DNA of 64,000 bases. Origin: Alkalibacterium putridalgicola. GTDB lineage: Bacteria; Bacillota; Bacilli; Lactobacillales; Carnobacteriaceae_A. Under the pieces are notes generated by a model, which saw only the letters and a program-made list of their open reading frames with translations, was not told the origin of the DNA and did not search any database. A program made the translations under genes and the position numbers. This document shows, one piece after another, positions 1 to 64,000 of the stretch. The stretch lies in NCBI RefSeq assembly GCF_900109825.1, contig NZ_FOBL01000001.1, positions 124,001 through 188,000 on the forward strand, given 5' to 3'. Within the stretch, counting starts at the first letter, position 1; each line of letters starts with the position of its first letter.

Positions 1-935
1 TGCATTCCCTCTTTTAAATAATTTAAAGCACCAGCCAGAAAATCTCTGATCGGCATTTTCGGTTTGCCGAAAGGCTGAACTTCATGAAGTGACAAGGCTG
101 TATCGTCTCCACAGGCCACGATGCATTCATTTTTATTCAACTCGACGATCGTTCCCGGCACCTCTTCATTCTTTCTCTTTATCGGTTCAGCTTTCCACAG
201 TTTGAATCGCTGACCGCTCAAGAGCGTATAGGCACCCGGAAAAGGATTCATTCCCCGTATTTTGTTATGGATCGTTTCAGCTGATTCTTCCCAGTCGACC
301 TTTTCTTCAGAAGGCTTGATCATTGGAGCATAAGTGACTTCGGATTCTTTTTGTTTCGTCGGAACGATTTCACCGCTGAACAGGTCAGGAAGCGTGTCCA
401 TCAGCAGATCCCTGCCGAGCAGACTGAGTTTATCAAATAAACTCCCGACTGTGTCTGTCTCTTCGATCGGCAGGCTTCGCTGTGAGAGGATATCTCCAGC
501 ATCCATTTCTTTCTCCATATACATGATCGTTACACCTGTCTCTGGTTCCCCGTTGATCAAGGCGTAATGGATCGGCGCAGCTCCTCTGTATTTCGGCAGG
601 AGCGACGCATGGACATTGATCGCTTTGAATGGCGGTGTATGGAGCAGGACGGTCGGGACATATTGACCGTACGCGGCAGTAATCACCAGATCCGGGCTCA
701 AATTTAAAATGTCTTTCAGTTCATCACTTCCAGACAATTTCTCAGGCTGGAAAACAGGAATATCGTATTCCAAAGCTTTTTTCTTGACGGGAGGAGCAGT
801 CAGCCGTTTTTTTCTTCCGACTTTTCTATCCGGCTGTGTTACCACGCCGATCACTTCGCACAGAGAATTTTCTGCCAAAGCTTCCAGAATCGGGACTGAA
901 AAATCCGGTGTGCCCATAAAAATAGCTTTATACAT
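1..935 (-). CDS. fmt: Methionyl-tRNA formyltransferase, 3' end cut by window edge
   Basis: Formylates Met-tRNA(fMet) with 10-formyl-tetrahydrofolate so that translation can initiate. The frame reads from ATG at 935 to base 1 without a stop, 311 codons, close to the usual full length of about 315, so only the last few residues are missing. The start reads MYKAIFMGTPDFSVP. The catalytic block INVHASLLPKYRGAAPIH carries the family's Asn and His, and the later Asp lies in MEKEMDAGDIL. It sits 15 bp downstream of priA on the same strand, the common Firmicutes order priA-fmt (usually followed by rsmB outside this window). Its pairing with peptide deformylase is functional only; def lies at 44360. 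Confidence 0.95.
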   Translation of the reverse strand, partial: MYKAIFMGTPDFSVPILEALAENSLCEVIGVVTQPDRKVGRKKRLTAPPVKKKALEYDIPVFQPEKLSGSDELKDILNLSPDLVITAAYGQYVPTVLLHTPPFKAINVHASLLPKYRGAAPIHYALINGEPETGVTIMYMEKEMDAGDILSQRSLPIEETDTVGSLFDKLSLLGRDLLMDTLPDLFSGEIVPTKQKESEVTYAPMIKPSEEKVDWEESAETIHNKIRGMNPFPGAYTLLSGQRFKLWKAEPIKRKNEEVPGTIVELNKNECIVACGDDTALSLHEVQPFGKPKMPIRDFLAGALNYLKEGM

Positions 936-950
936 GTTAAAACCTCAATT

Positions 951-3365
951 CTAAATAAAGTCTAAAGGCTGATAATCTATCGATATAAAGATGCCTTTAG
1001 CCTGTTCTTTCTGCGTTTCCTGCAGTAACTGATGTATTTTATCTGTCAGTCCGGTCTCTTGTTTGTACTTGATCAGGACTTGAAAATGATAGCGGTTGTG
1101 CGTCCGGGCGATCGATTTAGGCGTAGGTCCAAGGACGATGGCTTTATCTGACAAGGCTGGACGGATATAATCCGTATACTGTCTGATTTTTTTGGCAGCC
1201 GTCATTTCATTTTCATGACTCACAGAGATCTTTAAAAGAAAATAGTACGGACTATATTCACTTATATGCCGTAAATGCATTTCTCTTTTATAGAATGAAT
1301 CATAATCGTGCTGCTTGGCATACTGGATGGCATAATGTTCAGGATTATAAGACTGGATAATCACTTTGCCTTCTTTTTCTCCCCGCCCCGAACGACCGCT
1401 CACTTGAGTCAGCAGCTGGAACGTTTTTTCGGCAGAGCGGAAATCCGGCAATCCAAGAGCCGTATCTGCATTGATCACACCGACAAGCGTCACATCTGGA
1501 AAATCCAGACCTTTGGCGATCATCTGTGTGCCCAGCAGGATATTCGCTTCTTTTCTCTCAAACTGATTGAAGAGTTTTTCATGAGCACCTTTTTTACGGG
1601 TCGTATCCACATCCATGCGTATGATCCCCGCTTCCGGGATCAATTCCTTCAGTTCTTTTTCCACTTTTTGCGTGCCTGTGCCATAATACCGGATGGACCG
1701 GCTCTCACACTTCGGACACTTCTTGGGGATGCCTTCTTCATGTCCGCAGTAATGACACTTCATGGTCTTCGTGTCCATATGCAGCGTCTGAGAGATGTCA
1801 CAGTTCGGGCATTCCAGTACATAACCGCAGTCTCGGCACATGACGAATGAGGAAAAGCCGCGTCTGTTCAAAAGGAGCACAGACTGTTCGTTCCGTTCGA
1901 TCCGCTTTTTCAGACCGTCAAGCAGCGCTTCGGAAAAGATCGAATGGTTGCCGCTCTTCGCTTCTTCTCTCATGTCGATCACGTCGACTTCGGGCATGGG
2001 ATAGTCATTGACACGACTTTTCAGTTCAAGAAGAGTATACACCTCTTTAGTTGCCCGGGCTCTGGACTCCAGAGAAGGCGTGGCACTGCCCAAAACGACC
2101 GGACAATCATGGTACTCGCCCCGCCAGATCGCCACATCTCTGGCATGGTATTTAGGAAATTCTTCCTGCTTGTAGCTTGTTTCGTGTTCCTCGTCTATAA
2201 TAATGATGCCAATGTTCTTCAACGGTGCAAAGATACTTGAACGTGCACCGACGACAACTTTGGCTTCTTCTTTTTCTATCTTGCGCCATTCATCATACTT
2301 CTCGCCATTCGACAGGCCACTGTGCAGTACAGCCACCTGATCACCGAAACGGCTTTTGAAACGCTGGACCATCTGAGGGGTCAGAGCGATCTCGGGCACC
2401 AGCATAAGCGCGCCTTTATCTTTATCGATCACTTCAGAAATCGTCTGCAGGTAGACCTCTGTTTTCCCGCTTCCCGTGACTCCTTTTAGAAGAAAGACCT
2501 TGTGCTGCTCGTCTATGATCGTCTGATGGATCTCATTAAACGCGTGCGCCTGATCTTCCGTTAAGGACAATGGAGTGCTTCGTTCGAAAGTGCTTGAAGC
2601 GTAAGGATCCCGATATACTTCCTCATGATAAACCTCACACCAGCCTTTTTTGACGCCCGACTGGATAGTCGAGGAGGTTATCCCCCACTCTTTCAGTTCC
2701 GCATAAGTCAGTGCCGTTTCATTATCCGTAGACTGCAAGATATCCAAAAAGAGTTTCTGTTTTTTTGCATTGGACCGGATATCGGCCTTGATTTCTTCAT
2801 AGGTCTCGAAACTCAGTATGGATCTGACTTTTTTTACTTTTTTGACTGCTGCTTTATCCTGTACATCATAGTCGATTTCGACTTTATCTTCTTTTTCCAG
2901 CTGAATGAGATGTGTTAAAGCGTTCTGCTTCTCTGCATCTTCCCAGCTCACTTCGTCTTTACCTTTAAAGACATCCCATAACAACGACTCAGGTATTTCA
3001 TCAATGATTTTTATTTTTTTACTGTACTTGGCTCGCATCACTGCCGGCAGCATAGTCTGGTAACATTTGACCTGAAAACTGAATGTCTGATAGGCCAGAA
3101 ATCCACCTAATCGAAGGAGTTCTTCTGTCAGGACCGGATAGCTATCCATCAAAGACTCGACAGGCTTCAATTCCATTTCCGTTGCCTTTTGTTCTTTGAT
3201 TTCAACGACAAAACCCTGTATTTTTCTCGACCCGTTCCCAAAAGGAACAACGACCCGCATGCCTGGTTCTATGACGTCACTGAAAGCTTCAGGGATACTG
3301 TAAGTATAGGGTCTATTTGTCTGGAGCGTAGGGACATCCACTATTATATTAGCTACTAGAGACAT
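951..3365 (-). CDS. priA: Primosomal protein N' (replication restart helicase PriA)
   Basis: DNA helicase that recognises stalled forks and reloads the replisome. The 804-residue protein has the N-terminal 3'-end-binding domain (about 1-105), a winged-helix part, a superfamily-2 helicase core with Walker A GVTGSGKT at 295-302 and DEEH at 391-394, and a zinc-binding insert with cysteine pairs near 510/513, 519/522, 537/540 and 550/553. Length matches the family (about 800 in Firmicutes). ATG at 3365 follows a purine-rich GAGGAG site. The gene starts 13 bp after the coaBC stop, so it is probably co-transcribed with coaBC and fmt. Confidence 0.96.
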   Translation of the reverse strand: MSLVANIIVDVPTLQTNRPYTYSIPEAFSDVIEPGMRVVVPFGNGSRKIQGFVVEIKEQKATEMELKPVESLMDSYPVLTEELLRLGGFLAYQTFSFQVKCYQTMLPAVMRAKYSKKIKIIDEIPESLLWDVFKGKDEVSWEDAEKQNALTHLIQLEKEDKVEIDYDVQDKAAVKKVKKVRSILSFETYEEIKADIRSNAKKQKLFLDILQSTDNETALTYAELKEWGITSSTIQSGVKKGWCEVYHEEVYRDPYASSTFERSTPLSLTEDQAHAFNEIHQTIIDEQHKVFLLKGVTGSGKTEVYLQTISEVIDKDKGALMLVPEIALTPQMVQRFKSRFGDQVAVLHSGLSNGEKYDEWRKIEKEEAKVVVGARSSIFAPLKNIGIIIIDEEHETSYKQEEFPKYHARDVAIWRGEYHDCPVVLGSATPSLESRARATKEVYTLLELKSRVNDYPMPEVDVIDMREEAKSGNHSIFSEALLDGLKKRIERNEQSVLLLNRRGFSSFVMCRDCGYVLECPNCDISQTLHMDTKTMKCHYCGHEEGIPKKCPKCESRSIRYYGTGTQKVEKELKELIPEAGIIRMDVDTTRKKGAHEKLFNQFERKEANILLGTQMIAKGLDFPDVTLVGVINADTALGLPDFRSAEKTFQLLTQVSGRSGRGEKEGKVIIQSYNPEHYAIQYAKQHDYDSFYKREMHLRHISEYSPYYFLLKISVSHENEMTAAKKIRQYTDYIRPALSDKAIVLGPTPKSIARTHNRYHFQVLIKYKQETGLTDKIHQLLQETQKEQAKGIFISIDYQPLDFI

Positions 3366-3378
3366 GTGACTTCTCCTC

Positions 3379-4578
3379 TTAATTTAAAAATTCACTGATC
3401 CAATCGATAATGTCTTTTGCAATTTCTGTTTTTTCTTTGAGTTGAATGATCTGTGGCTCTCGAGCTTGACTGAAGAAAATCACTTCATTTTTGTCCACGT
3501 TAAACCCGCGGTCTTTCTTGCCCACATCGTTAGCCACGATCAGATCCGCCTTCTTTTCTTTCAGTTTCTTGTTTGCATACACTTCTATGTTGTCTGTTTC
3601 CGCCGCGAAACCGACCAGACACTGGGATGAATGTTTACGATTCCCCATCTCTTTCAAAATATCAGGGTTCTTTTTAAATGTTATAGTCAACTGATCCTGC
3701 TTTTTCATTTTATGCGGACTTGCCGTTTCTGGTGAATAATCAGATACCGCTGCAGCCATGACCAGTGCATCACTTGAATCAAAGCGGCTGGATACGGCAT
3801 CATACATCTCTTCAGCGGATTCTACCCGGGCAACGGTAATATTCTCGGACACGTCTAACGAACTGGCAGTGATCAGCGTCACTTTGGCTCCACTTTCCCA
3901 GGCGGCCTCTGCTACTGCATGGCCCATTTTCCCAGAGGAATCATTGGAAATGAATCGGACGGGATCTATACGCTCCTTCGTTCCACCGGCAGTCACCAGC
4001 ACAGATTTCCCTTTAAGCGGCAGATCCACGGCCGCTTCGCGTATAAACAGACGCAATTCGTCCACTATACGTTCCTGGGCCGGAAACCGGCCTTTTCCTG
4101 AATAACCTTCAGCCAGAAAGCCTTCATCAGGATTCATCACATACATCTGTCTTCCCCTAAGTGTTTCGATATTGGCCTGTGTTGCCTGATTCTCCCACAT
4201 ATGCTCATTCATTGCAGGGATGGTGAAAACAGGACAGGTGCTGGCTAGTAAAGCTGAGCTGACAAAATTATCAGCTATCCCATTAGCCAGTTTAGCCAGT
4301 GTATTCGCTGTCAATGGGGCAACGATCGCTAAATCTGCCCAGTCAGCAAAGTATATGTGATTGACCCGTTCGGGATCATCTTCTGAAAATGTATTGGTAT
4401 AAACGGCGCTTTTACTTAAGACTTGAAAGGTCAATGGAGAGACGAACTGCGTCGCAGACTCCGTCATAGCGACTTTAACTTCTGCACCCGCTTTGATCAG
4501 CGTTCGCATCAGATCAACGACTTTATATACCGCTATTCCTCCAGTAACATACAGTGCTATTTTTTTCCCTTTTAACAT
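3379..4578 (-). CDS. coaBC: Bifunctional phosphopantothenoylcysteine decarboxylase / phosphopantothenate-cysteine ligase
   Basis: Carries out two consecutive steps of coenzyme A synthesis: ligation of cysteine to 4'-phosphopantothenate and decarboxylation of the product. The N-terminal flavoprotein half (about 1-180) has the start MLKGKKIALYVTGGIAVYK, the active-site His in VNHIYFADWAD, and the substrate clamp PAMNEHMW. The C-terminal ligase half has VTAGGTKERIDPVRFISN and the lysine-rich FKKNPDIL segment. Length 399 is usual for the fused form. ATG at 4578 is preceded by GAGGTG. The window also encodes coaD (34209), the next CoA step, at a separate locus. Confidence 0.96.
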   Translation of the reverse strand: MLKGKKIALYVTGGIAVYKVVDLMRTLIKAGAEVKVAMTESATQFVSPLTFQVLSKSAVYTNTFSEDDPERVNHIYFADWADLAIVAPLTANTLAKLANGIADNFVSSALLASTCPVFTIPAMNEHMWENQATQANIETLRGRQMYVMNPDEGFLAEGYSGKGRFPAQERIVDELRLFIREAAVDLPLKGKSVLVTAGGTKERIDPVRFISNDSSGKMGHAVAEAAWESGAKVTLITASSLDVSENITVARVESAEEMYDAVSSRFDSSDALVMAAAVSDYSPETASPHKMKKQDQLTITFKKNPDILKEMGNRKHSSQCLVGFAAETDNIEVYANKKLKEKKADLIVANDVGKKDRGFNVDKNEVIFFSQAREPQIIQLKEKTEIAKDIIDWISEFLN

Positions 4579-4660
4579 CTATTACACCTCACACGTCTTT
4601 TTCTTATTTTATCAGTAAAACACATCGCTGTCTTTAACCATTCTGTCAATTTCGCATACT

Positions 4661-4722
4661 AGAAAAAACCTCTGCACTTGGTCTTTTAAAGAGATTCTCT
4701 TATAAAAGACCTAAAACAGAGG
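4661..4722 (-). terminator. Rho-independent terminator after rpoZ
   Basis: Long hairpin: CCTCTG at 4669-4674 pairs with 4717-4722 and GGTCTTTT at 4680-4687 pairs with 4704-4711, with a further inner AAGAG/CTCTT pairing. On the minus strand it is followed by a T6 run (4662-4668). It separates gmk-rpoZ from coaBC-priA-fmt. Confidence 0.85.
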
Positions 4723-4733
4723 CTACTGATTAT

Positions 4734-4946
4734 TTATTTTTCTATGCTGTCCGGATCGATAACTAAATCTCCCGAAATGATTTCCTCAAGGGATTTACCG
4801 ACGTTTTTTACACTCTGATAGTCTTCCAGCATGTGTGTGTCATCTTCATTATGTAACTGTTTAGCTCGTTTAGCAGCTAAAATCACCAATGAATATTTAG
4901 AATTGATTTTTTTCAGTAAATCATCTTGTGAAGGGTATAATAACAT
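4734..4946 (-). CDS. rpoZ: RNA polymerase omega subunit
   Basis: Small RNA polymerase subunit that assists folding and assembly of the beta' subunit. The 70-residue product begins MLLYPSQDDLLKKINSKYSL and has the family core VILAAKRAKQL, with an acidic tail, as expected for Firmicutes omega. The gmk stop codon and the rpoZ start are directly joined (TAA then ATG), so translation is probably coupled and the two form one transcript ending at the hairpin at 4661-4722. Confidence 0.93.
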   Translation of the reverse strand: MLLYPSQDDLLKKINSKYSLVILAAKRAKQLHNEDDTHMLEDYQSVKNVGKSLEEIISGDLVIDPDSIEK

Positions 4947-7017
<2,071 letters not shown>

Positions 7018-7113
7018 TGAGATCCCCCTTTCATCATGCTTTTGATTTTCCGTATATTTATCAGCCGTTATTCGTAGTTATATTTATTATAACTCAAATA
7101 CTCTATCAGAGTA

Positions 7114-7158
7114 CAAAAAAACCACCGAAAGAAGTTAAATAACTTCTTTCAGTGGTTT
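7114..7158 (-). terminator. Terminator of the ntp operon
   Basis: Inverted repeat AAACCACCGAAAGAAGTT (7118-7135) against AACTTCTTTCAGTGGTTT (7141-7158) with one mismatch. On the minus strand it is followed by a T7 run. It lies 19 bp after the ntpD stop and ends the V-ATPase operon. Confidence 0.9.
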
Positions 7159-7176
7159 GAATACTGCTGCATCTTA

Positions 7177-7806
7177 TTAACCCATGTCCTTCACTTTCAT
7201 CAGACGGGTGATTGCTGCACGTTCACTTTCATCCAGTTTCATTTGAATGAAGTAAATGGTTTCTTCAAGTTGAGGAATCGTCATATATTCCAATGCGTTT
7301 ACACGACGTCTTGTTTTTTCGATTTCATCCGCCATCAGTTGACATGTTTTTTCAATTTCTGCCAATTCTAACATTTGCGGCATGACTTCTACAAGATATT
7401 CAAATGTCAAATCCAGTTCACCATTCGAATTTAAATAGCCGTATGTTAACTCTGTCGCATCATCGACACTTTCATCATATTGAAAGTTCATCTGAGGTAC
7501 TCTGACACTCATAATGTTTCGACGCCCCATATTTAAAGAGACACTTCGTGTTGGAACAGCCATCAGTTCTTCGATATAGTTCTCATGTAATAATGACTTG
7601 GCCATCGCAAAAGACTGCATGGCTTTCTCCAGCTTTTCTTCTACAAGATTTCTCAATTCATTATTTTTTCTAATCAACTCAATAAACTGACGCATAAGCT
7701 CATCTTGTTTGTCTTTCAGGAGCTTATGACCACGACTTGCCAGACTTAAACGTTTCTTTAAGTTGGCAAGCTCCATACGAGTGGGGTTGACGTCTAACTT
7801 GGCCAT
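7177..7806 (-). CDS. ntpD: V-type ATPase subunit D (central stalk)
   Basis: Coiled-coil rotor shaft that transmits rotation between the A3B3 head and the membrane ring. It has 209 residues, starting [20 protein letters not shown] and rich in heptad-like leucines, with the conserved ATD signature [15 protein letters not shown] near 165-180. It is the last gene of the ntp operon, five bases after ntpB and followed by a strong terminator. The E. hirae operon continues with ntpH and ntpJ; neither is present here. Confidence 0.94.
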
Positions 7807-7811
7807 TTACC

Positions 7812-9188
7812 TCACTCTCCTTTGGGCATATATTTGTCTAACATATCGTCTTTAATACGTTTCAATTCAGGTCTTGGGAGAACTCTCAGTAAGTCCCAGC
7901 CTAAATCCAGAGTTTCTTCGATCGATCTGTCCGTGTAGTTACCCTGGTTAACATATTCTTTCTCAAATTTATTTGTAAATTCAACGTATTTCTTATCTGA
8001 ATCAGACAAGGCAGCTTCACCAAGAACTGCAGACAATTCTTTGGCTTCTTTACCTTCGGCATAAGCAGAGAATATCTGGTTCATGGTTGGTGCATGGTCT
8101 TCACGTGTTTTGCCTTCACCAGTCCCTTTGTCTTTCAGACGGGACAAGGATGGCAGGACATCGATTGGAGGCTGATAACCCTGGTTATAAAGTTCACGCG
8201 ACAGGATGATCTGTCCCTCAGTGATATACCCTGTCAAGTCAGGAATCGGGTGAGTGATGTCATCTTCCGGCATGGTCAGGATAGGGATCTGAGTTACTGA
8301 TCCTTTTGTTCCTTCCAGTCTTCCGGCACGTTCATACAAGGTCGCCAAGTTGGTATATAGATACCCTGGGTACCCACGACGACCAGGAACTTCACGACGG
8401 GCAGCTGAGATCTCACGCAAAGCTTCTGCGTAGTTCGTCATATCCGTCATGATAACAAGAACGTGCATGTCTTTTTCAAAGGCCAGATATTCAGCCGCTG
8501 TCAAAGCCATACGAGGAGTCGCGATACGTTCGATCGCCGGGTCATTAGCCAGATTGATGAATAGTACAGAACGGTCGATCGCGCCTGTTTCTTTAAAGTC
8601 GTTCATAAAGAATTCAGCTTCCTCGAAGGTGATCCCGATAGCTGCGAAAACAACCGCAAATTTTTCATCTTTATTTGTAACGCTGGCTTGTCTGGCTATT
8701 TGAGCAGCCAGTTCTTTATGGGGTAGTCCAGAACCAGAGAATACCGGTAGTTTTTGTCCACGTACCAGTGTATTCAGGTGGTCGATCGTTGAAATACCCG
8801 TCTGAATAAACTCATCCGGATATTCACGCGCGATCGGATTGATTGCCTGTCCATTGATATCCAAACTTTTTTCCGGAATCAGATCCGGTCCGCCATCGTT
8901 CACGCGTCCCATGCCGTCAAATGTACGGCCGATCATATCTTCTGAGACGTCAAGAGATAGAGGCTTTCCAAGGAAACGAACCTTCGTCTCATCCAAGTTG
9001 ATACCAGATGATCCTTCAAACAACTGAACGACAGCTTTATCGCCATTGATTTCCAGTACTTGTCCACGACGACGTTCACCTGTCTGGAGTTCGATATCTA
9101 CTAATTCGTCGAATTTAACTCCTTCAACACCTTGAACGGTCATTAACGGTCCAACGATTTCAGAAACTGTTTTATATTCTTTAAGCAT
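7812..9188 (-). CDS. ntpB: V-type ATPase subunit B (non-catalytic head subunit)
   Basis: Forms the alternating hexamer with subunit A and carries the arginine-containing interface, without a functional P-loop. The 458 residues match the family (about 458-460). Seen are the family segments [15 protein letters not shown] where subunit A has Walker [21 protein letters not shown], and [12 protein letters not shown]. The start overlaps the end of ntpA by eight bases, which points to translational coupling and A:B stoichiometry of 1:1. Confidence 0.96.
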
Positions 9189-10965
9189 CTGATTCTACAC
9201 CACCTTTCTCAAGTACTACTTTCATATCGTTTTCGATTTGTGTGTTTATTTCTTGAATGCGGGATAATTCTTCTTCAGGAACAAATTTCATACGTCCGAT
9301 TCTTTCACGTACGTCTTCGGTCCCTTTAATGATTTCGTCGTAGTATGCGCCTAGATCCATTGCCTTTTCGGCTTCCTGCTGATACTTAAGGATAGCATTC
9401 AGCATTTCATACTGTTTATTTCTGGATGTATAGGTATCGACATCATCAAAGGCATTCTGCTGCAGATAGTCTTCACGGACCATACGAGCTGTGACCAGTT
9501 TCAACCGGTCTCTTTCAGATAAGGATTCCACACCGACCAGACGAACGATTTCCTGCAGTTCCGACTCATCCTGAAGCAATGACTTAGTATGGGTGACCAT
9601 ACCGCTCCAGTCGACGTTCAGTTTACTGCCGACAAAGGAATTCATATCATTCGAATATAGTGAATATGAATTCAGCCAGTTGATAGACGGGAAGTGACGA
9701 CGCTGCGCCAGCGAGCTGTCCAGACCCCAGAATACTTTAGCGACACGCAAAGTGTTCTGCGTAACAGGTTCAGATGTATCTCCCCCTGGAGGTGATACGG
9801 CTCCGATCGCTGTGATACTTCCTTCTCTGCCGGTGCTTCCTAAGGAAACGACTTTTCCGGCACGTTCATAGTACTCAGCTATACGACTTCCTAGATAAGC
9901 AGGATACCCTTCATCACCAGGCATTTCTTCAAGACGTCCAGACATCTCACGCAGAGCCTCGGCCCAACGGGATGTTGAATCAGCCATGATCGCGACTGAA
10001 TAACCCATGTCACGGAAATATTCTGCAATCGTGATACCGGTATAAATAGAAGCCTCACGGGCTGCCACCGGCATGTTAGACGTGTTAGCGATCAGCACAG
10101 TTCTAGCCATGATCGATTCGCCAGTATTCGGGTCGATCAGTTCAGGGAATTCATTAATAACGTCGGTCATTTCATTCCCACGTTCACCACAACCTACGTA
10201 GACAACTAAGTCAACGTCGGCCCATTTAGCGATCTGATGCTGAACAACTGTTTTACCCGCTCCGAACGGACCTGGTACAGCAGCTGCGCCACCCTTAGCT
10301 ACAGGGAACAAGGTATCGATAACACGCTGACCAGTGATAAGTGGTTCGACCGGATTCAGTTTTTCTGCAATCGGTCTACCCTGACGTACAGGCCATTTCT
10401 GAATCATTGTAAATTCTTTATCGCCTTGATCAGTTTCTAAGACATAAATCGTATCGGTAACAGTGAAAGACCCTGTTTCGATCGATTTCAATTTCCCTTT
10501 AACACCATATGGAACCATGATGCGATGTTCGATAACGTTTGTTTCCTGAACGGTCCCCACGATATCGCCTTCAGTCAAATCTGTCCCGACTTCTACAGAA
10601 GGAACAAACTCCCATTTTTTATCACGATTCAATGGGGCAATAGTCATTCCTCTTTCAAGGTAATTACTTTGCGTTTTTTCCATAAATTCATCAAGAGGTC
10701 TCTGGATCCCGTCAAACATCTGTGAAATCATACCGGGTGCTAATTCTACTGATAAAGCTTCTCCAGTCGTTTCCACAGTTTCGCCAGGTCCGACCATTGA
10801 TGTTTCTTCATAAACCTGAATTGAGGCTACGTCGCCTCTCATTTCAATAATTTCGCCGATCAGTCCTAATTCACCTACTCGACAAATATCTTGTATATTT
10901 GCTGTTTCCATACCACTAGCTGTAACCAGTGGGCCGGAAACACTCACAATCGTTCCTTTACTCAA
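9181..10965 (-). CDS. ntpA: V-type ATPase catalytic subunit A
   Basis: ATP-hydrolysing subunit of the head. Walker A GPFGAGKT is at 232-239; the family's non-homologous insert follows the N-terminal barrel, and [15 protein letters not shown] and [18 protein letters not shown] are catalytic-domain segments. Length 594 is typical. The start is TTG at 10965, seven bases after AGGAGGG; I see no better ATG. It lies 12 bp behind the F-subunit gene and overlaps ntpB. Confidence 0.97.
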
Positions 10966-10977
10966 ATTCGTACCCTC

Positions 10978-11289
10978 CTATAAGATATTTTGACCCACAG
11001 CTTTTTCCACATTATCCTGGACACGTTTTTTACCGATTCCTCGTGACCCGGCATGATTCGGGATCAAAATGATGGCAGGTTTCATTTTTGCATCGTAGCG
11101 TGTAATGGTTTCTGGTATCATCTCTGCCAATTGTTCTGTTAAATATATTACTCCATAATCTTTATCTGCCATACTGTCGATGATACGGCGCGCTTCTTTA
11201 GCTTCAGATGCGAAAGACACAGAGAATCCAAGCATTTTAAAAGCCAATACGGACTCTTTATCTCCAACAACACCAATTTTATTAGGCAT
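10978..11289 (-). CDS. ntpG: V-type ATPase subunit F (NtpG)
   Basis: Small central-stalk subunit that binds subunit D; called NtpG in E. hirae and F in general V-ATPase naming. The 103 residues begin MPNKIGVVGDKESVLAFKMLG, the F-subunit signature, with GVIYLTEQLAE in the middle. It overlaps ntpC by eight bases and precedes ntpA, the normal position. Confidence 0.93.
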   Translation of the reverse strand: MPNKIGVVGDKESVLAFKMLGFSVSFASEAKEARRIIDSMADKDYGVIYLTEQLAEMIPETITRYDAKMKPAIILIPNHAGSRGIGKKRVQDNVEKAVGQNIL

Positions 11290-12283
11290 AGTTTAATCGC
11301 ATCCTTTCTCTAATTTCATCCGCGGTCAAGCCATTCTCTTTACCTGAAAGAATCAAGCGCAAATTCATCACTTCTGTTTCTTTCGCATACAGATAAGCAA
11401 TAACAGGCTTTGGCCCAAATGATTCCAGACGTGCTTCGCGCATTTTTTCCATGTAAGCTTTGTCGGTCTCATAGTCAACATTGACCGTTGACAATTCTCC
11501 GGTATCCTTATCGATCGCTCTATTTACGATATCACGATAATCAGTCTTTTTATAGTACTCGGCTACAGCATTTAGATCTTTTTCAACTAGCTCAAGCAAA
11601 TCTGCTTTCGGTATGGATCCGGAACTTGACAAAATCGTCAGCATAAAGTTGCGCGTACGATTCTGCTGTATCCCTCTAACAAGTGTTGAAAAATTATTAT
11701 AATCGATGTGGCGTTCAATCAATTCCGGCACACCAGATTCGCCAGTTTCATCAGCTAATAGACGGGCATGTGTAAAATAGCGTCTGTCCAGTATGATGTC
11801 TACTGCCTGCACATTGTGGTATTCCTCATAATCAGTTTTCACTTCGTTTATACTGTTCATATATTCTTCAGGTAGAACGTCTGACTCTCGTGTACGAACA
11901 GCCTGACGTAATTCAGAGATGGGATACCGTCCGATAGGAATAAACAAATGATCCAAATCCTGATCAGTTATTTCTTCCTTAAAAAGGACTTTCATGTTGT
12001 GATATGCATAGCGTAATCCAAAAAGTTCAATCAATTCCTTGTTCGGTACAATATTAAGCATCTCATTATACGTCTGATGCAGCTCATTCATGAACATTGA
12101 GTCGTAATTTTTGTCTTCTTTTATTCTATCAACATCATTACGATAAGGTGTTTCACGAAGTACATTAACAGCCTCTTCAAATGAATCTGCTGTCAGCATT
12201 CTTTCAAAATGAGCACGAGTGAGGAGGTTGTTCTCGTAGACACGTATGAGAACATTACTTGAACTATAAGCGGTATCTTTCAA
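11282..12283 (-). CDS. ntpC: V-type ATPase subunit C (d-type, NtpC)
   Basis: Cap on the membrane ring that couples the central stalk to the c-ring. The 333-residue protein is all-helical in look and includes the family segments LRETPYRNDV and AYLYAKETEVMNLRLILSGK. The start is TTG at 12283, eight bases after AAGGAGG; no ATG in the first codons is better placed. Between ntpE (13 bp upstream) and ntpG (overlap). Confidence 0.94.
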   Translation of the reverse strand: MKDTAYSSSNVLIRVYENNLLTRAHFERMLTADSFEEAVNVLRETPYRNDVDRIKEDKNYDSMFMNELHQTYNEMLNIVPNKELIELFGLRYAYHNMKVLFKEEITDQDLDHLFIPIGRYPISELRQAVRTRESDVLPEEYMNSINEVKTDYEEYHNVQAVDIILDRRYFTHARLLADETGESGVPELIERHIDYNNFSTLVRGIQQNRTRNFMLTILSSSGSIPKADLLELVEKDLNAVAEYYKKTDYRDIVNRAIDKDTGELSTVNVDYETDKAYMEKMREARLESFGPKPVIAYLYAKETEVMNLRLILSGKENGLTADEIRERMRLNYA

Positions 12284-12296
12284 ATCTTTCTCCTCC

Positions 12297-12878
12297 TTAA
12301 TTGAATAATTCTTTAGCTATGATGCGAATGAGCTCCGATCTTGAATCTTCGATCAATGCATCGAACATGAAGTTGTACTCGACTCCTTCTTTCTGCACAA
12401 GTACACCTGCTTTATCATCAACGGTTTCGTTTGAAAGTGTTGCCTGCAGCTGCGTACCCGTTGTTTCATCGATCCATTCCTGAGAAACAAGACCAGATGT
12501 TTTTTCTCCTAATATGAGTTCAACGCTGCCTTCAGTTTTGAACTGAGTCAGGATGTCAGCAAGAAATTTCTTGAATGCAGGGGCCTGAATCTGATTCAGT
12601 TCCTGATTCGCATCTTCCAATACTTTTGAAAGAACCCTTTGTTTTGCTGCTAGGATATTGTTTCTTTTCTGAACTTCTAACGTGTTTAGACGTATTTTAT
12701 ACTTTTGTTGAGTCTGTTCATCGATTGTTTGTTTACGTACAATTTTATCTTGTTCTTCTTTTGCACGAGCAGCCTGGATCTCGTCTTCAGCATTTTCACG
12801 TGCTTCTTCTACACGCTGACGGATCGCTGTTTTTTCTTTCTCAACAACTCTTTCTGTCAACAGTTTTAAATCTGCCAT
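12297..12878 (-). CDS. ntpE: V-type ATPase subunit E (peripheral stalk)
   Basis: Peripheral stalk (stator) subunit pairing with NtpF. The first 110 residues form a charged Glu/Lys/Gln-rich coiled coil; the C-terminal half is globular and contains VSQEWIDETTG and GVLVQKEGVEYNFMFDALIE. Length 193 is normal. ATG at 12878 follows AAGGAGG. It is separated from ntpK by 88 bases that hold a stem-loop. Confidence 0.93.
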   Translation of the reverse strand: MADLKLLTERVVEKEKTAIRQRVEEARENAEDEIQAARAKEEQDKIVRKQTIDEQTQQKYKIRLNTLEVQKRNNILAAKQRVLSKVLEDANQELNQIQAPAFKKFLADILTQFKTEGSVELILGEKTSGLVSQEWIDETTGTQLQATLSNETVDDKAGVLVQKEGVEYNFMFDALIEDSRSELIRIIAKELFN

Positions 12879-12910
12879 ACTGAACCTCCTTAGTAGTTCT
12901 TTTTTTACGA

Positions 12911-12940
12911 AGAGTATAGACCTGAAAAGGACTATACTCT
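12911..12940 (-). other. Intercistronic stem-loop between ntpK and ntpE
   Basis: AGAGTATAG (12911-12919) pairs with CTATACTCT (12932-12940), with three more pairs above one mismatch and a four-base loop. No T-run follows on the minus strand, so it is not a terminator. In the transcript it lies right after the c-ring gene, where it could protect or punctuate the mRNA; that role is inference. Confidence 0.7.
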
Positions 12941-12966
12941 GTTAAAGAAGTGATTCTATTTTGGTA

Positions 12967-13440
12967 TTATAAGATAATCATTACTAAGGAAATAACGAAA
13001 CCTAGAATTGCGTAAGTCTCAACCATCGCTGAGTAGATGATCCCTTTAGTTGTATGTTCTGGTTTTTGAGCCAAGATCTGCATAGCAGCTGCAGAAACGC
13101 GTCCTTGGTTACCACCAGAAGATAAACTTGTGATCCCAACTGGAAGACCAGCCATCAATAAATACCATCCTTGAGATACAGCCATGTCAGGAGTGATTTC
13201 AAGCAGGATCAACAGCCCGATTACGAAACCGTAAAGACCTTGTGTTGCTGGTAGCATTTGTAGTACCAATGCACGACCAAATGATTCTGGTTGTTCTTTA
13301 GTTAAAGCTGCTGCTGCTTCACCGGCAGTTGAAACCCCGCGTGATGAACCGATTCCTGAAAAGATAACTGCTACTGCAATCCCTATCGCCGCAAATACCT
13401 GACCCATGTTGTCTCCGAAAAGTGTTTGTACAAAATCCAT
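12967..13440 (-). CDS. ntpK: V-type Na+-ATPase subunit K (c-ring proteolipid)
   Basis: Forms the rotating ring that carries the ion. The 157-residue protein is a fused two-hairpin proteolipid with four membrane helices. The E. hirae Na+ site residues are all present with an offset of two: Leu63, Thr66 and Gln67 in LPATQGLYGF, Gln112 in GGNQGRV, and the ion-binding Glu141 in AMVETYAILGF. This is why I read the enzyme as Na+-translocating, although sequence alone does not exclude H+. Four bases behind ntpI, with a hairpin after its stop. Confidence 0.96.
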   Translation of the reverse strand: MDFVQTLFGDNMGQVFAAIGIAVAVIFSGIGSSRGVSTAGEAAAALTKEQPESFGRALVLQMLPATQGLYGFVIGLLILLEITPDMAVSQGWYLLMAGLPVGITSLSSGGNQGRVSAAAMQILAQKPEHTTKGIIYSAMVETYAILGFVISLVMIIL

Positions 13441-13443
13441 AAT

Positions 13444-15417
13444 TTATTCCTCCATTTTATAATTAGCTTCTTTTTTTAACCATATATGTTTTTCAAGTGT
13501 TCTCAGAGGAAGCAACGGTTTGCCGCCACCCTCAAAGAATTTACCGAAAAATTCTACATATTGTAACCTAGATGAATGAACATACGCACTTAAGAAAGCC
13601 AGTGCAATATTTAAAGCCTGTAATGCAATGATCAGTACGACACCGACAGTGAATCTGATCAACGGTGGCAAGAAACCGATGATCAGGTTAAATGCCATAG
13701 CAATGTTCGCACTTGCTACACCAAGAGCCATTAATCGCGTATAACTTACGATATCTCCGATATAGCCAGAGACTCCATATAAGTTATATAGACCGAGTCC
13801 AAACCCAAGTCCTTTGTTCTTGCTTGAGATAGTGGAAACGACTAGAATACCGACTACATTGAGCAATGCCAGACCAATACCGATTTGAGACAGTAAAGAA
13901 ACATCCCAGACCATTGACCCCAGCACATAGAGCACGACACCTACGAGCATCATAGCCCATGCATACCCATCGATATAACTTGAGGCTCTCTGTCCTTGAC
14001 GCCCTTTGATGATACCATTCATGATCAAGCCGAATACCAACTGGAAAATTCCGATGGCGACGGAAATGATCATAATCTCAATTACATCGTCTTGAAGAGA
14101 AAGCACTTGTATGGGCAGTTCTATCCCGAAGAAACTTCCGAAAAATAATCCAAAAGCCATAGTCGGATACGAAAGTATATACAGGAACTTGAGAAATCTT
14201 TTTGTAGACCCTTCAATGTTAAAGTATTTTAAAGCACCAAACGTTGCAACCCATAATATTAGACCATAACCCAGATCGGCACCGATCATCCCAAAGAAAA
14301 TCAGAAAGAACGGGAACATATAAGGAGTAGGATCGACTTCATTGTATTGTGGGTAACTGAACATCTCAGTGATCATTTCAAACGGCTGAATTAATTTGTT
14401 GTTCTTAAGAACAATAGGTACATCTCTGTATTCTTCCATCTTAATTTCATCCGTGAGTATAACAACATCGTTTTCACCGACTGCCAGGTTGATGCTGGAC
14501 TTCAATTCCTCAACTTTTTCTTCCTCTATCCATCCAGTCAACATGAACAAGTGAGGACTATCGACGAGGATATCCTTCGCTTTGTTTCTTTCGGATAAAT
14601 TGTAATAGTATTCTTCCGCTAACTGCAAGTCTTTATAAACTGACTTCCAGCCTTCCATTTCTTTTTTATGATCAGCCAGCGTCTCTCTTTTTTCTTTCTG
14701 TTCCAGCAGATTTCTGTACAGCGCATCTTCCGGCAGCATTTCGTAGTCATAGTTTAGTTCTTGAAAACTGTACTGACTGATACTATCCGTCAATGTTTCC
14801 ACATCATCTTTAGGAAGAATAAAGAGATACGCCACTTCATCACTGCGTCTGTATACTTCCTCGTAATATATCTTGCCATTTTCTTTCAATGTATCGATAA
14901 GGGGCTCGGCATGCTCTATATCTACCGTACCGATCATGATGTGCATCAGGTTGAACCGGTCGACTTCATTCGGCATGAAATTAAGTCCCCGCCATTTTCT
15001 CAGGAACTGTTCTTCTTGTTTTAATCTTTTAAGCTCTTCGCCGAGTGTATTTATTTCCTGTTCTTTAACTGACACAAGATCGAGTGATGTATCTATGTTC
15101 GCCGCCTCAACATGTGTTTCCAATTCGGAGAGCGTATAAACGTCTCTTTTAGATTTCAGTTTTTCGATCAGGCCCGGCTGAATAACGTAGTCATCCAGGT
15201 AATCGATAGCATACTCGATATCCTGAAGTTTCCCCTGTAGATCCTGGGTTTTTGAAACAGGTGTTTCTCTTATGAACTCTTTTAGTAAATCTTCATCGTC
15301 TTTATCAGCAAGTGAAGTAACTTCGAGACTCTGCATCTCCTGTACTCTTTTTAAAACATCCTCTTTATGAGCATGTTCTGCTAATAATGTCAACTTTTTC
15401 ATTTTAGCTATTGCCAT
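13444..15417 (-). CDS. ntpI: V-type ATPase subunit I (a-type membrane stator)
   Basis: Membrane stator that forms the ion half-channels against the K ring. It has 657 residues: a cytoplasmic N-terminal half (about 1-330) of coiled coil and alpha/beta lobes, then seven or eight membrane helices. The essential Arg is in GDIVSYTRLMALGVA, in the usual context. ATG at 15417 lies inside the ntpF 3' end, a 14-base overlap; a second in-frame ATG five codons later (MAIAKM) is possible. Confidence 0.95.
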   Translation of the reverse strand: MAIAKMKKLTLLAEHAHKEDVLKRVQEMQSLEVTSLADKDDEDLLKEFIRETPVSKTQDLQGKLQDIEYAIDYLDDYVIQPGLIEKLKSKRDVYTLSELETHVEAANIDTSLDLVSVKEQEINTLGEELKRLKQEEQFLRKWRGLNFMPNEVDRFNLMHIMIGTVDIEHAEPLIDTLKENGKIYYEEVYRRSDEVAYLFILPKDDVETLTDSISQYSFQELNYDYEMLPEDALYRNLLEQKEKRETLADHKKEMEGWKSVYKDLQLAEEYYYNLSERNKAKDILVDSPHLFMLTGWIEEEKVEELKSSINLAVGENDVVILTDEIKMEEYRDVPIVLKNNKLIQPFEMITEMFSYPQYNEVDPTPYMFPFFLIFFGMIGADLGYGLILWVATFGALKYFNIEGSTKRFLKFLYILSYPTMAFGLFFGSFFGIELPIQVLSLQDDVIEIMIISVAIGIFQLVFGLIMNGIIKGRQGQRASSYIDGYAWAMMLVGVVLYVLGSMVWDVSLLSQIGIGLALLNVVGILVVSTISSKNKGLGFGLGLYNLYGVSGYIGDIVSYTRLMALGVASANIAMAFNLIIGFLPPLIRFTVGVVLIIALQALNIALAFLSAYVHSSRLQYVEFFGKFFEGGGKPLLPLRTLEKHIWLKKEANYKMEE

Positions 15418-15730
15418 ATCGACGCAATACCTCCTCTGCTATTCGATTGGCTAACACATCTTTTTTTTCTTTATAAGCAACATCGAACTTAACGGTCTCA
15501 GCCTGAACGGCTTCTTCCATTTCCTGCTCATCTTTTTCCAAGGCCTGTCTCATTTCATCGTGTTTCTTTTCCTTGTAGGCTTCCACTTCCTGTTTCGTGA
15601 TTGCCTGATGATGTGAGATTTCCTCTTCTTTTTTTGCATTTATTTCCTTGATTTCCGCCTTAGCGTTAGCACGCAGCTCTTCTACTCTCGCTTCAGCTTC
15701 TTTAACATAATTTATAGCTTCCCGGTTCAT
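15404..15730 (-). CDS. ntpF: V-type ATPase subunit G/H (peripheral stalk, NtpF)
   Basis: Coiled-coil stator partner of NtpE and the first gene of the operon. The 108 residues from ATG at 15730 are almost entirely charged helix (MNREAINYVKEAEARVEEL onwards). I prefer this ATG over an upstream in-frame one, because AAGGGGGA lies just before it and the longer form would be translated through the leader hairpin. It overlaps ntpI by 14 bases. Confidence 0.92.
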   Translation of the reverse strand: MNREAINYVKEAEARVEELRANAKAEIKEINAKKEEEISHHQAITKQEVEAYKEKKHDEMRQALEKDEQEMEEAVQAETVKFDVAYKEKKDVLANRIAEEVLRRYGNS

Positions 15731-15745
15731 TTTCTTCCCCCTTTC

Positions 15746-15815
15746 AAAAAAAGTGGGCGCAGCTAACAAGCTTCTTCTCACCCCAGAAGAAATTATCCTT
15801 GAAAGCTAACGCCCA
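15746..15815 (-). promoter_or_regulatory. ntp leader hairpin with T-run (attenuator or riboswitch candidate)
   Basis: On the minus strand, between promoter and ribosome-binding site, a long hairpin is followed by T7 (15746-15752). TGGGCG pairs with CGCCCA (15810-15815 with 15754-15759); above it lie AGCT/AGCT, CAAG/CTTG and TTCTTCT/AGAAGAA, separated by small internal loops (TT/G, TT/TT, GATAAT/G). The heptamer GTTAGCT occurs on both arms. The layout fits an intrinsic terminator in a 5' leader, so expression of the operon is probably set by read-through. The ligand or factor is unknown. Confidence 0.75.
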
Positions 15816-15851
15816 ACCGTATAAAAATTATTATTTATGTCCTACTCTAGA

Positions 15852-15880
15852 ATAATACCATACAACATATGACTTGTCAA
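15852..15880 (-). promoter_or_regulatory. ntp operon promoter
   Basis: Minus-strand TTGACA (15875-15880), 17-bp spacer, TATTAT (15852-15857). It is near consensus for the housekeeping sigma factor. Transcription would begin near 15845 and give a leader of about 115 bases. Confidence 0.88.
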
Positions 15881-15894
15881 CTAGTATACTAGTT
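15879..15894. promoter_or_regulatory. 16-bp perfect palindrome at the ntp -35 box (operator candidate)
   Basis: AACTAGTATACTAGTT is a perfect inverted repeat that shares two bases with the -35 hexamer of the ntp promoter. The placement suits a dimeric repressor or activator. I do not recognise the regulator that would bind it. Confidence 0.7.
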
Positions 15895-15933
15895 TTCCGG
15901 GTTGGGTTAAGCTTATTGTATTAATTTATGGAA

Positions 15934-16806
15934 TCAGTCTGTTCGACTGTGCCCATAACTGAAAACAGCAATCGAACCAAAGCCTGTATGTGCCGCTACT
16001 GTCGGACCATAACTGGAAACTATCATTTCTTTTGGACTGACTCTTTCAAGTATTTTATCCCTGATCAATTCAGCTTCCTCTTGTACACCGACATGGCCAA
16101 TGAAAATCGAGTGGTTTTCAGGATCGTTCACGCCCTTGATCGTCTGTTCGACAAGATAGTTTAGGGATTTTTTCCTGCCTCTCAATTTAGTAGCTGGTAC
16201 AAGTCTGCCTTCGGGATCCATAATAAGGATCGGTTTGACATGAAGCAGAGAACCCACTGTAGCAGCCGTGGAAGAGATTCTGCCACCACGATGCAGGTGT
16301 TTGATATCATCGACTGTCACCCAGGAATGATAATTCAGTTTATTTTCTTCCACCCAGTCAATGAGTTCTTCTTTCGTATACCCTTCTTCCTGCTTCTGGA
16401 CCGCCTCATAAACCAGCAGCCCTTGCCCAAGACTGGCAGCTTTCGTGTCTATAATATCTATATCCACTTCACCAAACTCTTCCTCGAGCATTCTTTTAGC
16501 CTGAACGGCTGAGTTGAATGAGCCTGACAGAGCTGAAGAAAAAGCTAAGTAAAGAACCGGCATCCCCTGCTCAATATAATGTTTGAATTTCTCTAAGTAT
16601 GAATGCACGTTGACTTGAGAAGTGGAGGCCGTTTCTCCTTCTTTGAGACGTTGAAAAAAATCCTCTTTATCAAATTTTTCTCCCATGTCATCTGCTAATT
16701 CTTCATCGCCGATTCTAATAGTAAAATTGACGATCGCCAGATTATATCTCTCGACCAGCTCTAAAGGCAAATCACTACAAGAATCAGTAATAATCTGGTA
16801 GTTCAT
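15934..16806 (-). CDS. DegV family fatty-acid-binding protein
   Basis: DegV/FakB-type protein that binds a fatty acid for phosphorylation by a FakA kinase; no fakA is in this window. The 290 residues begin MNYQIITDSCSDLPLELVER and show the family segments TSQVNVHSYLEKF, YLAFSSALSGSFNSA, HRGGRISSTAATVGSLLHVKPIL and the C-terminal GPTVAAHTGFGSI. I chose ATG at 16806 because AAGGGG stands upstream at a normal distance; a GTG four codons earlier overlaps that site. Divergent from the SOS-type gene at 16957. Confidence 0.93.
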   Translation of the reverse strand: MNYQIITDSCSDLPLELVERYNLAIVNFTIRIGDEELADDMGEKFDKEDFFQRLKEGETASTSQVNVHSYLEKFKHYIEQGMPVLYLAFSSALSGSFNSAVQAKRMLEEEFGEVDIDIIDTKAASLGQGLLVYEAVQKQEEGYTKEELIDWVEENKLNYHSWVTVDDIKHLHRGGRISSTAATVGSLLHVKPILIMDPEGRLVPATKLRGRKKSLNYLVEQTIKGVNDPENHSIFIGHVGVQEEAELIRDKILERVSPKEMIVSSYGPTVAAHTGFGSIAVFSYGHSRTD

Positions 16807-16896
16807 ATTTTTAATCACCCCTTTTTCACTACACTTTATATTATACTTATTCCGTCAATAAATAGAAACAATATCCACTAAATAAAATAAATTCCA

Positions 16897-16925
16897 TTGA
16901 CGAATGTATGTTCGTTAGATATAAT
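16897..16925 (+). promoter_or_regulatory. Promoter of the LexA-boxed small gene
   Basis: TTGACG (16897-16902), 17-bp spacer, TATAAT (16920-16925). The spacer contains a LexA-like box, so repressor binding would block the promoter directly. Confidence 0.85.
16901..16914 (+). promoter_or_regulatory. LexA (SOS) box 1
   Basis: CGAATGTATGTTCG matches 13 of 14 positions of the Gram-positive LexA/DinR consensus CGAACRNRYGTTYG; the only mismatch is T for C at position 5. It lies between -10 and -35. Confidence 0.75.
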
Positions 16926-16929
16926 ATAG

Positions 16930-16943
16930 GTAACATATGTTCG
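16930..16943 (+). promoter_or_regulatory. LexA (SOS) box 2, weaker
   Basis: GTAACATATGTTCG matches 12 of 14 positions of the same consensus (first two bases differ). It covers the expected transcription start and abuts the ribosome-binding site GGGAGAGG. Confidence 0.55.
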
Positions 16944-16956
16944 GGAGAGGATAAAT

Positions 16957-17286
16957 ATGAACAGATTAGCCGAGAACAGACAGTCCATCGTTCATTACTT
17001 GAAAAAGGGATACGGTTCGCTATTTCCATCCATTACTAATGTTCAGCCCCAGATGCCTAAAGAACAGATCACGACTTTTTTAAAACAAGCGGTTAAAAAT
17101 CGGTTCCTTGTCGCGATACAGGTCAATCCTACTTCGCAGTCAGAAAGTATAAGTGAATTTACAGGCATCGCTTATTTTTCACCAAAAACGACTCAAGTCA
17201 TTATCAAGTCAGAGCTTCAATCTATTACTTACTTGATCAATGCTCGAGATATCAGGCATATCAGACGATTATATAGACGAAAATAA
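16957..17286 (+). CDS. Small SOS-regulated protein, probably YolD-like
   Basis: A 109-residue basic protein starting MNRLAENRQSIVHYLKKGYG and ending DIRHIRRLYRRK. ATG at 16957 follows GGGAGAGG. No catalytic motif or membrane segment is seen. The pattern (basic N-terminus, short helices, then strands with FTGIAYFSPKTTQVIIK and a closing Asp-Ile motif) resembles YolD-like proteins. These are known as LexA-regulated companions of Y-family polymerases such as UvrX. No polymerase gene is next to it. The family call is inference; SOS control rests on two LexA-like boxes in its promoter region. A terminator follows immediately. Confidence 0.7.
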   Translation: MNRLAENRQSIVHYLKKGYGSLFPSITNVQPQMPKEQITTFLKQAVKNRFLVAIQVNPTSQSESISEFTGIAYFSPKTTQVIIKSELQSITYLINARDIRHIRRLYRRK

Positions 17287-17345
17287 AATGCTGGAGAAAG
17301 TTGACAAAGGTCGTATCCCTTTGTTCGCTTTTCCCAGCATTTTTA
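17285..17345. terminator. Bidirectional terminator between the YolD-like gene and cls
   Basis: AAAATGCTGG (17285-17294) pairs with CCAGCATTTT (17334-17343), with an inner ACAAAGG/CCTTTGT pairing. T-run on the plus strand, A-run at its start serving the minus strand. It can end both the plus-strand gene and minus-strand cls. Confidence 0.85.
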
Positions 17346-17451
17346 TATTTATCCTTCTCTATACACGATGACCTTAATGTCATCACTATCTTTAAAATGA
17401 TCTTTATCGTCTCTTTTGATCGCATTACCCCGTCTGAAAGTTCAAGCCACC

Positions 17452-18906
17452 TTATAGAATGGGAGAAAACAAACGGCTGAACTGCTGTTTGAACAGTTCC
17501 CACGTAGAGTAGCCGTCGACGATTTCTTCGGTAAGTAAAAACGACTGCGCAGCATCTTTTTTAAAGAGCTGGACCTGACTTTGAGCCAGCACCCTGTCAT
17601 AAATAAAGGCATTGACTTCGAAATTCAGTTTGAAACTTCTGATATCAAAATTGGCTGTGCCTACTGACAGGATTTCTTCATCTATGACGATCGTCTTGGA
17701 GTGCAGAAAGCCATTGTCATAGATGTAAACTTCCCCCCCATAATCGATCAGTTCTGCAGCATAGCTCAAGGTCGCTCGGTAAATAAAAGGATGGTCAGGC
17801 TTGTTGGGAAGCATGACCTTGACATCGATCCCAGACAGGATCGCCACTTTAAGGGTTTCCATCAATGCTTCATCAGGTATGAAATAAGGCGTTTGAATAT
17901 AGACAGATTCTTTGGCCATACTGATCATTTTGATGAATCCTTTTTTAATGGCGTGCATCTCGTTGTCCGGTCCGCTTGAGACGATCTGCAAATCTGTATC
18001 ACCTTTTAATCCAGAAAATGGAAAATAACTTTCGTCATATTCGATCGTTTTTTGTTTTGTCGATGCATTCCAGTCCATCAAAAAGCGTGTCTGGAGAGAA
18101 AGTACGCCGTTCCCCTCGATCCTTAAATGAGTATCACGCCAGTACCCCATCTCTTCATACAAACCAAGATAATCGTCTCCGACATTGAATCCACCAGTGT
18201 AAGCAATTTTTCCGTCAATCACCACGATTTTCCTGTGGTTTCTATAATTCAGTCTTAAATTGATAAGAAAAAAGCGGGAGCCAAAAAAAGGTTCCGCCTG
18301 ACCGCCATATTGACGCAGACCATCAAAAAAATGCTTACCCAGTACTCTTGCACCCACAGGATCATAGAGTACCCTTACTTTAACACCTTGCTTTGCACGG
18401 TCTTCCAGTGCTTTAAGCAGTTTCTTTCCTATCGAGTCCCCCCGAAATATATAATAGGTCACATGGATATGATCTTTTGCTTTTCTGATATCTTCCAGCA
18501 TCTGATCAAATTTATCATTGCCGTCATTTATCAGTTTCACTTTATTTCCTTTTGTCAGAACTGCCTGATTCCCGTTTAGAAATAACTGGATAAGTTCAAA
18601 GGTCTTGTCCTGATACTTGGACTCAGGGACATCAAGATTTTCTGTTTCTATCAACTTTTTCTGTGACTCAACTAACTGGACCATTCCGATACGTTCCTGA
18701 GATTGAATATCAAATATTTTTTCTTTTGATATTTTCCTCCCTAAAAACAAGTAAATGACGAATCCAAAGCCTGGCAGCATGATGATCACCAGCAGCCAGG
18801 CCCATATCGCTGCAATATCTCTTTCTTTTTCACGAAAAACGGTAAATATGGCTAAGGCTGAATTTAATAGGATAGTTATCCAAAAAAGTGCAGAAATAAT
18901 GTCCAT
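17452..18906 (-). CDS. cls: Cardiolipin synthase
   Basis: Membrane phospholipase-D-type enzyme that condenses two phosphatidylglycerols to cardiolipin and glycerol. It has 484 residues: two N-terminal membrane helices (about 4-24 and 33-54), then two HKD motifs, NHRKIVVIDGKIAYTGGFN and FLHSKTIVIDEEILSVGTAN. The C-terminus SRLFSPIL is the usual ending of Firmicutes cardiolipin synthases. ATG at 18906 follows AAGGAG. It appears monocistronic. A role in salt and envelope stress is known for the family and fits the neighbouring Na+ pump, but no regulatory link is visible. Confidence 0.95.
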   Translation of the reverse strand: MDIISALFWITILLNSALAIFTVFREKERDIAAIWAWLLVIIMLPGFGFVIYLFLGRKISKEKIFDIQSQERIGMVQLVESQKKLIETENLDVPESKYQDKTFELIQLFLNGNQAVLTKGNKVKLINDGNDKFDQMLEDIRKAKDHIHVTYYIFRGDSIGKKLLKALEDRAKQGVKVRVLYDPVGARVLGKHFFDGLRQYGGQAEPFFGSRFFLINLRLNYRNHRKIVVIDGKIAYTGGFNVGDDYLGLYEEMGYWRDTHLRIEGNGVLSLQTRFLMDWNASTKQKTIEYDESYFPFSGLKGDTDLQIVSSGPDNEMHAIKKGFIKMISMAKESVYIQTPYFIPDEALMETLKVAILSGIDVKVMLPNKPDHPFIYRATLSYAAELIDYGGEVYIYDNGFLHSKTIVIDEEILSVGTANFDIRSFKLNFEVNAFIYDRVLAQSQVQLFKKDAAQSFLLTEEIVDGYSTWELFKQQFSRLFSPIL

Positions 18907-18994
18907 GTTTGACTCCTTCTAAAAACCTTCATTTCTTTTAGTTTACATTAGCTCTGCACTCTCTGTCTAGAAATATAGACGGATATCTGACTCA

Positions 18995-19558
18995 TTATTT
19001 TTTCGGATGAAAGATAACAGGTGAATTTCTATAAAGTATCAGCATGACGATCATAGTCACAAATCCGGTCACCAGCATACTTAAACCGTTCATAACGAGT
19101 GAAAACAATACCGCACTCATTCCCCAGAGAGCATAATCCCCCCAGAAGATCCACCCGGCGATAAAATGCCAGAAATAGCGTCCTAGAGCTCCGAAAAAGA
19201 CGGCGACGAGAATGTAAAATTGAACAGTTTTGTGATTATTTAAAGAAATATTCTTCAGTATGTCTTTACTGTAGAAGCCGGCCAGTCCAACAAAGGCATA
19301 AGCCAGCGTATATTCGATCATGACCTGATAAATATTCAGCATGTATACTGAACCAGTGACAAAATGCAGAAGCCCCCAAAGAAAACCAGCATACAGGCCC
19401 GGTACGAGTCCTCTTCTGATCGCATAGAATGTCAGTGGAATCATTCCTAGAGAGACACTGAATGATGATCCGATACCTGTTGGAATAAATGATAAAACCA
19501 TCGCTATCGCGGCAAATAATGTCCCTTCCAAATAAATACGCAGTTTTCTGTTTTGCAT
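18995..19558 (-). CDS. thiT: Thiamine ECF transporter substrate-binding subunit ThiT
   Basis: S-component of an energy-coupling-factor transporter that captures thiamine; it needs the shared EcfA/A'/T module, which is not in this window. The 187-residue protein has six membrane helices. Family segments are seen: SLGMIPLTFYAIRRGLVPG, GFLWGLLHFVTGSVYMLN, and the thiamine-site region ALGRYFWHFIAGWIFWGDYA. The upstream TPP riboswitch independently supports the assignment. GGAGGAG six bases before ATG is part of a hairpin that can hide it. Confidence 0.96.
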   Translation of the reverse strand: MQNRKLRIYLEGTLFAAIAMVLSFIPTGIGSSFSVSLGMIPLTFYAIRRGLVPGLYAGFLWGLLHFVTGSVYMLNIYQVMIEYTLAYAFVGLAGFYSKDILKNISLNNHKTVQFYILVAVFFGALGRYFWHFIAGWIFWGDYALWGMSAVLFSLVMNGLSMLVTGFVTMIVMLILYRNSPVIFHPKK

Positions 19559-19560
19559 AA

Positions 19561-19603
19561 AAAATCTCCTCCATAGTCTATAACTGAACTAGGAGGAGAT
19601 TTC
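19561..19603 (-). promoter_or_regulatory. TPP riboswitch expression platform: terminator overlapping the thiT ribosome-binding site
   Basis: AATCTCCTCC pairs with GGAGGAGATT (19592-19601 with 19563-19572 on the plus strand), immediately followed on the minus strand by T6 and the ATG. The hairpin both looks like an intrinsic terminator and occludes the Shine-Dalgarno sequence. Confidence 0.8.
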
Positions 19604-19649
19604 AGGCTTACCTGAGCTCGAAACTCAGAAGCTTTAGTTCTCACATCAA

Positions 19650-19739
19650 GTACTCTTCCTGCGCACGCATTAACGTACAGGTTCAAAGGGTCTAAACTTT
19701 CAGTTCACTCTCAGTCAATATCATTGACTCCCCTAGTAC
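19650..19739 (-). ncRNA. TPP riboswitch (THI-box) upstream of thiT
   Basis: Minus-strand sequence shows the conserved elements in order: GGGGAGTC, CTGAGAGTGAACT, ACCCTTTGAACCTG, AATGC and AGGAAG, closed by GTACT/AGTAC as P1. It binds thiamine pyrophosphate and lowers thiT expression when the cofactor is plentiful. The aptamer starts 21 bp behind the rnjB stop. Confidence 0.95.
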
Positions 19740-19760
19740 AGTATGATTATTTAATTAAAT

Positions 19761-21443
19761 TTATCTGTTGAAGCGTCTGTTCTGATTGACTTCCATGATA
19801 ACAGGAAGAATGATCGGACGTCTCTTTGTTTTTTTCCATAAATGACTATTCAATGCTTCACGGATATCATGTTTGATCGAACCCCAGTCGAAGTCATTGT
19901 GCTTGAGGTTCTTCTTCACGATGTCTTTAACAATGTCAGAAGATTCGTCTATCAAGTCCTGACTTTCCTTAACAAAGACGAAGCCTCTTGTAACAATATG
20001 CGGATTTGAGACGATTTTCTGTTTCTTGCGGTCGATCGTCACTACGGCAACAAAGATCCCGTCTTCAGACAACAGACGTCTGTCACGCAGGACGATATTT
20101 CCGATATCCCCGATGCCGATACCATCGATCAGTGTGTTATCTGCAGATACTTGTCCACTTTGAGTCATTTTATTTTTAGAATAGCTTACAACGTCCCCGT
20201 TGCTCAAGATGAAGATGTTCTGATAAGGAATACCTGTTTCATGAGCTAAATCGGCATGCGCAGCCAGCATTCTATACTCACCCTGGATAGGAATGAAATA
20301 GGTCGGTTTCAGCAGGTTGATCATTAACTGCAGATCATTTGGCGTGGCATGTCCAGAAGCTTTCAAATTATCTGAAATCTGTTTCACCGTAGCTCCTGCA
20401 CGGTAGATCAAGTTTTCAGTTTCTGCAACCATCACTTCCATTGCTATAGAAGGACTTGTCGCAATAAAAATCAGATCCCCCTCTTTAATGTTGACTTGAG
20501 GGTGGCTGCCTGCGGCCATACGATTGAGGGTTTTGATCGGTTCACCTGCAGCTCCCGTTTCAAGAACCAGCACCCGATCATCATCATATTTACCGATCTG
20601 GTCGACCGGTACGATCAGGTCTTCATCCGGCAGTGTCAGTTTATTCAACTTCATAGCTGTTTCAAGTATAGCTTCAAGATTCTTTCCGGTTATAAACACT
20701 TTTCGATCGGAGCGATGTGCCGCATTCAATACCTGCTGGATACGCAGAATGTTACTGGCTACAGCCGCTACAATGATCCTGCCTTCAGTGTTCTGGAATG
20801 TATCCAGAACTTCTTCCTGAACCTTTTTCTCAGAAACGTTTTCATATGGGCTTTCTGCTTCTCCCGAATCACTCAGCAGTGCGAGGACGCCTTCTTTACC
20901 TAAATCGGCTATTTGAGACAAATCGCTGCTGTACATATCCTGGGCACTTTGATCAAACTTAAAGTTACCGGTGTAGACGATGTTTCCTTCTTCAGTCTGC
21001 ACAGCGATCCCCATAGAGTCGGGAATAGTATGTGTTGTACGGAAGAATTTGACCAGCGTACCGTTAAAATCGATTTCCGTTTTCTCATCAATGACGTGAT
21101 AGTCATCAAATGAGGGGGTCAGGCTCGATTCATTCACAAATAATTTAGCCAGTTCGATCGTCAGTTCTGAACCGAATACAGGTACTTCAAATAAATCAAG
21201 GAAATAAGGCAGTGCTCCGATAGCATCTTCGTGGCCATGTGTCAGAAAGACACCGGCTATTCTGTCTTTATTCTCTTCTAAATAACTAAAATCAGGAATA
21301 ACGGCATCGATACCGAAAAGTTCATCTTCCGGATAAATCAGACCGCAGTCAAGGACAAAGATATCCTCTCCCGATTCCACAACGTATAAGTTTTTACCAT
21401 TTTCTCTTACTCCTCCAAGAGGAATAATTTTTATATTACTCAC
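19761..21443 (-). CDS. rnjB: Ribonuclease J2
   Basis: Metallo-beta-lactamase/beta-CASP ribonuclease subunit that forms a complex with RNase J1 in mRNA decay and rRNA processing. Compared with the J1 copy at 48432, several metal-site residues are changed: HGHEDA instead of HGHEDH (69-74), GNFKFD instead of GDFKFD, KASGHATPN instead of HTSGHGGQQ, and PIQGEYRM instead of PIHGEHRM. That is the known J2 pattern, with poor or no catalysis alone. Start: GTG at 21443 (560 residues, MSNIKIIPLGGVRENGKN), nine bases after GAGGTG; an upstream GTG lies inside that site. Confidence 0.93.
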   Translation of the reverse strand: MSNIKIIPLGGVRENGKNLYVVESGEDIFVLDCGLIYPEDELFGIDAVIPDFSYLEENKDRIAGVFLTHGHEDAIGALPYFLDLFEVPVFGSELTIELAKLFVNESSLTPSFDDYHVIDEKTEIDFNGTLVKFFRTTHTIPDSMGIAVQTEEGNIVYTGNFKFDQSAQDMYSSDLSQIADLGKEGVLALLSDSGEAESPYENVSEKKVQEEVLDTFQNTEGRIIVAAVASNILRIQQVLNAAHRSDRKVFITGKNLEAILETAMKLNKLTLPDEDLIVPVDQIGKYDDDRVLVLETGAAGEPIKTLNRMAAGSHPQVNIKEGDLIFIATSPSIAMEVMVAETENLIYRAGATVKQISDNLKASGHATPNDLQLMINLLKPTYFIPIQGEYRMLAAHADLAHETGIPYQNIFILSNGDVVSYSKNKMTQSGQVSADNTLIDGIGIGDIGNIVLRDRRLLSEDGIFVAVVTIDRKKQKIVSNPHIVTRGFVFVKESQDLIDESSDIVKDIVKKNLKHNDFDWGSIKHDIREALNSHLWKKTKRRPIILPVIMEVNQNRRFNR

Positions 21444-21750
21444 TATTTTTTCCACCTCTAAAAAGCTTTTTCAGCTTGTTTTATTTATAGTTTTTTTCAC
21501 CTATGTATTGCCCGTTCGTTCACACTCGTATTTAAAGTATAGCACAGATAGGGTCATTTTCATACTCCGAGGCTATTTCAGTTCTTCACTACTTACAATA
21601 CAGATAAATCTCGTTAGCATCTGTGAGTGAAACTCTGCCTCCCTTATCCTCCGCTCTCCAAATGCCCCTTCACTTCTGATAGAATATATACAAGACCCGA
21701 AAATCCTGAATCTGTTTTTATAGATATTATTATTAAGGAGACCCAAAGAC
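21444..21750. other. Intergenic region rnjB/birA (divergent promoters)
   Basis: About 300 bases without a gene. On the minus strand TGCTATACT (21536-21544) is a good extended -10 for rnjB, with only a weak -35 (TATGAA at 21559-21564). On the plus strand AAGGAG (21736-21741) is the birA ribosome-binding site; its promoter is not clear. The purine-rich minus-strand stretch at about 21590-21680 has no structure I can name. Confidence 0.5.
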
Positions 21751-22731
21751 ATGACTTTTAAACAAGATATTATCGATGCGCTGACCTTAGCCTATCCACA
21801 GATACTTACATTTGAGAACTTGGCCAGTGAGCTCATGGCAAGCCAGGAAAGGGTAGTGCAGTCTGTTACTGAGCTGCAGGAGCAAAATTATCCGATCAGC
21901 ACACAAGGTAAAGACATTCATTTAGCTTATCCCCTGCTCTCCGTTCCGGCCATTTTAAAGCAGCTGGAGACTGATTTTATAGGTAAACCTGTTCAGCTGC
22001 ACGCCAGGATGGACTCAACGAACAGCTACGCAAAAGAAAATCTGACAGATCTGATAAACGGGGAAATCATCCTGGCACATGAACAGACTGCCGGTAAAGG
22101 ACGACTGGGCCGGAACTGGACATCTCCTGCGGGTGCCAGTATTTCCTTATCGCTCGTCCTGAAATCGGATATTCCTTTTGAAAGGATTCCACTGCTTACC
22201 CAGCTGACAGCTGCCTCACTTGTAAAAGCACTGGACGCATGGGCTGATGTGCAAATCAAATGGCCGAACGATATTATTCTGAACAACAAAAAAATAGCCG
22301 GTGTCTTAGTAGAGACTGAATTTTCCGGCCGTTCTCTTAACGGTATCGTTATTGGGATCGGGATCAATACAAACGTGGATCAAATGGACATACCGGAAGA
22401 CCTGCAGAGTAAGGCAACCTCGATCAGAGAAGAAAAGGCTGGAGAGACCGATCCCAATAAGCTGGTAGCCCGTTTTCTAAAACATTTCGAAAATTTCTAT
22501 GTAGCTTTCCTGGGTTCTCAGCATACTGAACCTTTCTTATCTATCTGCCGAGAGCAGTCTGTCCTGATCGGAAAAGATTATTGGATCATAGATAAAGAAC
22601 AAAAAAGAAAAGCGTCTATCAGAACGATCGATCCAACAGGCGGGCTTGTCGTGACCTATCACGATACAAATAAAACAGAAGTCATCACCTCTTCTGATCT
22701 CTCCATTCGTGGAGAACACACCTATGTTTAG
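21751..22731 (+). CDS. birA: Biotin-[acetyl-CoA-carboxylase] ligase and biotin operon repressor
   Basis: Activates biotin with ATP and attaches it to the carboxyl carrier protein of acetyl-CoA carboxylase. The full-length 326-residue form has an N-terminal winged helix (about 1-65), so it may also repress biotin genes. The ligase domain has the adenylate loop GKGRLGRNW, MDSTNSYAKE, KWPNDIILN with the catalytic Lys in KIAGVLVE, and a C-terminal SH3-like part. ATG follows AAGGAG. No biotin biosynthesis or BioY gene is nearby. Confidence 0.96.
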   Translation: MTFKQDIIDALTLAYPQILTFENLASELMASQERVVQSVTELQEQNYPISTQGKDIHLAYPLLSVPAILKQLETDFIGKPVQLHARMDSTNSYAKENLTDLINGEIILAHEQTAGKGRLGRNWTSPAGASISLSLVLKSDIPFERIPLLTQLTAASLVKALDAWADVQIKWPNDIILNNKKIAGVLVETEFSGRSLNGIVIGIGINTNVDQMDIPEDLQSKATSIREEKAGETDPNKLVARFLKHFENFYVAFLGSQHTEPFLSICREQSVLIGKDYWIIDKEQKRKASIRTIDPTGGLVVTYHDTNKTEVITSSDLSIRGEHTYV

Positions 22732-22781
22732 TATGTGAAAACCAGCAGACAGTCTTTGCTGAGCTGGATTTCTTCATTTTT

Positions 22782-23372
22782 TTAAAGACTGGCAGCGATT
22801 ATTATCAAAACCAGCTGGTGCAGCGGGTAATAAACATAAAAAAAGTATCTAGGCAGTTTAGGAAGTTTCAACCCTTTGTCCATGACTAAAAGTGGAAGGG
22901 AAAACAGAGAAAAGAGCTGGATCGATGCCCCTACAAGCAGTTGTGTCAGCGCTGCAAGGCCAGTCCCCTGAAGCCAGCTGCGTTCTTTCAGCCAGTATAT
23001 GCTCCATCCGAACAAAAACCCGTAGATACTGTACTCAGCAAACACACTTAACAAAGCGAACACCAAAGCAAACTTTTTAAATCTCAACGATAAAGAAAAT
23101 AAAGCTAGTAAGAAGAGCACATTGACAGTATTTGGAGTAATTGGCATGGACAGGATCCCAAGCAGGATCAATCGAAATATATAGCTTCCATAGTGATGTG
23201 TCCGTCTCGTTCCTTCTATCGTACTGTAGAGAAAACAAGGAAATGCGATGCGGCCGATAATACGTAATAGCAGCAGATTCGGAAGTAAAAAATACCCAAT
23301 ATGATCGATAGTCATTGTGAGTATGCCTACCCATTTTATTGTATTCAACTTGTGACTAAACGTTTTATCCAC
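22782..23372 (-). CDS. TraX family membrane protein
   Basis: A 196-residue integral membrane protein with seven or eight hydrophobic helices. It carries the TraX-family start (NTIKWVGILTMTIDHIGYFL) and the segment LRIIGRIAFPCFLY. The family is named after the F-plasmid pilin acetylase; the chromosomal Firmicutes members have no proven substrate but belong to the acyltransferase-like membrane group. I take GTG at 23372 because AAAAGGAG lies eight bases upstream; an ATG 16 codons earlier has no ribosome-binding site. It is convergent with birA and 90 bp after the pnp terminator. Confidence 0.82.
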   Translation of the reverse strand: MDKTFSHKLNTIKWVGILTMTIDHIGYFLLPNLLLLRIIGRIAFPCFLYSTIEGTRRTHHYGSYIFRLILLGILSMPITPNTVNVLFLLALFSLSLRFKKFALVFALLSVFAEYSIYGFLFGWSIYWLKERSWLQGTGLAALTQLLVGASIQLFSLFSLPLLVMDKGLKLPKLPRYFFYVYYPLHQLVLIIIAASL

Positions 23373-23461
23373 ACTCTCTACTCCTTTTGTATCATTTTTT
23401 GCCCGTACTGTCTGTACCATCTGTTCTATTTAATACTTTATAGTAAAAGAACCGGAAAAAC

Positions 23462-23500
23462 AAAAAGCATGTCTCCCGTTCAATGAGAGACATGCTTTTT
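23462..23500. terminator. Bidirectional terminator after pnp
   Basis: Perfect 14-bp stem AAAAAGCATGTCTC (23462-23475) with GAGACATGCTTTTT (23487-23500), with A and T runs at its foot on either strand. It lies 17 bp beyond the pnp stop. Confidence 0.9.
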
Positions 23501-23517
23501 CTGCTTACTGTAGAAAA

Positions 23518-25638
23518 TTATTTATTATCTTTTTCTTCTTGTTCTGCCAGAACAGCTTTACGTGATAAGTTGACTCGACCGCGATTATCGATCTCTGTTA
23601 CTTTAACATCAAGTTTGTCACCGACAGAAATGACATCCGAAACATTTTTGATGTACTTGTCTGACAATTCAGATACATGGACCAAGCCATCTGTACCTTT
23701 GATGATTTCGACAAATGCCCCAAAGTTTTCGATACGCTTAACTGTACCGGAATACACTTTACCGACTTCGACTTCTTCTGTCAGTTCTTCGATGATCGTT
23801 ATGGCACGTTTGATTGCTTCGGCATCTTGACCGTAGATCGAGACATTGCCTTCTTCATCGATATCGATTTTAACACCTGTTTCATCGATGATGCCATTGA
23901 TGGTTTCTCCACCTTTACCAATGACCACTTTGATTTGAGCCGGCTTGATCTTGATCGATTCGATCTTAGGCGCATACTGACTCAACTCAGAACGCGGTGC
24001 GTCGATCGTTGCTTCAAGATTGTCCAGGATCTCAAGTCTTGCTTTTTTAGCTTGAACTAAAGCTTCCTCAAGGATCTCTTTCGTGATCCCTTCGATTTTG
24101 ATATCCATCTGCAGGGCAGTGATTCCCTGACGGGTACCGGCTACTTTAAAGTCCATATCCCCCAGGTGATCTTCCAGTCCCTGAATGTCGGTCAAGACAG
24201 TGTAATTATCTCCCTCCATCACAAGTCCCATGGCAATACCGCCGACTGGTGCTTTGATCGGAACACCTGCATCCATCAGTGCCAGCGTACCAGCACAGAT
24301 ACTTGCCTGAGATGATGATCCGTTGGATTCAAGCACCTCAGCTACTAAACGAATGGTATATGGGAAATCTTCTTCGTTAGGAATGATCGGCAGCAAGGCA
24401 CGTTCTCCTAAAGCCCCATGTCCGATTTCTCGACGCCCCGGTCCTCTGACTGGACCTGTTTCTCCGACAGAGTAGTTCGGGAAGTTATAGTGATGCATGA
24501 AATGTTTGCTGTCTTCGCTGCTTAATCCGTCGATGTGCTGATGTTCTGTCAGCGGTGCAAGCGTTGCGACAGACAATGCCTGAGTCTGACCTCTGGTAAA
24601 CAGACCTGAACCATGGACACGCGGCAGTATCGTTACTTCTGAATCAAGCGGTCTGATTTCATCCACTTTACGACCATCTGGACGTGTATTTTCTTCAGTG
24701 ATCAGACGACGCACTTCATCTTTTTCCATACCATTGATGATCGCTTTGACATCCTTGATGACAGCTTCATAATCCGGTGCATCCATATATTCGCTTTCGT
24801 ACTTCTCAACGATTACATTTTTAAGCGCTTCTGTTTTTTCAGCACGTTCCTGCTTGTCAAAAGTCTGGATCGCTTCTTTCATCTTGTCATTATATTCATT
24901 GACGATTTCATTTTTTAATTCCTGATCGGGAAGCAGCAATGTTACGTCCATTTTTTCTTTCCCTGCAGCTGCAACGACTTCTTCCTGGAAGGCAACCAAT
25001 TCTTTGATTGCTTCGTGTCCGAACAGTAAAGCTTCCAGCATGTCTTCTTCAGCAACCTGATCCGCGCCACTTTCCACCATGTTGATGGCATCTTTTGTTC
25101 CGGCAACAGTCAGCTGGATATCTGATTCATTCATTTGCTCTTCTGACGGGTTGATGATGAATTCGCCATCGATACGTCCGACATTAACGCCGGCAATAGG
25201 ACCGTTGAACGGAATATCTGATACGCATAATGCCAGTGATGAACCGAACATTGCTGTCATTTCAGGAGAATTGTCCGGGTTGACAGACAATACAGTATTC
25301 ATGACCTGCACTTCGTTACGGAAACCTTCGGCGAACATTGGACGGATCGGTCTGTCGATCAGACGCGCAGTCAATGTGGCGTTTTCAGATGGTCTTCCTT
25401 CACGTTTTATGAATCCTCCAGGTATCTTTCCGACAGAATACATTTTTTCTTCGTAATTCACCATCAGCGGGAAGAATGGCAGGGTACTGGCTTTCTTGCT
25501 TGCCACTGCAGCAGTTAAAACCACAGTGTCTTCATAGCGGACGAGAACGGCTCCGTTAGCCTGTTTTGCCATTTGGCCGATCTCAACAGTTAATTTACGT
25601 CCACCGAGTTCAGTTGTGAAAACTTTTTTTTCAGTCAT
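23518..25638 (-). CDS. pnp: Polyribonucleotide nucleotidyltransferase (PNPase)
   Basis: Phosphorolytic 3'-to-5' exoribonuclease of the RNA degradosome. The 706 residues hold two RNase PH domains (about 10-210 and 310-530, with [17 protein letters not shown] and [20 protein letters not shown]) joined by a helical linker, then a KH domain with [13 protein letters not shown] and an S1 domain with [23 protein letters not shown] at 25638 follows GGAGAG. It is downstream of rpsO, separated by a terminator and a leader stem-loop. Confidence 0.97.
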
Positions 25639-25676
25639 TCATTTCTCTCCTTCATTTTGACAGGAAGCCGTATCTA

Positions 25677-25726
25677 CTAAACAAACGTCATTTTTCTGAC
25701 GATTCAGACTCATCACGTTTGGTTAG
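25677..25726 (-). promoter_or_regulatory. pnp leader stem-loop
   Basis: CTAACAAACGT-type arm at 25677-25688 pairs with 25715-25726 over 12 bp with one mismatch, and an inner CGTCA/TGACG hairpin sits on one side. It lies in the 5' leader of pnp. Such stems are cleaved or bound in PNPase autoregulation in other bacteria; that role here is inference. Confidence 0.55.
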
Positions 25727-25751
25727 TAGTATGACAGGCATCCTGATCTTT

Positions 25752-25787
25752 TTTATAAATAAAGCGAGATTCCATAGAATCCCGCTT
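25752..25787 (-). terminator. Terminator between rpsO and pnp
   Basis: AAAGCGAGATT (25761-25771) pairs with AATCCCGCTTT (25777-25787). The minus-strand transcript then reads ATTTATAAAAAAG, an imperfect U-run, so it may be leaky and let some rpsO transcripts reach pnp. Confidence 0.65.
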
Positions 25788-25854
25788 TGTATTTATCATA
25801 AATATTAAACATGACTTCACTTATATGAATAAGCAGCCCTGCTTAAGATATAAA

Positions 25855-26124
25855 TTAACGACGTAAACCAAGTCTTTGGATCAATTCACGGTAACGCGTG
25901 ATGTCTTTGTTACGTAAATAAGCCAACAGGTTACGACGGTGACCAATTTTTTTCATTAGTCCGCGCATTGAATGAAAATCTTTTTTGTGTGTTTTTGCGT
26001 GTTCATTCAATTCATTAATATCAGCAGTTAAAACTGCGATCTGCACTTCCGGAGAACCAGTGTCTCCTTCGTGACGGGCATATTCATTAATGATTTCATT
26101 TTTTCTTTCTTTTGAAATTGCCAT
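25855..26124 (-). CDS. rpsO: 30S ribosomal protein S15
   Basis: Primary 16S rRNA-binding protein of the small-subunit platform. The 89 residues are full length and contain the signature [30 protein letters not shown] and the C-terminal [15 protein letters not shown] follows AGAGGTGG. It precedes pnp, a conserved order. The 5' leader can fold, which fits S15 autoregulation. Confidence 0.97.
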
Positions 26125-26136
26125 TTTTTTCCACCT

Positions 26137-26230
26137 CTTTCCGTATTGTGAATCCTGTTACTGAGTAGGCGCTGGTGATGCGGCAAACCAAGTAACGGTC
26201 TGTGCGTCATGCACACTCTAAAGAGTACAC
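26137..26230 (-). promoter_or_regulatory. rpsO leader RNA, candidate S15-binding structure
   Basis: On the minus strand the leader contains a TGTGC/GCACA hairpin and a larger stem closed by GTTACT/AGTAAC enclosing TGGT/ACCA. A possible -35 (TTGATT) lies about 20 bases before the region. Autoregulatory S15 leaders are known from Firmicutes, but I could not match a specific consensus. Confidence 0.45.
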
Positions 26231-26289
26231 TAGTCCTGAGGAAAAATCAAGTGATTTCACCGGTAAACATACAGAAGTCTGTTCAGATT

Positions 26290-28278
26290 CTACTTCATAT
26301 ATTTCGTTTTCAGTTCCATGACGACATCTCTTAAATCTGCGGCCTTCTCAAAGTTAAGATCCTTGGCTGCCTCTTTCATCTCAAGTTCGATCGTTTCAAT
26401 AAGTTCCATTCTTTCTCTTCTGGATAAGTTTTTGATCGTTTCTTCCGACAGATCTTTTTCCTCTTCATCCACAGCAGTCGTGATCTTAATAAGATCCCGT
26501 ACTTCTTTTTTGATGGTCGTCGGGGTGATGCCGTGTTTTTCGTTATATTCTTCCTGGATGGCACGGCGCCTTTCTGTTTCATCAATCGCATTGCGCATAG
26601 AATCAGTGATATGATCCGCATACATGATGACCCGGCCATTCTCGTTACGTGCGGCACGTCCCATGGTCTGTATCAGCGCACGTGAACTTCTGAGGAACCC
26701 TTCTTTATCAGCATCCAAAATCGTGACCAGCGAGACTTCCGGCACGTCCAGCCCTTCTCGCAGCAAGTTGATACCGATCAGCACATCAAATTTACCTACG
26801 CGAAGGTCACGGATGATCTGTGTCCGCTCCAGCGTCTTGACATCACTGTGCAGATACTGGACTTTTATCCCCACTTCTTTCAGATAATCCGTTAAGTCTT
26901 CTGACATTTTTTTGGTCAGGGTCGTGATAAACACCCGCTCGTTCTTCTCGATACGCTTGTTTATTTCTTCGATGATATCATCGATCTGTCCCTTGATAGG
27001 TCTGACTTCAACGATCGGATCCAGCAAGCCTGTCGGACGGATGATCTGTTCCACGACCTGGCTCGAACGGCTCATTTCGTATTCGGCCGGCGTAGCTGAA
27101 ATATAAGTGATCTGTGGTACTCGTTCTTCAAACTCTTCCAGACGCAGCGGTCGATTATCGAGTGCGCTCGGCAATCTGAATCCGTGATCGATCAGCTGCT
27201 GTTTACGGGCTCTGTCCCCTTTATACATGCCCCGTATCTGCGGCATGGTCATATGGGATTCATCGATGATGAAAAGCGAGTCTTCTGGAAAGAAGTCCAG
27301 CAGTGTATAAGGTGATTCTCCCGGCTTCCGTCCGTCGAGATGTCTGGAATAGTTTTCTATCCCGGAACAGTAGCCCATTTCCATCATCATTTCAATGTCA
27401 TAATTCGTCCGCTGTTCGAGCCGCTGTGCTTCCAGAAGCTTGTTTTCTTTATGAAGTTCTTCAAGCCTGTCCTTTAATTCAGCCTGGATCGATTCAATAG
27501 CAGACCGTGTCTGTTCATCGTTTGATACAAAGTGAGTCGCAGGGAAAATCGCTGCATGAGCAAGATCCGCTTTGACTTCACCTGTCAGAACATCCACTTC
27601 CCTGATCCTGTCGATCTCATCACCGAAAAACTCGACACGTATCGCTTCGCTCTCCCTGGAGGCCAGGAATATCTCGACAATATCCCCGCGCACTCTGAAC
27701 CGACCACGCTGAAAATCGATATCATTGCGTTCGAACTGCATGTCCACCAGTCGGCGCAATAAGTCCTCTCTGCTGATCTCCATCCCTGATCGTAATGAAA
27801 GGACATGTTCCTCGTAATCTTTCGGATTAACTAACCCATAGATACAGGACACTGAAGAAACGACGATAACGTCCCGTCGTTCGAGCAGAGAACTGGTGGC
27901 AGAGTGCCGCAGCTTGTCGATTTCATCATTGATGCTCGCATCTTTTTCAATAAAGGTATCCGTTGAAGGTACATAGGCTTCCGGCTGATAGTAGTCATAA
28001 TAACTGACGAAATATTCCACTGCATTGTCGGGGAAAAATTCCTTGAACTCTGTATACAGCTGTCCCGCCAATGTTTTATTATGAGCCATCACCAGCGTTG
28101 GTTTATTGACCTGCTGGATGACATTGGACATCGTAAACGTTTTACCTGTTCCGGTGGCGCCAAGAAGTACCTGTTCTTTCTGATCATCCTTGATACCCTT
28201 TACCAGCTGCTTGATCGCTTCAGGCTGGTCTCCGCTTGGTTTATATAGCGATTTTAAATTAAAGCTCTGTTCAGCCAT
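26290..28278 (-). CDS. uvrB: Excinuclease ABC subunit B
   Basis: DNA damage-verifying subunit of nucleotide excision repair, partner of UvrA and UvrC. The 662 residues show Walker A GATGTGKT (40-47), the beta-hairpin region [20 protein letters not shown] (about 90-110), helicase motifs including [10 protein letters not shown] and QTMGRAARN, and a C-terminal UVR motif ([17 protein letters not shown]). UvrA, often next to it, is not in this window after it. No LexA-type box was found upstream. A short inverted repeat ATAAACT/AGTTTAT is (28294-28317). Confidence 0.97.
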
Positions 28279-28320
28279 TCTAACACTCCTTGTATAAACT
28301 AGTCGCTATCAGTTTATCAT

Positions 28321-28366
28321 AAAAAAAGTATTCCCGAAGACTAAGTGTCTTTAGAGAATACTTTTC
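28321..28366 (-). terminator. Terminator after rpsT
   Basis: AAAAGTATTC and GAATACTTTT form the outer stem with an inner AGAC/GTCT pairing; on the minus strand it is followed by T7 (28321-28327). It lies immediately after the rpsT stop. Confidence 0.88.
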
Positions 28367-28370
28367 ATAC

Positions 28371-28625
28371 TTATTTAGCTAATTTTTTGCTTAAACGTGA
28401 TTTATCACGGGCAGCTTTGTTTTCGTGAATTAATCCTTTTGATGAAGCTTTATCGATTGCTTTAACAGCATCTTCATATAAGTCTTTTGCATTGTCAGCA
28501 TCAGTATCAACAGCTGTTAAGAATTTTTTCTTAGCTGATCTCATAGATGTGACTTGACTTTGGTTAGTTGCTCTTTTTTTCACGTCTTGTCTTTGACGTT
28601 TGATTGCTTGATCCATATTTGGCAT
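28371..28625 (-). CDS. rpsT: 30S ribosomal protein S20
   Basis: Helical 16S rRNA-binding protein of the small subunit. ATG at 28625, after AAGGAG, gives the normal 84 residues ([20 protein letters not shown], then the basic helix ending [15 protein letters not shown]). The open frame continues 22 codons upstream but has no ribosome-binding site there. Between holA and uvrB; the holA-rpsT order is conserved in Firmicutes. Confidence 0.96.
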
Positions 28626-28782
28626 TGTAAAACACTCCTTATTTAGTAAACATATAGTTGGAATTAAATGGTTACTGTAACTAAACAGCACTATCTAGAC
28701 CATGTGAGTTGATTAGTTCAACATTCTCCATTTTACATCACATGACTTATATTTTCAATGAAAACTTTTGCTCATTTCAGGT

Positions 28783-29814
28783 TTATTCCGTCATTGTGGA
28801 AAATTTCCATATAAAGAGTTCGATCTGCATCTCTGCGTTCACTTTCCCGCTCTTGATTTCGTAGTCTGCAGTAATCAGATAGCGATGCGCTTGTGACAGG
28901 ATCTCCTGCTTGAATCTTTTCTCCGTCTGCAATGCCAGCTTGACACGATAGGGGTGTATTTTTAGTATACCTGCTATATCAGCCTGCTGGTATCCTTTTT
29001 TCCGTAAAATCTTTACCTGCAGCAGTAATCTGAACTGACTGATCATTAAAGCAAGGATTTTTATTGGATCCTCTTTCTGATGGAGAAGATCCTGATAAAG
29101 TTCTATTGACTGTTTGACATTTTTCTTCAATACCCTTTCATTCAGCTCAAAGATATTCTGCTCCAGCGATTTCGATACCAGTTTGTCGATCGACTCCATG
29201 CTGATTTCTTTGTCTTCTATGTGATATACCATCAGCTTGTCCAGTTCATTTTTAGCTTTTGACAGATTCCTATCTGTCAACTGCAGCAGCCGCTCAAAAG
29301 ATTCTCTGGACATACTGTATCCGCTGCTCTGGCAGTAACTTTTCAGATAGTCAGCTGTATCCTTCTCAGATGCCGGGGTCACATCGATGACTTCGGCTGA
29401 TTTCAAAAGGGTTTTAGTCACTTTCTTTCGTTTATCCAGCTTATCGTAAGGAGCAATAAAAACGAGTATGGAGAAGTCCGATGGATCATTCAAGTAGTTC
29501 TCCACCAGTGACGGCGTGTGTTTAACAGCCGCTGAGACTTTCTTTCCGGTAAAGATATAGCTTGAATGAACGAAGATAAGTTTCTTCCCGCCGAAAAAAG
29601 GAAAACTTTCGGCTTCAAATATCACATCGTCTATACTGGTCTCGGTGAGATCAAAATGCATGATATTCATGTCATCTTCCTGACCGGCCCGGATCGTCTC
29701 AGTCAAAGAAGCCGTCACCTCTTCTATCAGCATTCTTTCAGTGCCGATTACAGCATAAACAGGCTTCAGCTGTCCTTTTTTTATTTTATCGATCTGTTTT
29801 AATACGGTTTTCAT
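28783..29814 (-). CDS. holA: DNA polymerase III delta subunit
   Basis: Clamp-loader subunit that opens the sliding clamp ring. ATG at 29814, six bases after AGAGGAG, gives 343 residues (family about 340) starting MKTVLKQIDKIKKGQLKPVY. Seen are the AAA+-like core without Walker A, the clamp-binding region FDLTETSIDDVIFEAESFPFF, and the C-terminal collar domain. Start lies two bases after the comEC stop (TGAGATG), so translation is likely coupled. Confidence 0.93.
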   Translation of the reverse strand: MKTVLKQIDKIKKGQLKPVYAVIGTERMLIEEVTASLTETIRAGQEDDMNIMHFDLTETSIDDVIFEAESFPFFGGKKLIFVHSSYIFTGKKVSAAVKHTPSLVENYLNDPSDFSILVFIAPYDKLDKRKKVTKTLLKSAEVIDVTPASEKDTADYLKSYCQSSGYSMSRESFERLLQLTDRNLSKAKNELDKLMVYHIEDKEISMESIDKLVSKSLEQNIFELNERVLKKNVKQSIELYQDLLHQKEDPIKILALMISQFRLLLQVKILRKKGYQQADIAGILKIHPYRVKLALQTEKRFKQEILSQAHRYLITADYEIKSGKVNAEMQIELFIWKFSTMTE

Positions 29815-29815
29815 C

Positions 29816-32173
29816 TCATTCTCCTCTTTGTCCTCTTTTCTGTTCAAAAGAAAACAGGTAACTGTCTATAATTACTAATGGATACTGGTCTGTGAATCTA
29901 TATCTGACTGCTCCATTAGTGTCTGTCCGATAAATGTTAATATCCCGATCTCTTAGCTTCTCAGTTACATTATCATGCGGGTGCCCGTATCTGTTAGACT
30001 TGCCGGCGGAAATCCAGGCTGTTTCAGGCCTGAGCTGATTGATAAATCCATCGTGGGAGGATGTCTGACTTCCGTGATGGCCGACTTTCAAAATATCAGC
30101 CGTCATATTCGGATATTTTTCCAGCAGGACTTTTTCACCTTCAGCTTCCAAGTCACCCGTAAAAAGCCACGTTTTTCTGCCGATCAACCCGTACAGGACC
30201 AATGAACTGTCATTTTTTGAAGCAGTTGTCATTTCTTCATTAGACAGGACGGCGAATGTGTTTTTCGGAAGATAGATGCCGCTGCCTTCAGCTGCTTCTT
30301 TGATTACAGTGCCAAATTTGACGATAGAAGAAAACTGACTCTGAAAATTTTCCTCCAGAAAGGTGGTTTTAGCGGAAACCACTTGTTCTGTGCGCATATG
30401 GCTGATGATATCCATCATCGCTCCATAATGGTCTATATCCGGATGTGTAATAATAATGGATTGCAGTTTATGTACTCCTTCTGATTTTAGCACAGGCAGG
30501 ATGATATTTTCACCCACATTAAATATTTTTTCCCTATTTTGCCATTCTTCGACCGGAAATTCTGCTTGTCCGCCGGTATCAATGAGATAATTCCCTCTCC
30601 CCCAGGGTTCTTTTATCAGGATGGCTTCTCCCTGACCCACATCGATCATTAGAACTTGTCCTAAAGGTGAAAACCTGACAGAAAGCACACATATGATTAT
30701 GCCGATAACGGGAAAAGGAAGAAATCTTTTCGGTCTATTCTTTTCGATCATTACGAGTAACACTAAAATGAATAAAGCCAGCAGAAAATAGGCTGCCTGT
30801 GAGAGTCTCCCGGTAACGAAAGTAAAAGTCAGACTCGATGCAGTCTCACTGACAATGGTTTCCATGGCAGTTATCAGCTTATCTATCATAAATAGGATGC
30901 CTTCAAAGATTAAAGAACTGGGGATCAGTAACGAGAGCAAGAGACTGACTATCAGCAGCGGCAACAGCAGACTGCCCACCAAAGGAATGAACAGACTGTT
31001 CAAAACAAGGACACCCCAGGAAAACTCATAAAAATGATAACTTAATACGGGGATGGAGGAGACAAGCAGCAGAAGATTCATAGTCACATATGTCTCCACT
31101 TTAGTCCCTTGTTTAAAAAAAGGCTGATGTGCCAGTACAATAATCATAAAACTTATAAGATAGCTTAATTGAAAACCGATCATATACAGACTGTATGGCT
31201 GAATGAAAAGAGTCAGGATCAGCATCATAGACCAGCTGTCTAGTGCTGTCACCGTCAGATTCAGTTTGTCCCCTAACAGTTTTAGCCAGGCCTGGCCTAC
31301 AGCTCTGAAGACACTCACCCCAAAGCCTGTCGCTATGCCATAAAGCGGCAGGATCAGTATAAGACTTGAAGCCGTGGCCTCCTTGCTTATTCTCATCCTC
31401 AAAAGCGAAAGCCGTATCAAATCGATCAGAAAAACGACATGGAGCCCGGAAATACTCAGCAGATGCACGATTCCTAATTCTTTAAAGGAATCCATGACAT
31501 CGCTCGAGAATGAACGTTTATCAGCAAACAAGAGGGTCTTGGTATAAGCGCTCGTCTTCGGTGTCAATGTACGATCAATGTGCGATAGTATCTCTTGTCT
31601 AAAGGAATCGAATACATACACATCCCTTGGTTTTTCCTGTTCGTGTTCCCAAACAGCAAGTTCGGAAGCTTTTAGTATATTAAAGATTTTTTTACTTTTC
31701 AGATACGTCCCATAATTAAACTGGTTAAAGTTAGAAGGTTCCTCAGGTATCGACAGAATACCTTTAATGGCGGCACTTTTAGGAATCGATGCAGCCAGTC
31801 GATGCTTTTCACCTTCGCTCTTAATGTAATAGATTACTTTGACTTTTTCACGGACACTGTCCTGCTGAATCAGACCTTCAAATTCCAACTTATCTCCGTC
31901 AACTTTCCAGCTGGTTTCTTTCACAGCCACACTTACCCATTCATTCTCAGACAGAGTTATGGAAGAGCCAGTCGGATAGAAATAAGCAAATCTCACACTG
32001 AATAATAGCGTCACTAAAATGGAGACGATAAGGAGGACACCGTTCTTTTGGATGAGCACTCTCAGCCAGATAAAAGCTGTCACTATCAGCACTGGCAGAG
32101 TATATCCACTGCTTATACCTGCCGCGACAGACAAGAGTGACAACGCGATAAAAATCAGTTTTCCTGTAAACAT
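29816..32173 (-). CDS. comEC: DNA internalisation competence protein ComEC/Rec2
   Basis: Polytopic channel that passes single-stranded DNA into the cytosol during transformation. The 785-residue protein has an N-terminal membrane/OB part, the Competence domain with KTLLFADKRSFSSDVMDSF and GIVHLLSISGLHVVFL, many membrane helices, and a C-terminal metallo-beta-lactamase-like domain with MIDVGQGEAILI, HPDIDHYGAM and GHHGSQTSSHD. It is full length with no frameshift. The ATG at 32173 lacks a good Shine-Dalgarno. It lies 118 bp after comEA; comEB is missing between them. Confidence 0.95.
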   Translation of the reverse strand: MFTGKLIFIALSLLSVAAGISSGYTLPVLIVTAFIWLRVLIQKNGVLLIVSILVTLLFSVRFAYFYPTGSSITLSENEWVSVAVKETSWKVDGDKLEFEGLIQQDSVREKVKVIYYIKSEGEKHRLAASIPKSAAIKGILSIPEEPSNFNQFNYGTYLKSKKIFNILKASELAVWEHEQEKPRDVYVFDSFRQEILSHIDRTLTPKTSAYTKTLLFADKRSFSSDVMDSFKELGIVHLLSISGLHVVFLIDLIRLSLLRMRISKEATASSLILILPLYGIATGFGVSVFRAVGQAWLKLLGDKLNLTVTALDSWSMMLILTLFIQPYSLYMIGFQLSYLISFMIIVLAHQPFFKQGTKVETYVTMNLLLLVSSIPVLSYHFYEFSWGVLVLNSLFIPLVGSLLLPLLIVSLLLSLLIPSSLIFEGILFMIDKLITAMETIVSETASSLTFTFVTGRLSQAAYFLLALFILVLLVMIEKNRPKRFLPFPVIGIIICVLSVRFSPLGQVLMIDVGQGEAILIKEPWGRGNYLIDTGGQAEFPVEEWQNREKIFNVGENIILPVLKSEGVHKLQSIIITHPDIDHYGAMMDIISHMRTEQVVSAKTTFLEENFQSQFSSIVKFGTVIKEAAEGSGIYLPKNTFAVLSNEEMTTASKNDSSLVLYGLIGRKTWLFTGDLEAEGEKVLLEKYPNMTADILKVGHHGSQTSSHDGFINQLRPETAWISAGKSNRYGHPHDNVTEKLRDRDINIYRTDTNGAVRYRFTDQYPLVIIDSYLFSFEQKRGQRGE

Positions 32174-32291
32174 CTAGATGTCTTATTTCTTTTACTGATA
32201 TTTGTAGATACCTGTATTTTTATACTGCTGCCTTTTCCTCTATTCATAATTTAAACCACCCGTCTTGAAAAATATTTCAACAGCATGCTAT

Positions 32292-32948
32292 TTAATCAGC
32301 TTTTATCATTTCTTTTATTCGTTCAAACGTTTTTTCTCCTATACCGGACACGTTCACCAGTTCTTCTCTTGACTTAAATGGACCGTTCGTCTCTCTATAC
32401 TTAATGATTTCCGCCGCTTTACTCGGACCAATGCCATCCAACTGAAGCATCTCTGTTTCATCTGCTGAATTGATATCAATAATAGTTTCTTTTGTCAGAT
32501 GATTTTCAGACATGCCGGACAACTGTGTCGTTTCCTCGCCCGTTGCCGGTATATAGACATACATTTCATCTACCAGTAGCTGTGCAAAATTAATAGTCTT
32601 AGAATCGGCTTCTTCTGTCAGACCACCTGCCGCCTCTACTGCATCGATCACGCGCTGTTCTGCATTGAGAGAAAAAACCCCCGGATACTTTACAGCCCCT
32701 TTCACATCAACGACTACAGTCACTGTTTCCTGTGATTTCCCCTCCTGATGCAGGAGCTCTTCATTTTCTTCTTTCTCCTCTTCCTCAGGCATCTGAGAAG
32801 GATTTTCCATCAACGACTCCAATAAGACAGTATCTGCCGTTTCATCACCCTCATCAGAATCTGATAACACCCCGAAATAACCAATTAAAAGTATCCCGAT
32901 AACGAGAATGCCTATACTTATTTCCTTAACGTATCTGATTTGCTTCAT
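32292..32948 (-). CDS. comEA: Competence DNA receptor ComEA
   Basis: Membrane-anchored receptor that binds incoming double-stranded DNA. The 218 residues have one N-terminal membrane helix (about 9-26), an acidic linker rich in Glu, an SLBB-like domain (VVDVKGAVKYPGVFSLN) and a C-terminal helix-hairpin-helix pair (INSADETEMLQLDGIGPSKA and VNVSGIGEKTFERIKEM). ATG at 32948 is 11 bases after AGGAGGGG. With comEC it suggests that the organism has at least part of a natural transformation system; no pilus genes are here. Confidence 0.93.
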   Translation of the reverse strand: MKQIRYVKEISIGILVIGILLIGYFGVLSDSDEGDETADTVLLESLMENPSQMPEEEEKEENEELLHQEGKSQETVTVVVDVKGAVKYPGVFSLNAEQRVIDAVEAAGGLTEEADSKTINFAQLLVDEMYVYIPATGEETTQLSGMSENHLTKETIIDINSADETEMLQLDGIGPSKAAEIIKYRETNGPFKSREELVNVSGIGEKTFERIKEMIKAD

Positions 32949-32981
32949 GTCTTGTCGAACCCCTCCTTCAACTCCTCACCT

Positions 32982-33039
32982 ATTATATTATCCAAAAAAA
33001 TAAAAACTCACTTTAAAACTCTGATCAAAATACAATTTT
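32982..33039 (-). promoter_or_regulatory. comEA promoter region with two AT-boxes (ComK-type candidate)
   Basis: Minus-strand TATAAT (32982-32987) without a consensus -35. Overlapping and upstream lie AAAACTCACTTTA (33003-33015, seven of eight fixed bases of AAAAN5TTTT) and AAAATACAATTTT (33027-33039, all eight). The 11-bp gap is not one of the known B. subtilis ComK spacings (8, 18, 31), and AT-rich DNA makes chance matches likely. Confidence 0.35.
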
Positions 33040-33126
33040 ATTGCGTCATTAAATAATGACTTAGGAATGCTCTGATTATATTGATACATGAACGCTAGAC
33101 TGGCTACTTAAAGTATACAGATCTTA

Positions 33127-33169
33127 GAAAAAAACGAAGAGGCAAGGATATTAGTCCCTACCTCTTCGT
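33127..33169 (-). terminator. Terminator after sepM
   Basis: ACGAAGAGG (33134-33142) pairs with CCTCTTCGT (33161-33169), with inner AGG/CCT pairs; the minus strand continues with T7. It ends the ylbG-rsmD-coaD-sepM transcript nine bases after the stop codon. Confidence 0.9.
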
Positions 33170-33177
33170 ATTATTAT

Positions 33178-34212
33178 TTAATCGATATTATTTAGATATT
33201 CAATAGCATCACTGATGTGGTCAACAGGTACGATCTCCATATCTGTGTTAATGTCTTCTGCTGCTTCGAGTGCCGTTTCATAATTCGATTGCAGATCAGG
33301 ATACTCTTCCAGTACCTGACTGTCGATTTCATCATCCGGAGCAAAGAAAACGGCAGCTCCTTCTTCATGTGCAGCTACAACTTTCTTGTCAATTCCTCCT
33401 ATGCGGCCAACATCACCATTTTCAGCAATAGTGCCCGTTCCGGCAACTACCAGATCGCTGTCAAAGTCTTCAACAAGCATTTTATAAATTTGCAGCGAGA
33501 ACATCAGTCCAGCTGAGGGGCCACCGATATTCCCAGCATCTATTGAAACCTCTGGAGATGTCGTAACTGAAGATTGCGTCACCAGCGTAATGCCGATACC
33601 CGGATTACCAGTTTCCTCGATCAAAATCAGTTCGCCACTCACTTGGGTCGTCTCTCCGCTTCTGACAACAGTGAGGGTAACTTCATCTCCCACAGACTGC
33701 TGGCTGATATACTCGATGAACCCGTCTGTGTTCTCAAAAGATTCTCCATTGATTTCAGAAATACTGTCCCCCATCTCCAGCTCATCATAGAAGTTGGATT
33801 CCGGAGACACCGACATCACATAAACTCCTTCATATTCTATATCATAAGGTAACTCAGCTGCATTAAATGCTGCGGCTTTAGCTGTGTCAATGGAATAATC
33901 CATGTAATACTGCTGTAGCATACGATAATCATCATAATCATCATAACTGCCAAGCATATCTGCTTCGCTAACTCCGGAATGATAGGGTAAAAACTGAAAG
34001 AGCGAAGAAAACGGCGTAGCTCTGAAAACCTCAATGGTCGTCAGCATATACTGACTGTCTGAGCCATCTGTTTGTCCATCTACCTCTACTTTATCGTTAA
34101 TGACCACAGCACTTCCGGGTCTTTCGATAAAATATGGAATAGGCAGAAAAAATAAAAGATAAACGGCCAGTCCCAGAAGAAATGTTTTTAAAATAAATCG
34201 TTTCTTATTCAC
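33178..34212 (-). CDS. sepM: PDZ and Lon-like serine protease (SepM/YlbL family)
   Basis: Membrane-anchored extracellular protease; in streptococci SepM trims a competence pheromone, and in B. subtilis YlbL acts in stress. The 344 residues have one N-terminal membrane helix (about 9-27), a PDZ domain (about 125-195, with YVMSVSPESNFYDELEMGD) and a Lon-type catalytic domain with Ser in GNIGGPSAGLMFSL and Lys in GGIDKKVVAAHEEGA. Start is GTG at 34212, overlapping the coaD stop by four bases and preceded by AAGGTGG. Substrate here is unknown. Confidence 0.9.
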   Translation of the reverse strand: MNKKRFILKTFLLGLAVYLLFFLPIPYFIERPGSAVVINDKVEVDGQTDGSDSQYMLTTIEVFRATPFSSLFQFLPYHSGVSEADMLGSYDDYDDYRMLQQYYMDYSIDTAKAAAFNAAELPYDIEYEGVYVMSVSPESNFYDELEMGDSISEINGESFENTDGFIEYISQQSVGDEVTLTVVRSGETTQVSGELILIEETGNPGIGITLVTQSSVTTSPEVSIDAGNIGGPSAGLMFSLQIYKMLVEDFDSDLVVAGTGTIAENGDVGRIGGIDKKVVAAHEEGAAVFFAPDDEIDSQVLEEYPDLQSNYETALEAAEDINTDMEIVPVDHISDAIEYLNNID

Positions 34213-34709
34213 TTGTTTTTATCCACCTTCATCATTGCTTTCTTCAATCTATCCTCTACACCGCTGGGCACAAGTTGGTGTACATCGCCTCCGTAAAAGG
34301 CGATTTCTTTCACCATGGTCGAACTGATGGACTGGTACTTTGCATCAGAAATCAGACAAAGGGTCTCGATACCCTCATCCATGAGAGAATTCAGATCGGC
34401 TATATCCCGTTCATATTCAAAATCCTTTACGGATCGGATACCTCGAATCAGCAGTCTGGCATTTTTTTCTCTTGCCAGTTTAACGGTCAATCCATCATGG
34501 GCAATGATCTGACAGTTTTCAATATTCCTGTCCAGCAAACTGTCTTTAACCATTGAGAGCCGTTCTTCTTCAGAAAACAAATAGTTTTTTGCCGTACTCG
34601 CACTTACCACGACGATCAGCTCATCCACCAGGTCTGCTGCTCTTTCCATAATATTCAAATGACCATACGTCAACGGATCAAAGCTTCCTACATACAGGGC
34701 TCTTTTCAT
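34209..34709 (-). CDS. coaD: Phosphopantetheine adenylyltransferase
   Basis: Fourth step of CoA synthesis: transfers AMP from ATP to 4'-phosphopantetheine. The 166 residues show the nucleotidyltransferase motif GSFDPLTYGHLNIMERA at the start, LLIRGIRSVKDFEYE, and ISSTMVKEIAFYGGDV at the end. ATG overlaps the rsmD stop (ATGA), and its stop overlaps the sepM GTG, so the three genes are translationally coupled. Confidence 0.97.
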   Translation of the reverse strand: MKRALYVGSFDPLTYGHLNIMERAADLVDELIVVVSASTAKNYLFSEEERLSMVKDSLLDRNIENCQIIAHDGLTVKLAREKNARLLIRGIRSVKDFEYERDIADLNSLMDEGIETLCLISDAKYQSISSTMVKEIAFYGGDVHQLVPSGVEDRLKKAMMKVDKNK

Positions 34710-35266
34710 TCGGCGGCCACCTTTTCATACAGAGAAATGCGCGTGGTACCATATATCTTATCTTTTATAAATCTCAGAGTTGGGGCATCGAAGTCCAGCG
34801 ACACGTCTTTATCTGTTTCACACACTATGACAGCACGATCATTCACTAACTGGTAGTCAAGAATCTGTTTCACTACCTGTTCCAGCTCTTGTCTGCCATA
34901 AGGAGGATCAAGCAGCACCAGATCGAAAGATTCCCCAAGCTGTCTAAGATTTTCCAGAGCCTGAGTATCCTTTTTCTTCCAGACAATAAATTTTTCCTGC
35001 TCTTTCGTTATCTTGACATTCTCATTGATCGTCTTTATTGACTGGTGGCTGTGATCGACTAGATACGCTTTCTTCATACCTCTCGATACCGCTTCGATCC
35101 CAAGAGCCCCGCTTCCCGAATAAAGATCCAGAGCATGACCGCCGTCAAAATACGGACCGATCATGTGGAATAAGGATTCTTTCACTTTATCTGTAGTAGG
35201 ACGGGTACTCTGACCGGGAACAGCTTTGAGTCTTCTACCCCCGAATTCTCCTGATATAATTCTCAT
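34706..35266 (-). CDS. rsmD: 16S rRNA (guanine(966)-N(2))-methyltransferase
   Basis: S-adenosylmethionine-dependent methyltransferase acting on the small-subunit rRNA. The 186 residues begin MRIISGEFGGRRLKAVPG, with the cofactor site ALDLYSGSGALGIEAVSRG and the catalytic motif LVLLDPPYG. ATG follows AAGGGTGATC. It is 19 bp after ylbG and overlaps coaD, the standard ylb-cluster order. Confidence 0.95.
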   Translation of the reverse strand: MRIISGEFGGRRLKAVPGQSTRPTTDKVKESLFHMIGPYFDGGHALDLYSGSGALGIEAVSRGMKKAYLVDHSHQSIKTINENVKITKEQEKFIVWKKKDTQALENLRQLGESFDLVLLDPPYGRQELEQVVKQILDYQLVNDRAVIVCETDKDVSLDFDAPTLRFIKDKIYGTTRISLYEKVAAE

Positions 35267-35285
35267 GCACGATCACCCTTCACTA

Positions 35286-35594
35286 TTATTTAAACATACT
35301 GCCCAACATATTATCTTCATCTTCTTTTTCTGATAATGCTGCAACTTCATCCAAGATGCCGTCAAAAGTATTTGGCAGGTCACATCGATAAGACTCTTCA
35401 ACCTTTCTCACGAAATGCTGTTTTGCGATCGTGCCGGCGGTTGCTTCCATATCCTCCCGGTTCACATAAATGATTGCATAGTTCATACTTTTCGACACAT
35501 AATGGACAAGACCATAACGCTTTAACTTGTTTACATATTTTGTGGTATACAGCCAGACAACTAATCCGGCTCTGGTGCTTTTTTCCTGTTCCAA
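35286..35594 (-). CDS. ylbG: YlbG family protein (DUF2129)
   Basis: Small conserved Firmicutes protein with no proven biochemical role. The 102 residues contain the family core RAGLVVWLYTTKYVNKLKRY and HYVSKSMNYAIIYVNRED. I prefer TTG at 35594 (six bases after AGAAGGTG) to the GTG three codons earlier that lies within that site; either could be used. It heads the ylbG-rsmD-coaD-sepM operon, starting about 32 bp after the ylaN terminator. Confidence 0.88.
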   Translation of the reverse strand: MEQEKSTRAGLVVWLYTTKYVNKLKRYGLVHYVSKSMNYAIIYVNREDMEATAGTIAKQHFVRKVEESYRCDLPNTFDGILDEVAALSEKEDEDNMLGSMFK

Positions 35595-35626
35595 GTTTTT
35601 CACCTTCTTCTGTTTTTTTCATTATA

Positions 35627-35661
35627 ACAAAAAGTCCCTCCACACGAGAGGGACTTTTAAT
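35627..35661. terminator. Terminator after ylaN
   Basis: Perfect 11-bp stem AAAAGTCCCTC (35630-35640) with GAGGGACTTTT (35648-35658) and a 7-base loop. On the minus strand it is followed by TTTTTGTTATAATG; the TATAAT there may serve as the -10 for ylbG. Confidence 0.88.
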
Positions 35662-35675
35662 CTGTTTCACTCTTT

Positions 35676-35942
35676 TTAGTTGGAATTAAAAGCGTCTGTG
35701 TATAAATCATTTAAATGTTTTTCTAAAGAACTCAACATTAAATGTCCTTCTTCTTCATCCATCATGCCCATAGCGATCGCAAACTCCACTTTTTTTGAAA
35801 AACCAAACATTTGGGTATCAATGACTTCTTCAAAAGCAGGGCAAGCAACACACAAATGCTGCTGGTTTTCGATCAAAGAAGCTATTTTTCTAGCGTCTTC
35901 ATTTAAAACGTCTTTAGCAAGAGCAATCTGTAATTGATCCAT
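35676..35942 (-). CDS. ylaN: YlaN family protein (DUF1507)
   Basis: Small helical protein; YlaN of B. subtilis and Staphylococcus aureus has been reported to bind iron and modulate the Fur repressor, so a role in iron homeostasis is plausible. The 88 residues contain the strongly conserved stretch CPAFEEVIDTQMFGFSKKVE. ATG at 35942 follows AGGAAGGA; an ATG six codons earlier has no such site. It lies 114 bp after typA and ends at a strong terminator. Confidence 0.9.
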   Translation of the reverse strand: MDQLQIALAKDVLNEDARKIASLIENQQHLCVACPAFEEVIDTQMFGFSKKVEFAIAMGMMDEEEGHLMLSSLEKHLNDLYTDAFNSN

Positions 35943-36056
35943 AAGTCTATCCTTCCTCAAACTATTTCCATCGCTTTCTTTTTACAAGTATATCATAACT
36001 GTACTGAGTTGAAAATATAAAAGAAATGAGATGAGATTCAGTTCAAATTCAATAGC

Positions 36057-37886
36057 TTACAGTGAACGTTTCGCTGCTTTCTCACGTTCGTTTTTATTCA
36101 AGATTTTCTTTCTTAATCGGATAGATTCAGGTGTAACTTCGCAATATTCGTCATCAGCTAAGAATTCCAAAGATTCTTCAAGTGTCATGATGCGCGGACG
36201 TTTGATAACATTAGTCTGATCTTTATTTGCAGAACGGACATTCGTCTTCTGTTTTTCTTTAGTGACGTTAACAGCTATATCTGTATCTCTGTTATGCTGC
36301 CCGACGATCATCCCTTCATAAACTTCTGTACCAGGTTCTACGAAGATGACTCCACGGTCTTCCAGATTCATAATACTATAGGTCGTTGCTGCACCGTTTT
36401 CCATAGAAACCAACGCACCATAACGACGTTCACCAGTCTTACCTTGTGCCAACGGTAAATACTGATCAAAGGTGTGGTTCATGATACCATAGCCACGAGT
36501 CAGAGATAAGAAATCATTTGTGAAACCGATCAAACCACGAGCAGGCGCCAGGAATATCAAACGAACCTGTCCATTTCCAGTATGGATCATGTCCTGCATT
36601 TCACCTTTACGCTGGCTCAAGTTCTCAATAACTGAACCCATGTACTCTTCGGGTGTGTCGATTTGTACACGTTCAAATGGTTCACATTTTACACCATCAA
36701 TTTCCTTAACGATAACTTCAGGCTTGGATACCTGTAACTCAAAGCCTTCACGACGCAGATTCTCGATCAGGATAGATAAGTGTAACTCACCTCGTCCAGA
36801 AACGATCCACGCATCAGGAGATTCAGTTTGTTCTACACGAAGTGATACATCGGTCTGCAGCTGCATCATTAGACGTTCTTCGATCTTTCTTGATGTTACC
36901 CATTTACCTTCTCGGCCTGCAAACGGTGAGTTATTCACTAAGAAAGTCATTTGTAACGTTGGCTCATCGATGTGAAGAATAGGCAACGGATCTACATGGT
37001 CTGCAGGTGTCACTGTTTCTCCAACGAAAATGTCTTCAAATCCTGAAACAGCAATTAAATCTCCGGCTTTAGCTTCTTCGATTTCTACACGATCGAGTCC
37101 AAAGAAACCAAACAGTTTTGTTACACGGAAATTCTTGGTTGACCCGTCCAGTTTACTTAACGTAACGTTGTCTCCAACTTTTATTTTCCCTCTGAATACA
37201 CGACCGATACCTATTCTTCCAACGTAGTCATTATAGTCAAGCAATGATACTTGGAATTGTAAAGGTTCGTCACTGTTATCCACAGGGGCAGGAATTTCTT
37301 TTAAAATACTTTCAAAGATAGGCTCCATCGTGTCCTGCTGATCTGCCGGGTCGTCTGAAAGGCTGCTTGTCCCATTGATTGCAGAAGCGTAAACAACCGG
37401 GAATTCCAGCTGATCTTCATCTGCGTCTAACTCAATAAGCAGGTCTACAACTTCGTCAACGACTTCTGCTGGTCGAGCAGTATCTTTATCAATTTTGTTA
37501 ACAACAACAATCGGTCTCAATTTCATTTCCAGCGCTTTTTTTAGAACAAAACGTGTCTGAGGCATCGTTCCTTCGTAAGCATCTACGACAAGAATAACAC
37601 CGTCGACCATTTTCATGATACGTTCCACTTCTCCACCGAAGTCGGCATGTCCTGGTGTGTCCAGAATGTTGATGTTGTGGTCCTTATATTTAACAGCTGT
37701 ATTTTTAGCCAGTATCGTGATGCCACGTTCTTTTTCCAGATCATTATTATCCATGGCTCTTTCACTTAATTCACCATGAGCATCCAACGTATCAGACTGT
37801 TTCAGCAACTCGTCAACCAGCGTCGTTTTACCATGGTCAACGTGAGCTATTATTGCAATATTTCTTATATCATCTCTTTTTTTCAT
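36057..37886 (-). CDS. typA: Ribosome-associated GTPase TypA/BipA
   Basis: Translational GTPase related to EF-G, needed for ribosome assembly under stress and cold. The 609 residues show the G motifs [31 protein letters not shown] and NKIDKD, followed by domain II, an EF-G-type domain V and the TypA-specific C-terminal domain ending in a basic tail. ATG at 37886 follows AGGAATATT-like purine-rich sequence. It appears monocistronic or linked to ylaN. Confidence 0.96.
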
Positions 37887-37963
37887 AATATTCCTCCGAA
37901 TTCATTACCTTAGAATCTAATTATTTGTTGTCGTTTTCATAGAGCTTTCTTTTATGTTCATCA

Positions 37964-38010
37964 TAAAAAGCACTTATTCTTGATAGATTCACACTCAAGA
38001 ATAAATGCTC
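37964..38010 (-). terminator. Terminator after the inositol-monophosphatase-family gene
   Basis: AGCACTTATTCTTGA (37969-37983) pairs with TCAAGAATAAATGCT (37995-38009) with one mismatch. The minus strand continues with TTTTTATG. It lies between the stop at 38082 and typA. Confidence 0.85.
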
Positions 38011-38081
38011 TCCAAATATCCTATATTGTTGCCCCAAGTATTATAACAGTAATACAAACAAAATTACAAGCTATTCCCTCA

Positions 38082-38864
38082 TTATATATTCATAAGCTTC
38101 ATAATTTCGTCATGAGCTTTTGGAGTCGCAAAAACGATATTGTTATTCTTGAGTAAATCTAATGGTTCATTATTAAATTGAGTAGCTTTCAATCCGAGTT
38201 CTTCCATAAATAAAATGCCTGGAGCAATATCCCAAGGCTTTAAGTTCGTAGCGATATAAGCCGCAATACTTCCTTTCGCCACTTCAACTGTCTCAAGCCC
38301 GGCAGAACCGACCAGTCTTAAACCTAAACTCTTTCTAGCTATTTTTCTGACTTTATCATATTTGTCTTCAATCATAATACTAGAATTTGTAGCGAGCATA
38401 CCTTCACTCAAGGATACATTCGCTGGTTCACTTAACAGTTGTTCGTTACAACTGACCCCTTCGCCTTTAATTGCCTTGTACAATTTATTGAGGGTAAGGT
38501 CATAGATATAGCTTTGCACCGGTACTCCATCTTCGTAAACAGCTAACATCAAAGCGAAATTTTCGTTCTGAAGTATAAAATTCAATGTTCCATCAATAGG
38601 ATCCACGAACCAGACTGTCCCGCTCATGTTTTCAACAGCATCTCCGAATCCTTCTTCTCCTAAAATACGATCTTCAGGATAAGCTGAGCGGATTCTTTCA
38701 ACCAGCTCTTTCTCTACCCACTTGTCCATGTTCGTTACTAAATCATTGGCCGATGTCTTCTGTTCGATTTCCAATTGATTATCTTTTTTTTGAATAATGA
38801 CCCGACTTATCTCATCGATCCATTTAATGACCGTTTTATCTCTATTCATTCTATTCTCCGACAT
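38082..38864 (-). CDS. Inositol monophosphatase family protein
   Basis: Mg2+-dependent phosphatase of the IMPase/FBPase/CysQ superfamily; the true substrate in Firmicutes is unclear. The 260 residues show the metal-site motifs GEEGFG (about 70), DPIDGTLNF (about 92-100) and the C-terminal WDIAPGILFMEELG. ATG at 38864 follows GAGGAG. It stands between the pdh terminator and typA, and its order next to typA/ylaN is common in Lactobacillales. Confidence 0.9.
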   Translation of the reverse strand: MSENRMNRDKTVIKWIDEISRVIIQKKDNQLEIEQKTSANDLVTNMDKWVEKELVERIRSAYPEDRILGEEGFGDAVENMSGTVWFVDPIDGTLNFILQNENFALMLAVYEDGVPVQSYIYDLTLNKLYKAIKGEGVSCNEQLLSEPANVSLSEGMLATNSSIMIEDKYDKVRKIARKSLGLRLVGSAGLETVEVAKGSIAAYIATNLKPWDIAPGILFMEELGLKATQFNNEPLDLLKNNNIVFATPKAHDEIMKLMNI

Positions 38865-38921
38865 AATTTCTCCTCATTTCACACATCTTTAATCTAAGTT
38901 TAAATGAGTGGACAGCAAATT

Positions 38922-38963
38922 GCAAAAACAAAGAGATTCCCGGCTTTTAAGCCGAGAATCTCC
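38922..38963 (-). terminator. Terminator of the pdh operon
   Basis: AGAGATTCCCGGCTT (38932-38946) pairs with AAGCCGAGAATCTCC (38949-38963). The minus strand continues with TTTGTTTTTGC. It lies 22 bp beyond the pdhD stop. Confidence 0.88.
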
Positions 38964-38985
38964 CGTGTTTACAACCTTACACTTA

Positions 38986-40392
38986 TTACATGTGGATAGG
39001 TAAACCTAATGCTGCTTCAGCCGCGTCCATGACAACTTCACCTAATGAAGGATGTCCGTGGATCGTTAAGGCGATATCTTCAGCGTTCATACCACTTTCA
39101 ATAGCTAAACCAAGCTCAGCTATGATGTCTGATGCACTGATCCCCGCAACTTGAGCACCAACGATGACATTGTCTTCTTTCGTTGTTACTAAACGTACGA
39201 AACCTTCAGTAGCGTTAAGAGATAATGCACGACCGTTACCACCAAGTGGGAATTTTGTGACTTTAACATCAAGATCTTTTTCTTTTGCTTCACTTTCAGT
39301 GTATCCAACAGATGCGATTTCAGGATCTGTGAAAGCTACGGCTGGAAGTGCGCGGTAATCCACAGCTACTTTTTTACCGGAAATAGCTTCAGCAGCTATT
39401 TTAGCTTCATAACTTGCTTTGTGTGCTAAAGCAGGTCCTGGAACGACGTCACCGATAGCATAGATACTATTAATGTTCGTTCTGCCTTGTTCGTTGACTT
39501 CAATCAATCCACGGTCACTGACTTTAACACCAGCTTGTTCAAGACCTAATTCATCAGTATTTGGCTTACGTCCTACTGTAACCAATACATAATCCACATC
39601 CAGAGATTTTTCTTCTCCATCAGCTTCATACTTAACAGTTACGCCGTTATCTGTAACAGTTGACTCTTTAGCCATTGCGTTAGTAATGATATCTACTCCG
39701 CGGTTCTTGAAGTTTTTCTCTACAAGCTTGACCATGTCTTTGTCGAAACCATTCAAGATTGAAGGAAGACCTTCAAGAATCGTGATTTCAGTACCTAAAT
39801 TGGCATAGACACCCGCTAATTCAGAACCGATGTATCCACCGCCAACGATAGCCATTTTTTTAGGAATCTCAGTCAGATTCAATGCACCGGTAGAGTCTAA
39901 TACACGGTCACTGAATTTAAATCCTGGAATTTCGATTGGACGGCTGCCTGTTGCGATGATCGCATTGTTGAAGGAATAGGTTTGCGCACTATCTTCTCCC
40001 ATGACACGCATTGTATTCTCGTCATTAAAGAATGCTTCCCCACGTAAGATCTCTACTTTGTTCTTCTTAAGAAGGCCTTCAACACCTTTAGTCAGTTTAT
40101 TGACGACTTGAGTGTTTTTCCATTCCTGTGTTTTCGCAAAGTCGATTTCAACATTTTTAGAAGTAACACCGAATACTGTTGAATCAAGTGATTCCTGATA
40201 CTTATGTCCAGCAGTGATCAATGCTTTTGAAGGAATACATCCAACGTTCAAGCATACGCCACCTATAAATTCTTTCTCTACAATAGCGACTTTCTGTCCC
40301 ATTTGTGCGGCACGAATAGCTGCCACATATCCACCAGGTCCAGCTCCGACAACTACTGTATCCAGTTCAATTGCGAAATCTCCTACTACCAT
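38986..40392 (-). CDS. pdhD: Dihydrolipoamide dehydrogenase (E3 of pyruvate dehydrogenase)
   Basis: FAD enzyme that reoxidises dihydrolipoamide and reduces NAD+. The 468 residues show the FAD-binding [20 protein letters not shown], the redox disulfide in [15 protein letters not shown] (Cys47, Cys52), the NAD site [18 protein letters not shown], and the catalytic His-Glu pair in [14 protein letters not shown] near the end. ATG at 40392 follows AAGGTGA. Last gene of the pdh operon, 12 bp after pdhC. Confidence 0.97.
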
Positions 40393-40404
40393 TTATGATT
40401 CACC

Positions 40405-41757
40405 TTATCCTTCCATTAATAATAACTCAGGATCTGCCAACAGACGTTTTAATTCGTTCATGGCTTTTTGACCTGTTGCACCGTCAATAACACGATGATC
40501 GAACACTAACGACAATGCCAACATTGGAGCAGCAACGACTTCTCCTTCGTCATTTACGATTGCTTTTTTAGCGATACGTCCAACACCTAAAATAGCGACT
40601 TCTGGATGGTTGATGATCGGCGTGAACCAACCGCCGCCTACTGAACCAATATTAGAAATTGAAATCGATCCGTCTGCCATATCACTTGATTTCAATTTGC
40701 CTTCATGTGCTTTAGCGCCTAGTTCTGAAATTTCAGAAGCGATGTTGAACATTGATTTCTTATCAGCATCTGAAACAACCGGAACATAAAGTCCTTGATC
40801 AGTATCCGCAGCAATACCGATGTTGAAGTAGTTTTTGTAAACAACTTCATCAGTCGTATCATCGATAGATGAGTTAAGTGCCGGGAATTTCTTCATGACA
40901 GCGATGATCGCTTTAACAACATATGGCAAGAAAGTCAATTTAACATCTTGCTCAGCTGCAATCGTCTTGAATTTCGTACGGTGTGCCATCAATTTCGTTA
41001 CATCTACTTCATCAAACAATGATACAGATGGAATCGTCAAGCTGCTGTTGACCATTGCTTTTGAAATTGCTTTACGGGTCGTTGACATTTTTTCTCTGGT
41101 TTCTTCATCAGAACGACCAGATTTAAATGGTTTGACATTAGTGGAAACCGCAGAAGTCGTTCCTTTAGCTTCACTCTGTGAGCTATCTTCAGTAGCAGCT
41201 GTTTCTTGAGAAGCTGCAGCTTGTCCGCCACCTTGAAGGAAGTTATCGATATCGTCGCGTGTCGTACGCCCGCCTTTGCCTGATGCTTCTACAAGGCTGA
41301 TATCAACATCTTTTTCACGTGCATACTGTCTGACAGACGGCATGGCAAGAACGCGTTTGTTAGAATCAGCAGTCTTAACAACATCATCAGAAACACTTGC
41401 TTCTGATTGCGCCGGATCTGTTTTTTCAGCGCCGGCTTTAGCTTCTTCAGACGATACTTCTGATTTAGCAGCTGTTTCTTCTGCTGCTTCTTCTGAATCC
41501 TCACTGTCACCTTCGTGTCCTTCAGCATCGATCTCAACAATAGGATCACCTACAGAAGCGACTGTTCCTGGTTCTACCAAGAATTTCTTGATCGTTCCAT
41601 CTACTGGAGAGGCTAGTTCCTCAACTGATTTATCGTTTTGGATTTCAGCAATAGAATCGCCTTCTTCAATGGTGTCTCCTTCAGAAACTAACCAGCTGAC
41701 GATTTCTCCTTCAGCCATGCCTTCCCCGACATCAGGGAGTTTAAATGTAAAAGCCAT
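40405..41757 (-). CDS. pdhC: Pyruvate dehydrogenase E2 (dihydrolipoamide acetyltransferase)
   Basis: Core of the complex; transfers the acetyl group from lipoamide to CoA. The 450 residues have one lipoyl domain with the modified Lys43 in [14 protein letters not shown], an Ala/Glu/Ser-rich linker (about 85-135), an E3-binding domain ([19 protein letters not shown]), a second flexible linker, and the catalytic domain ending with [14 protein letters not shown] (His421). ATG at 41757. Between pdhB and pdhD. Confidence 0.97.
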
Positions 41758-41827
41758 TGTAATTTTCTTCCCTTCTAAAATGATTTTACTTTGAATGTGT
41801 TCATTCAGTACTGACAGTTAACGTTAA

Positions 41828-42805
41828 TTAAAATTCAACTGTTTCTTTGATTGCTGCAGTAATATCTTTAGCGTTTGGTAACCAGGTGTTCTCGATTTGA
41901 CCAAATGGATATACCGTATCAGGGGCAGAAACGAAGCCGATAGGTGCTTCTAATGAAAGAATAGCACGCTGAGAAACTTCAGAAATAACAGTGTTTCCGA
42001 CACCGGCCTGACGTTGAGCTTCCTGAACCATAACCATACGGCCAGTTTTTTCAACAGATTTAACTACTGTTTCATAATCAACTGGTGAGACTGTGCGCAG
42101 GTCAAGCACTTCAACTGATACATTGTCTTTTTCCAGCTGTTCTGCAGCTTTAAGTGCTTCACGTACCATATAACCGTAGGCTACTACAGTAACGTCAGAA
42201 CCTTCTTTAGCAACTCCCGCTTTTCCTAGAGGGACCGTGTACTGTTCTTCAGGAACTTCATCACGGAATGAACGGTATAATTTCATGTGTTCAAGAAATA
42301 CAACAGGATCTTCATCGCGGATAGCTGAAGTTAGCAACCCTTTAGCATCGTATGGGTTTGAAGGGATAACGACTTTAAGTCCTGGTGACTGAGCCATCAA
42401 ACCTTCTAAACTGTCTGCGTGCATTTCTGGTGTGTGAACACCGCCACCAAATGGTGAACGAACTACGGCTGGCAAGTTTAATTTGCCGCCTGTACGGTAA
42501 CGTGTACGCGCCATTTGACCAACAATTGAATCCATGACTTCGAAAACGAATCCGAAGAACTGGATTTCCATTACTGGACGGAAGCCTTGAACAGCTAAAC
42601 CAAATGCCATACCGCCGATTCCAGATTCAGCAAGCGGAGTGTCATTGACACGGTCTTCACCGTGTTTATCAAAAAGACCTTGAGTCGCACGGAAAACACC
42701 GCCGTTTTTACCTACGTCTTCACCGAATACCAGGACTTTTTCATCACGAGCCATTTCTTGATCTAAGGCTTCCGTGATCGCTTGAATCATTGTAAGATTC
42801 GCCAT
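41828..42805 (-). CDS. pdhB: Pyruvate dehydrogenase E1 beta subunit
   Basis: Forms with the alpha subunit the thiamine-diphosphate decarboxylase that feeds acetyl groups to E2. The 325 residues start [20 protein letters not shown] and contain the family segments [37 protein letters not shown]-like [17 protein letters not shown], and the C-terminal [19 protein letters not shown] at 42805 lies two bases from the pdhA stop, so the two are coupled. The cofactor link to thiT is functional only. Confidence 0.96.
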
Positions 42806-42807
42806 GA

Positions 42808-43917
<1,110 letters not shown>

Positions 43918-43948
43918 TTACCCATTCCTCTCTCTTTATATAATTAAG

Positions 43949-43974
43949 TGTAACAGCGCTTTTTGACTGTTACA
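43949..43974. repeat. Inverted repeat in the pdhA leader
   Basis: TGTAACAG (43949-43956) and CTGTTACA (43967-43974) are perfect inverted copies with a 10-base centre. It lies downstream of the predicted pdhA promoter, so it is either an operator or a leader hairpin. It does not match the GlnR or Rex consensus spacing. Confidence 0.6.
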
Positions 43975-43994
43975 TTTTTATCTATTCCTTTTCC

Positions 43995-44023
43995 AATTTA
44001 TCATTTTTTTAAGTGAAATGCAA
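43995..44023 (-). promoter_or_regulatory. pdhA promoter (predicted)
   Basis: Minus-strand TTGCAT (44018-44023), 17-bp spacer, TAAATT (43995-44000). Moderate match to the housekeeping consensus; placed about 80 bases before the pdhA start. Confidence 0.55.
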
Positions 44024-44032
44024 GCGATAGCG
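44018..44032 (+). promoter_or_regulatory. cre-like (CcpA) site upstream of pdhA
   Basis: ATGCAAGCGATAGCG matches 14 of 15 positions of the cre consensus WTGNAANCGNWNNCW and covers the predicted -35 box. It suggests carbon-source control of the pdh operon. Confidence 0.45.
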
Positions 44033-44359
44033 TCTTAATTGACCGGGAAGAAATACCGGCACAAAAGGATTGTCGGGTCATTGTGATACAAAGCACAACG
44101 TTACTGTTATACTCTCTGGAATGATGAGATTTTAAAATTTATTTTAATAAAGTAATACAGGGAAAAAAACTGTTATATAAAAGACCTGAAAAAAAAAAAG
44201 TGTACCAGTTGATTTTTCAGAAAAATTATCATGTGAAATCCATCACTCTTAAAAAACAAACATAACTTATCAGCTATTTTTATAAATTTAATAATAAAGG
44301 TGCAGAAATTAGGAAAAACTGTTAAAATACTAGTGAACTTGCTTAAGGAGGAAATGAAA

Positions 44360-44932
44360 ATGTTGACCATGAATGATGTTATACGTGAAGGCCACCCTAC
44401 TTTACGTAAAGTAGCGGGTAAAATGACTCTTCCCTTGACTGATGAAGAAAAAGATTTGGCAGATAAAATGTTGGAATTTTTAAAGAACAGCCAGGACCCT
44501 GAAACAGCTGAAAAATATGAATTACGACCAGGAGTCGGTATAGCGGCTCCGCAAGTAAATGTTTCCAAGCGCATGATCGCCGTTCATGTTCCTTCTGATG
44601 ATCCCGAAGAGTCTGAACCCGAATTCAGCGGGGTATTGATCAACCCAAAGATCGTCAGTCATTCTGTTCAGCAGACTTGCCTGTCAGAAGGAGAAGGATG
44701 CTTGTCTGTGGACCGGGAAGTGCCGGGATATGTCCCCAGACATAAACGTATCAAAGTTGAATATGTCGATATTGACGGCAACACACAGAAAAAACGTTTG
44801 AAGAACTTTCCTGCCATTGTGGTTCAACATGAAATTGACCACTTGAACGGCGTCATGTTTTATGACCACATCGATCCAGATAACCCTTTAGCCCTCCCTG
44901 ATGATTTGGAAGTATTAGGATCAGCAGAATAG
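44360..44932 (+). CDS. def: Peptide deformylase
   Basis: Metal enzyme that removes the formyl group from nascent proteins. The 190 residues from ATG at 44360 (eight bases after AAGGAGG) contain all three motifs: GVGIAAPQ (58-65), EGCLS (112-116) and HEIDH (157-161) with the two metal His. This is the longer Gram-positive type-2 form, with an insertion around 76-90. Monocistronic, followed by an unusually long perfect terminator stem. Confidence 0.96.
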
Positions 44933-44983
44933 TACAATTTACTCCTGTATAGTCTCTGCTTGCTAATCTATCAATATTCGTTA

Positions 44984-45042
44984 AAAAACCGCGTTCCCGG
45001 TTCAGCATGTAGTATGCATGCTGAACCGGGAACGCGGTTTTT
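44984..45042. terminator. Bidirectional terminator between def and the DUF1576 gene
   Basis: Perfect 26-bp stem (44984-45009 with 45017-45042) around a 7-base loop, with A5 and T5 at its ends. It serves def on the plus strand and the DUF1576 gene on the minus strand. Confidence 0.95.
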
Positions 45043-45079
45043 GTCTACCTTTCTTATCCCAGTTATTCTGGTTCTCTAA

Positions 45080-46414
45080 TTATGACTCGCCTTTCATCTC
45101 ATCTGCTGGATCCACTGGTTCTCGAAGTTCCTTCCTTTTTTCCTTATGATAATGGAAAGCCTCCAATATGGGAATCATTATTGCTGCAACGAATCCCCCA
45201 GAAAAGCCATTATTATAAAGATTTATCCCGCCATGAAGAGTGTCTGTATTACTTACAATACTTAAATGGAACGCTCCAGCTAACATACCGATCACTACGC
45301 CATATCTTCCAGCTATCGGGGCAATGGTTGTTCCAAACAACCCTGCAGTGACTACTCCTGTTAAACTCATGTCATAATTGTTCAAATATCCCATCAAAGT
45401 CACTCCTATAAGGATAGGTATGACATTTCTGATATGTTTACCAAAAGCTCCAAAACCGACCACAGTTAAGATACCACCTATAACTGGTCCATTTAATTCT
45501 CCGCCATGAAACAGAACATAGCCCAGGGATAGATATCCTAGTAATGACATATTGATCAAAGTAATGCTAAAACCATTCAGATCAAGAAAATCAGTTGAAA
45601 GCTGACCGGAATGTTGCAGCAGTTCTCCGTATCCCTTTAACGTCCAATGATTAAAGTGAAGCCCAGTGATCATCATAATTGAGAATAAAACAAGAAAAAT
45701 GATGATGAAAGGTTCATTATGACCGGATGATAAGAGCGATACCGGCTCTACTTCTCTCCCTGTGCTACGAATAATAGAAACGAATAAGGTACCTATAACA
45801 CCGCATGTAAATCCTATATTATAAACACTAAAGCCCTTAGTAAATTTAACGATATGATGAGCTAAAGGAGGAATAATAAAGCCGGCAATAAAGCCGGCTA
45901 GGTATCCGTAGAAGATACCGGACAACAAGGATAGACCGATATTAAATGAGATCTCACTAACAAGTGGGCCTAAAGCAGTACCAAACAATGCAGCAAGTAA
46001 TGAATGTTCAGCCGGTGCTTTAGTTGACCATGCATATGCAAAAGCACCTAAAACTATCGGCGTAGAGTTATAAAGATTCTTACCAAAAAAGGAAAAAGCA
46101 GCAACTGTTAATACGCCGGCAATGACAGCTCCATTGATCCTTGCCTTTGACATTTTAATGATCAATATTGAATGAGCTGTTAATATTGCTGAATTGAAAA
46201 GTGTTGCTCCGACGTTTGATATAGCAAAATAATCTGTTACTAAATTTGAAGGAGACAGGAGTATAACGATTTGCCCTTCCAGTATTTCCTCCGGTGAATT
46301 AAATAGAAAAGCCAGAATAGCGAAAAAGAAAGCAATAAACCAAAAAAATCCATATTTTAATGTTTGAGAAGCCGTTGTAAATTCTATTTGAGATGATTTA
46401 TTTTCTAAGTTCAT
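45080..46414 (-). CDS. DUF1576 family membrane protein with internal duplication
   Basis: A 444-residue polytopic membrane protein, roughly 10-12 helices, of the DUF1576 family, function unknown. It contains two similar halves offset by about 200-215 residues: NGAVIAGVLTV (about 94) and NGPVIGGILTV (about 308), both followed by AF/GAFGK and a Pro-Ile; ALFGTALGP and GLFGTTIAP; SVYNIGFTCG and NLYNNGFSGG. This two-fold repeat is typical of transporters or channels. I start at ATG 46414 (after AGGAGAGG); a TTG just before is possible. No partner gene lies beside it. Confidence 0.85.
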   Translation of the reverse strand: MNLENKSSQIEFTTASQTLKYGFFWFIAFFFAILAFLFNSPEEILEGQIVILLSPSNLVTDYFAISNVGATLFNSAILTAHSILIIKMSKARINGAVIAGVLTVAAFSFFGKNLYNSTPIVLGAFAYAWSTKAPAEHSLLAALFGTALGPLVSEISFNIGLSLLSGIFYGYLAGFIAGFIIPPLAHHIVKFTKGFSVYNIGFTCGVIGTLFVSIIRSTGREVEPVSLLSSGHNEPFIIIFLVLFSIMMITGLHFNHWTLKGYGELLQHSGQLSTDFLDLNGFSITLINMSLLGYLSLGYVLFHGGELNGPVIGGILTVVGFGAFGKHIRNVIPILIGVTLMGYLNNYDMSLTGVVTAGLFGTTIAPIAGRYGVVIGMLAGAFHLSIVSNTDTLHGGINLYNNGFSGGFVAAIMIPILEAFHYHKEKRKELREPVDPADEMKGES

Positions 46415-46802
46415 CAAGTCCTCTCCTTTTGTAGATATTTAAAATAATGTCGTATACTAATATACCACTTTTCAATAGATGAAGATAGTTTTTTTATCAA
46501 TCTAATAGAAATATTCATTTAAAAGTGGTTATGGTCATCTGAATTTTCAGCAACCATTCTAGAGGGGAGCTCAACATAGTAATAATTTTCCGATTATGTT
46601 TAGTTATATCTTAGCATAGCTCTGTGCTGAAAGGAATACTGTTCAACAACAAAATACCACACTAGAATTTCAAATTAAGTAAAATGTGTGTAGATTCTGC
46701 ATAGTAACAGGAAATCTTTACCTTGGCTTAACTTTAAAAAATCTAAAATTGACTTTTATGCTTTAACTTTAAGGCATATCTTTTAGTTCTCTGATTTTAA
46801 GT
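46415..46802. other. A+T-rich intergenic region
   Basis: About 390 bases without a credible gene on either strand. It holds an inverted repeat ACCACTTTT (46464-46472) / AAAAGTGGT (46521-46529) with a 48-base gap. Promoter elements for the DUF1576 gene must be here but none is convincing. Confidence 0.5.
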
Positions 46803-46946
46803 TTAACTTTTAATTTTATGTTGCTTCTTGTACTTATCAACGGGATAAATCACCTTGGTTACATCGGCGATTCGAAGTGACTCTTTACTATTCTTATGTT
46901 TTTCCATAAGTGCTTTCAGTTCAGTTACCTGTCTATCTGTCAGCAT
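46803..46946 (-). CDS. Unrecognised 47-residue protein
   Basis: A short gene with all expression signals: ATG at 46946, GGAGG eight bases upstream, and a near-consensus promoter about 40 bases further. The product starts MLTDRQVTELKALMEKHKNS, has a central IADVTKVIYPVDKY and a basic tail KKQHKIKS. It is hydrophilic, has no cysteines, signal peptide or membrane segment, and looks like one helix followed by a short strand region. I do not recognise the family. It could be a free-standing small regulator or the remnant of a larger gene, but the promoter and ribosome-binding site argue for a functional unit. Confidence 0.7.
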   Translation of the reverse strand: MLTDRQVTELKALMEKHKNSKESLRIADVTKVIYPVDKYKKQHKIKS

Positions 46947-46984
46947 TTCATCGCCTCCATTCTCATATTTCACTGTAAGTGTAG

Positions 46985-47013
46985 ATTATATACTAAAAAT
47001 GTAAGCGTTTCAA
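46985..47013 (-). promoter_or_regulatory. Promoter of the 47-residue gene
   Basis: Minus-strand TTGAAA (47008-47013), 17-bp spacer, TATAAT (46985-46990). Strong match. The sequence TGTAAGCGTTTCA overlaps the -35; it resembles a cre but is one base short. Confidence 0.8.
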
Positions 47014-47141
47014 TAAATATATTTGAAACTTTAATTCAATTACCGGTACTTCGCGATTGTACCTTATCTTCTAGTGAAGTCGTCTGTTAATTCCAGCTGC
47101 ACCGACTGTGATCGAATACTAATAAGCTGTCGGAATAAAAA

Positions 47142-47191
47142 AAGAACTGCAGAACAAAACACAAAAACGTGTGTTTTGTTCTGCAGTTCTT
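47142..47191 (-). terminator. Terminator after tRNA-Ala
   Basis: Perfect 22-bp stem (47142-47163 with 47170-47191) with a 6-base loop, followed on the minus strand by T7. It ends the tRNA transcript 10 bases beyond the tRNA 3' end. Confidence 0.92.
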
Positions 47192-47200
47192 AAAAAATTA

Positions 47201-47273
47201 TGGAGATAAGCGGGCTCGAACCGCTGACCTCTTCGCTGCCAGCGAAGCGCTCTCCCAACTGAGCTATACCCCC
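47201..47273 (-). tRNA. tRNA-Ala, anticodon GGC
   Basis: 73-base cloverleaf on the minus strand: acceptor GGGGGTA/TATCTCC with two G-U pairs, D arm GCTC...GAGC, anticodon stem CTTCG/CGAAG with loop CTGGCAG (anticodon GGC), T arm AGCGG/CCGCT with TTCGAGC. The 3' CCA is not encoded. It stands alone, with a strong terminator behind it, and reads the GCC/GCU alanine codons. Confidence 0.96.
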
Positions 47274-47376
47274 AAAAAGAATGTCCTTTTATATTATTAC
47301 TTATTTCAATCTATTTGTCCAGAGTAAATTTTATTTTGAACATTCTTTTTTTGATTTATTTATATTGGCAACTTTA

Positions 47377-48156
47377 TTATTTAATGTACTTCATTTTACG
47401 TAAAGCACTGGGAATGCCATTATTCTCATTAGATTCTGTTACACTATCTGCAACATCTTTTACTTCTTTTTCTGCATTTCCCATAGCAATTCCTGTACCT
47501 ACATGTCTGATCATTTCAATATCATTCATGCCATCACCGAAAGCTATGACATCGTTCAGATTTATCCCCATATGATTAGCTAATATCTTTATAGTCAGAT
47601 ATTTCGATCCGTCTGCAGGTAACACGTCTATCCCCTCTTTATACCAGCGTACAAATCTGAAATGACTGAACTTATCAGCGTAAATATCCATTTCTTCTTC
47701 AGAAATAAATAACAGACACTGAACAAGCGGATTTTTCTTGTAAAATTCTTTGTCATAAGCTGGAACATCAAAGCCTACAAATGTCATACCGTTTGTCATA
47801 CGTTTACCGGGCACTTCATTCCTGCGTCTTAAATCATCTATTGTTTCATAGACCAGTTGGTGGTCATGTGCATCGGCAATGTCAATCAACTTTTCCAAAT
47901 CCTCTTCATTTAGAAAATTTGTATAAATAGCTTCATCTTTATAGTATGCCGCCGCACCGTTACATACGATGTAACTGGAAATCCCTAATTCCTCAATGAC
48001 TTCTTTCGCCATCGTACGATTCCTTCCGGTCGCTATTGCAACTTCATGTGATTCGCTTAACTCTTTGATCGCCTGCTTCGTTTCTAACGGGATGGACTTG
48101 CTATTATCCAGGACAGTTCCATCGATATCAAATATAAAAAGCTTTTTATTTTCCAA
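47377..48156 (-). CDS. Cof-type HAD-superfamily phosphatase
   Basis: Predicted Mg2+-dependent sugar-phosphate or nucleotide phosphatase of the HAD IIB/Cof group. The 259 residues show motif I FIFDIDGTVLDNSK, motif II AIATGRNR, a cap domain, and the motif III/IV block DVIAFGDGMNDIEMI with GIAMGNAEKEVK. I start at TTG 48156, nine bases after AAGGAG; a GTG six codons earlier sits on that site. Monocistronic; substrate cannot be read from the sequence. Confidence 0.9.
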   Translation of the reverse strand: MENKKLFIFDIDGTVLDNSKSIPLETKQAIKELSESHEVAIATGRNRTMAKEVIEELGISSYIVCNGAAAYYKDEAIYTNFLNEEDLEKLIDIADAHDHQLVYETIDDLRRRNEVPGKRMTNGMTFVGFDVPAYDKEFYKKNPLVQCLLFISEEEMDIYADKFSHFRFVRWYKEGIDVLPADGSKYLTIKILANHMGINLNDVIAFGDGMNDIEMIRHVGTGIAMGNAEKEVKDVADSVTESNENNGIPSALRKMKYIK

Positions 48157-48431
48157 TGCCAGACACTCCTTCACTATACATACACGTTCTACTATATCTA
48201 AATTTCCGGCAAACTACAATCCGATTTTTCTGATTTGTTCTCCTATATGCTGTTTTCCTTATTCTATACTTATTATTTTTAGTATGGTAGAATAATTATA
48301 ACAGTGGTTTCTTACACCACGCACCGAGCGGAGATTATCAAAATAGGTTTCCCTTTTTAATTTACTATATATCACAGTTAGGCAAAGTAAGATTTTTAAT
48401 AGATCAATAATTATGACAAGGGAGTTATATA

Positions 48432-50102
48432 ATGAAACCAAATATAAAAAACAACGAAACGGCCATCTTTGCATTAGGCGGCTTAAACGAGATAGGTAAA
48501 AATACCTATGCTATACAATTTCAAGATGAAATCATCTTGATCGATGCCGGAATCAAGTTTCCGGAAGATGATCTGCTGGGAATCGATTATGTTATACCTG
48601 ATTACTCTTATCTGGTAGAAAATAAGGATAAGATCCAGGGACTCTTCATCACTCATGGACATGAAGACCATGTAGGTGGAACGCCTTATCTGTTGAGAGA
48701 ACTCAATATTCCTATATATGCAGGAAAACTGGCACTTGCTTTGATCAGAAACAAATTAAGCGAACACCATCTGCTCCGTTCAGCAACCCTGCACGAGATA
48801 AATGAAGACACTGTAATCAAGTTCAGAAAGACTCAGGTATCTTTCTTCAGAACCACCCATAGTGTTCCTGAAGCTTACGGCATCGTTGTTAAAACACCAA
48901 ATGGAAACATTGTAGAAACAGGAGACTTTAAATTCGATTTCACATCCGTGGGAGAACCTGCCAACCTGCATAAGATGGCTCGTATCGGCGAAGAAGGCGT
49001 GCTCGCCTTACTGTCAGACAGTACAAATGCTGAGATCCCCAACTTCACAAAATCCGAGAAAGTAGTCGGTGACTCGATCAGGAGCTTATTCAAAAAAATC
49101 GACGGGCGTATCATCTTTGCTACTTTTGCCTCAAATATTTCAAGAGTCCAGCAAGCCATTGAGGCGGCAAACAAAACAGGGCGCAAAATTGCCGTGTTTG
49201 GGCGCAGCATGGTCAACAATTTGGAAACAGGTAAAGAGTTAGGATATATTCAGGCAGATGAAGGAACATTTATCCATCCGAATGAAATAAAGAATTATAA
49301 AGCAAATGAAGTTCTGATTTTATGTACTGGGTCTCAGGGAGAACCGATGGCAGCCTTGAGCAGAATTGCAAACGGTACACACAGACAAATTTCTATTCAG
49401 CCTGGAGATAACGTTATCTTTTCAAGCTCTCCTATTCCAGGCAATACAATGAGCGTCAACCGTGTCATTAATCAATTGCTTGAAGCTGGAGCAAACGTTA
49501 TTCATGGTAAAATAAATAACATCCACACATCCGGTCATGGTGGCCAGCAGGAACAGAAATTAATGCTGCAGCTTATGAAGCCAAAATACTTTGTCCCTAT
49601 TCATGGAGAACATCGTATGCAGCGTATCCACGCCCAGCTTGCTCAGCAAACTGGTGTACCAAAAGACAACTGTTTCATACTGGATAATGGAGATATCCTT
49701 GCTTTCACCGAAGACACCGCCAGACGCGCAGGTGAAATTGAAGCAAGAGATGTTTATGTAGACGGCAGTGGCGTTGGGGATATCGGCAACGTTGTCCTGA
49801 GAGACCGTAAGATCCTTTCTGATAACGGACTTGTTGTCGTTGTTGCTACGATCGACGCTAAGAAGAAACAGGTTCTCGCCGGTCCCGATATCATTTCCAG
49901 AGGATTCATTTATATGAGAGAATCTGAAGAACTGATCCAGAAAGCACAAAAAGTTGCTTATGACAGTATTCAGCGCTCATTCAAACATAAACAACTGAAT
50001 GAATATAAAATGAGAAATGAATTGATCGATGACATTAAAGCCTTTCTCTTTGCAGAGACAGAACGTCGTCCCATAATTTTACCCGTCATTTTAACGAACT
50101 AA
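48432..50102 (+). CDS. rnjA: Ribonuclease J1
   Basis: 5'-to-3' exonuclease and endonuclease of mRNA decay. The 556 residues keep every metal-site motif: HGHEDH (75-80), [27 protein letters not shown] and PIHGEHRM, followed by the beta-CASP and C-terminal domains. It differs in these positions from the J2 copy at 19761, so this is the catalytic subunit. ATG at 48432 follows AAGGGAG. Alone in its unit and ended by a 20-bp perfect terminator stem. Confidence 0.95.
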
Positions 50103-50110
50103 TTGAATTA

Positions 50111-50154
50111 AAAAAGGCTTCAGCCAAGTGATTACACTTGGCTGAAGCCTTTTT
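50111..50154. terminator. Bidirectional terminator between rnjA and liaR
   Basis: Perfect 20-bp stem AAAAAGGCTTCAGCCAAGTG (50111-50130) with 50135-50154 and a 4-base loop. It lies at the convergent ends of rnjA and the liaFSR operon. Confidence 0.95.
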
Positions 50155-50155
50155 A

Positions 50156-50794
50156 CTATTCATTTTCAACGATATCGTGTCTGAACGCATAAATCGCTAC
50201 CTGCGTACGGTCTTCCACTTCCAATTTTGACAAGATATTAGAGACATGTGTTTTCACAGTTTTCAATGTAATAAACAATTCATCCGCGATATCCTGATTA
50301 GTGTAGCCCTTGGATATCAGTTGGACGACTTCGTTTTCACGACTTGTTAGTCTGTCATGCAAGTGTCCTTCATTCTCTTCATGTCTTTTTTCTTCAAGAA
50401 TGCTCGTCACTTCATCTTCAATATAGTATTGTCCATTATAGGTTTCTCTGATCGCCTGAGCTATCTCTGTTGCAGAAGAAGTCTTTAGGATATAACCGCA
50501 TGCACCGGCTTCCATCGCCGGATAGACTTTCTCATCATCAATAAAACTAGTTAAAATAATGATTTTTGCTTCAGGCCACCTCTTCATTATTTCAATAGTG
50601 GCTTCGGTTCCATCCATCACTTCCATAACAAGATCCATTAAAATGATATCCGGCTTTTCTTCTACAGCCAGTTCAACACTTGCCTCTCCATCTGCAGCTT
50701 CTGCCACCACTTCAAAATCTTCCTGAATAGAGAAAAAGGATGACAAGCCTAATCTCACCATTTCATGGTCGTCTACCAGCATCAATCGTATCAC
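50156..50794 (-). CDS. liaR: Response regulator LiaR/VraR
   Basis: Transcription factor of the cell-envelope stress response, phosphorylated by LiaS. The 212 residues have a receiver domain with Asp54 in IILMDLVMEVMDG and the switch residues in ILTSFID and ILKTSSA, and a NarL-type helix-turn-helix, LTSRENEVVQLISKGYTN through TVKTHVSNILSKL. Start is GTG at 50794, seven bases after GGAGAG. Last gene of liaF-liaS-liaR. Confidence 0.93.
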   Translation of the reverse strand: MIRLMLVDDHEMVRLGLSSFFSIQEDFEVVAEAADGEASVELAVEEKPDIILMDLVMEVMDGTEATIEIMKRWPEAKIIILTSFIDDEKVYPAMEAGACGYILKTSSATEIAQAIRETYNGQYYIEDEVTSILEEKRHEENEGHLHDRLTSRENEVVQLISKGYTNQDIADELFITLKTVKTHVSNILSKLEVEDRTQVAIYAFRHDIVENE

Positions 50795-50807
50795 ATGATC
50801 ACTCTCC

Positions 50808-51851
50808 TCATACTAAAGGTACATTTATTTCAATACGTGTCCCAAAGTTTGGAAGAGACACAATTTTAACGCTCCCTCCCATACCTTCTATCCGTTCTTT
50901 TATATTATGTAGCCCGTAACTGCCCGCTTTTTTATTGTTGACATCAAATCCGACACCGTCATCATTCACTCTAAGCTGGATCCCACTGCTGTTTTGTGTT
51001 AAATAAACTTCCAGTACTTCCGCTTTTGCATGTCTCAGAACATTCGACAACAGTTCCTGCAGAATTCTGAAAAAATGATCCTCCATAATAGTGGGCATGA
51101 CGATTCTTTCTATCTGATAATGAATATCCACTTCGATTTTGGACGAGAGTTCTTTCAGCAGCTGTTCTACGCCCTCTTTCAAAGACTTCCCGTCTAGCTG
51201 TACCGGTCTAAGATGAAGAAGCAGCGCACGCATTTCTGTCTGAGAAGCATTGATCGTCTGCTCGACCATCTTCAACTGTTTTATTAAAGATTCAGGACAG
51301 TCGCCTGCCTGCTGATTAGCTGCAGAAAGCATCATGGACGCAGCAAATAACTGCTGAGATACAGAGTCATGCAGTTCTCTAGCAATGCGTTTTCTTTCGC
51401 CTTCCAGGATATCGTTTTTTGTTTCATTATCCAGTGTCTTGGATTCTTCTGCATTTTTCAACGCTTCATCAGCCATGAACATCAATTTTTCATGCAGTTT
51501 CAGGAACTGTCTGTCAATATCCTCATTTATCTGCAACGGCGTATCCAGTGAATACATATTTAGAAAAATCGAGGCAGAGTAATGCCCTTGACTCATCATC
51601 CTCAAACCTTCTTCCACTTTTCTCAGCTTCTTTTTCTCAAATGATCTTAAATAAGAAAGCGTCACGACTGCCAGGATAAACGAAAAGAAAATGAGATAAA
51701 AAATTAGAGAAACACCGACAATGTTTGCCCTGTAAAGCGCCGTGACCCACTGATATTCAGAAAGGGACAAGAAAATAAACACTGTAATAAAGAGAAGAAT
51801 AAAAAAGAACAGCAAAAAATACTTAAATAAGTGGGACAAGGTCTTTTTCAT
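50808..51851 (-). CDS. liaS: Sensor histidine kinase LiaS/VraS
   Basis: Membrane histidine kinase of the intramembrane-sensing type. The 347 residues have two N-terminal membrane helices (about 9-29 and 45-67) with only a short external loop, a HAMP-like linker, the HisKA_3 phosphorylation box RELHDSVSQQLFAAS (His161) and an ATPase domain with DDGVGFD and GSYGLHNIKERIEGMGG. I start at ATG 51851, which overlaps the liaF stop (ATGA); the frame is open further upstream inside liaF. Confidence 0.93.
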   Translation of the reverse strand: MKKTLSHLFKYFLLFFFILLFITVFIFLSLSEYQWVTALYRANIVGVSLIFYLIFFSFILAVVTLSYLRSFEKKKLRKVEEGLRMMSQGHYSASIFLNMYSLDTPLQINEDIDRQFLKLHEKLMFMADEALKNAEESKTLDNETKNDILEGERKRIARELHDSVSQQLFAASMMLSAANQQAGDCPESLIKQLKMVEQTINASQTEMRALLLHLRPVQLDGKSLKEGVEQLLKELSSKIEVDIHYQIERIVMPTIMEDHFFRILQELLSNVLRHAKAEVLEVYLTQNSSGIQLRVNDDGVGFDVNNKKAGSYGLHNIKERIEGMGGSVKIVSLPNFGTRIEINVPLV

Positions 51852-52585
51852 AAATAGACGACCTCTACTTCCCCTATGATCGTACTGGAAACGACTTTGA
51901 TTTTTCGCAAAGCTTTCCCATAATTCTGAGACTGCCATTTGACTGTTTCGTTTTTCAAGTCAAAAACTTCATCCTCAATAATAAGCTTCCCTAGAATGAT
52001 ACTGACATCTAGAGATATAGCTACATCTTTCGGTATGAATAATTTCGTATCACCGAAACCTTTTCTCAGCATCAAAACATTTTCTTTCATCGGCAAAACA
52101 GTGTTCCCCAAATCAAAAAATGTATCACCCATGATTTTCTGATGATTATGATCTTCCCATTCAAAGATATCTTTACCTACAAAATCATCACCGATCCATT
52201 TGTTTCGATACAGCTTCAGTTCATTGGCTTCCAGTTCATTCCACTGAATCGAGATGAATTCTTTATCGCGCCAGTACTGTTTTTTTCTAAAAAAAGGATC
52301 ACGCATCGTATTGAGAAGCTTCTCATCAGAGCTTAATTGAAAAAGAAGAAACAGGACAAGCAATACCCAAAAGGCACTTGTAAAAACAAACGAGGCTAGA
52401 AAGAAAGCAATGCTTGTCCAAAGATAGTTGGTGTGACGCTGCGTTTCTTTAGGAGAGGATTTATATAGAATAAGAAAACCTAAAGCTAATATCAAAAATA
52501 AGAGAAAAACAAAATTATGAACGATTTGATATAACATCCAGACGAATAACACTACCAGCGTTGCTTTATAAGCATAGGTACTCAT
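51848..52585 (-). CDS. liaF: LiaF, negative regulator of the LiaRS system
   Basis: Membrane protein that keeps LiaS inactive without envelope stress. The 245 residues have about four hydrophobic helices in the first 90 and a cytoplasmic C-terminal domain with GDTFFDLGNTVLPM and LFIPKDVAISLDVSIILGKL, typical of the LiaF/VraT C-terminal domain. ATG at 52585 follows AAAGGAG; a GTG three codons earlier is less well placed. First gene of the operon. Confidence 0.9.
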   Translation of the reverse strand: MSTYAYKATLVVLFVWMLYQIVHNFVFLLFLILALGFLILYKSSPKETQRHTNYLWTSIAFFLASFVFTSAFWVLLVLFLLFQLSSDEKLLNTMRDPFFRKKQYWRDKEFISIQWNELEANELKLYRNKWIGDDFVGKDIFEWEDHNHQKIMGDTFFDLGNTVLPMKENVLMLRKGFGDTKLFIPKDVAISLDVSIILGKLIIEDEVFDLKNETVKWQSQNYGKALRKIKVVSSTIIGEVEVVYL

Positions 52586-52678
52586 AGCCTTCACTCTCCT
52601 TTATTTAGTCTACAGCAAGTATAGCGAATTTTTTTCAAAATAGCATCACTTTATCATAAAGATAGGTCCTAAGACTGA

Positions 52679-52721
52679 TAAAAAAGCTAAAGGCTCATCC
52701 TTCTCAGACAAGTCTTTAGCT
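52679..52721 (-). terminator. Terminator after greA
   Basis: AGCTAAAGG (52685-52693) pairs with TCTTTAGCT (52713-52721), one G-U pair; the minus strand continues with T6. It lies 12 bp beyond the greA stop. Confidence 0.82.
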
Positions 52722-52732
52722 TATTTTTTTAT

Positions 52733-53209
52733 TTAGACAACTTTTGTGATTTCTACTGACATCGTCCCGCCAGGTGTTTGGATATCAACTTTATCTCCAA
52801 CTTTTTTTCCAAGCAAGGCTTGTGCTATAGGAGATTCATTTGAAATTTTACCTGAGAAAGGATCCGCTTCAGCTTTACCGACAATGGTATATTCTTCTTC
52901 AATTCCATCCGGGAGTTCTTTGAACATAACTGATCGCCCTAAAGTCACTTCTCCTTCTTTAGAATTGGAACTGTCAATAATTTCAGCATTTTGCAGCATG
53001 TTTTCAAGAGTGCTTATTCGGCCTTCGATAAACGCCTGCTCATCTTTAGCAGATTCATACTCTGAGTTCTCGGATAAATCTCCGAATCCTCTAGCTATCT
53101 TGATCCGTTCAACAACTTCTTTTCTCTTTACTGACTTTAGTTCGTTTAATTCGTTTTCCAGCTTTTCTTTTCCCTGAGCTGTCATTGGATATACTTTTTC
53201 TGTCATCAT
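52733..53209 (-). CDS. greA: Transcription elongation factor GreA
   Basis: Rescues backtracked RNA polymerase by stimulating transcript cleavage. About 158 residues: the N-terminal coiled coil with the acidic tip in [18 protein letters not shown], and the C-terminal domain with [20 protein letters not shown]. Three ATGs lie close together at the start; I chose 53209, nine bases after GAGG. Downstream of udk and mltG, the usual Firmicutes order mltG-udk-greA. Confidence 0.95.
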
Positions 53210-53349
53210 TATCATTCACCTCATAAAATACTTTAGTCTAATAATAGCTATATATCAAAAAATTTAATGTCAACTAAATTCTCAATGGAATTAAGATACC
53301 ATGAACGTTTGTCGATGTAAAGCGTTTTTATAAAATTAGAGCCCCTCTT

Positions 53350-53994
53350 TTACAAGGAGCGCTCTTGAAAGATGGTATGTATCTTCGTCGTCATCAAATC
53401 AATGGCCACTTGATTTCTTCCACCTTCGGGGATAATAATATCTGCGTATTTTTTTGTTGGTTCTATGAATTGGGAGTGCATCGGCTTTACAACAGTTAGA
53501 TACTGTTCAATGACATTGTCCAGTGTCCTCCCCCGCTCCTCGATGTCTCTTTTAATGCGACGAATGATCCTTATATCATCATCCGTATCGACATAGACTT
53601 TGATATCCATTAAGTCTCTCAAGCGGGCATCTTCAAGTATCAGGATTCCCTCGAGAATGATGACTTCTTTCGGTTCCTGCAGGATCGTTTTGTCGCTTCT
53701 TGTATGTCGAGTGTAATCATAAACCGGTTTATTGATACTTTTGTAGTTTAATAAATCGTGTAGATGAGAAATAAGTAAGTCTGTATCAAAAGCAAAAGGA
53801 TGATCATAATTTGTTTTTAAACGCTCTTCGAAACTTAGATGATCCTGATTTTTATAATAAGAGTCCTGTTCAAGCATCATGATCGATTTACCGGGAAAAT
53901 AGTTGTAAATAGCCTGACTGACACTCGTCTTCCCGCTGCCCGATCCTCCAGTTACTCCTATGACAATAGGTTTGTCTTTTTGATTCTTATTCAT
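53350..53994 (-). CDS. udk: Uridine kinase
   Basis: Salvage enzyme phosphorylating uridine and cytidine. The 214 residues have the P-loop [15 protein letters not shown] and the family block [20 protein letters not shown], then [13 protein letters not shown] and [20 protein letters not shown] at 53994 follows AAGGAATT-type sequence. Between mltG and greA, with short intergenic gaps. Confidence 0.95.
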
Positions 53995-54036
53995 TACACA
54001 ATTCCTTTCTTAAATTGACGGTATAGTGGTCTTAAC

Positions 54037-54070
54037 AAAAGCACTGAGTCAATAAAGACTCAATGCTTTT
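54037..54070. terminator. Terminator after mltG
   Basis: AAAAGCACTGAGTC (54037-54050) pairs with GACTCAATGCTTTT (54057-54070), one mismatch. On the minus strand the run is TTTTGTTAAG, so termination may be incomplete and udk may be partly read from mltG. Confidence 0.7.
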
Positions 54071-54075
54071 AATTA

Positions 54076-55161
54076 TTATCGTAAATATTCATCTCTATAG
54101 TCCAAATGCTGCTCATATGTCTCTGAAAAATATACTTCTCGTGTCGCTAAATCAGCGAGAAAATACATATAATCTGTTTCAGCAGGATAAAGAGTGGCTT
54201 GAATGGCTTCTTCAGACGGATTATTTACCGGTCCAGGTCCAAGCCCTGTGTTTTGATACAAATTATAGGGGGAATCAACTTCCAGATCATCATAGGTTAT
54301 TCTTTCCTGATGCTCTCCAAGAGCATAGGTTACACTCACATCTGTCTGAAGGGCCATGCCGACATCAAGACGATTGTAAAAGACACCAGCGATCAGTTCA
54401 CGGTCTTCATAAGTAATACCTTCTCGTTCAACAAAAGAAGCCAGTGTCAATATGTCGTGAACAGTCGTTTCCTGTTCTTCGATTTCAGTATAATGTTCCT
54501 GGAACACTTGATCCATTCGACTGATCATTTGTGTAACTAACTGTTCCATTGTTGTATCATCAAGAAACTCGTATGTAGCAGGAAAAAGATACCCTTCCAA
54601 TGTATACAGTGTTTCTTCCTTGACTTCCATTGCTCCAGTCAAAAGATCCGGATATTCTTCCAATTTTTCTTCCAGAAAAGCATCGCTTTCGATCAGTTCA
54701 AAGAATTCATCGACTGAATAATCTGTCTGTTGTTCAATAACGATAGCCACCTGTTCTACAGTAAATCCTTCGGGAATCGTGATGCTCCCTGCCGATTCTT
54801 CCATGATCGGTGTGCCACCCTCTTGAAGCTGGGACACGATTTCTTCTGTAGACATCGAAGGTGAAAATAGATAGTAGCCTGCTTGGAAGCCCTCTTCTCC
54901 AGTAAATCTTAAATGATAATTAAAGACGAATGCACTCCGTATGATATTATTTTCCTCAAGTATACGAGCAATATCTGTCCGTGATGAACCAATAGGGATT
55001 TCTACCGGGACATCTGTGTTTCTTTCCGGCTCCAGCGGTTCCAGTGAGGAGGTATAGTACTGATACCCCGATACAACGAGCACAATAATTAATATGATCA
55101 GAATTGAAACGATACTCAATACAATTTTTCTTACCGTCTTGGTTGACTTTCTATCAGGCAT
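54076..55161 (-). CDS. mltG: Endolytic murein transglycosylase MltG
   Basis: Membrane-anchored lytic transglycosylase that cuts nascent glycan strands. From ATG at 55161 (after AAGGATGG) the protein has 361 residues, one N-terminal membrane helix (about 14-34), a LysM-like subdomain (VEIPIGSSRTDIARILEENN) and the YceG catalytic domain with the catalytic Glu in LTLASFVEREG, NRLDVGMALQTDVSVTYALG and the C-terminal LYPAETDYMYFLAD. The frame is open 17 codons upstream without a ribosome-binding site. Confidence 0.94.
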   Translation of the reverse strand: MPDRKSTKTVRKIVLSIVSILIILIIVLVVSGYQYYTSSLEPLEPERNTDVPVEIPIGSSRTDIARILEENNIIRSAFVFNYHLRFTGEEGFQAGYYLFSPSMSTEEIVSQLQEGGTPIMEESAGSITIPEGFTVEQVAIVIEQQTDYSVDEFFELIESDAFLEEKLEEYPDLLTGAMEVKEETLYTLEGYLFPATYEFLDDTTMEQLVTQMISRMDQVFQEHYTEIEEQETTVHDILTLASFVEREGITYEDRELIAGVFYNRLDVGMALQTDVSVTYALGEHQERITYDDLEVDSPYNLYQNTGLGPGPVNNPSEEAIQATLYPAETDYMYFLADLATREVYFSETYEQHLDYRDEYLR

Positions 55162-55302
55162 GAACTGTCCATCCTTTTTTGTTAAGATAGTTATCTTAAT
55201 CATTATACACAATATCCAGTGTATAGAAAAGATAATTCTATGCTACAATCGAATTTTCCGCACGTTAATGTTGTACTTTCAAGATTACTTTATATCTGAC
55301 TC

Positions 55303-55379
55303 AAAAAAAAAGACGGATAGCCGTGAGACTTTCATAACTGCTTCCAGATGAAAGCGACTCACTACTGATATCCGTCTTT
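55303..55379 (-). terminator. Terminator of the alaS-ireB-ruvX-DUF1292 operon
   Basis: AGACGGATA (55311-55319) pairs with TATCCGTCT (55369-55377), with inner TGAG/CTCA and TTTCAT/ATGAAA pairings; the minus strand continues with T9. It lies 17 bp beyond the DUF1292 stop. Confidence 0.88.
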
Positions 55380-55395
55380 CTGTTTGCTTTTTTAC

Positions 55396-55701
55396 TTAAT
55401 CTTCTTCTTCATCACTTATAAATGTATTTAATACTTCTTCGATCATTTCCCATTCTTCATCAGAATCGATGGAACTTAATGTTCCTTCAAGCCCGCCTTC
55501 TGATTCTTTATAAGAAAATGCAGACAATTCGACTTCATCACCTTCACTTGTTCCAGCTGGATAGACAAGGACATAGGATTTATCGAAGTCTTCTGATTCA
55601 AAAGTGAAAAGGATCTCATATAATTCTTCATTACCCTCTTCATCTATGATCGTTATGTGCTCATGGTCGTGGTTGTGATCATGGTTGTGGTCAGTTGACA
55701 T
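55396..55701 (-). CDS. DUF1292 family protein with His-rich N-terminus
   Basis: Small acidic conserved protein of unknown role, found after ruvX in many Firmicutes. The 101 residues begin MSTDHNHDHNHDHEHITIID, with six histidines in the first 15, which could bind metal, followed by the family core LYEILFTFESEDFDKSYVL and an acidic tail EEVLNTFISDEEED. ATG at 55701 follows AAAGGAGG. Last gene of the alaS operon, 14 bp after ruvX. Confidence 0.88.
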   Translation of the reverse strand: MSTDHNHDHNHDHEHITIIDEEGNEELYEILFTFESEDFDKSYVLVYPAGTSEGDEVELSAFSYKESEGGLEGTLSSIDSDEEWEMIEEVLNTFISDEEED

Positions 55702-55715
55702 AGTTATTTCCTCCT

Positions 55716-56141
55716 TTAGCTTTTTGACTGCTGATCTAAATAATTTTGTAATATCATCACAGCCGCAAGTTTATCGATTACTTTTTTTCGTTTTTTACGG
55801 GAAGTATTCCCTTCTTCTATCAGCATTCTTGTTGCCTGCATGGTTGTCAGCCGTTCATCGACATATGTGACCGGCAAACCGAAACATTCTTTTATCCTGT
55901 CACCGTATTCCATAGAGATTTCTGCCCGTTCGCCGATCGTGCCATCCATATTTTTCGGGAGCCCGACAACGAACGACTCTACTTCATACTCTTCGATGAG
56001 TTCTTTTAAACGGTCCAGTCCGAATTCTTCTCTGGATTCATTTATTTTTATTGTTTCTATTCCCTGTGCCGTCCATCCAAAATAATCACTGACAGCCACA
56101 CCTACCGTTTTTGATCCGACGTCCAAACCCATTATCCGCAT
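55716..56141 (-). CDS. ruvX: RuvX/YqgF, putative Holliday-junction-resolvase-like nuclease
   Basis: RNase-H-fold nuclease implicated in 16S rRNA 5'-end maturation and resolvase-like activity. The 141 residues start [19 protein letters not shown], with [31 protein letters not shown] and the C-terminal [20 protein letters not shown] at 56141 is one base from the ireB stop and has no strong Shine-Dalgarno, so it is probably translated by coupling to ireB. Confidence 0.93.
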
Positions 56142-56142
56142 A

Positions 56143-56400
56143 TTATTTTTTTGTCTCAATATATCGCGTAACGAGTTCTTCCAGGACTTCGTCTCTCTCG
56201 TGTCGCTTGATCAGGTTTCTGGCATCGTTATGACGAGGTATATATGCCGGATCTCCGGATAATAGATAGCCGACGATCTGATTGATAGGATTATACCCTT
56301 TTTCTTCTAATGCAGTATATACGAGTTTCAATGTTTCTTCAACACTGTGTTCATCGATATTATCTACATTAAATCGAACAGTATGGTCATTTGAAGTCAT
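56143..56400 (-). CDS. ireB: IreB family regulatory phosphoprotein
   Basis: Small protein phosphorylated by the Ser/Thr kinase IreK in Enterococcus faecalis, where it lowers cephalosporin resistance. The 85 residues contain the conserved core [20 protein letters not shown] followed by [20 protein letters not shown]. Thr2 and Thr7 lie in the N-terminal region where the E. faecalis protein is phosphorylated. ATG at 56400 follows GGAGGG. Between alaS and ruvX, the universal Firmicutes order. Confidence 0.95.
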
Positions 56401-56480
56401 CTAATGTTCCCTCCGTCTTTTCATTACAGAATATAAGTGGCTAGTTGATCATATTCTTTCTGAAAGTTTCTAGTATGTCC

Positions 56481-56509
56481 ATTTTACTAGAAATCAACCC
56501 AAAGTACAA
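56481..56509 (-). promoter_or_regulatory. Possible internal promoter of ireB
   Basis: Minus-strand TTGTAC (56504-56509), 17-bp spacer, TAAAAT (56481-56486), in the 165-bp gap after alaS. It would make ireB-ruvX-DUF1292 partly independent of the alaS T-box. Confidence 0.5.
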
Positions 56510-56565
56510 TGCATTCTATGATGTGAAATCGAAATATGAATATACTTATTCATTTACTACACAGA

Positions 56566-59211
56566 TCAGCTGTTTTCTCTTACCCATTCAGAAACGGCCT
56601 GCAATGCCTCCGGAAGTCCGTCCGGATTTTTTCCGCCTGCCTGTGCAAAGTCGTCCCGGCCGCCACCGCCGCCTTTGACATAAGGAGAAATCGTTTTGAT
56701 AAGATGGCCAGCTTTCAGATTTTTCTCTCTTGCTTTCTCATTAAGAGAAGCTATGAGATTGACCTTATCCTCATTTCTCAGTCCAAGGACCAGGATATCC
56801 GAATAGTTATTCTGCTTCCATTTATCTGCCAGCTGTCTCAGCTGGTTCATGTCTTTAGCTTTGATTTCTTCAGCGATAACAGTTAAGTCTCCAACTGTTT
56901 CCGTTTTTGTAAAGATATCTTCCGCCTGAGCATTCGCCAGTTTGGCATGCAGCGATTCATTTGCCTGACTGATCTCTTTTATTTCTTTCTGAAGACCTTC
57001 TACTCTAATAGGCAGATCACTGTGCGATTGCAGTTTCATTAATTTTGAGACCTGCTTTAAGATAGTCAGCTGTTCTTCCATCCAGCGATAGGCCCCTTCG
57101 CTTGTTCTCGCGATAATACGTCGTGTTCCGGCACCGATACCTGTTTCGGATAAGATCTTGAATAAGCCGATTTCTGAAGTGGTTTTGACATGTGTTCCAC
57201 CGCATAACTCTTTTGAATAGTCATCTATCAATACGACTCGGACATGCTTCCCGTATTTTTCACCAAATAAGGCCATTGCGCCCATTTCTTTTGCCGTATC
57301 GATGTCTGTTTCAACTGTTTCGACCATAATATTTTCCTGGATCTTCTGATTGACCTGCTCTTCCATTTTCTTGAGCTCTTCTTCAGTCACTTGCCCAAAA
57401 TGAGTAAAGTCAAATCTTAACTGACTGTCTTCCACTAGAGAGCCAGCCTGATTCGCATGATCCCCCAGAACATCTTTTAATGCCTGATGCAATAGATGCG
57501 TAGCCGTGTGGTTCCGTTCGATCAGTCTTCTACGTTTTCTGTCTATGACTAGATAATAGGTCTCATTGACATTCAGCTTGTGTCTTATCTCTGCTTCGTG
57601 AATAGGCTGTCCATCAGGGCCAGATTTGACATTCGTCACCTCTGCCATCACGGTTTGTTCATCATTCAGGATCAGGCCGCTGTCGCCCACCTGTCCACCT
57701 TTTTCAGCATAAAAAGGACTTTCGCTGAATATAAGTCTGACTGATTCTCCCGGCTCAGCTGTCTGGACAAAGCTATCCTCTTTAATGATCCTAACGAGTT
57801 CACTCGACGTTTCGTCGTGATTATAACCTATAAAATCACTTTCAACTGACACATCACTTAAGAGAGAAGACTGAACGGCCATGGACCCTTCTGCCTGGCG
57901 GGCAGATCGTGCTCGTTCACGCTGTTTTTCCATTTCCACTTCGAATTCTTCATAGTTGATTGTGATGTCTTCCTCATCAACAACTTCCTCTGTTAATTCC
58001 AGAGGGAAACCATATGTGTCATACAACTGGAAAACATCTTTTCCTGAAATAATGGTCTGCCCCTCAGCCTTTAATTCTTCGACGATTTCTTTTACCTTGT
58101 CTAAACCGGCAGAGAGCGTTTCAAGGAATCGTTCTTCTTCGTTTAAAATAACTTTCTCAATAAATTCAGTGTTCTCACTGACTTCAGGATAATGTGCCTG
58201 CATGATTTCCCCGACTACTGGAATCAGCTGGGTCAGGAATGGTTTTTCGATGGACAGCCTTCTGCCATGCATGACACTTCTTCTCAGCAGGCGTCTTAAC
58301 ACGTAACCCCGTCCTTCGTTGGAAGGCAGGGCCCCATCGCTGATGGCAAAAACCAGTGTACGGATATGATCCGCGATTACTTTAAAACTGACTCTATCCT
58401 TTTTGTTCTTGTTATATTCGTGACCGGAAATATCTTCGACTTTGTTTATGATAGGCATGAACAAATCTGTTTCAAAGTTTGTCGGTGCATTCTGGACGAC
58501 AGATACGATTCGTTCAAGTCCCATACCCGTATCAATATTTTTATTAGGTAATGGCACATACGTATCATCGGATTTATGGTTGAACTCCGAGAAAACCAAG
58601 TTCCATATTTCCAGCCAGCGTTCATTTTCTCCGCCTGGATAATTCTCTTCGTGTCCTTCAGGCAGATCATTAAAGGCTTCTCCCCTGTCATAAAAAATCT
58701 CAGAATCAGGGCCGCACGGTCCTTCTCCGATATCCCAGAAATTACCCTCTTCCTCTATAAGATGAGACTCGTCAACACCGATCTTGTCTTTCCAGATGTT
58801 ATACGTCTCTACATCCTGAGGGTAGACCGTAATATATAGTTTATCCGGGTCCAGCGCCAGCCACTTGTCCCCAGTCAGGAATTCCCATGCCCATTCGATT
58901 GCTTCTTCTTTAAAGTAATCTCCTATAGAGAAGTTTCCCAGCATTTCGAACAGTGTGTGATGTCTGGCCGTCACACCGACATTCTCGATGTCATTTGTCC
59001 GAATACTCTTTTGTGAACTGGCTATTCTAGGGTTATCCGGTCGGACGGTGCCGTCAAAATATTTCTTCATCGTAGCGACTCCTGAATTGATCCAGAGCAG
59101 CGTCGGATCTTCTACGGGAACCAGTGAGGCACTTTTCTCTACTTTATGTCCTTTTTCTTTGAAAAAGTCTAAAAAAAGTTGTCTCAACTCAGCACTTGAT
59201 AGTTCTTTCAT
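56566..59211 (-). CDS. alaS: Alanyl-tRNA synthetase
   Basis: Charges tRNA-Ala and edits mis-acylated Ser/Gly. The 881 residues hold the class II catalytic domain (ELRQLFLDFFKEKGH, TARHHTLFEMLGNFSIGDYF), the tRNA-recognition domain, the editing domain with NHTATHLLHQAL and ELCGGTHVKTT (four zinc-site positions seen), and the C-Ala domain with a Gly-rich GGGGGRDDFAQAGG. ATG at 59211 follows AAAGGAG. The T-box leader upstream controls it by uncharged tRNA-Ala. Confidence 0.97.
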   Translation of the reverse strand: MKELSSAELRQLFLDFFKEKGHKVEKSASLVPVEDPTLLWINSGVATMKKYFDGTVRPDNPRIASSQKSIRTNDIENVGVTARHHTLFEMLGNFSIGDYFKEEAIEWAWEFLTGDKWLALDPDKLYITVYPQDVETYNIWKDKIGVDESHLIEEEGNFWDIGEGPCGPDSEIFYDRGEAFNDLPEGHEENYPGGENERWLEIWNLVFSEFNHKSDDTYVPLPNKNIDTGMGLERIVSVVQNAPTNFETDLFMPIINKVEDISGHEYNKNKKDRVSFKVIADHIRTLVFAISDGALPSNEGRGYVLRRLLRRSVMHGRRLSIEKPFLTQLIPVVGEIMQAHYPEVSENTEFIEKVILNEEERFLETLSAGLDKVKEIVEELKAEGQTIISGKDVFQLYDTYGFPLELTEEVVDEEDITINYEEFEVEMEKQRERARSARQAEGSMAVQSSLLSDVSVESDFIGYNHDETSSELVRIIKEDSFVQTAEPGESVRLIFSESPFYAEKGGQVGDSGLILNDEQTVMAEVTNVKSGPDGQPIHEAEIRHKLNVNETYYLVIDRKRRRLIERNHTATHLLHQALKDVLGDHANQAGSLVEDSQLRFDFTHFGQVTEEELKKMEEQVNQKIQENIMVETVETDIDTAKEMGAMALFGEKYGKHVRVVLIDDYSKELCGGTHVKTTSEIGLFKILSETGIGAGTRRIIARTSEGAYRWMEEQLTILKQVSKLMKLQSHSDLPIRVEGLQKEIKEISQANESLHAKLANAQAEDIFTKTETVGDLTVIAEEIKAKDMNQLRQLADKWKQNNYSDILVLGLRNEDKVNLIASLNEKAREKNLKAGHLIKTISPYVKGGGGGRDDFAQAGGKNPDGLPEALQAVSEWVRENS

Positions 59212-59247
59212 TTTTCATTTCTCCTTTTATAAACAATTTATATAAAC

Positions 59248-59467
59248 AAAAAAACTGAATAAATTACTACAGACAAGGACGAGTGCTCGCGGTACCACCT
59301 TGTTTGTAATAACTTATTCAGTCAGCCATTACCTCTTGAGACTTGTTAACGCCAAGTAACGTTATACTTTCGTATAAATGATCCAAAGGTAGCACTGAAG
59401 TCTGTGATATTCTTTCACCAGCGGAATATCTCTCTTTAGTAAAGCTTCAGCATGTCCTTCTGTGAAT
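59248..59467 (-). ncRNA. T-box leader of alaS
   Basis: Minus-strand leader with the T-box core AGGTGGTACCGCG (59288-59300), a terminator stem (CTGAATAA-type arm against TTATTCAG, with CCTTGT/ACAAGG) followed by T7 (59248-59254), and a Stem I region carrying AGAGAG. GCU at 59391-59393 followed by A suits an alanine specifier codon. Read-through depends on uncharged tRNA-Ala. Confidence 0.93.
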
Positions 59468-59473
59468 GTTAAA

Positions 59474-59502
59474 AGTATAGCGCAGATCGGTCCATTAGTC
59501 AA
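59474..59502 (-). promoter_or_regulatory. alaS promoter
   Basis: Minus-strand TTGACT (59497-59502), 17-bp spacer, TATACT (59474-59479). It places the transcript start near 59467, directly before the T-box. Confidence 0.85.
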
Positions 59503-59555
59503 TATTCTCCGGACAGTTTACTACTAAAAAGCCAATGATTAAAGCATACAAGTCT

Positions 59556-60449
59556 TTACACTTCATCTGTCCAATCTGTTTCATGCGCAGGAAAATATTT
59601 ATGCATCGAAAATCCGCGTCCCAGCACTTCACTGGCCGGCATGGCAACGACAAAGGCATCAGGATCGGCTTTTATGACTGCCTCTTTCAGGAGCGTGAAT
59701 TCTCTTTCCTGTATAACAGCCATCAGCATATCTTTGTCTGTATTGCCATATCCTCCGCGTATCCCAAGATTCGTGACTCCACGTTCCATGGTATGCAGGA
59801 TTTCCTGTCTGATGTCTTCTGGATTGTCTGAGATGATGAAGACATTTTTATTTCTATTGAAGCCAAGCTGGACCATGTCGATCGTTCTGGAAACGATGTA
59901 CAAGGCTATCAGTGAAAACATCACTGTTTCGACATCAAAGACCAGCAAGGCTATAAGGATGACAACACCGTCCACCATTATAGTGCTAAGTCCCAGCTGG
60001 AGGTGGAGGTACTGATATAAAATTTGTACTATGATACTCGTTCCGCCAGTCGACGATTTTGCCCGAAAAACGATACCGAGACCTAAACCGGTAATACCGC
60101 CGCCAAACAAAGCTGCCAGAAGCGGCTCTCTAGTGATAGGATCCCAATCTCCAATGAACATCAGGAAAAAGGGAATCAGCAGGCTGCCCAGGATCGTTTT
60201 ATATCCCGCTTCTTTCCCCAGCAGTAAAAAGCACAGGATCAGTAGAGGAATATTAAGTGCATACTGGAACATCGCCGGATCCCAGCCGAACGTGGCATTC
60301 GCTGCAATGGATAAGCCGGAAACACCACCTGAGACTATATTATTAGGTAATAAAAACACCTGAAAAGACACAGCCGCTAAAAATGATCCGAAAATGATAT
60401 AGACATAGTCCACCGCGCTTAATGTATATTTTTTTGCTACTCGTAACAT
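59556..60449 (-). CDS. YitT family membrane protein (DUF161/DUF2179)
   Basis: Membrane protein of unknown transport role. The 297 residues have five or six N-terminal helices with the family segments LPNNIVSGGVSGLSI and FRAKSSTGGTSIIVQIL, and a C-terminal cytoplasmic DUF2179 domain (about 205-285) with VFIISDNPEDIRQEIL and AFVVAMPASEVLGRGF. ATG at 60449 follows GGAGGATATTAA. Monocistronic; divergent from the diacylglycerol-kinase-family gene. Confidence 0.9.
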   Translation of the reverse strand: MLRVAKKYTLSAVDYVYIIFGSFLAAVSFQVFLLPNNIVSGGVSGLSIAANATFGWDPAMFQYALNIPLLILCFLLLGKEAGYKTILGSLLIPFFLMFIGDWDPITREPLLAALFGGGITGLGLGIVFRAKSSTGGTSIIVQILYQYLHLQLGLSTIMVDGVVILIALLVFDVETVMFSLIALYIVSRTIDMVQLGFNRNKNVFIISDNPEDIRQEILHTMERGVTNLGIRGGYGNTDKDMLMAVIQEREFTLLKEAVIKADPDAFVVAMPASEVLGRGFSMHKYFPAHETDWTDEV

Positions 60450-60490
60450 TTAATATCCTCCTTTTAAATCGCTATTAGTCAACTCGAAAC

Positions 60491-60520
60491 ATTCTAACAC
60501 TTTAAGTGTCACAATGACAA
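60491..60520 (-). promoter_or_regulatory. yitT-type gene promoter with a palindrome in its spacer
   Basis: Minus-strand TTGTCA (60515-60520), 18-bp spacer, TAGAAT (60491-60496). The spacer contains ACACTTTAAGTGT (60497-60509), a 13-bp perfect inverted repeat with one central base, a candidate operator. Confidence 0.6.
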
Positions 60521-60614
60521 GGACAAGTTCTGTTTCTGTGTATTTACTAAGATTATCTTTCTTTTCTATATATTTCACGTATACTATGGTTATAAAACAA
60601 GAATTGGTGATTAC

Positions 60615-61523
60615 GTGAAGAATAAACATTTGATTTTTATCGTGAACGAATTTTCCAGAAACGGGAAAAAAACAACGCACCAGATCCGACAGGTCATGCA
60701 GCGTTCTAATAGTACCTACGAAATACATATCACCCAATACCCCAAGCATGCCACTGTACTCGCTGAACATTTAGCAGACAAGGTAGAAAATGACACGTTG
60801 ATCGTTGCTGTGGGAGGCGATGGCACGTTAAATGAAGCTGTGCAGGGATTGCTGAATGTTGACGCTCCTATTCCTTTGGCCTATATAGCTACGGGATCCG
60901 GCAACGATTTTGCCCGGTCGCTTGGACTGCCATTAACGATCGAAGCCTCAGTTAAAAATATACTCGATACCGATTCCCCTACCTATCTGGATGTACTGAT
61001 CGGTACATCGGACTATTCAAATATTGTTGCTGTAAACAGCATAGGCTTTGGACTGGATGGCATGGTTATCAATAAAATAGACAAGACGAAAAACAAGCAG
61101 ACCATCGGAAAGTTCTCTTATCTCGCTTCCGTTCTCTCTGCCTATTTTTCCCAGAAAGCCTTCCCGCTGAAGCTGGTGACTGATAAACAGAATTATATTT
61201 ATGGTGAATCCCTACTTATCGTATGTACAAATAACAAATTTTTTGGAGGAGGCATTCCTATTCATCCGGAGGCTGTTGCAACTGACGGCATGATCGATTT
61301 GGTTATTGCTGAAAAAGTGAGCTTTAAAGAGCTTCTCAGTATTCTTTTTTCGATCCTGACAACTCAGAGTCATCTGAAGCATCCCAAGCTGCATAGTCAT
61401 CGAGTTGCTTCCTGCAGCTTCACGCTGTACACTCCCCAGTATGGTCAGCGTGACGGCGAGCTTATAGAGAAAAACATACAAAACATGTCGGTCCGAACAG
61501 TCAAACGGCCATTCTGGATATAA
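60615..61523 (+). CDS. Diacylglycerol/lipid kinase family protein (DagK/YegS type)
   Basis: Soluble lipid kinase; in Gram-positives this family phosphorylates diacylglycerol for return into phospholipid synthesis. The 302 residues have the start IFIVNEFSRNGKK, the catalytic VAVGGDGTLNEAVQGL (about 64-79), YIATGSGNDFARSLGLP and the C-terminal domain with FFGGGIPIHPEAVATDGMID. Start is GTG at 60615 with a weak ribosome-binding site. Whether it is DgkB itself cannot be decided from sequence. Confidence 0.87.
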   Translation: MKNKHLIFIVNEFSRNGKKTTHQIRQVMQRSNSTYEIHITQYPKHATVLAEHLADKVENDTLIVAVGGDGTLNEAVQGLLNVDAPIPLAYIATGSGNDFARSLGLPLTIEASVKNILDTDSPTYLDVLIGTSDYSNIVAVNSIGFGLDGMVINKIDKTKNKQTIGKFSYLASVLSAYFSQKAFPLKLVTDKQNYIYGESLLIVCTNNKFFGGGIPIHPEAVATDGMIDLVIAEKVSFKELLSILFSILTTQSHLKHPKLHSHRVASCSFTLYTPQYGQRDGELIEKNIQNMSVRTVKRPFWI

Positions 61524-61529
61524 AACGCA

Positions 61530-61560
61530 AGAAGCGATCTCAGTTTATGAGGTCGCTTCT
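61530..61560. terminator. Bidirectional terminator between the lipid-kinase gene and recD2
   Basis: AGAAGCGATCTCA (61530-61542) pairs with TGAGGTCGCTTCT (61548-61560) with one G-U pair and a 5-base loop. It sits between two convergent genes; the T-run is short. Confidence 0.75.
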
Positions 61561-63966
61561 TTAAGGTTTGATACCTTCCATGCCGATCATCGGATCCACT
61601 GCATCAGTTTCAACATCTGAAGGCGTCAGGACATAGTCGGCTCTTGACTGAGGTGTTTCTATTTTCTTTCTCTTGATTTCCAGAACCGGGTTCTCTTCTT
61701 TTGAACTGGTACTGATCCGACTGGCTAATGAGGTCAGCCGTTCCGTTGTATTTTCAGAAACGCTCTTCAGAAATGCATTCTGTTCTCCGCATAAAAGCAA
61801 TGTCTGACTGGCACGTGTGATGGCAGTATAAATGATATCCTTTTTGAGCATACGGCCATACCCGTATACGATAGGCAGAATGACCATCGGATATTCACTG
61901 CCTTGAGACTTATGGATAGAGCAGCAGTATGAGAGTGTGATTTTATTCCACTCATTTCTCAGATAGTTGACTTCATTACCGTCAAAATCTATGACCAGTT
62001 CTTCCACATTGTTTTCTGATTCTTTCTTTGAGACGATCCCGGTAATGATTCCCATATCTCCGTTGAAAACATTGCGCTCGGGCTCATTGATGAGCTGCAG
62101 AACTTTATCTCCTATACGGTAGTTTTTATCCATGAATTCGACTTCTTTGGTTTTTTCTTTTTTAGGATTGAAAAGATCCTGAAGATTTTTATTCAGCCGA
62201 TCGATCCCGGCACTGCCTTTGTATATCGGGGCCAGCACCTGGATATCCTGAGCTGTGTACCCTTTTTCGATCGCTTTTGAAACTAATAATGACACGATAT
62301 CGACGACCTGATTCGTCCCGCACGGAAAGAAATTCCGGTCATTTTTCTTTGAAGTGAAATCATCGGGTATATCGCCTCTTTTAATTTCATGGGCCAGCGA
62401 GACGATCGATGAGCCGTCATTCTGGCGATAGATCTCAGTGAGTTCTTTTTTCTCGATTTCTTCACTCGCAATCAAATCTCTGAGGACCTGACCTGGCCCC
62501 ACTGAAGGCAGCTGGTCTTTATCTCCGACCATGATGACTTTCATATTATCTGGGACAGCTTTCAAGAGCTGATAAGCTAACCAGGTGTCGACCATCGACA
62601 TCTCATCAATGATCAGGAGGGAACCTTTCAGCATCCGATCAGATTCCTGAAGCGGATCATCATCGGAACCCGTCAAGCCAAGAAGTCGATGAATGGTGCT
62701 TGATGGCAGTCCGGTCGTTTCTTTCATTCGTTTAGCTGCACGTCCAGTCGGTGCAGCCAGCAGGACAGGGAAAGAGTCATTGGGATAGTCTGCCGGATCC
62801 AGGCTGATATCTTCCAGTTCAGCATAAATGGATACGATGACTTCAAGGACCGTCGTCTTCCCTGTTCCAGGCCCTCCGGTCAGCAGGAATACCGGTGACG
62901 TTAAAGCTTTTTTTATCGCTTCTTTCTGAGACGATCCGAAAGAAATACCCCGACGCTTTTCAAACTGCTTTATTTTTTTGTTTATGGCAGCTTCTTTTAC
63001 AGTTTCTTTTTCAGCATTTATCTTCAACCGCTCTAGCGCATTGGCTATCCCCCACTCTGAAGCATACAGTGAAGGCAGGTAAAAGGCATCTTCCTCCTGG
63101 ATGATGCTTTGAGAATCGACTAGTTCAATAATATTCTCAGCAATCAGATCCGGATCTATGATAAATGGCCGGCTTTTTTCCAGTACAGCGATGCTGTTAT
63201 TCAATAAAAATTCTGCTTCTACATAAGTATCGCCGGATTTCATGGTCTGTTCTTCAAGCGTATAAACGATGCCTGCTTTCACTCGTTCAGGTGCATCACC
63301 AACGATCCCGATCTCCTCAGCTACTGCATCCGCCCGGCTGAAACCGATACCCTCGATTTCTTCGATCAGCCGGTATGGATTTGACTGAATGACAGAGAGT
63401 GTGTCCCCTTCGAAGCGCTGATATATCTTGTAAGCCAGTTTATTGGATATCCCGTAATTATTTAAGGCTATGATGACTTTCTGCATCCCCTGTTCTTTGT
63501 CCAGAACAGAAAGGATCATTTCTTTTTTTGATTCATTCAATCCAGGGATGCTGTCCAGCACCTTTTCATCATCAAGGATCATATCAATACAGTTCAGACC
63601 TAAAGTATCCACTATTTTTTCAGCAGACTTCTTTCCGATTCCTCTAAAGCGTGGACTGGAAAGATAGGTTACGATTGCTTCTTCAGTAGAGGGTTTTTCT
63701 TTGATATATTTTGAAGACTGAAACTGTAGTCCGTATTTCGGATGATCCGTCCACTTTCCAAAGAACTTGTAACTGTCCCCTTCTTGGATCTGACCAAAGT
63801 TACCTGTGACCACAGTCTGTGTCTCATCTACTTTTGTGTTCGTTGAATCGATCTTGACAAGCATCACTTTATAATAATTAGAAGGACTGGAGAAATATAC
63901 CGCGGCTATTTCACCACTGATATACTCTTCTGAACCCATTTCGTTTGAAAAATCAAGCTGCTGCAT
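61561..63966 (-). CDS. recD2: ATP-dependent helicase RecD2
   Basis: 5'-to-3' DNA helicase of the RecD2/YrrC group, not part of a RecBCD complex, important in mismatch or fork repair. The 801 residues have the long N-terminal OB/helix-hairpin-helix region (FRGIGKKSAEKIVDTL), Walker A GGPGTGKTT at 363-371, LLIIDEMSMVD, VGDKDQLPSVGPGQVL and the C-terminal IHKSQGSEYPMVILP. ATG at 63966 follows AAGGAGG. The remaining 34 bases of the window hold only its ribosome-binding site. Confidence 0.95.
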   Translation of the reverse strand: MQQLDFSNEMGSEEYISGEIAAVYFSSPSNYYKVMLVKIDSTNTKVDETQTVVTGNFGQIQEGDSYKFFGKWTDHPKYGLQFQSSKYIKEKPSTEEAIVTYLSSPRFRGIGKKSAEKIVDTLGLNCIDMILDDEKVLDSIPGLNESKKEMILSVLDKEQGMQKVIIALNNYGISNKLAYKIYQRFEGDTLSVIQSNPYRLIEEIEGIGFSRADAVAEEIGIVGDAPERVKAGIVYTLEEQTMKSGDTYVEAEFLLNNSIAVLEKSRPFIIDPDLIAENIIELVDSQSIIQEEDAFYLPSLYASEWGIANALERLKINAEKETVKEAAINKKIKQFEKRRGISFGSSQKEAIKKALTSPVFLLTGGPGTGKTTVLEVIVSIYAELEDISLDPADYPNDSFPVLLAAPTGRAAKRMKETTGLPSSTIHRLLGLTGSDDDPLQESDRMLKGSLLIIDEMSMVDTWLAYQLLKAVPDNMKVIMVGDKDQLPSVGPGQVLRDLIASEEIEKKELTEIYRQNDGSSIVSLAHEIKRGDIPDDFTSKKNDRNFFPCGTNQVVDIVSLLVSKAIEKGYTAQDIQVLAPIYKGSAGIDRLNKNLQDLFNPKKEKTKEVEFMDKNYRIGDKVLQLINEPERNVFNGDMGIITGIVSKKESENNVEELVIDFDGNEVNYLRNEWNKITLSYCCSIHKSQGSEYPMVILPIVYGYGRMLKKDIIYTAITRASQTLLLCGEQNAFLKSVSENTTERLTSLASRISTSSKEENPVLEIKRKKIETPQSRADYVLTPSDVETDAVDPMIGMEGIKP

Positions 63967-64000
63967 GAGACGTCCTCCTTCCTTGAATAGTTTATCTAAT

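Follow-up and report, generated by a model that had tools for sequence, protein, structure and literature searches.

The window analysed here, a 64,000-nucleotide stretch of the Alkalibacterium putridalgicola genome, contains an ntp operon encoding a Na+ V-ATPase, preceded by a leader for which the initial annotation had suggested an attenuator, possibly a Na+ riboswitch. The locus thus raises the question of whether expression of this pump responds to the ion that it expels and, if so, by which RNA rearrangement. We favor, at a probability of about 90%, a Na+-I (DUF1646) riboswitch that would switch on transcription of the operon.

Class of the leader and the operon behind it

The features discussed below are all encoded on the minus strand of the window, the leader elements described by the initial annotation being located upstream of ntpF.

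15852–15880, minus: promoter, TTGACA (15880–15875), 17-nt spacer, TATTAT (15857–15852), 11 of 12 consensus matches
15772–15818, minus: Na+ riboswitch aptamer (RF03071), whole model 1–55 matched (Rfam, 52.9 bits with a gathering score of 40.5; E 4.5e-8 for the 64-kb window)
15799–15816, minus: aptamer hairpin P1, UUG/CAA and GGC/GCU, UU bulge, GUUA loop (Rfam structure line)
15772–15791, minus: aptamer hairpin P2 with the conserved loop GGGGUG (15784–15779), kept in both states (Rfam alignment)
15755–15814, minus: predicted terminator hairpin, P1 region paired with 15770–15755, P2 enclosed (free and constrained folding)
15746–15752, minus: U-tract (T7) of the intrinsic terminator (sequence)
15734–15745, minus: ribosome-binding region GAAAGGGGGAAG (sequence)
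15404–15730, minus: ntpF, first operon gene, 108 aa (name assigned from its position and from homologues in relatives)
13444–15417, minus: ntpI, V-type ATP synthase subunit I (E 9.7e-163, below the curated cut-off of the model)
12967–13440, minus: ntpK, membrane ring subunit (NF005124, above cut-off)
7177–12878, minus: ntpE, C, G, A, B and D, rest of the V-ATPase operon (ORF list and profile matches)

The near-consensus promoter of the initial annotation was confirmed: when the 110 nt preceding the aptamer were mononucleotide-shuffled 200 times, its 11 matches were equalled once. Across 20 family leaders, the best promoter scores of the scan ranged from 9 to 12 of 12 and stood above the shuffle background in 18, the scores of the other two being equalled by 95 of 200 shuffles. 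Judging from the −10 box, transcription probably starts near 15845, which gives a leader of about 115 nt, in agreement with the length first proposed. Likewise, T7 lies, as described, just ahead of the ribosome-binding region of ntpF (15752–15746, then 15745–15734), which is followed by the ATG at 15730.

The whole window was scanned with Rfam 15 at gathering thresholds, giving three matches, RF03071 among them, and a permissive scan of 15600–15950 (up to E = 1) revealed no family other than RF03071. The scan with the DUF1646/Na+ covariance model that the initial annotation had called for therefore returned a match above the curated cut-off, the sole Rfam match in the leader, and the guess of a Na+ riboswitch (the former DUF1646 motif) held. 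Judged by its sequence, the leader is a predicted Na+-sensing riboswitch of a known class, RF03071. The conserved core is present, with the UUG/CAA base of P1, GGGC and GCUUUCAAG, and the GGGGUG loop of P2, the loop end of P1 being 8 model positions shorter than in RF03071. Mutations of two sites, the AA of the P1 base and the GG of the P2 loop, have been shown to abolish Na+ binding (White et al., 2022; PMC9337991); both sites are found in this leader. The genome has a single RF03071 copy, located ahead of ntp, and the aptamer precedes a Na+-related function, an ntp operon with a Na+-type ring subunit.

Much of the leader can also be drawn as one stable hairpin with T7, which is what an ordinary intrinsic terminator or attenuator without ligand would look like, the aptamer match being then due to chance or a relic. 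This reading, very improbable in our estimation, is rejected because of the covariance-model match, with its E of 4.5e-8 and its score above the cut-off; it is further opposed by the retention of the aptamer sequence in 20 of 27 family genomes with variable linkers.

Downstream of the leader, nine genes follow in the order ntpF, I, K, E, C, G, A, B, D. NtpF had no NCBIfam or Pfam match, and the named relatives of NtpI are foremost Alkalibacterium and Marinilactibacillus species. The nearest solved structure of NtpK is 2bl2, the K ring of the Enterococcus hirae Na+ V-ATPase (E 4.2e-52). The Na+ ligands of the E. hirae subunit, which we take to be Leu61, Thr64, Gln65, Gln110 and Glu139, are all identical in the 2bl2 alignment, positions being counted by hand. 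After ntpD, a gene for a patatin-like phospholipase (Pfam PF01734) is found at 5653–7017 on the minus strand. In E. hirae, ntpJ is a K+ transporter gene; no such gene was noticed among the ORFs listed around 5653–7017. Elsewhere in the window, a TPP riboswitch (66.5 bits, 19638–19744, minus strand) is located directly before ORF 18995–19558, which by eye resembles a thiamine-type membrane transporter.

A member of the class with altered ion specificity, for example for Li+, is envisaged for some representatives in the discussion of PMC9337991. For the present leader we regard this as most unlikely, since its core positions match the Na+ consensus and the pump that it controls has a Na+-type ring.

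Exclusive folds and proposed mechanism

Secondary-structure calculation gave the terminator as the free fold of the leader, with a folding energy z of −2.34 (2 of 200 shuffles as good). Its stem consists of GGGCGU (15814–15809) paired with GCGCCC (15760–15755), AGCU (15807–15804) with AGCU (15764–15761) and CAAG (15801–15798) with CUUG (15770–15767), and encloses the hairpin with the loop GGGGUG. The long hairpin followed by T7, initially read as an attenuator, thus stands as a terminator in calculated folds (15814–15755, then T7). The internal loops noted in this hairpin are real, although they belong to the terminator, or OFF state, and not to the sensor, which is the alternative fold. As for the heptamer GTTAGCT, it is present on both arms (15810–15804 and 15767–15761) but is not the conserved feature: both copies occur in just 4 of 20 family leaders, and the direct repeat was consequently rejected as key element. 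The conserved property is the ability of the arms to pair, AGCU being self-complementary.

Since the terminator arm pairs with P1 itself, aptamer and terminator cannot coexist, and since the terminator uses P1 but retains P2, the two states are mutually exclusive via P1, an exclusivity of expression platform and aptamer found by calculated folding only. When the aptamer (P1 and P2) was enforced in transcripts with a 3′ end between 15772 and 15763, the cost was 1.7–2.1 kcal/mol above the free ensemble; for the aptamer-competent ensemble it rose to 5.1 kcal/mol at 15760, to 14.8 once 15754 was reached and to 15.8 when T7 was complete, all these values describing secondary structure alone, without Na+ or tertiary contacts. 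Such energies suggest a kinetic switch, in which Na+ would have to bind during the brief time that precedes completion of the terminator arm.

The class has been shown to bind Na+ selectively, with a KD of about 2.2 mM for kefB and about 15 mM for an RNA from Lactococcus garvieae, and Na+ binding, Na+-dependent read-through and reporter activation have been measured for a class member (White et al., 2022; PMC9337991). For the present copy, we infer Na+ binding, the direction of switching and the effect on the level of the pump. In the proposed mechanism, RNA polymerase would start near 15845 and complete the aptamer at 15772, and over the next ~10 bases the aptamer and the competing folds would lie within about 2 kcal/mol of each other. 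At high intracellular Na+, the ion would bind where P1 meets the loop of P2 and keep P1 closed; the GGGC of P1 would then not be free, no terminator would form and the operon would be transcribed. At low Na+, the arm 15770–15755 would instead pair with the P1 region, with P2 nested inside, and the polymerase would halt in T7. By expelling Na+, the pump would close a negative feedback loop, and the pump genes are most likely read solely when Na+ builds up inside the cell.

When folding is constrained to the aptamer, the terminator arm that it sets free and the U-tract can pair with GGGGG of the ribosome-binding region, as would be expected if the aptamer fold freed or masked the ribosome-binding site, instead of acting on T7, in a Na+ OFF or translational switch. 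In the read-through RNA, the freed CCCACUUUUU can notably pair with AAAGGGGG of this region at −6.8 kcal/mol (15756–15737, minus strand), a predicted pairing that would oppose an ON switch. However, CC and a U-tract followed by AAGG will almost inevitably be capable of pairing, so that a hairpin at the ribosome-binding region is weak evidence; it may be unavoidable from these sequences or form a second layer of control. An OFF or translational switch is further opposed by the pairing of the terminator arm with P1 of the aptamer, which prevents both from coexisting, and by the class member reported in PMC9337991 to be an ON switch acting by termination. We consequently hold it to be improbable, and retain the transcriptional ON switch.

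The best described example for comparison is Clostridium acetobutylicum kefB (PMC9337991), which resembles the present leader in its P1, linker, P2 and conserved loop, and likewise has an intrinsic terminator overlapping the aptamer and a predicted ON response by termination. P1 is, however, short in this leader, and while the kefB terminator reportedly uses up P2, the terminator here is predicted to consume P1 and to keep P2. The terminator layout, as modeled, would therefore differ from that of kefB, and a P1-consuming terminator represents a testable layout. Na+-II (nhaA-I variant) and Li+ riboswitches (PMC9646797) are likewise alkali-ion-sensing leaders of cation transport genes, with an RNA architecture different from that of this leader.

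The Na+-I riboswitch is reported in PMC9337991 ahead of V-type ATPase genes in various enterococci and clostridia, which makes the present leader a further member of a class already described. These cases share with it the class, the kind of operon and the proposed purpose, whereas Alkalibacterium and its relatives are not named in the main text of that paper. Literature searches found no paper linking Alkalibacterium with a riboswitch, or V-ATPase with a sodium riboswitch by those terms. The proposed switch would confirm in a further group the proposal made by White et al. (2022; PMC9337991) on enterococci and clostridia, and would provide a mechanism by which Na+ governs the V-type pump of alkaliphilic and marine lactic acid bacteria. 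In addition, the leader would constitute a compact natural reporter for intracellular Na+.

Recurrence in relatives and comparative tests of pairing

The same RF03071 aptamer class precedes ntp operons in related genomes. Within the family, 20 of 27 genomes gave an RF03071 match, each time ahead of ntp. Three other family members (G013, G017 and G020; loci L178–L180) possess an ntpK above cut-off and gave no RF03071 match, locus L180 not extending to the ntp leader. Among 78 named loci of NtpI relatives, 53 were scanned with Rfam: the aptamer was present in 18 of 18 loci from Alkalibacterium, Marinilactibacillus, Lacticigenium, Atopococcus and a Carnobacterium bin, in none of the 18 loci of the next set and in one of 17 of the third (a Vagococcus). 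At the level of the order, RF03071 was matched in 156 of 395 sampled genomes (121 above cut-off) and the V-ATPase K subunit in 205 of the same genomes, 111 having both. By family, the K-bearing genomes that also have RF03071 amount to 20/23, 14/15, 65/66 and 9/10, and in two others to 0/22 and 3/69; the riboswitch is therefore a regular feature of some families, whereas others have it seldom or not at all.

To these counts can be added 99 fetched loci, made up of the top matches and of 60 hand-picked among the matches listed, some near relatives being skipped. The gene downstream of the aptamer was typed in tblastn searches with a single representative per kind, and Pfam names were verified in six cases. 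It was NtpI in 63, of the Na+/H+ exchanger type in 23, a P-type cation ATPase in 12 and a Na+/Ca2+ exchanger in one, proportions which, owing to the hand-picking, are not those of a random sample.

The alignment of ntp leaders for covariation proposed in the initial annotation was made with 32 of the 63 ntp leaders (30 distinct), chosen by eye for a terminator near the aptamer and a similar P1 length, and its outcome was divided. On the one hand, 88.6% of terminator cells were paired against 85.9% after shuffling, 14 cells had both-sided changes against 5.0, and the covariation score was 0.247 against 0.198, none of these values being reached in 500 shuffles; slid versions of the structure were 30–57% paired. 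On the other hand, neither the number of pairs with a both-sided change (3 against 2.3 shuffled; 198/500) nor that of pair types (12 against 11.1; 174/500) stood above the shuffles. The elevated cell counts and paired percentage reflect few evolutionary events, and little covariation is possible in the terminator because its 5′ arm is held by the aptamer. Within the aptamer, both-sided changes were found in four of the seven P2 pairs of the 30 distinct leaders; as five of the six P1 pairs never vary, P1 is without covariation support in these leaders.

Two further tests followed rules devised for this analysis. In a swap test of 93 distinct leaders, which ignores kinship among them, pairing of the arm with its own P1 region averaged −14.83 against −12.06 (sd 0.24) after permutation, a difference reached in none of 10000 permutations; the fraction of foreign P1 regions doing as well had a median of 0.25 per leader, also the value for the window's leader. 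In a fold survey of the 99 leaders, the predicted terminator started in P1 in 75, with P2 kept in 74 of these; 23 had a detached or other terminator and none was found for one. The terminators detached from P1 (e.g. L043, L049, L062 and L067) belong mostly to ntp leaders, and such leaders would need another coupling between aptamer and terminator. Since the survey prefers the first T-run with a 5-pair stem, some leaders counted as detached (e.g. L081 and L082) may nevertheless have a direct terminator.

A DNA motif in ntp operons without the aptamer

The genera lacking the aptamer can serve for comparison, the same operon being there apparently under another kind of control. Of 27 ntp loci counted as lacking RF03071 at the gathering threshold only, 19 (among L117–L136, L143 and L144) contain the motif TTTCTTC(C/T)TAT(T/A). 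The motif precedes ntpI by 465–472 nt in 17 of these 19 loci and by 450 and 546 nt in the remaining two, and lies, by eye, upstream of the likely ntpF promoter; none of the 27 loci has its reverse complement or the reversed pattern at that place. Within the 400 nt upstream of the 63 riboswitch-bearing ntp leaders, the motif was absent from the same strand, and one leader (L092) has it on the opposite strand.

A stricter form, TTTCTTCYTATTA, is found once per genome, before ntp, in Trichococcus collinsii and Granulicatella elegans. In at least 16 genomes of the order sample, including 11 of 11 of one genus among the matches listed, it is located 2.4–2.5 kb before ntpK. At least one copy is present in 263 of the 395 genomes and a reversed control pattern is about equally frequent; as TTTCTTCYTATTA is thus common elsewhere by chance, only its placement before ntp is telling. 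The motif is possibly the operator of a regulator. Tentatively, one may imagine that control of ntp has been solved twice in this part of the Bacilli, by a Na+ riboswitch in one set of genera and by a protein at the DNA motif in others, and that in Lactobacillales the riboswitch class mainly dismantles P1 and keeps P2, a combination that we consider doubtful as it stands.
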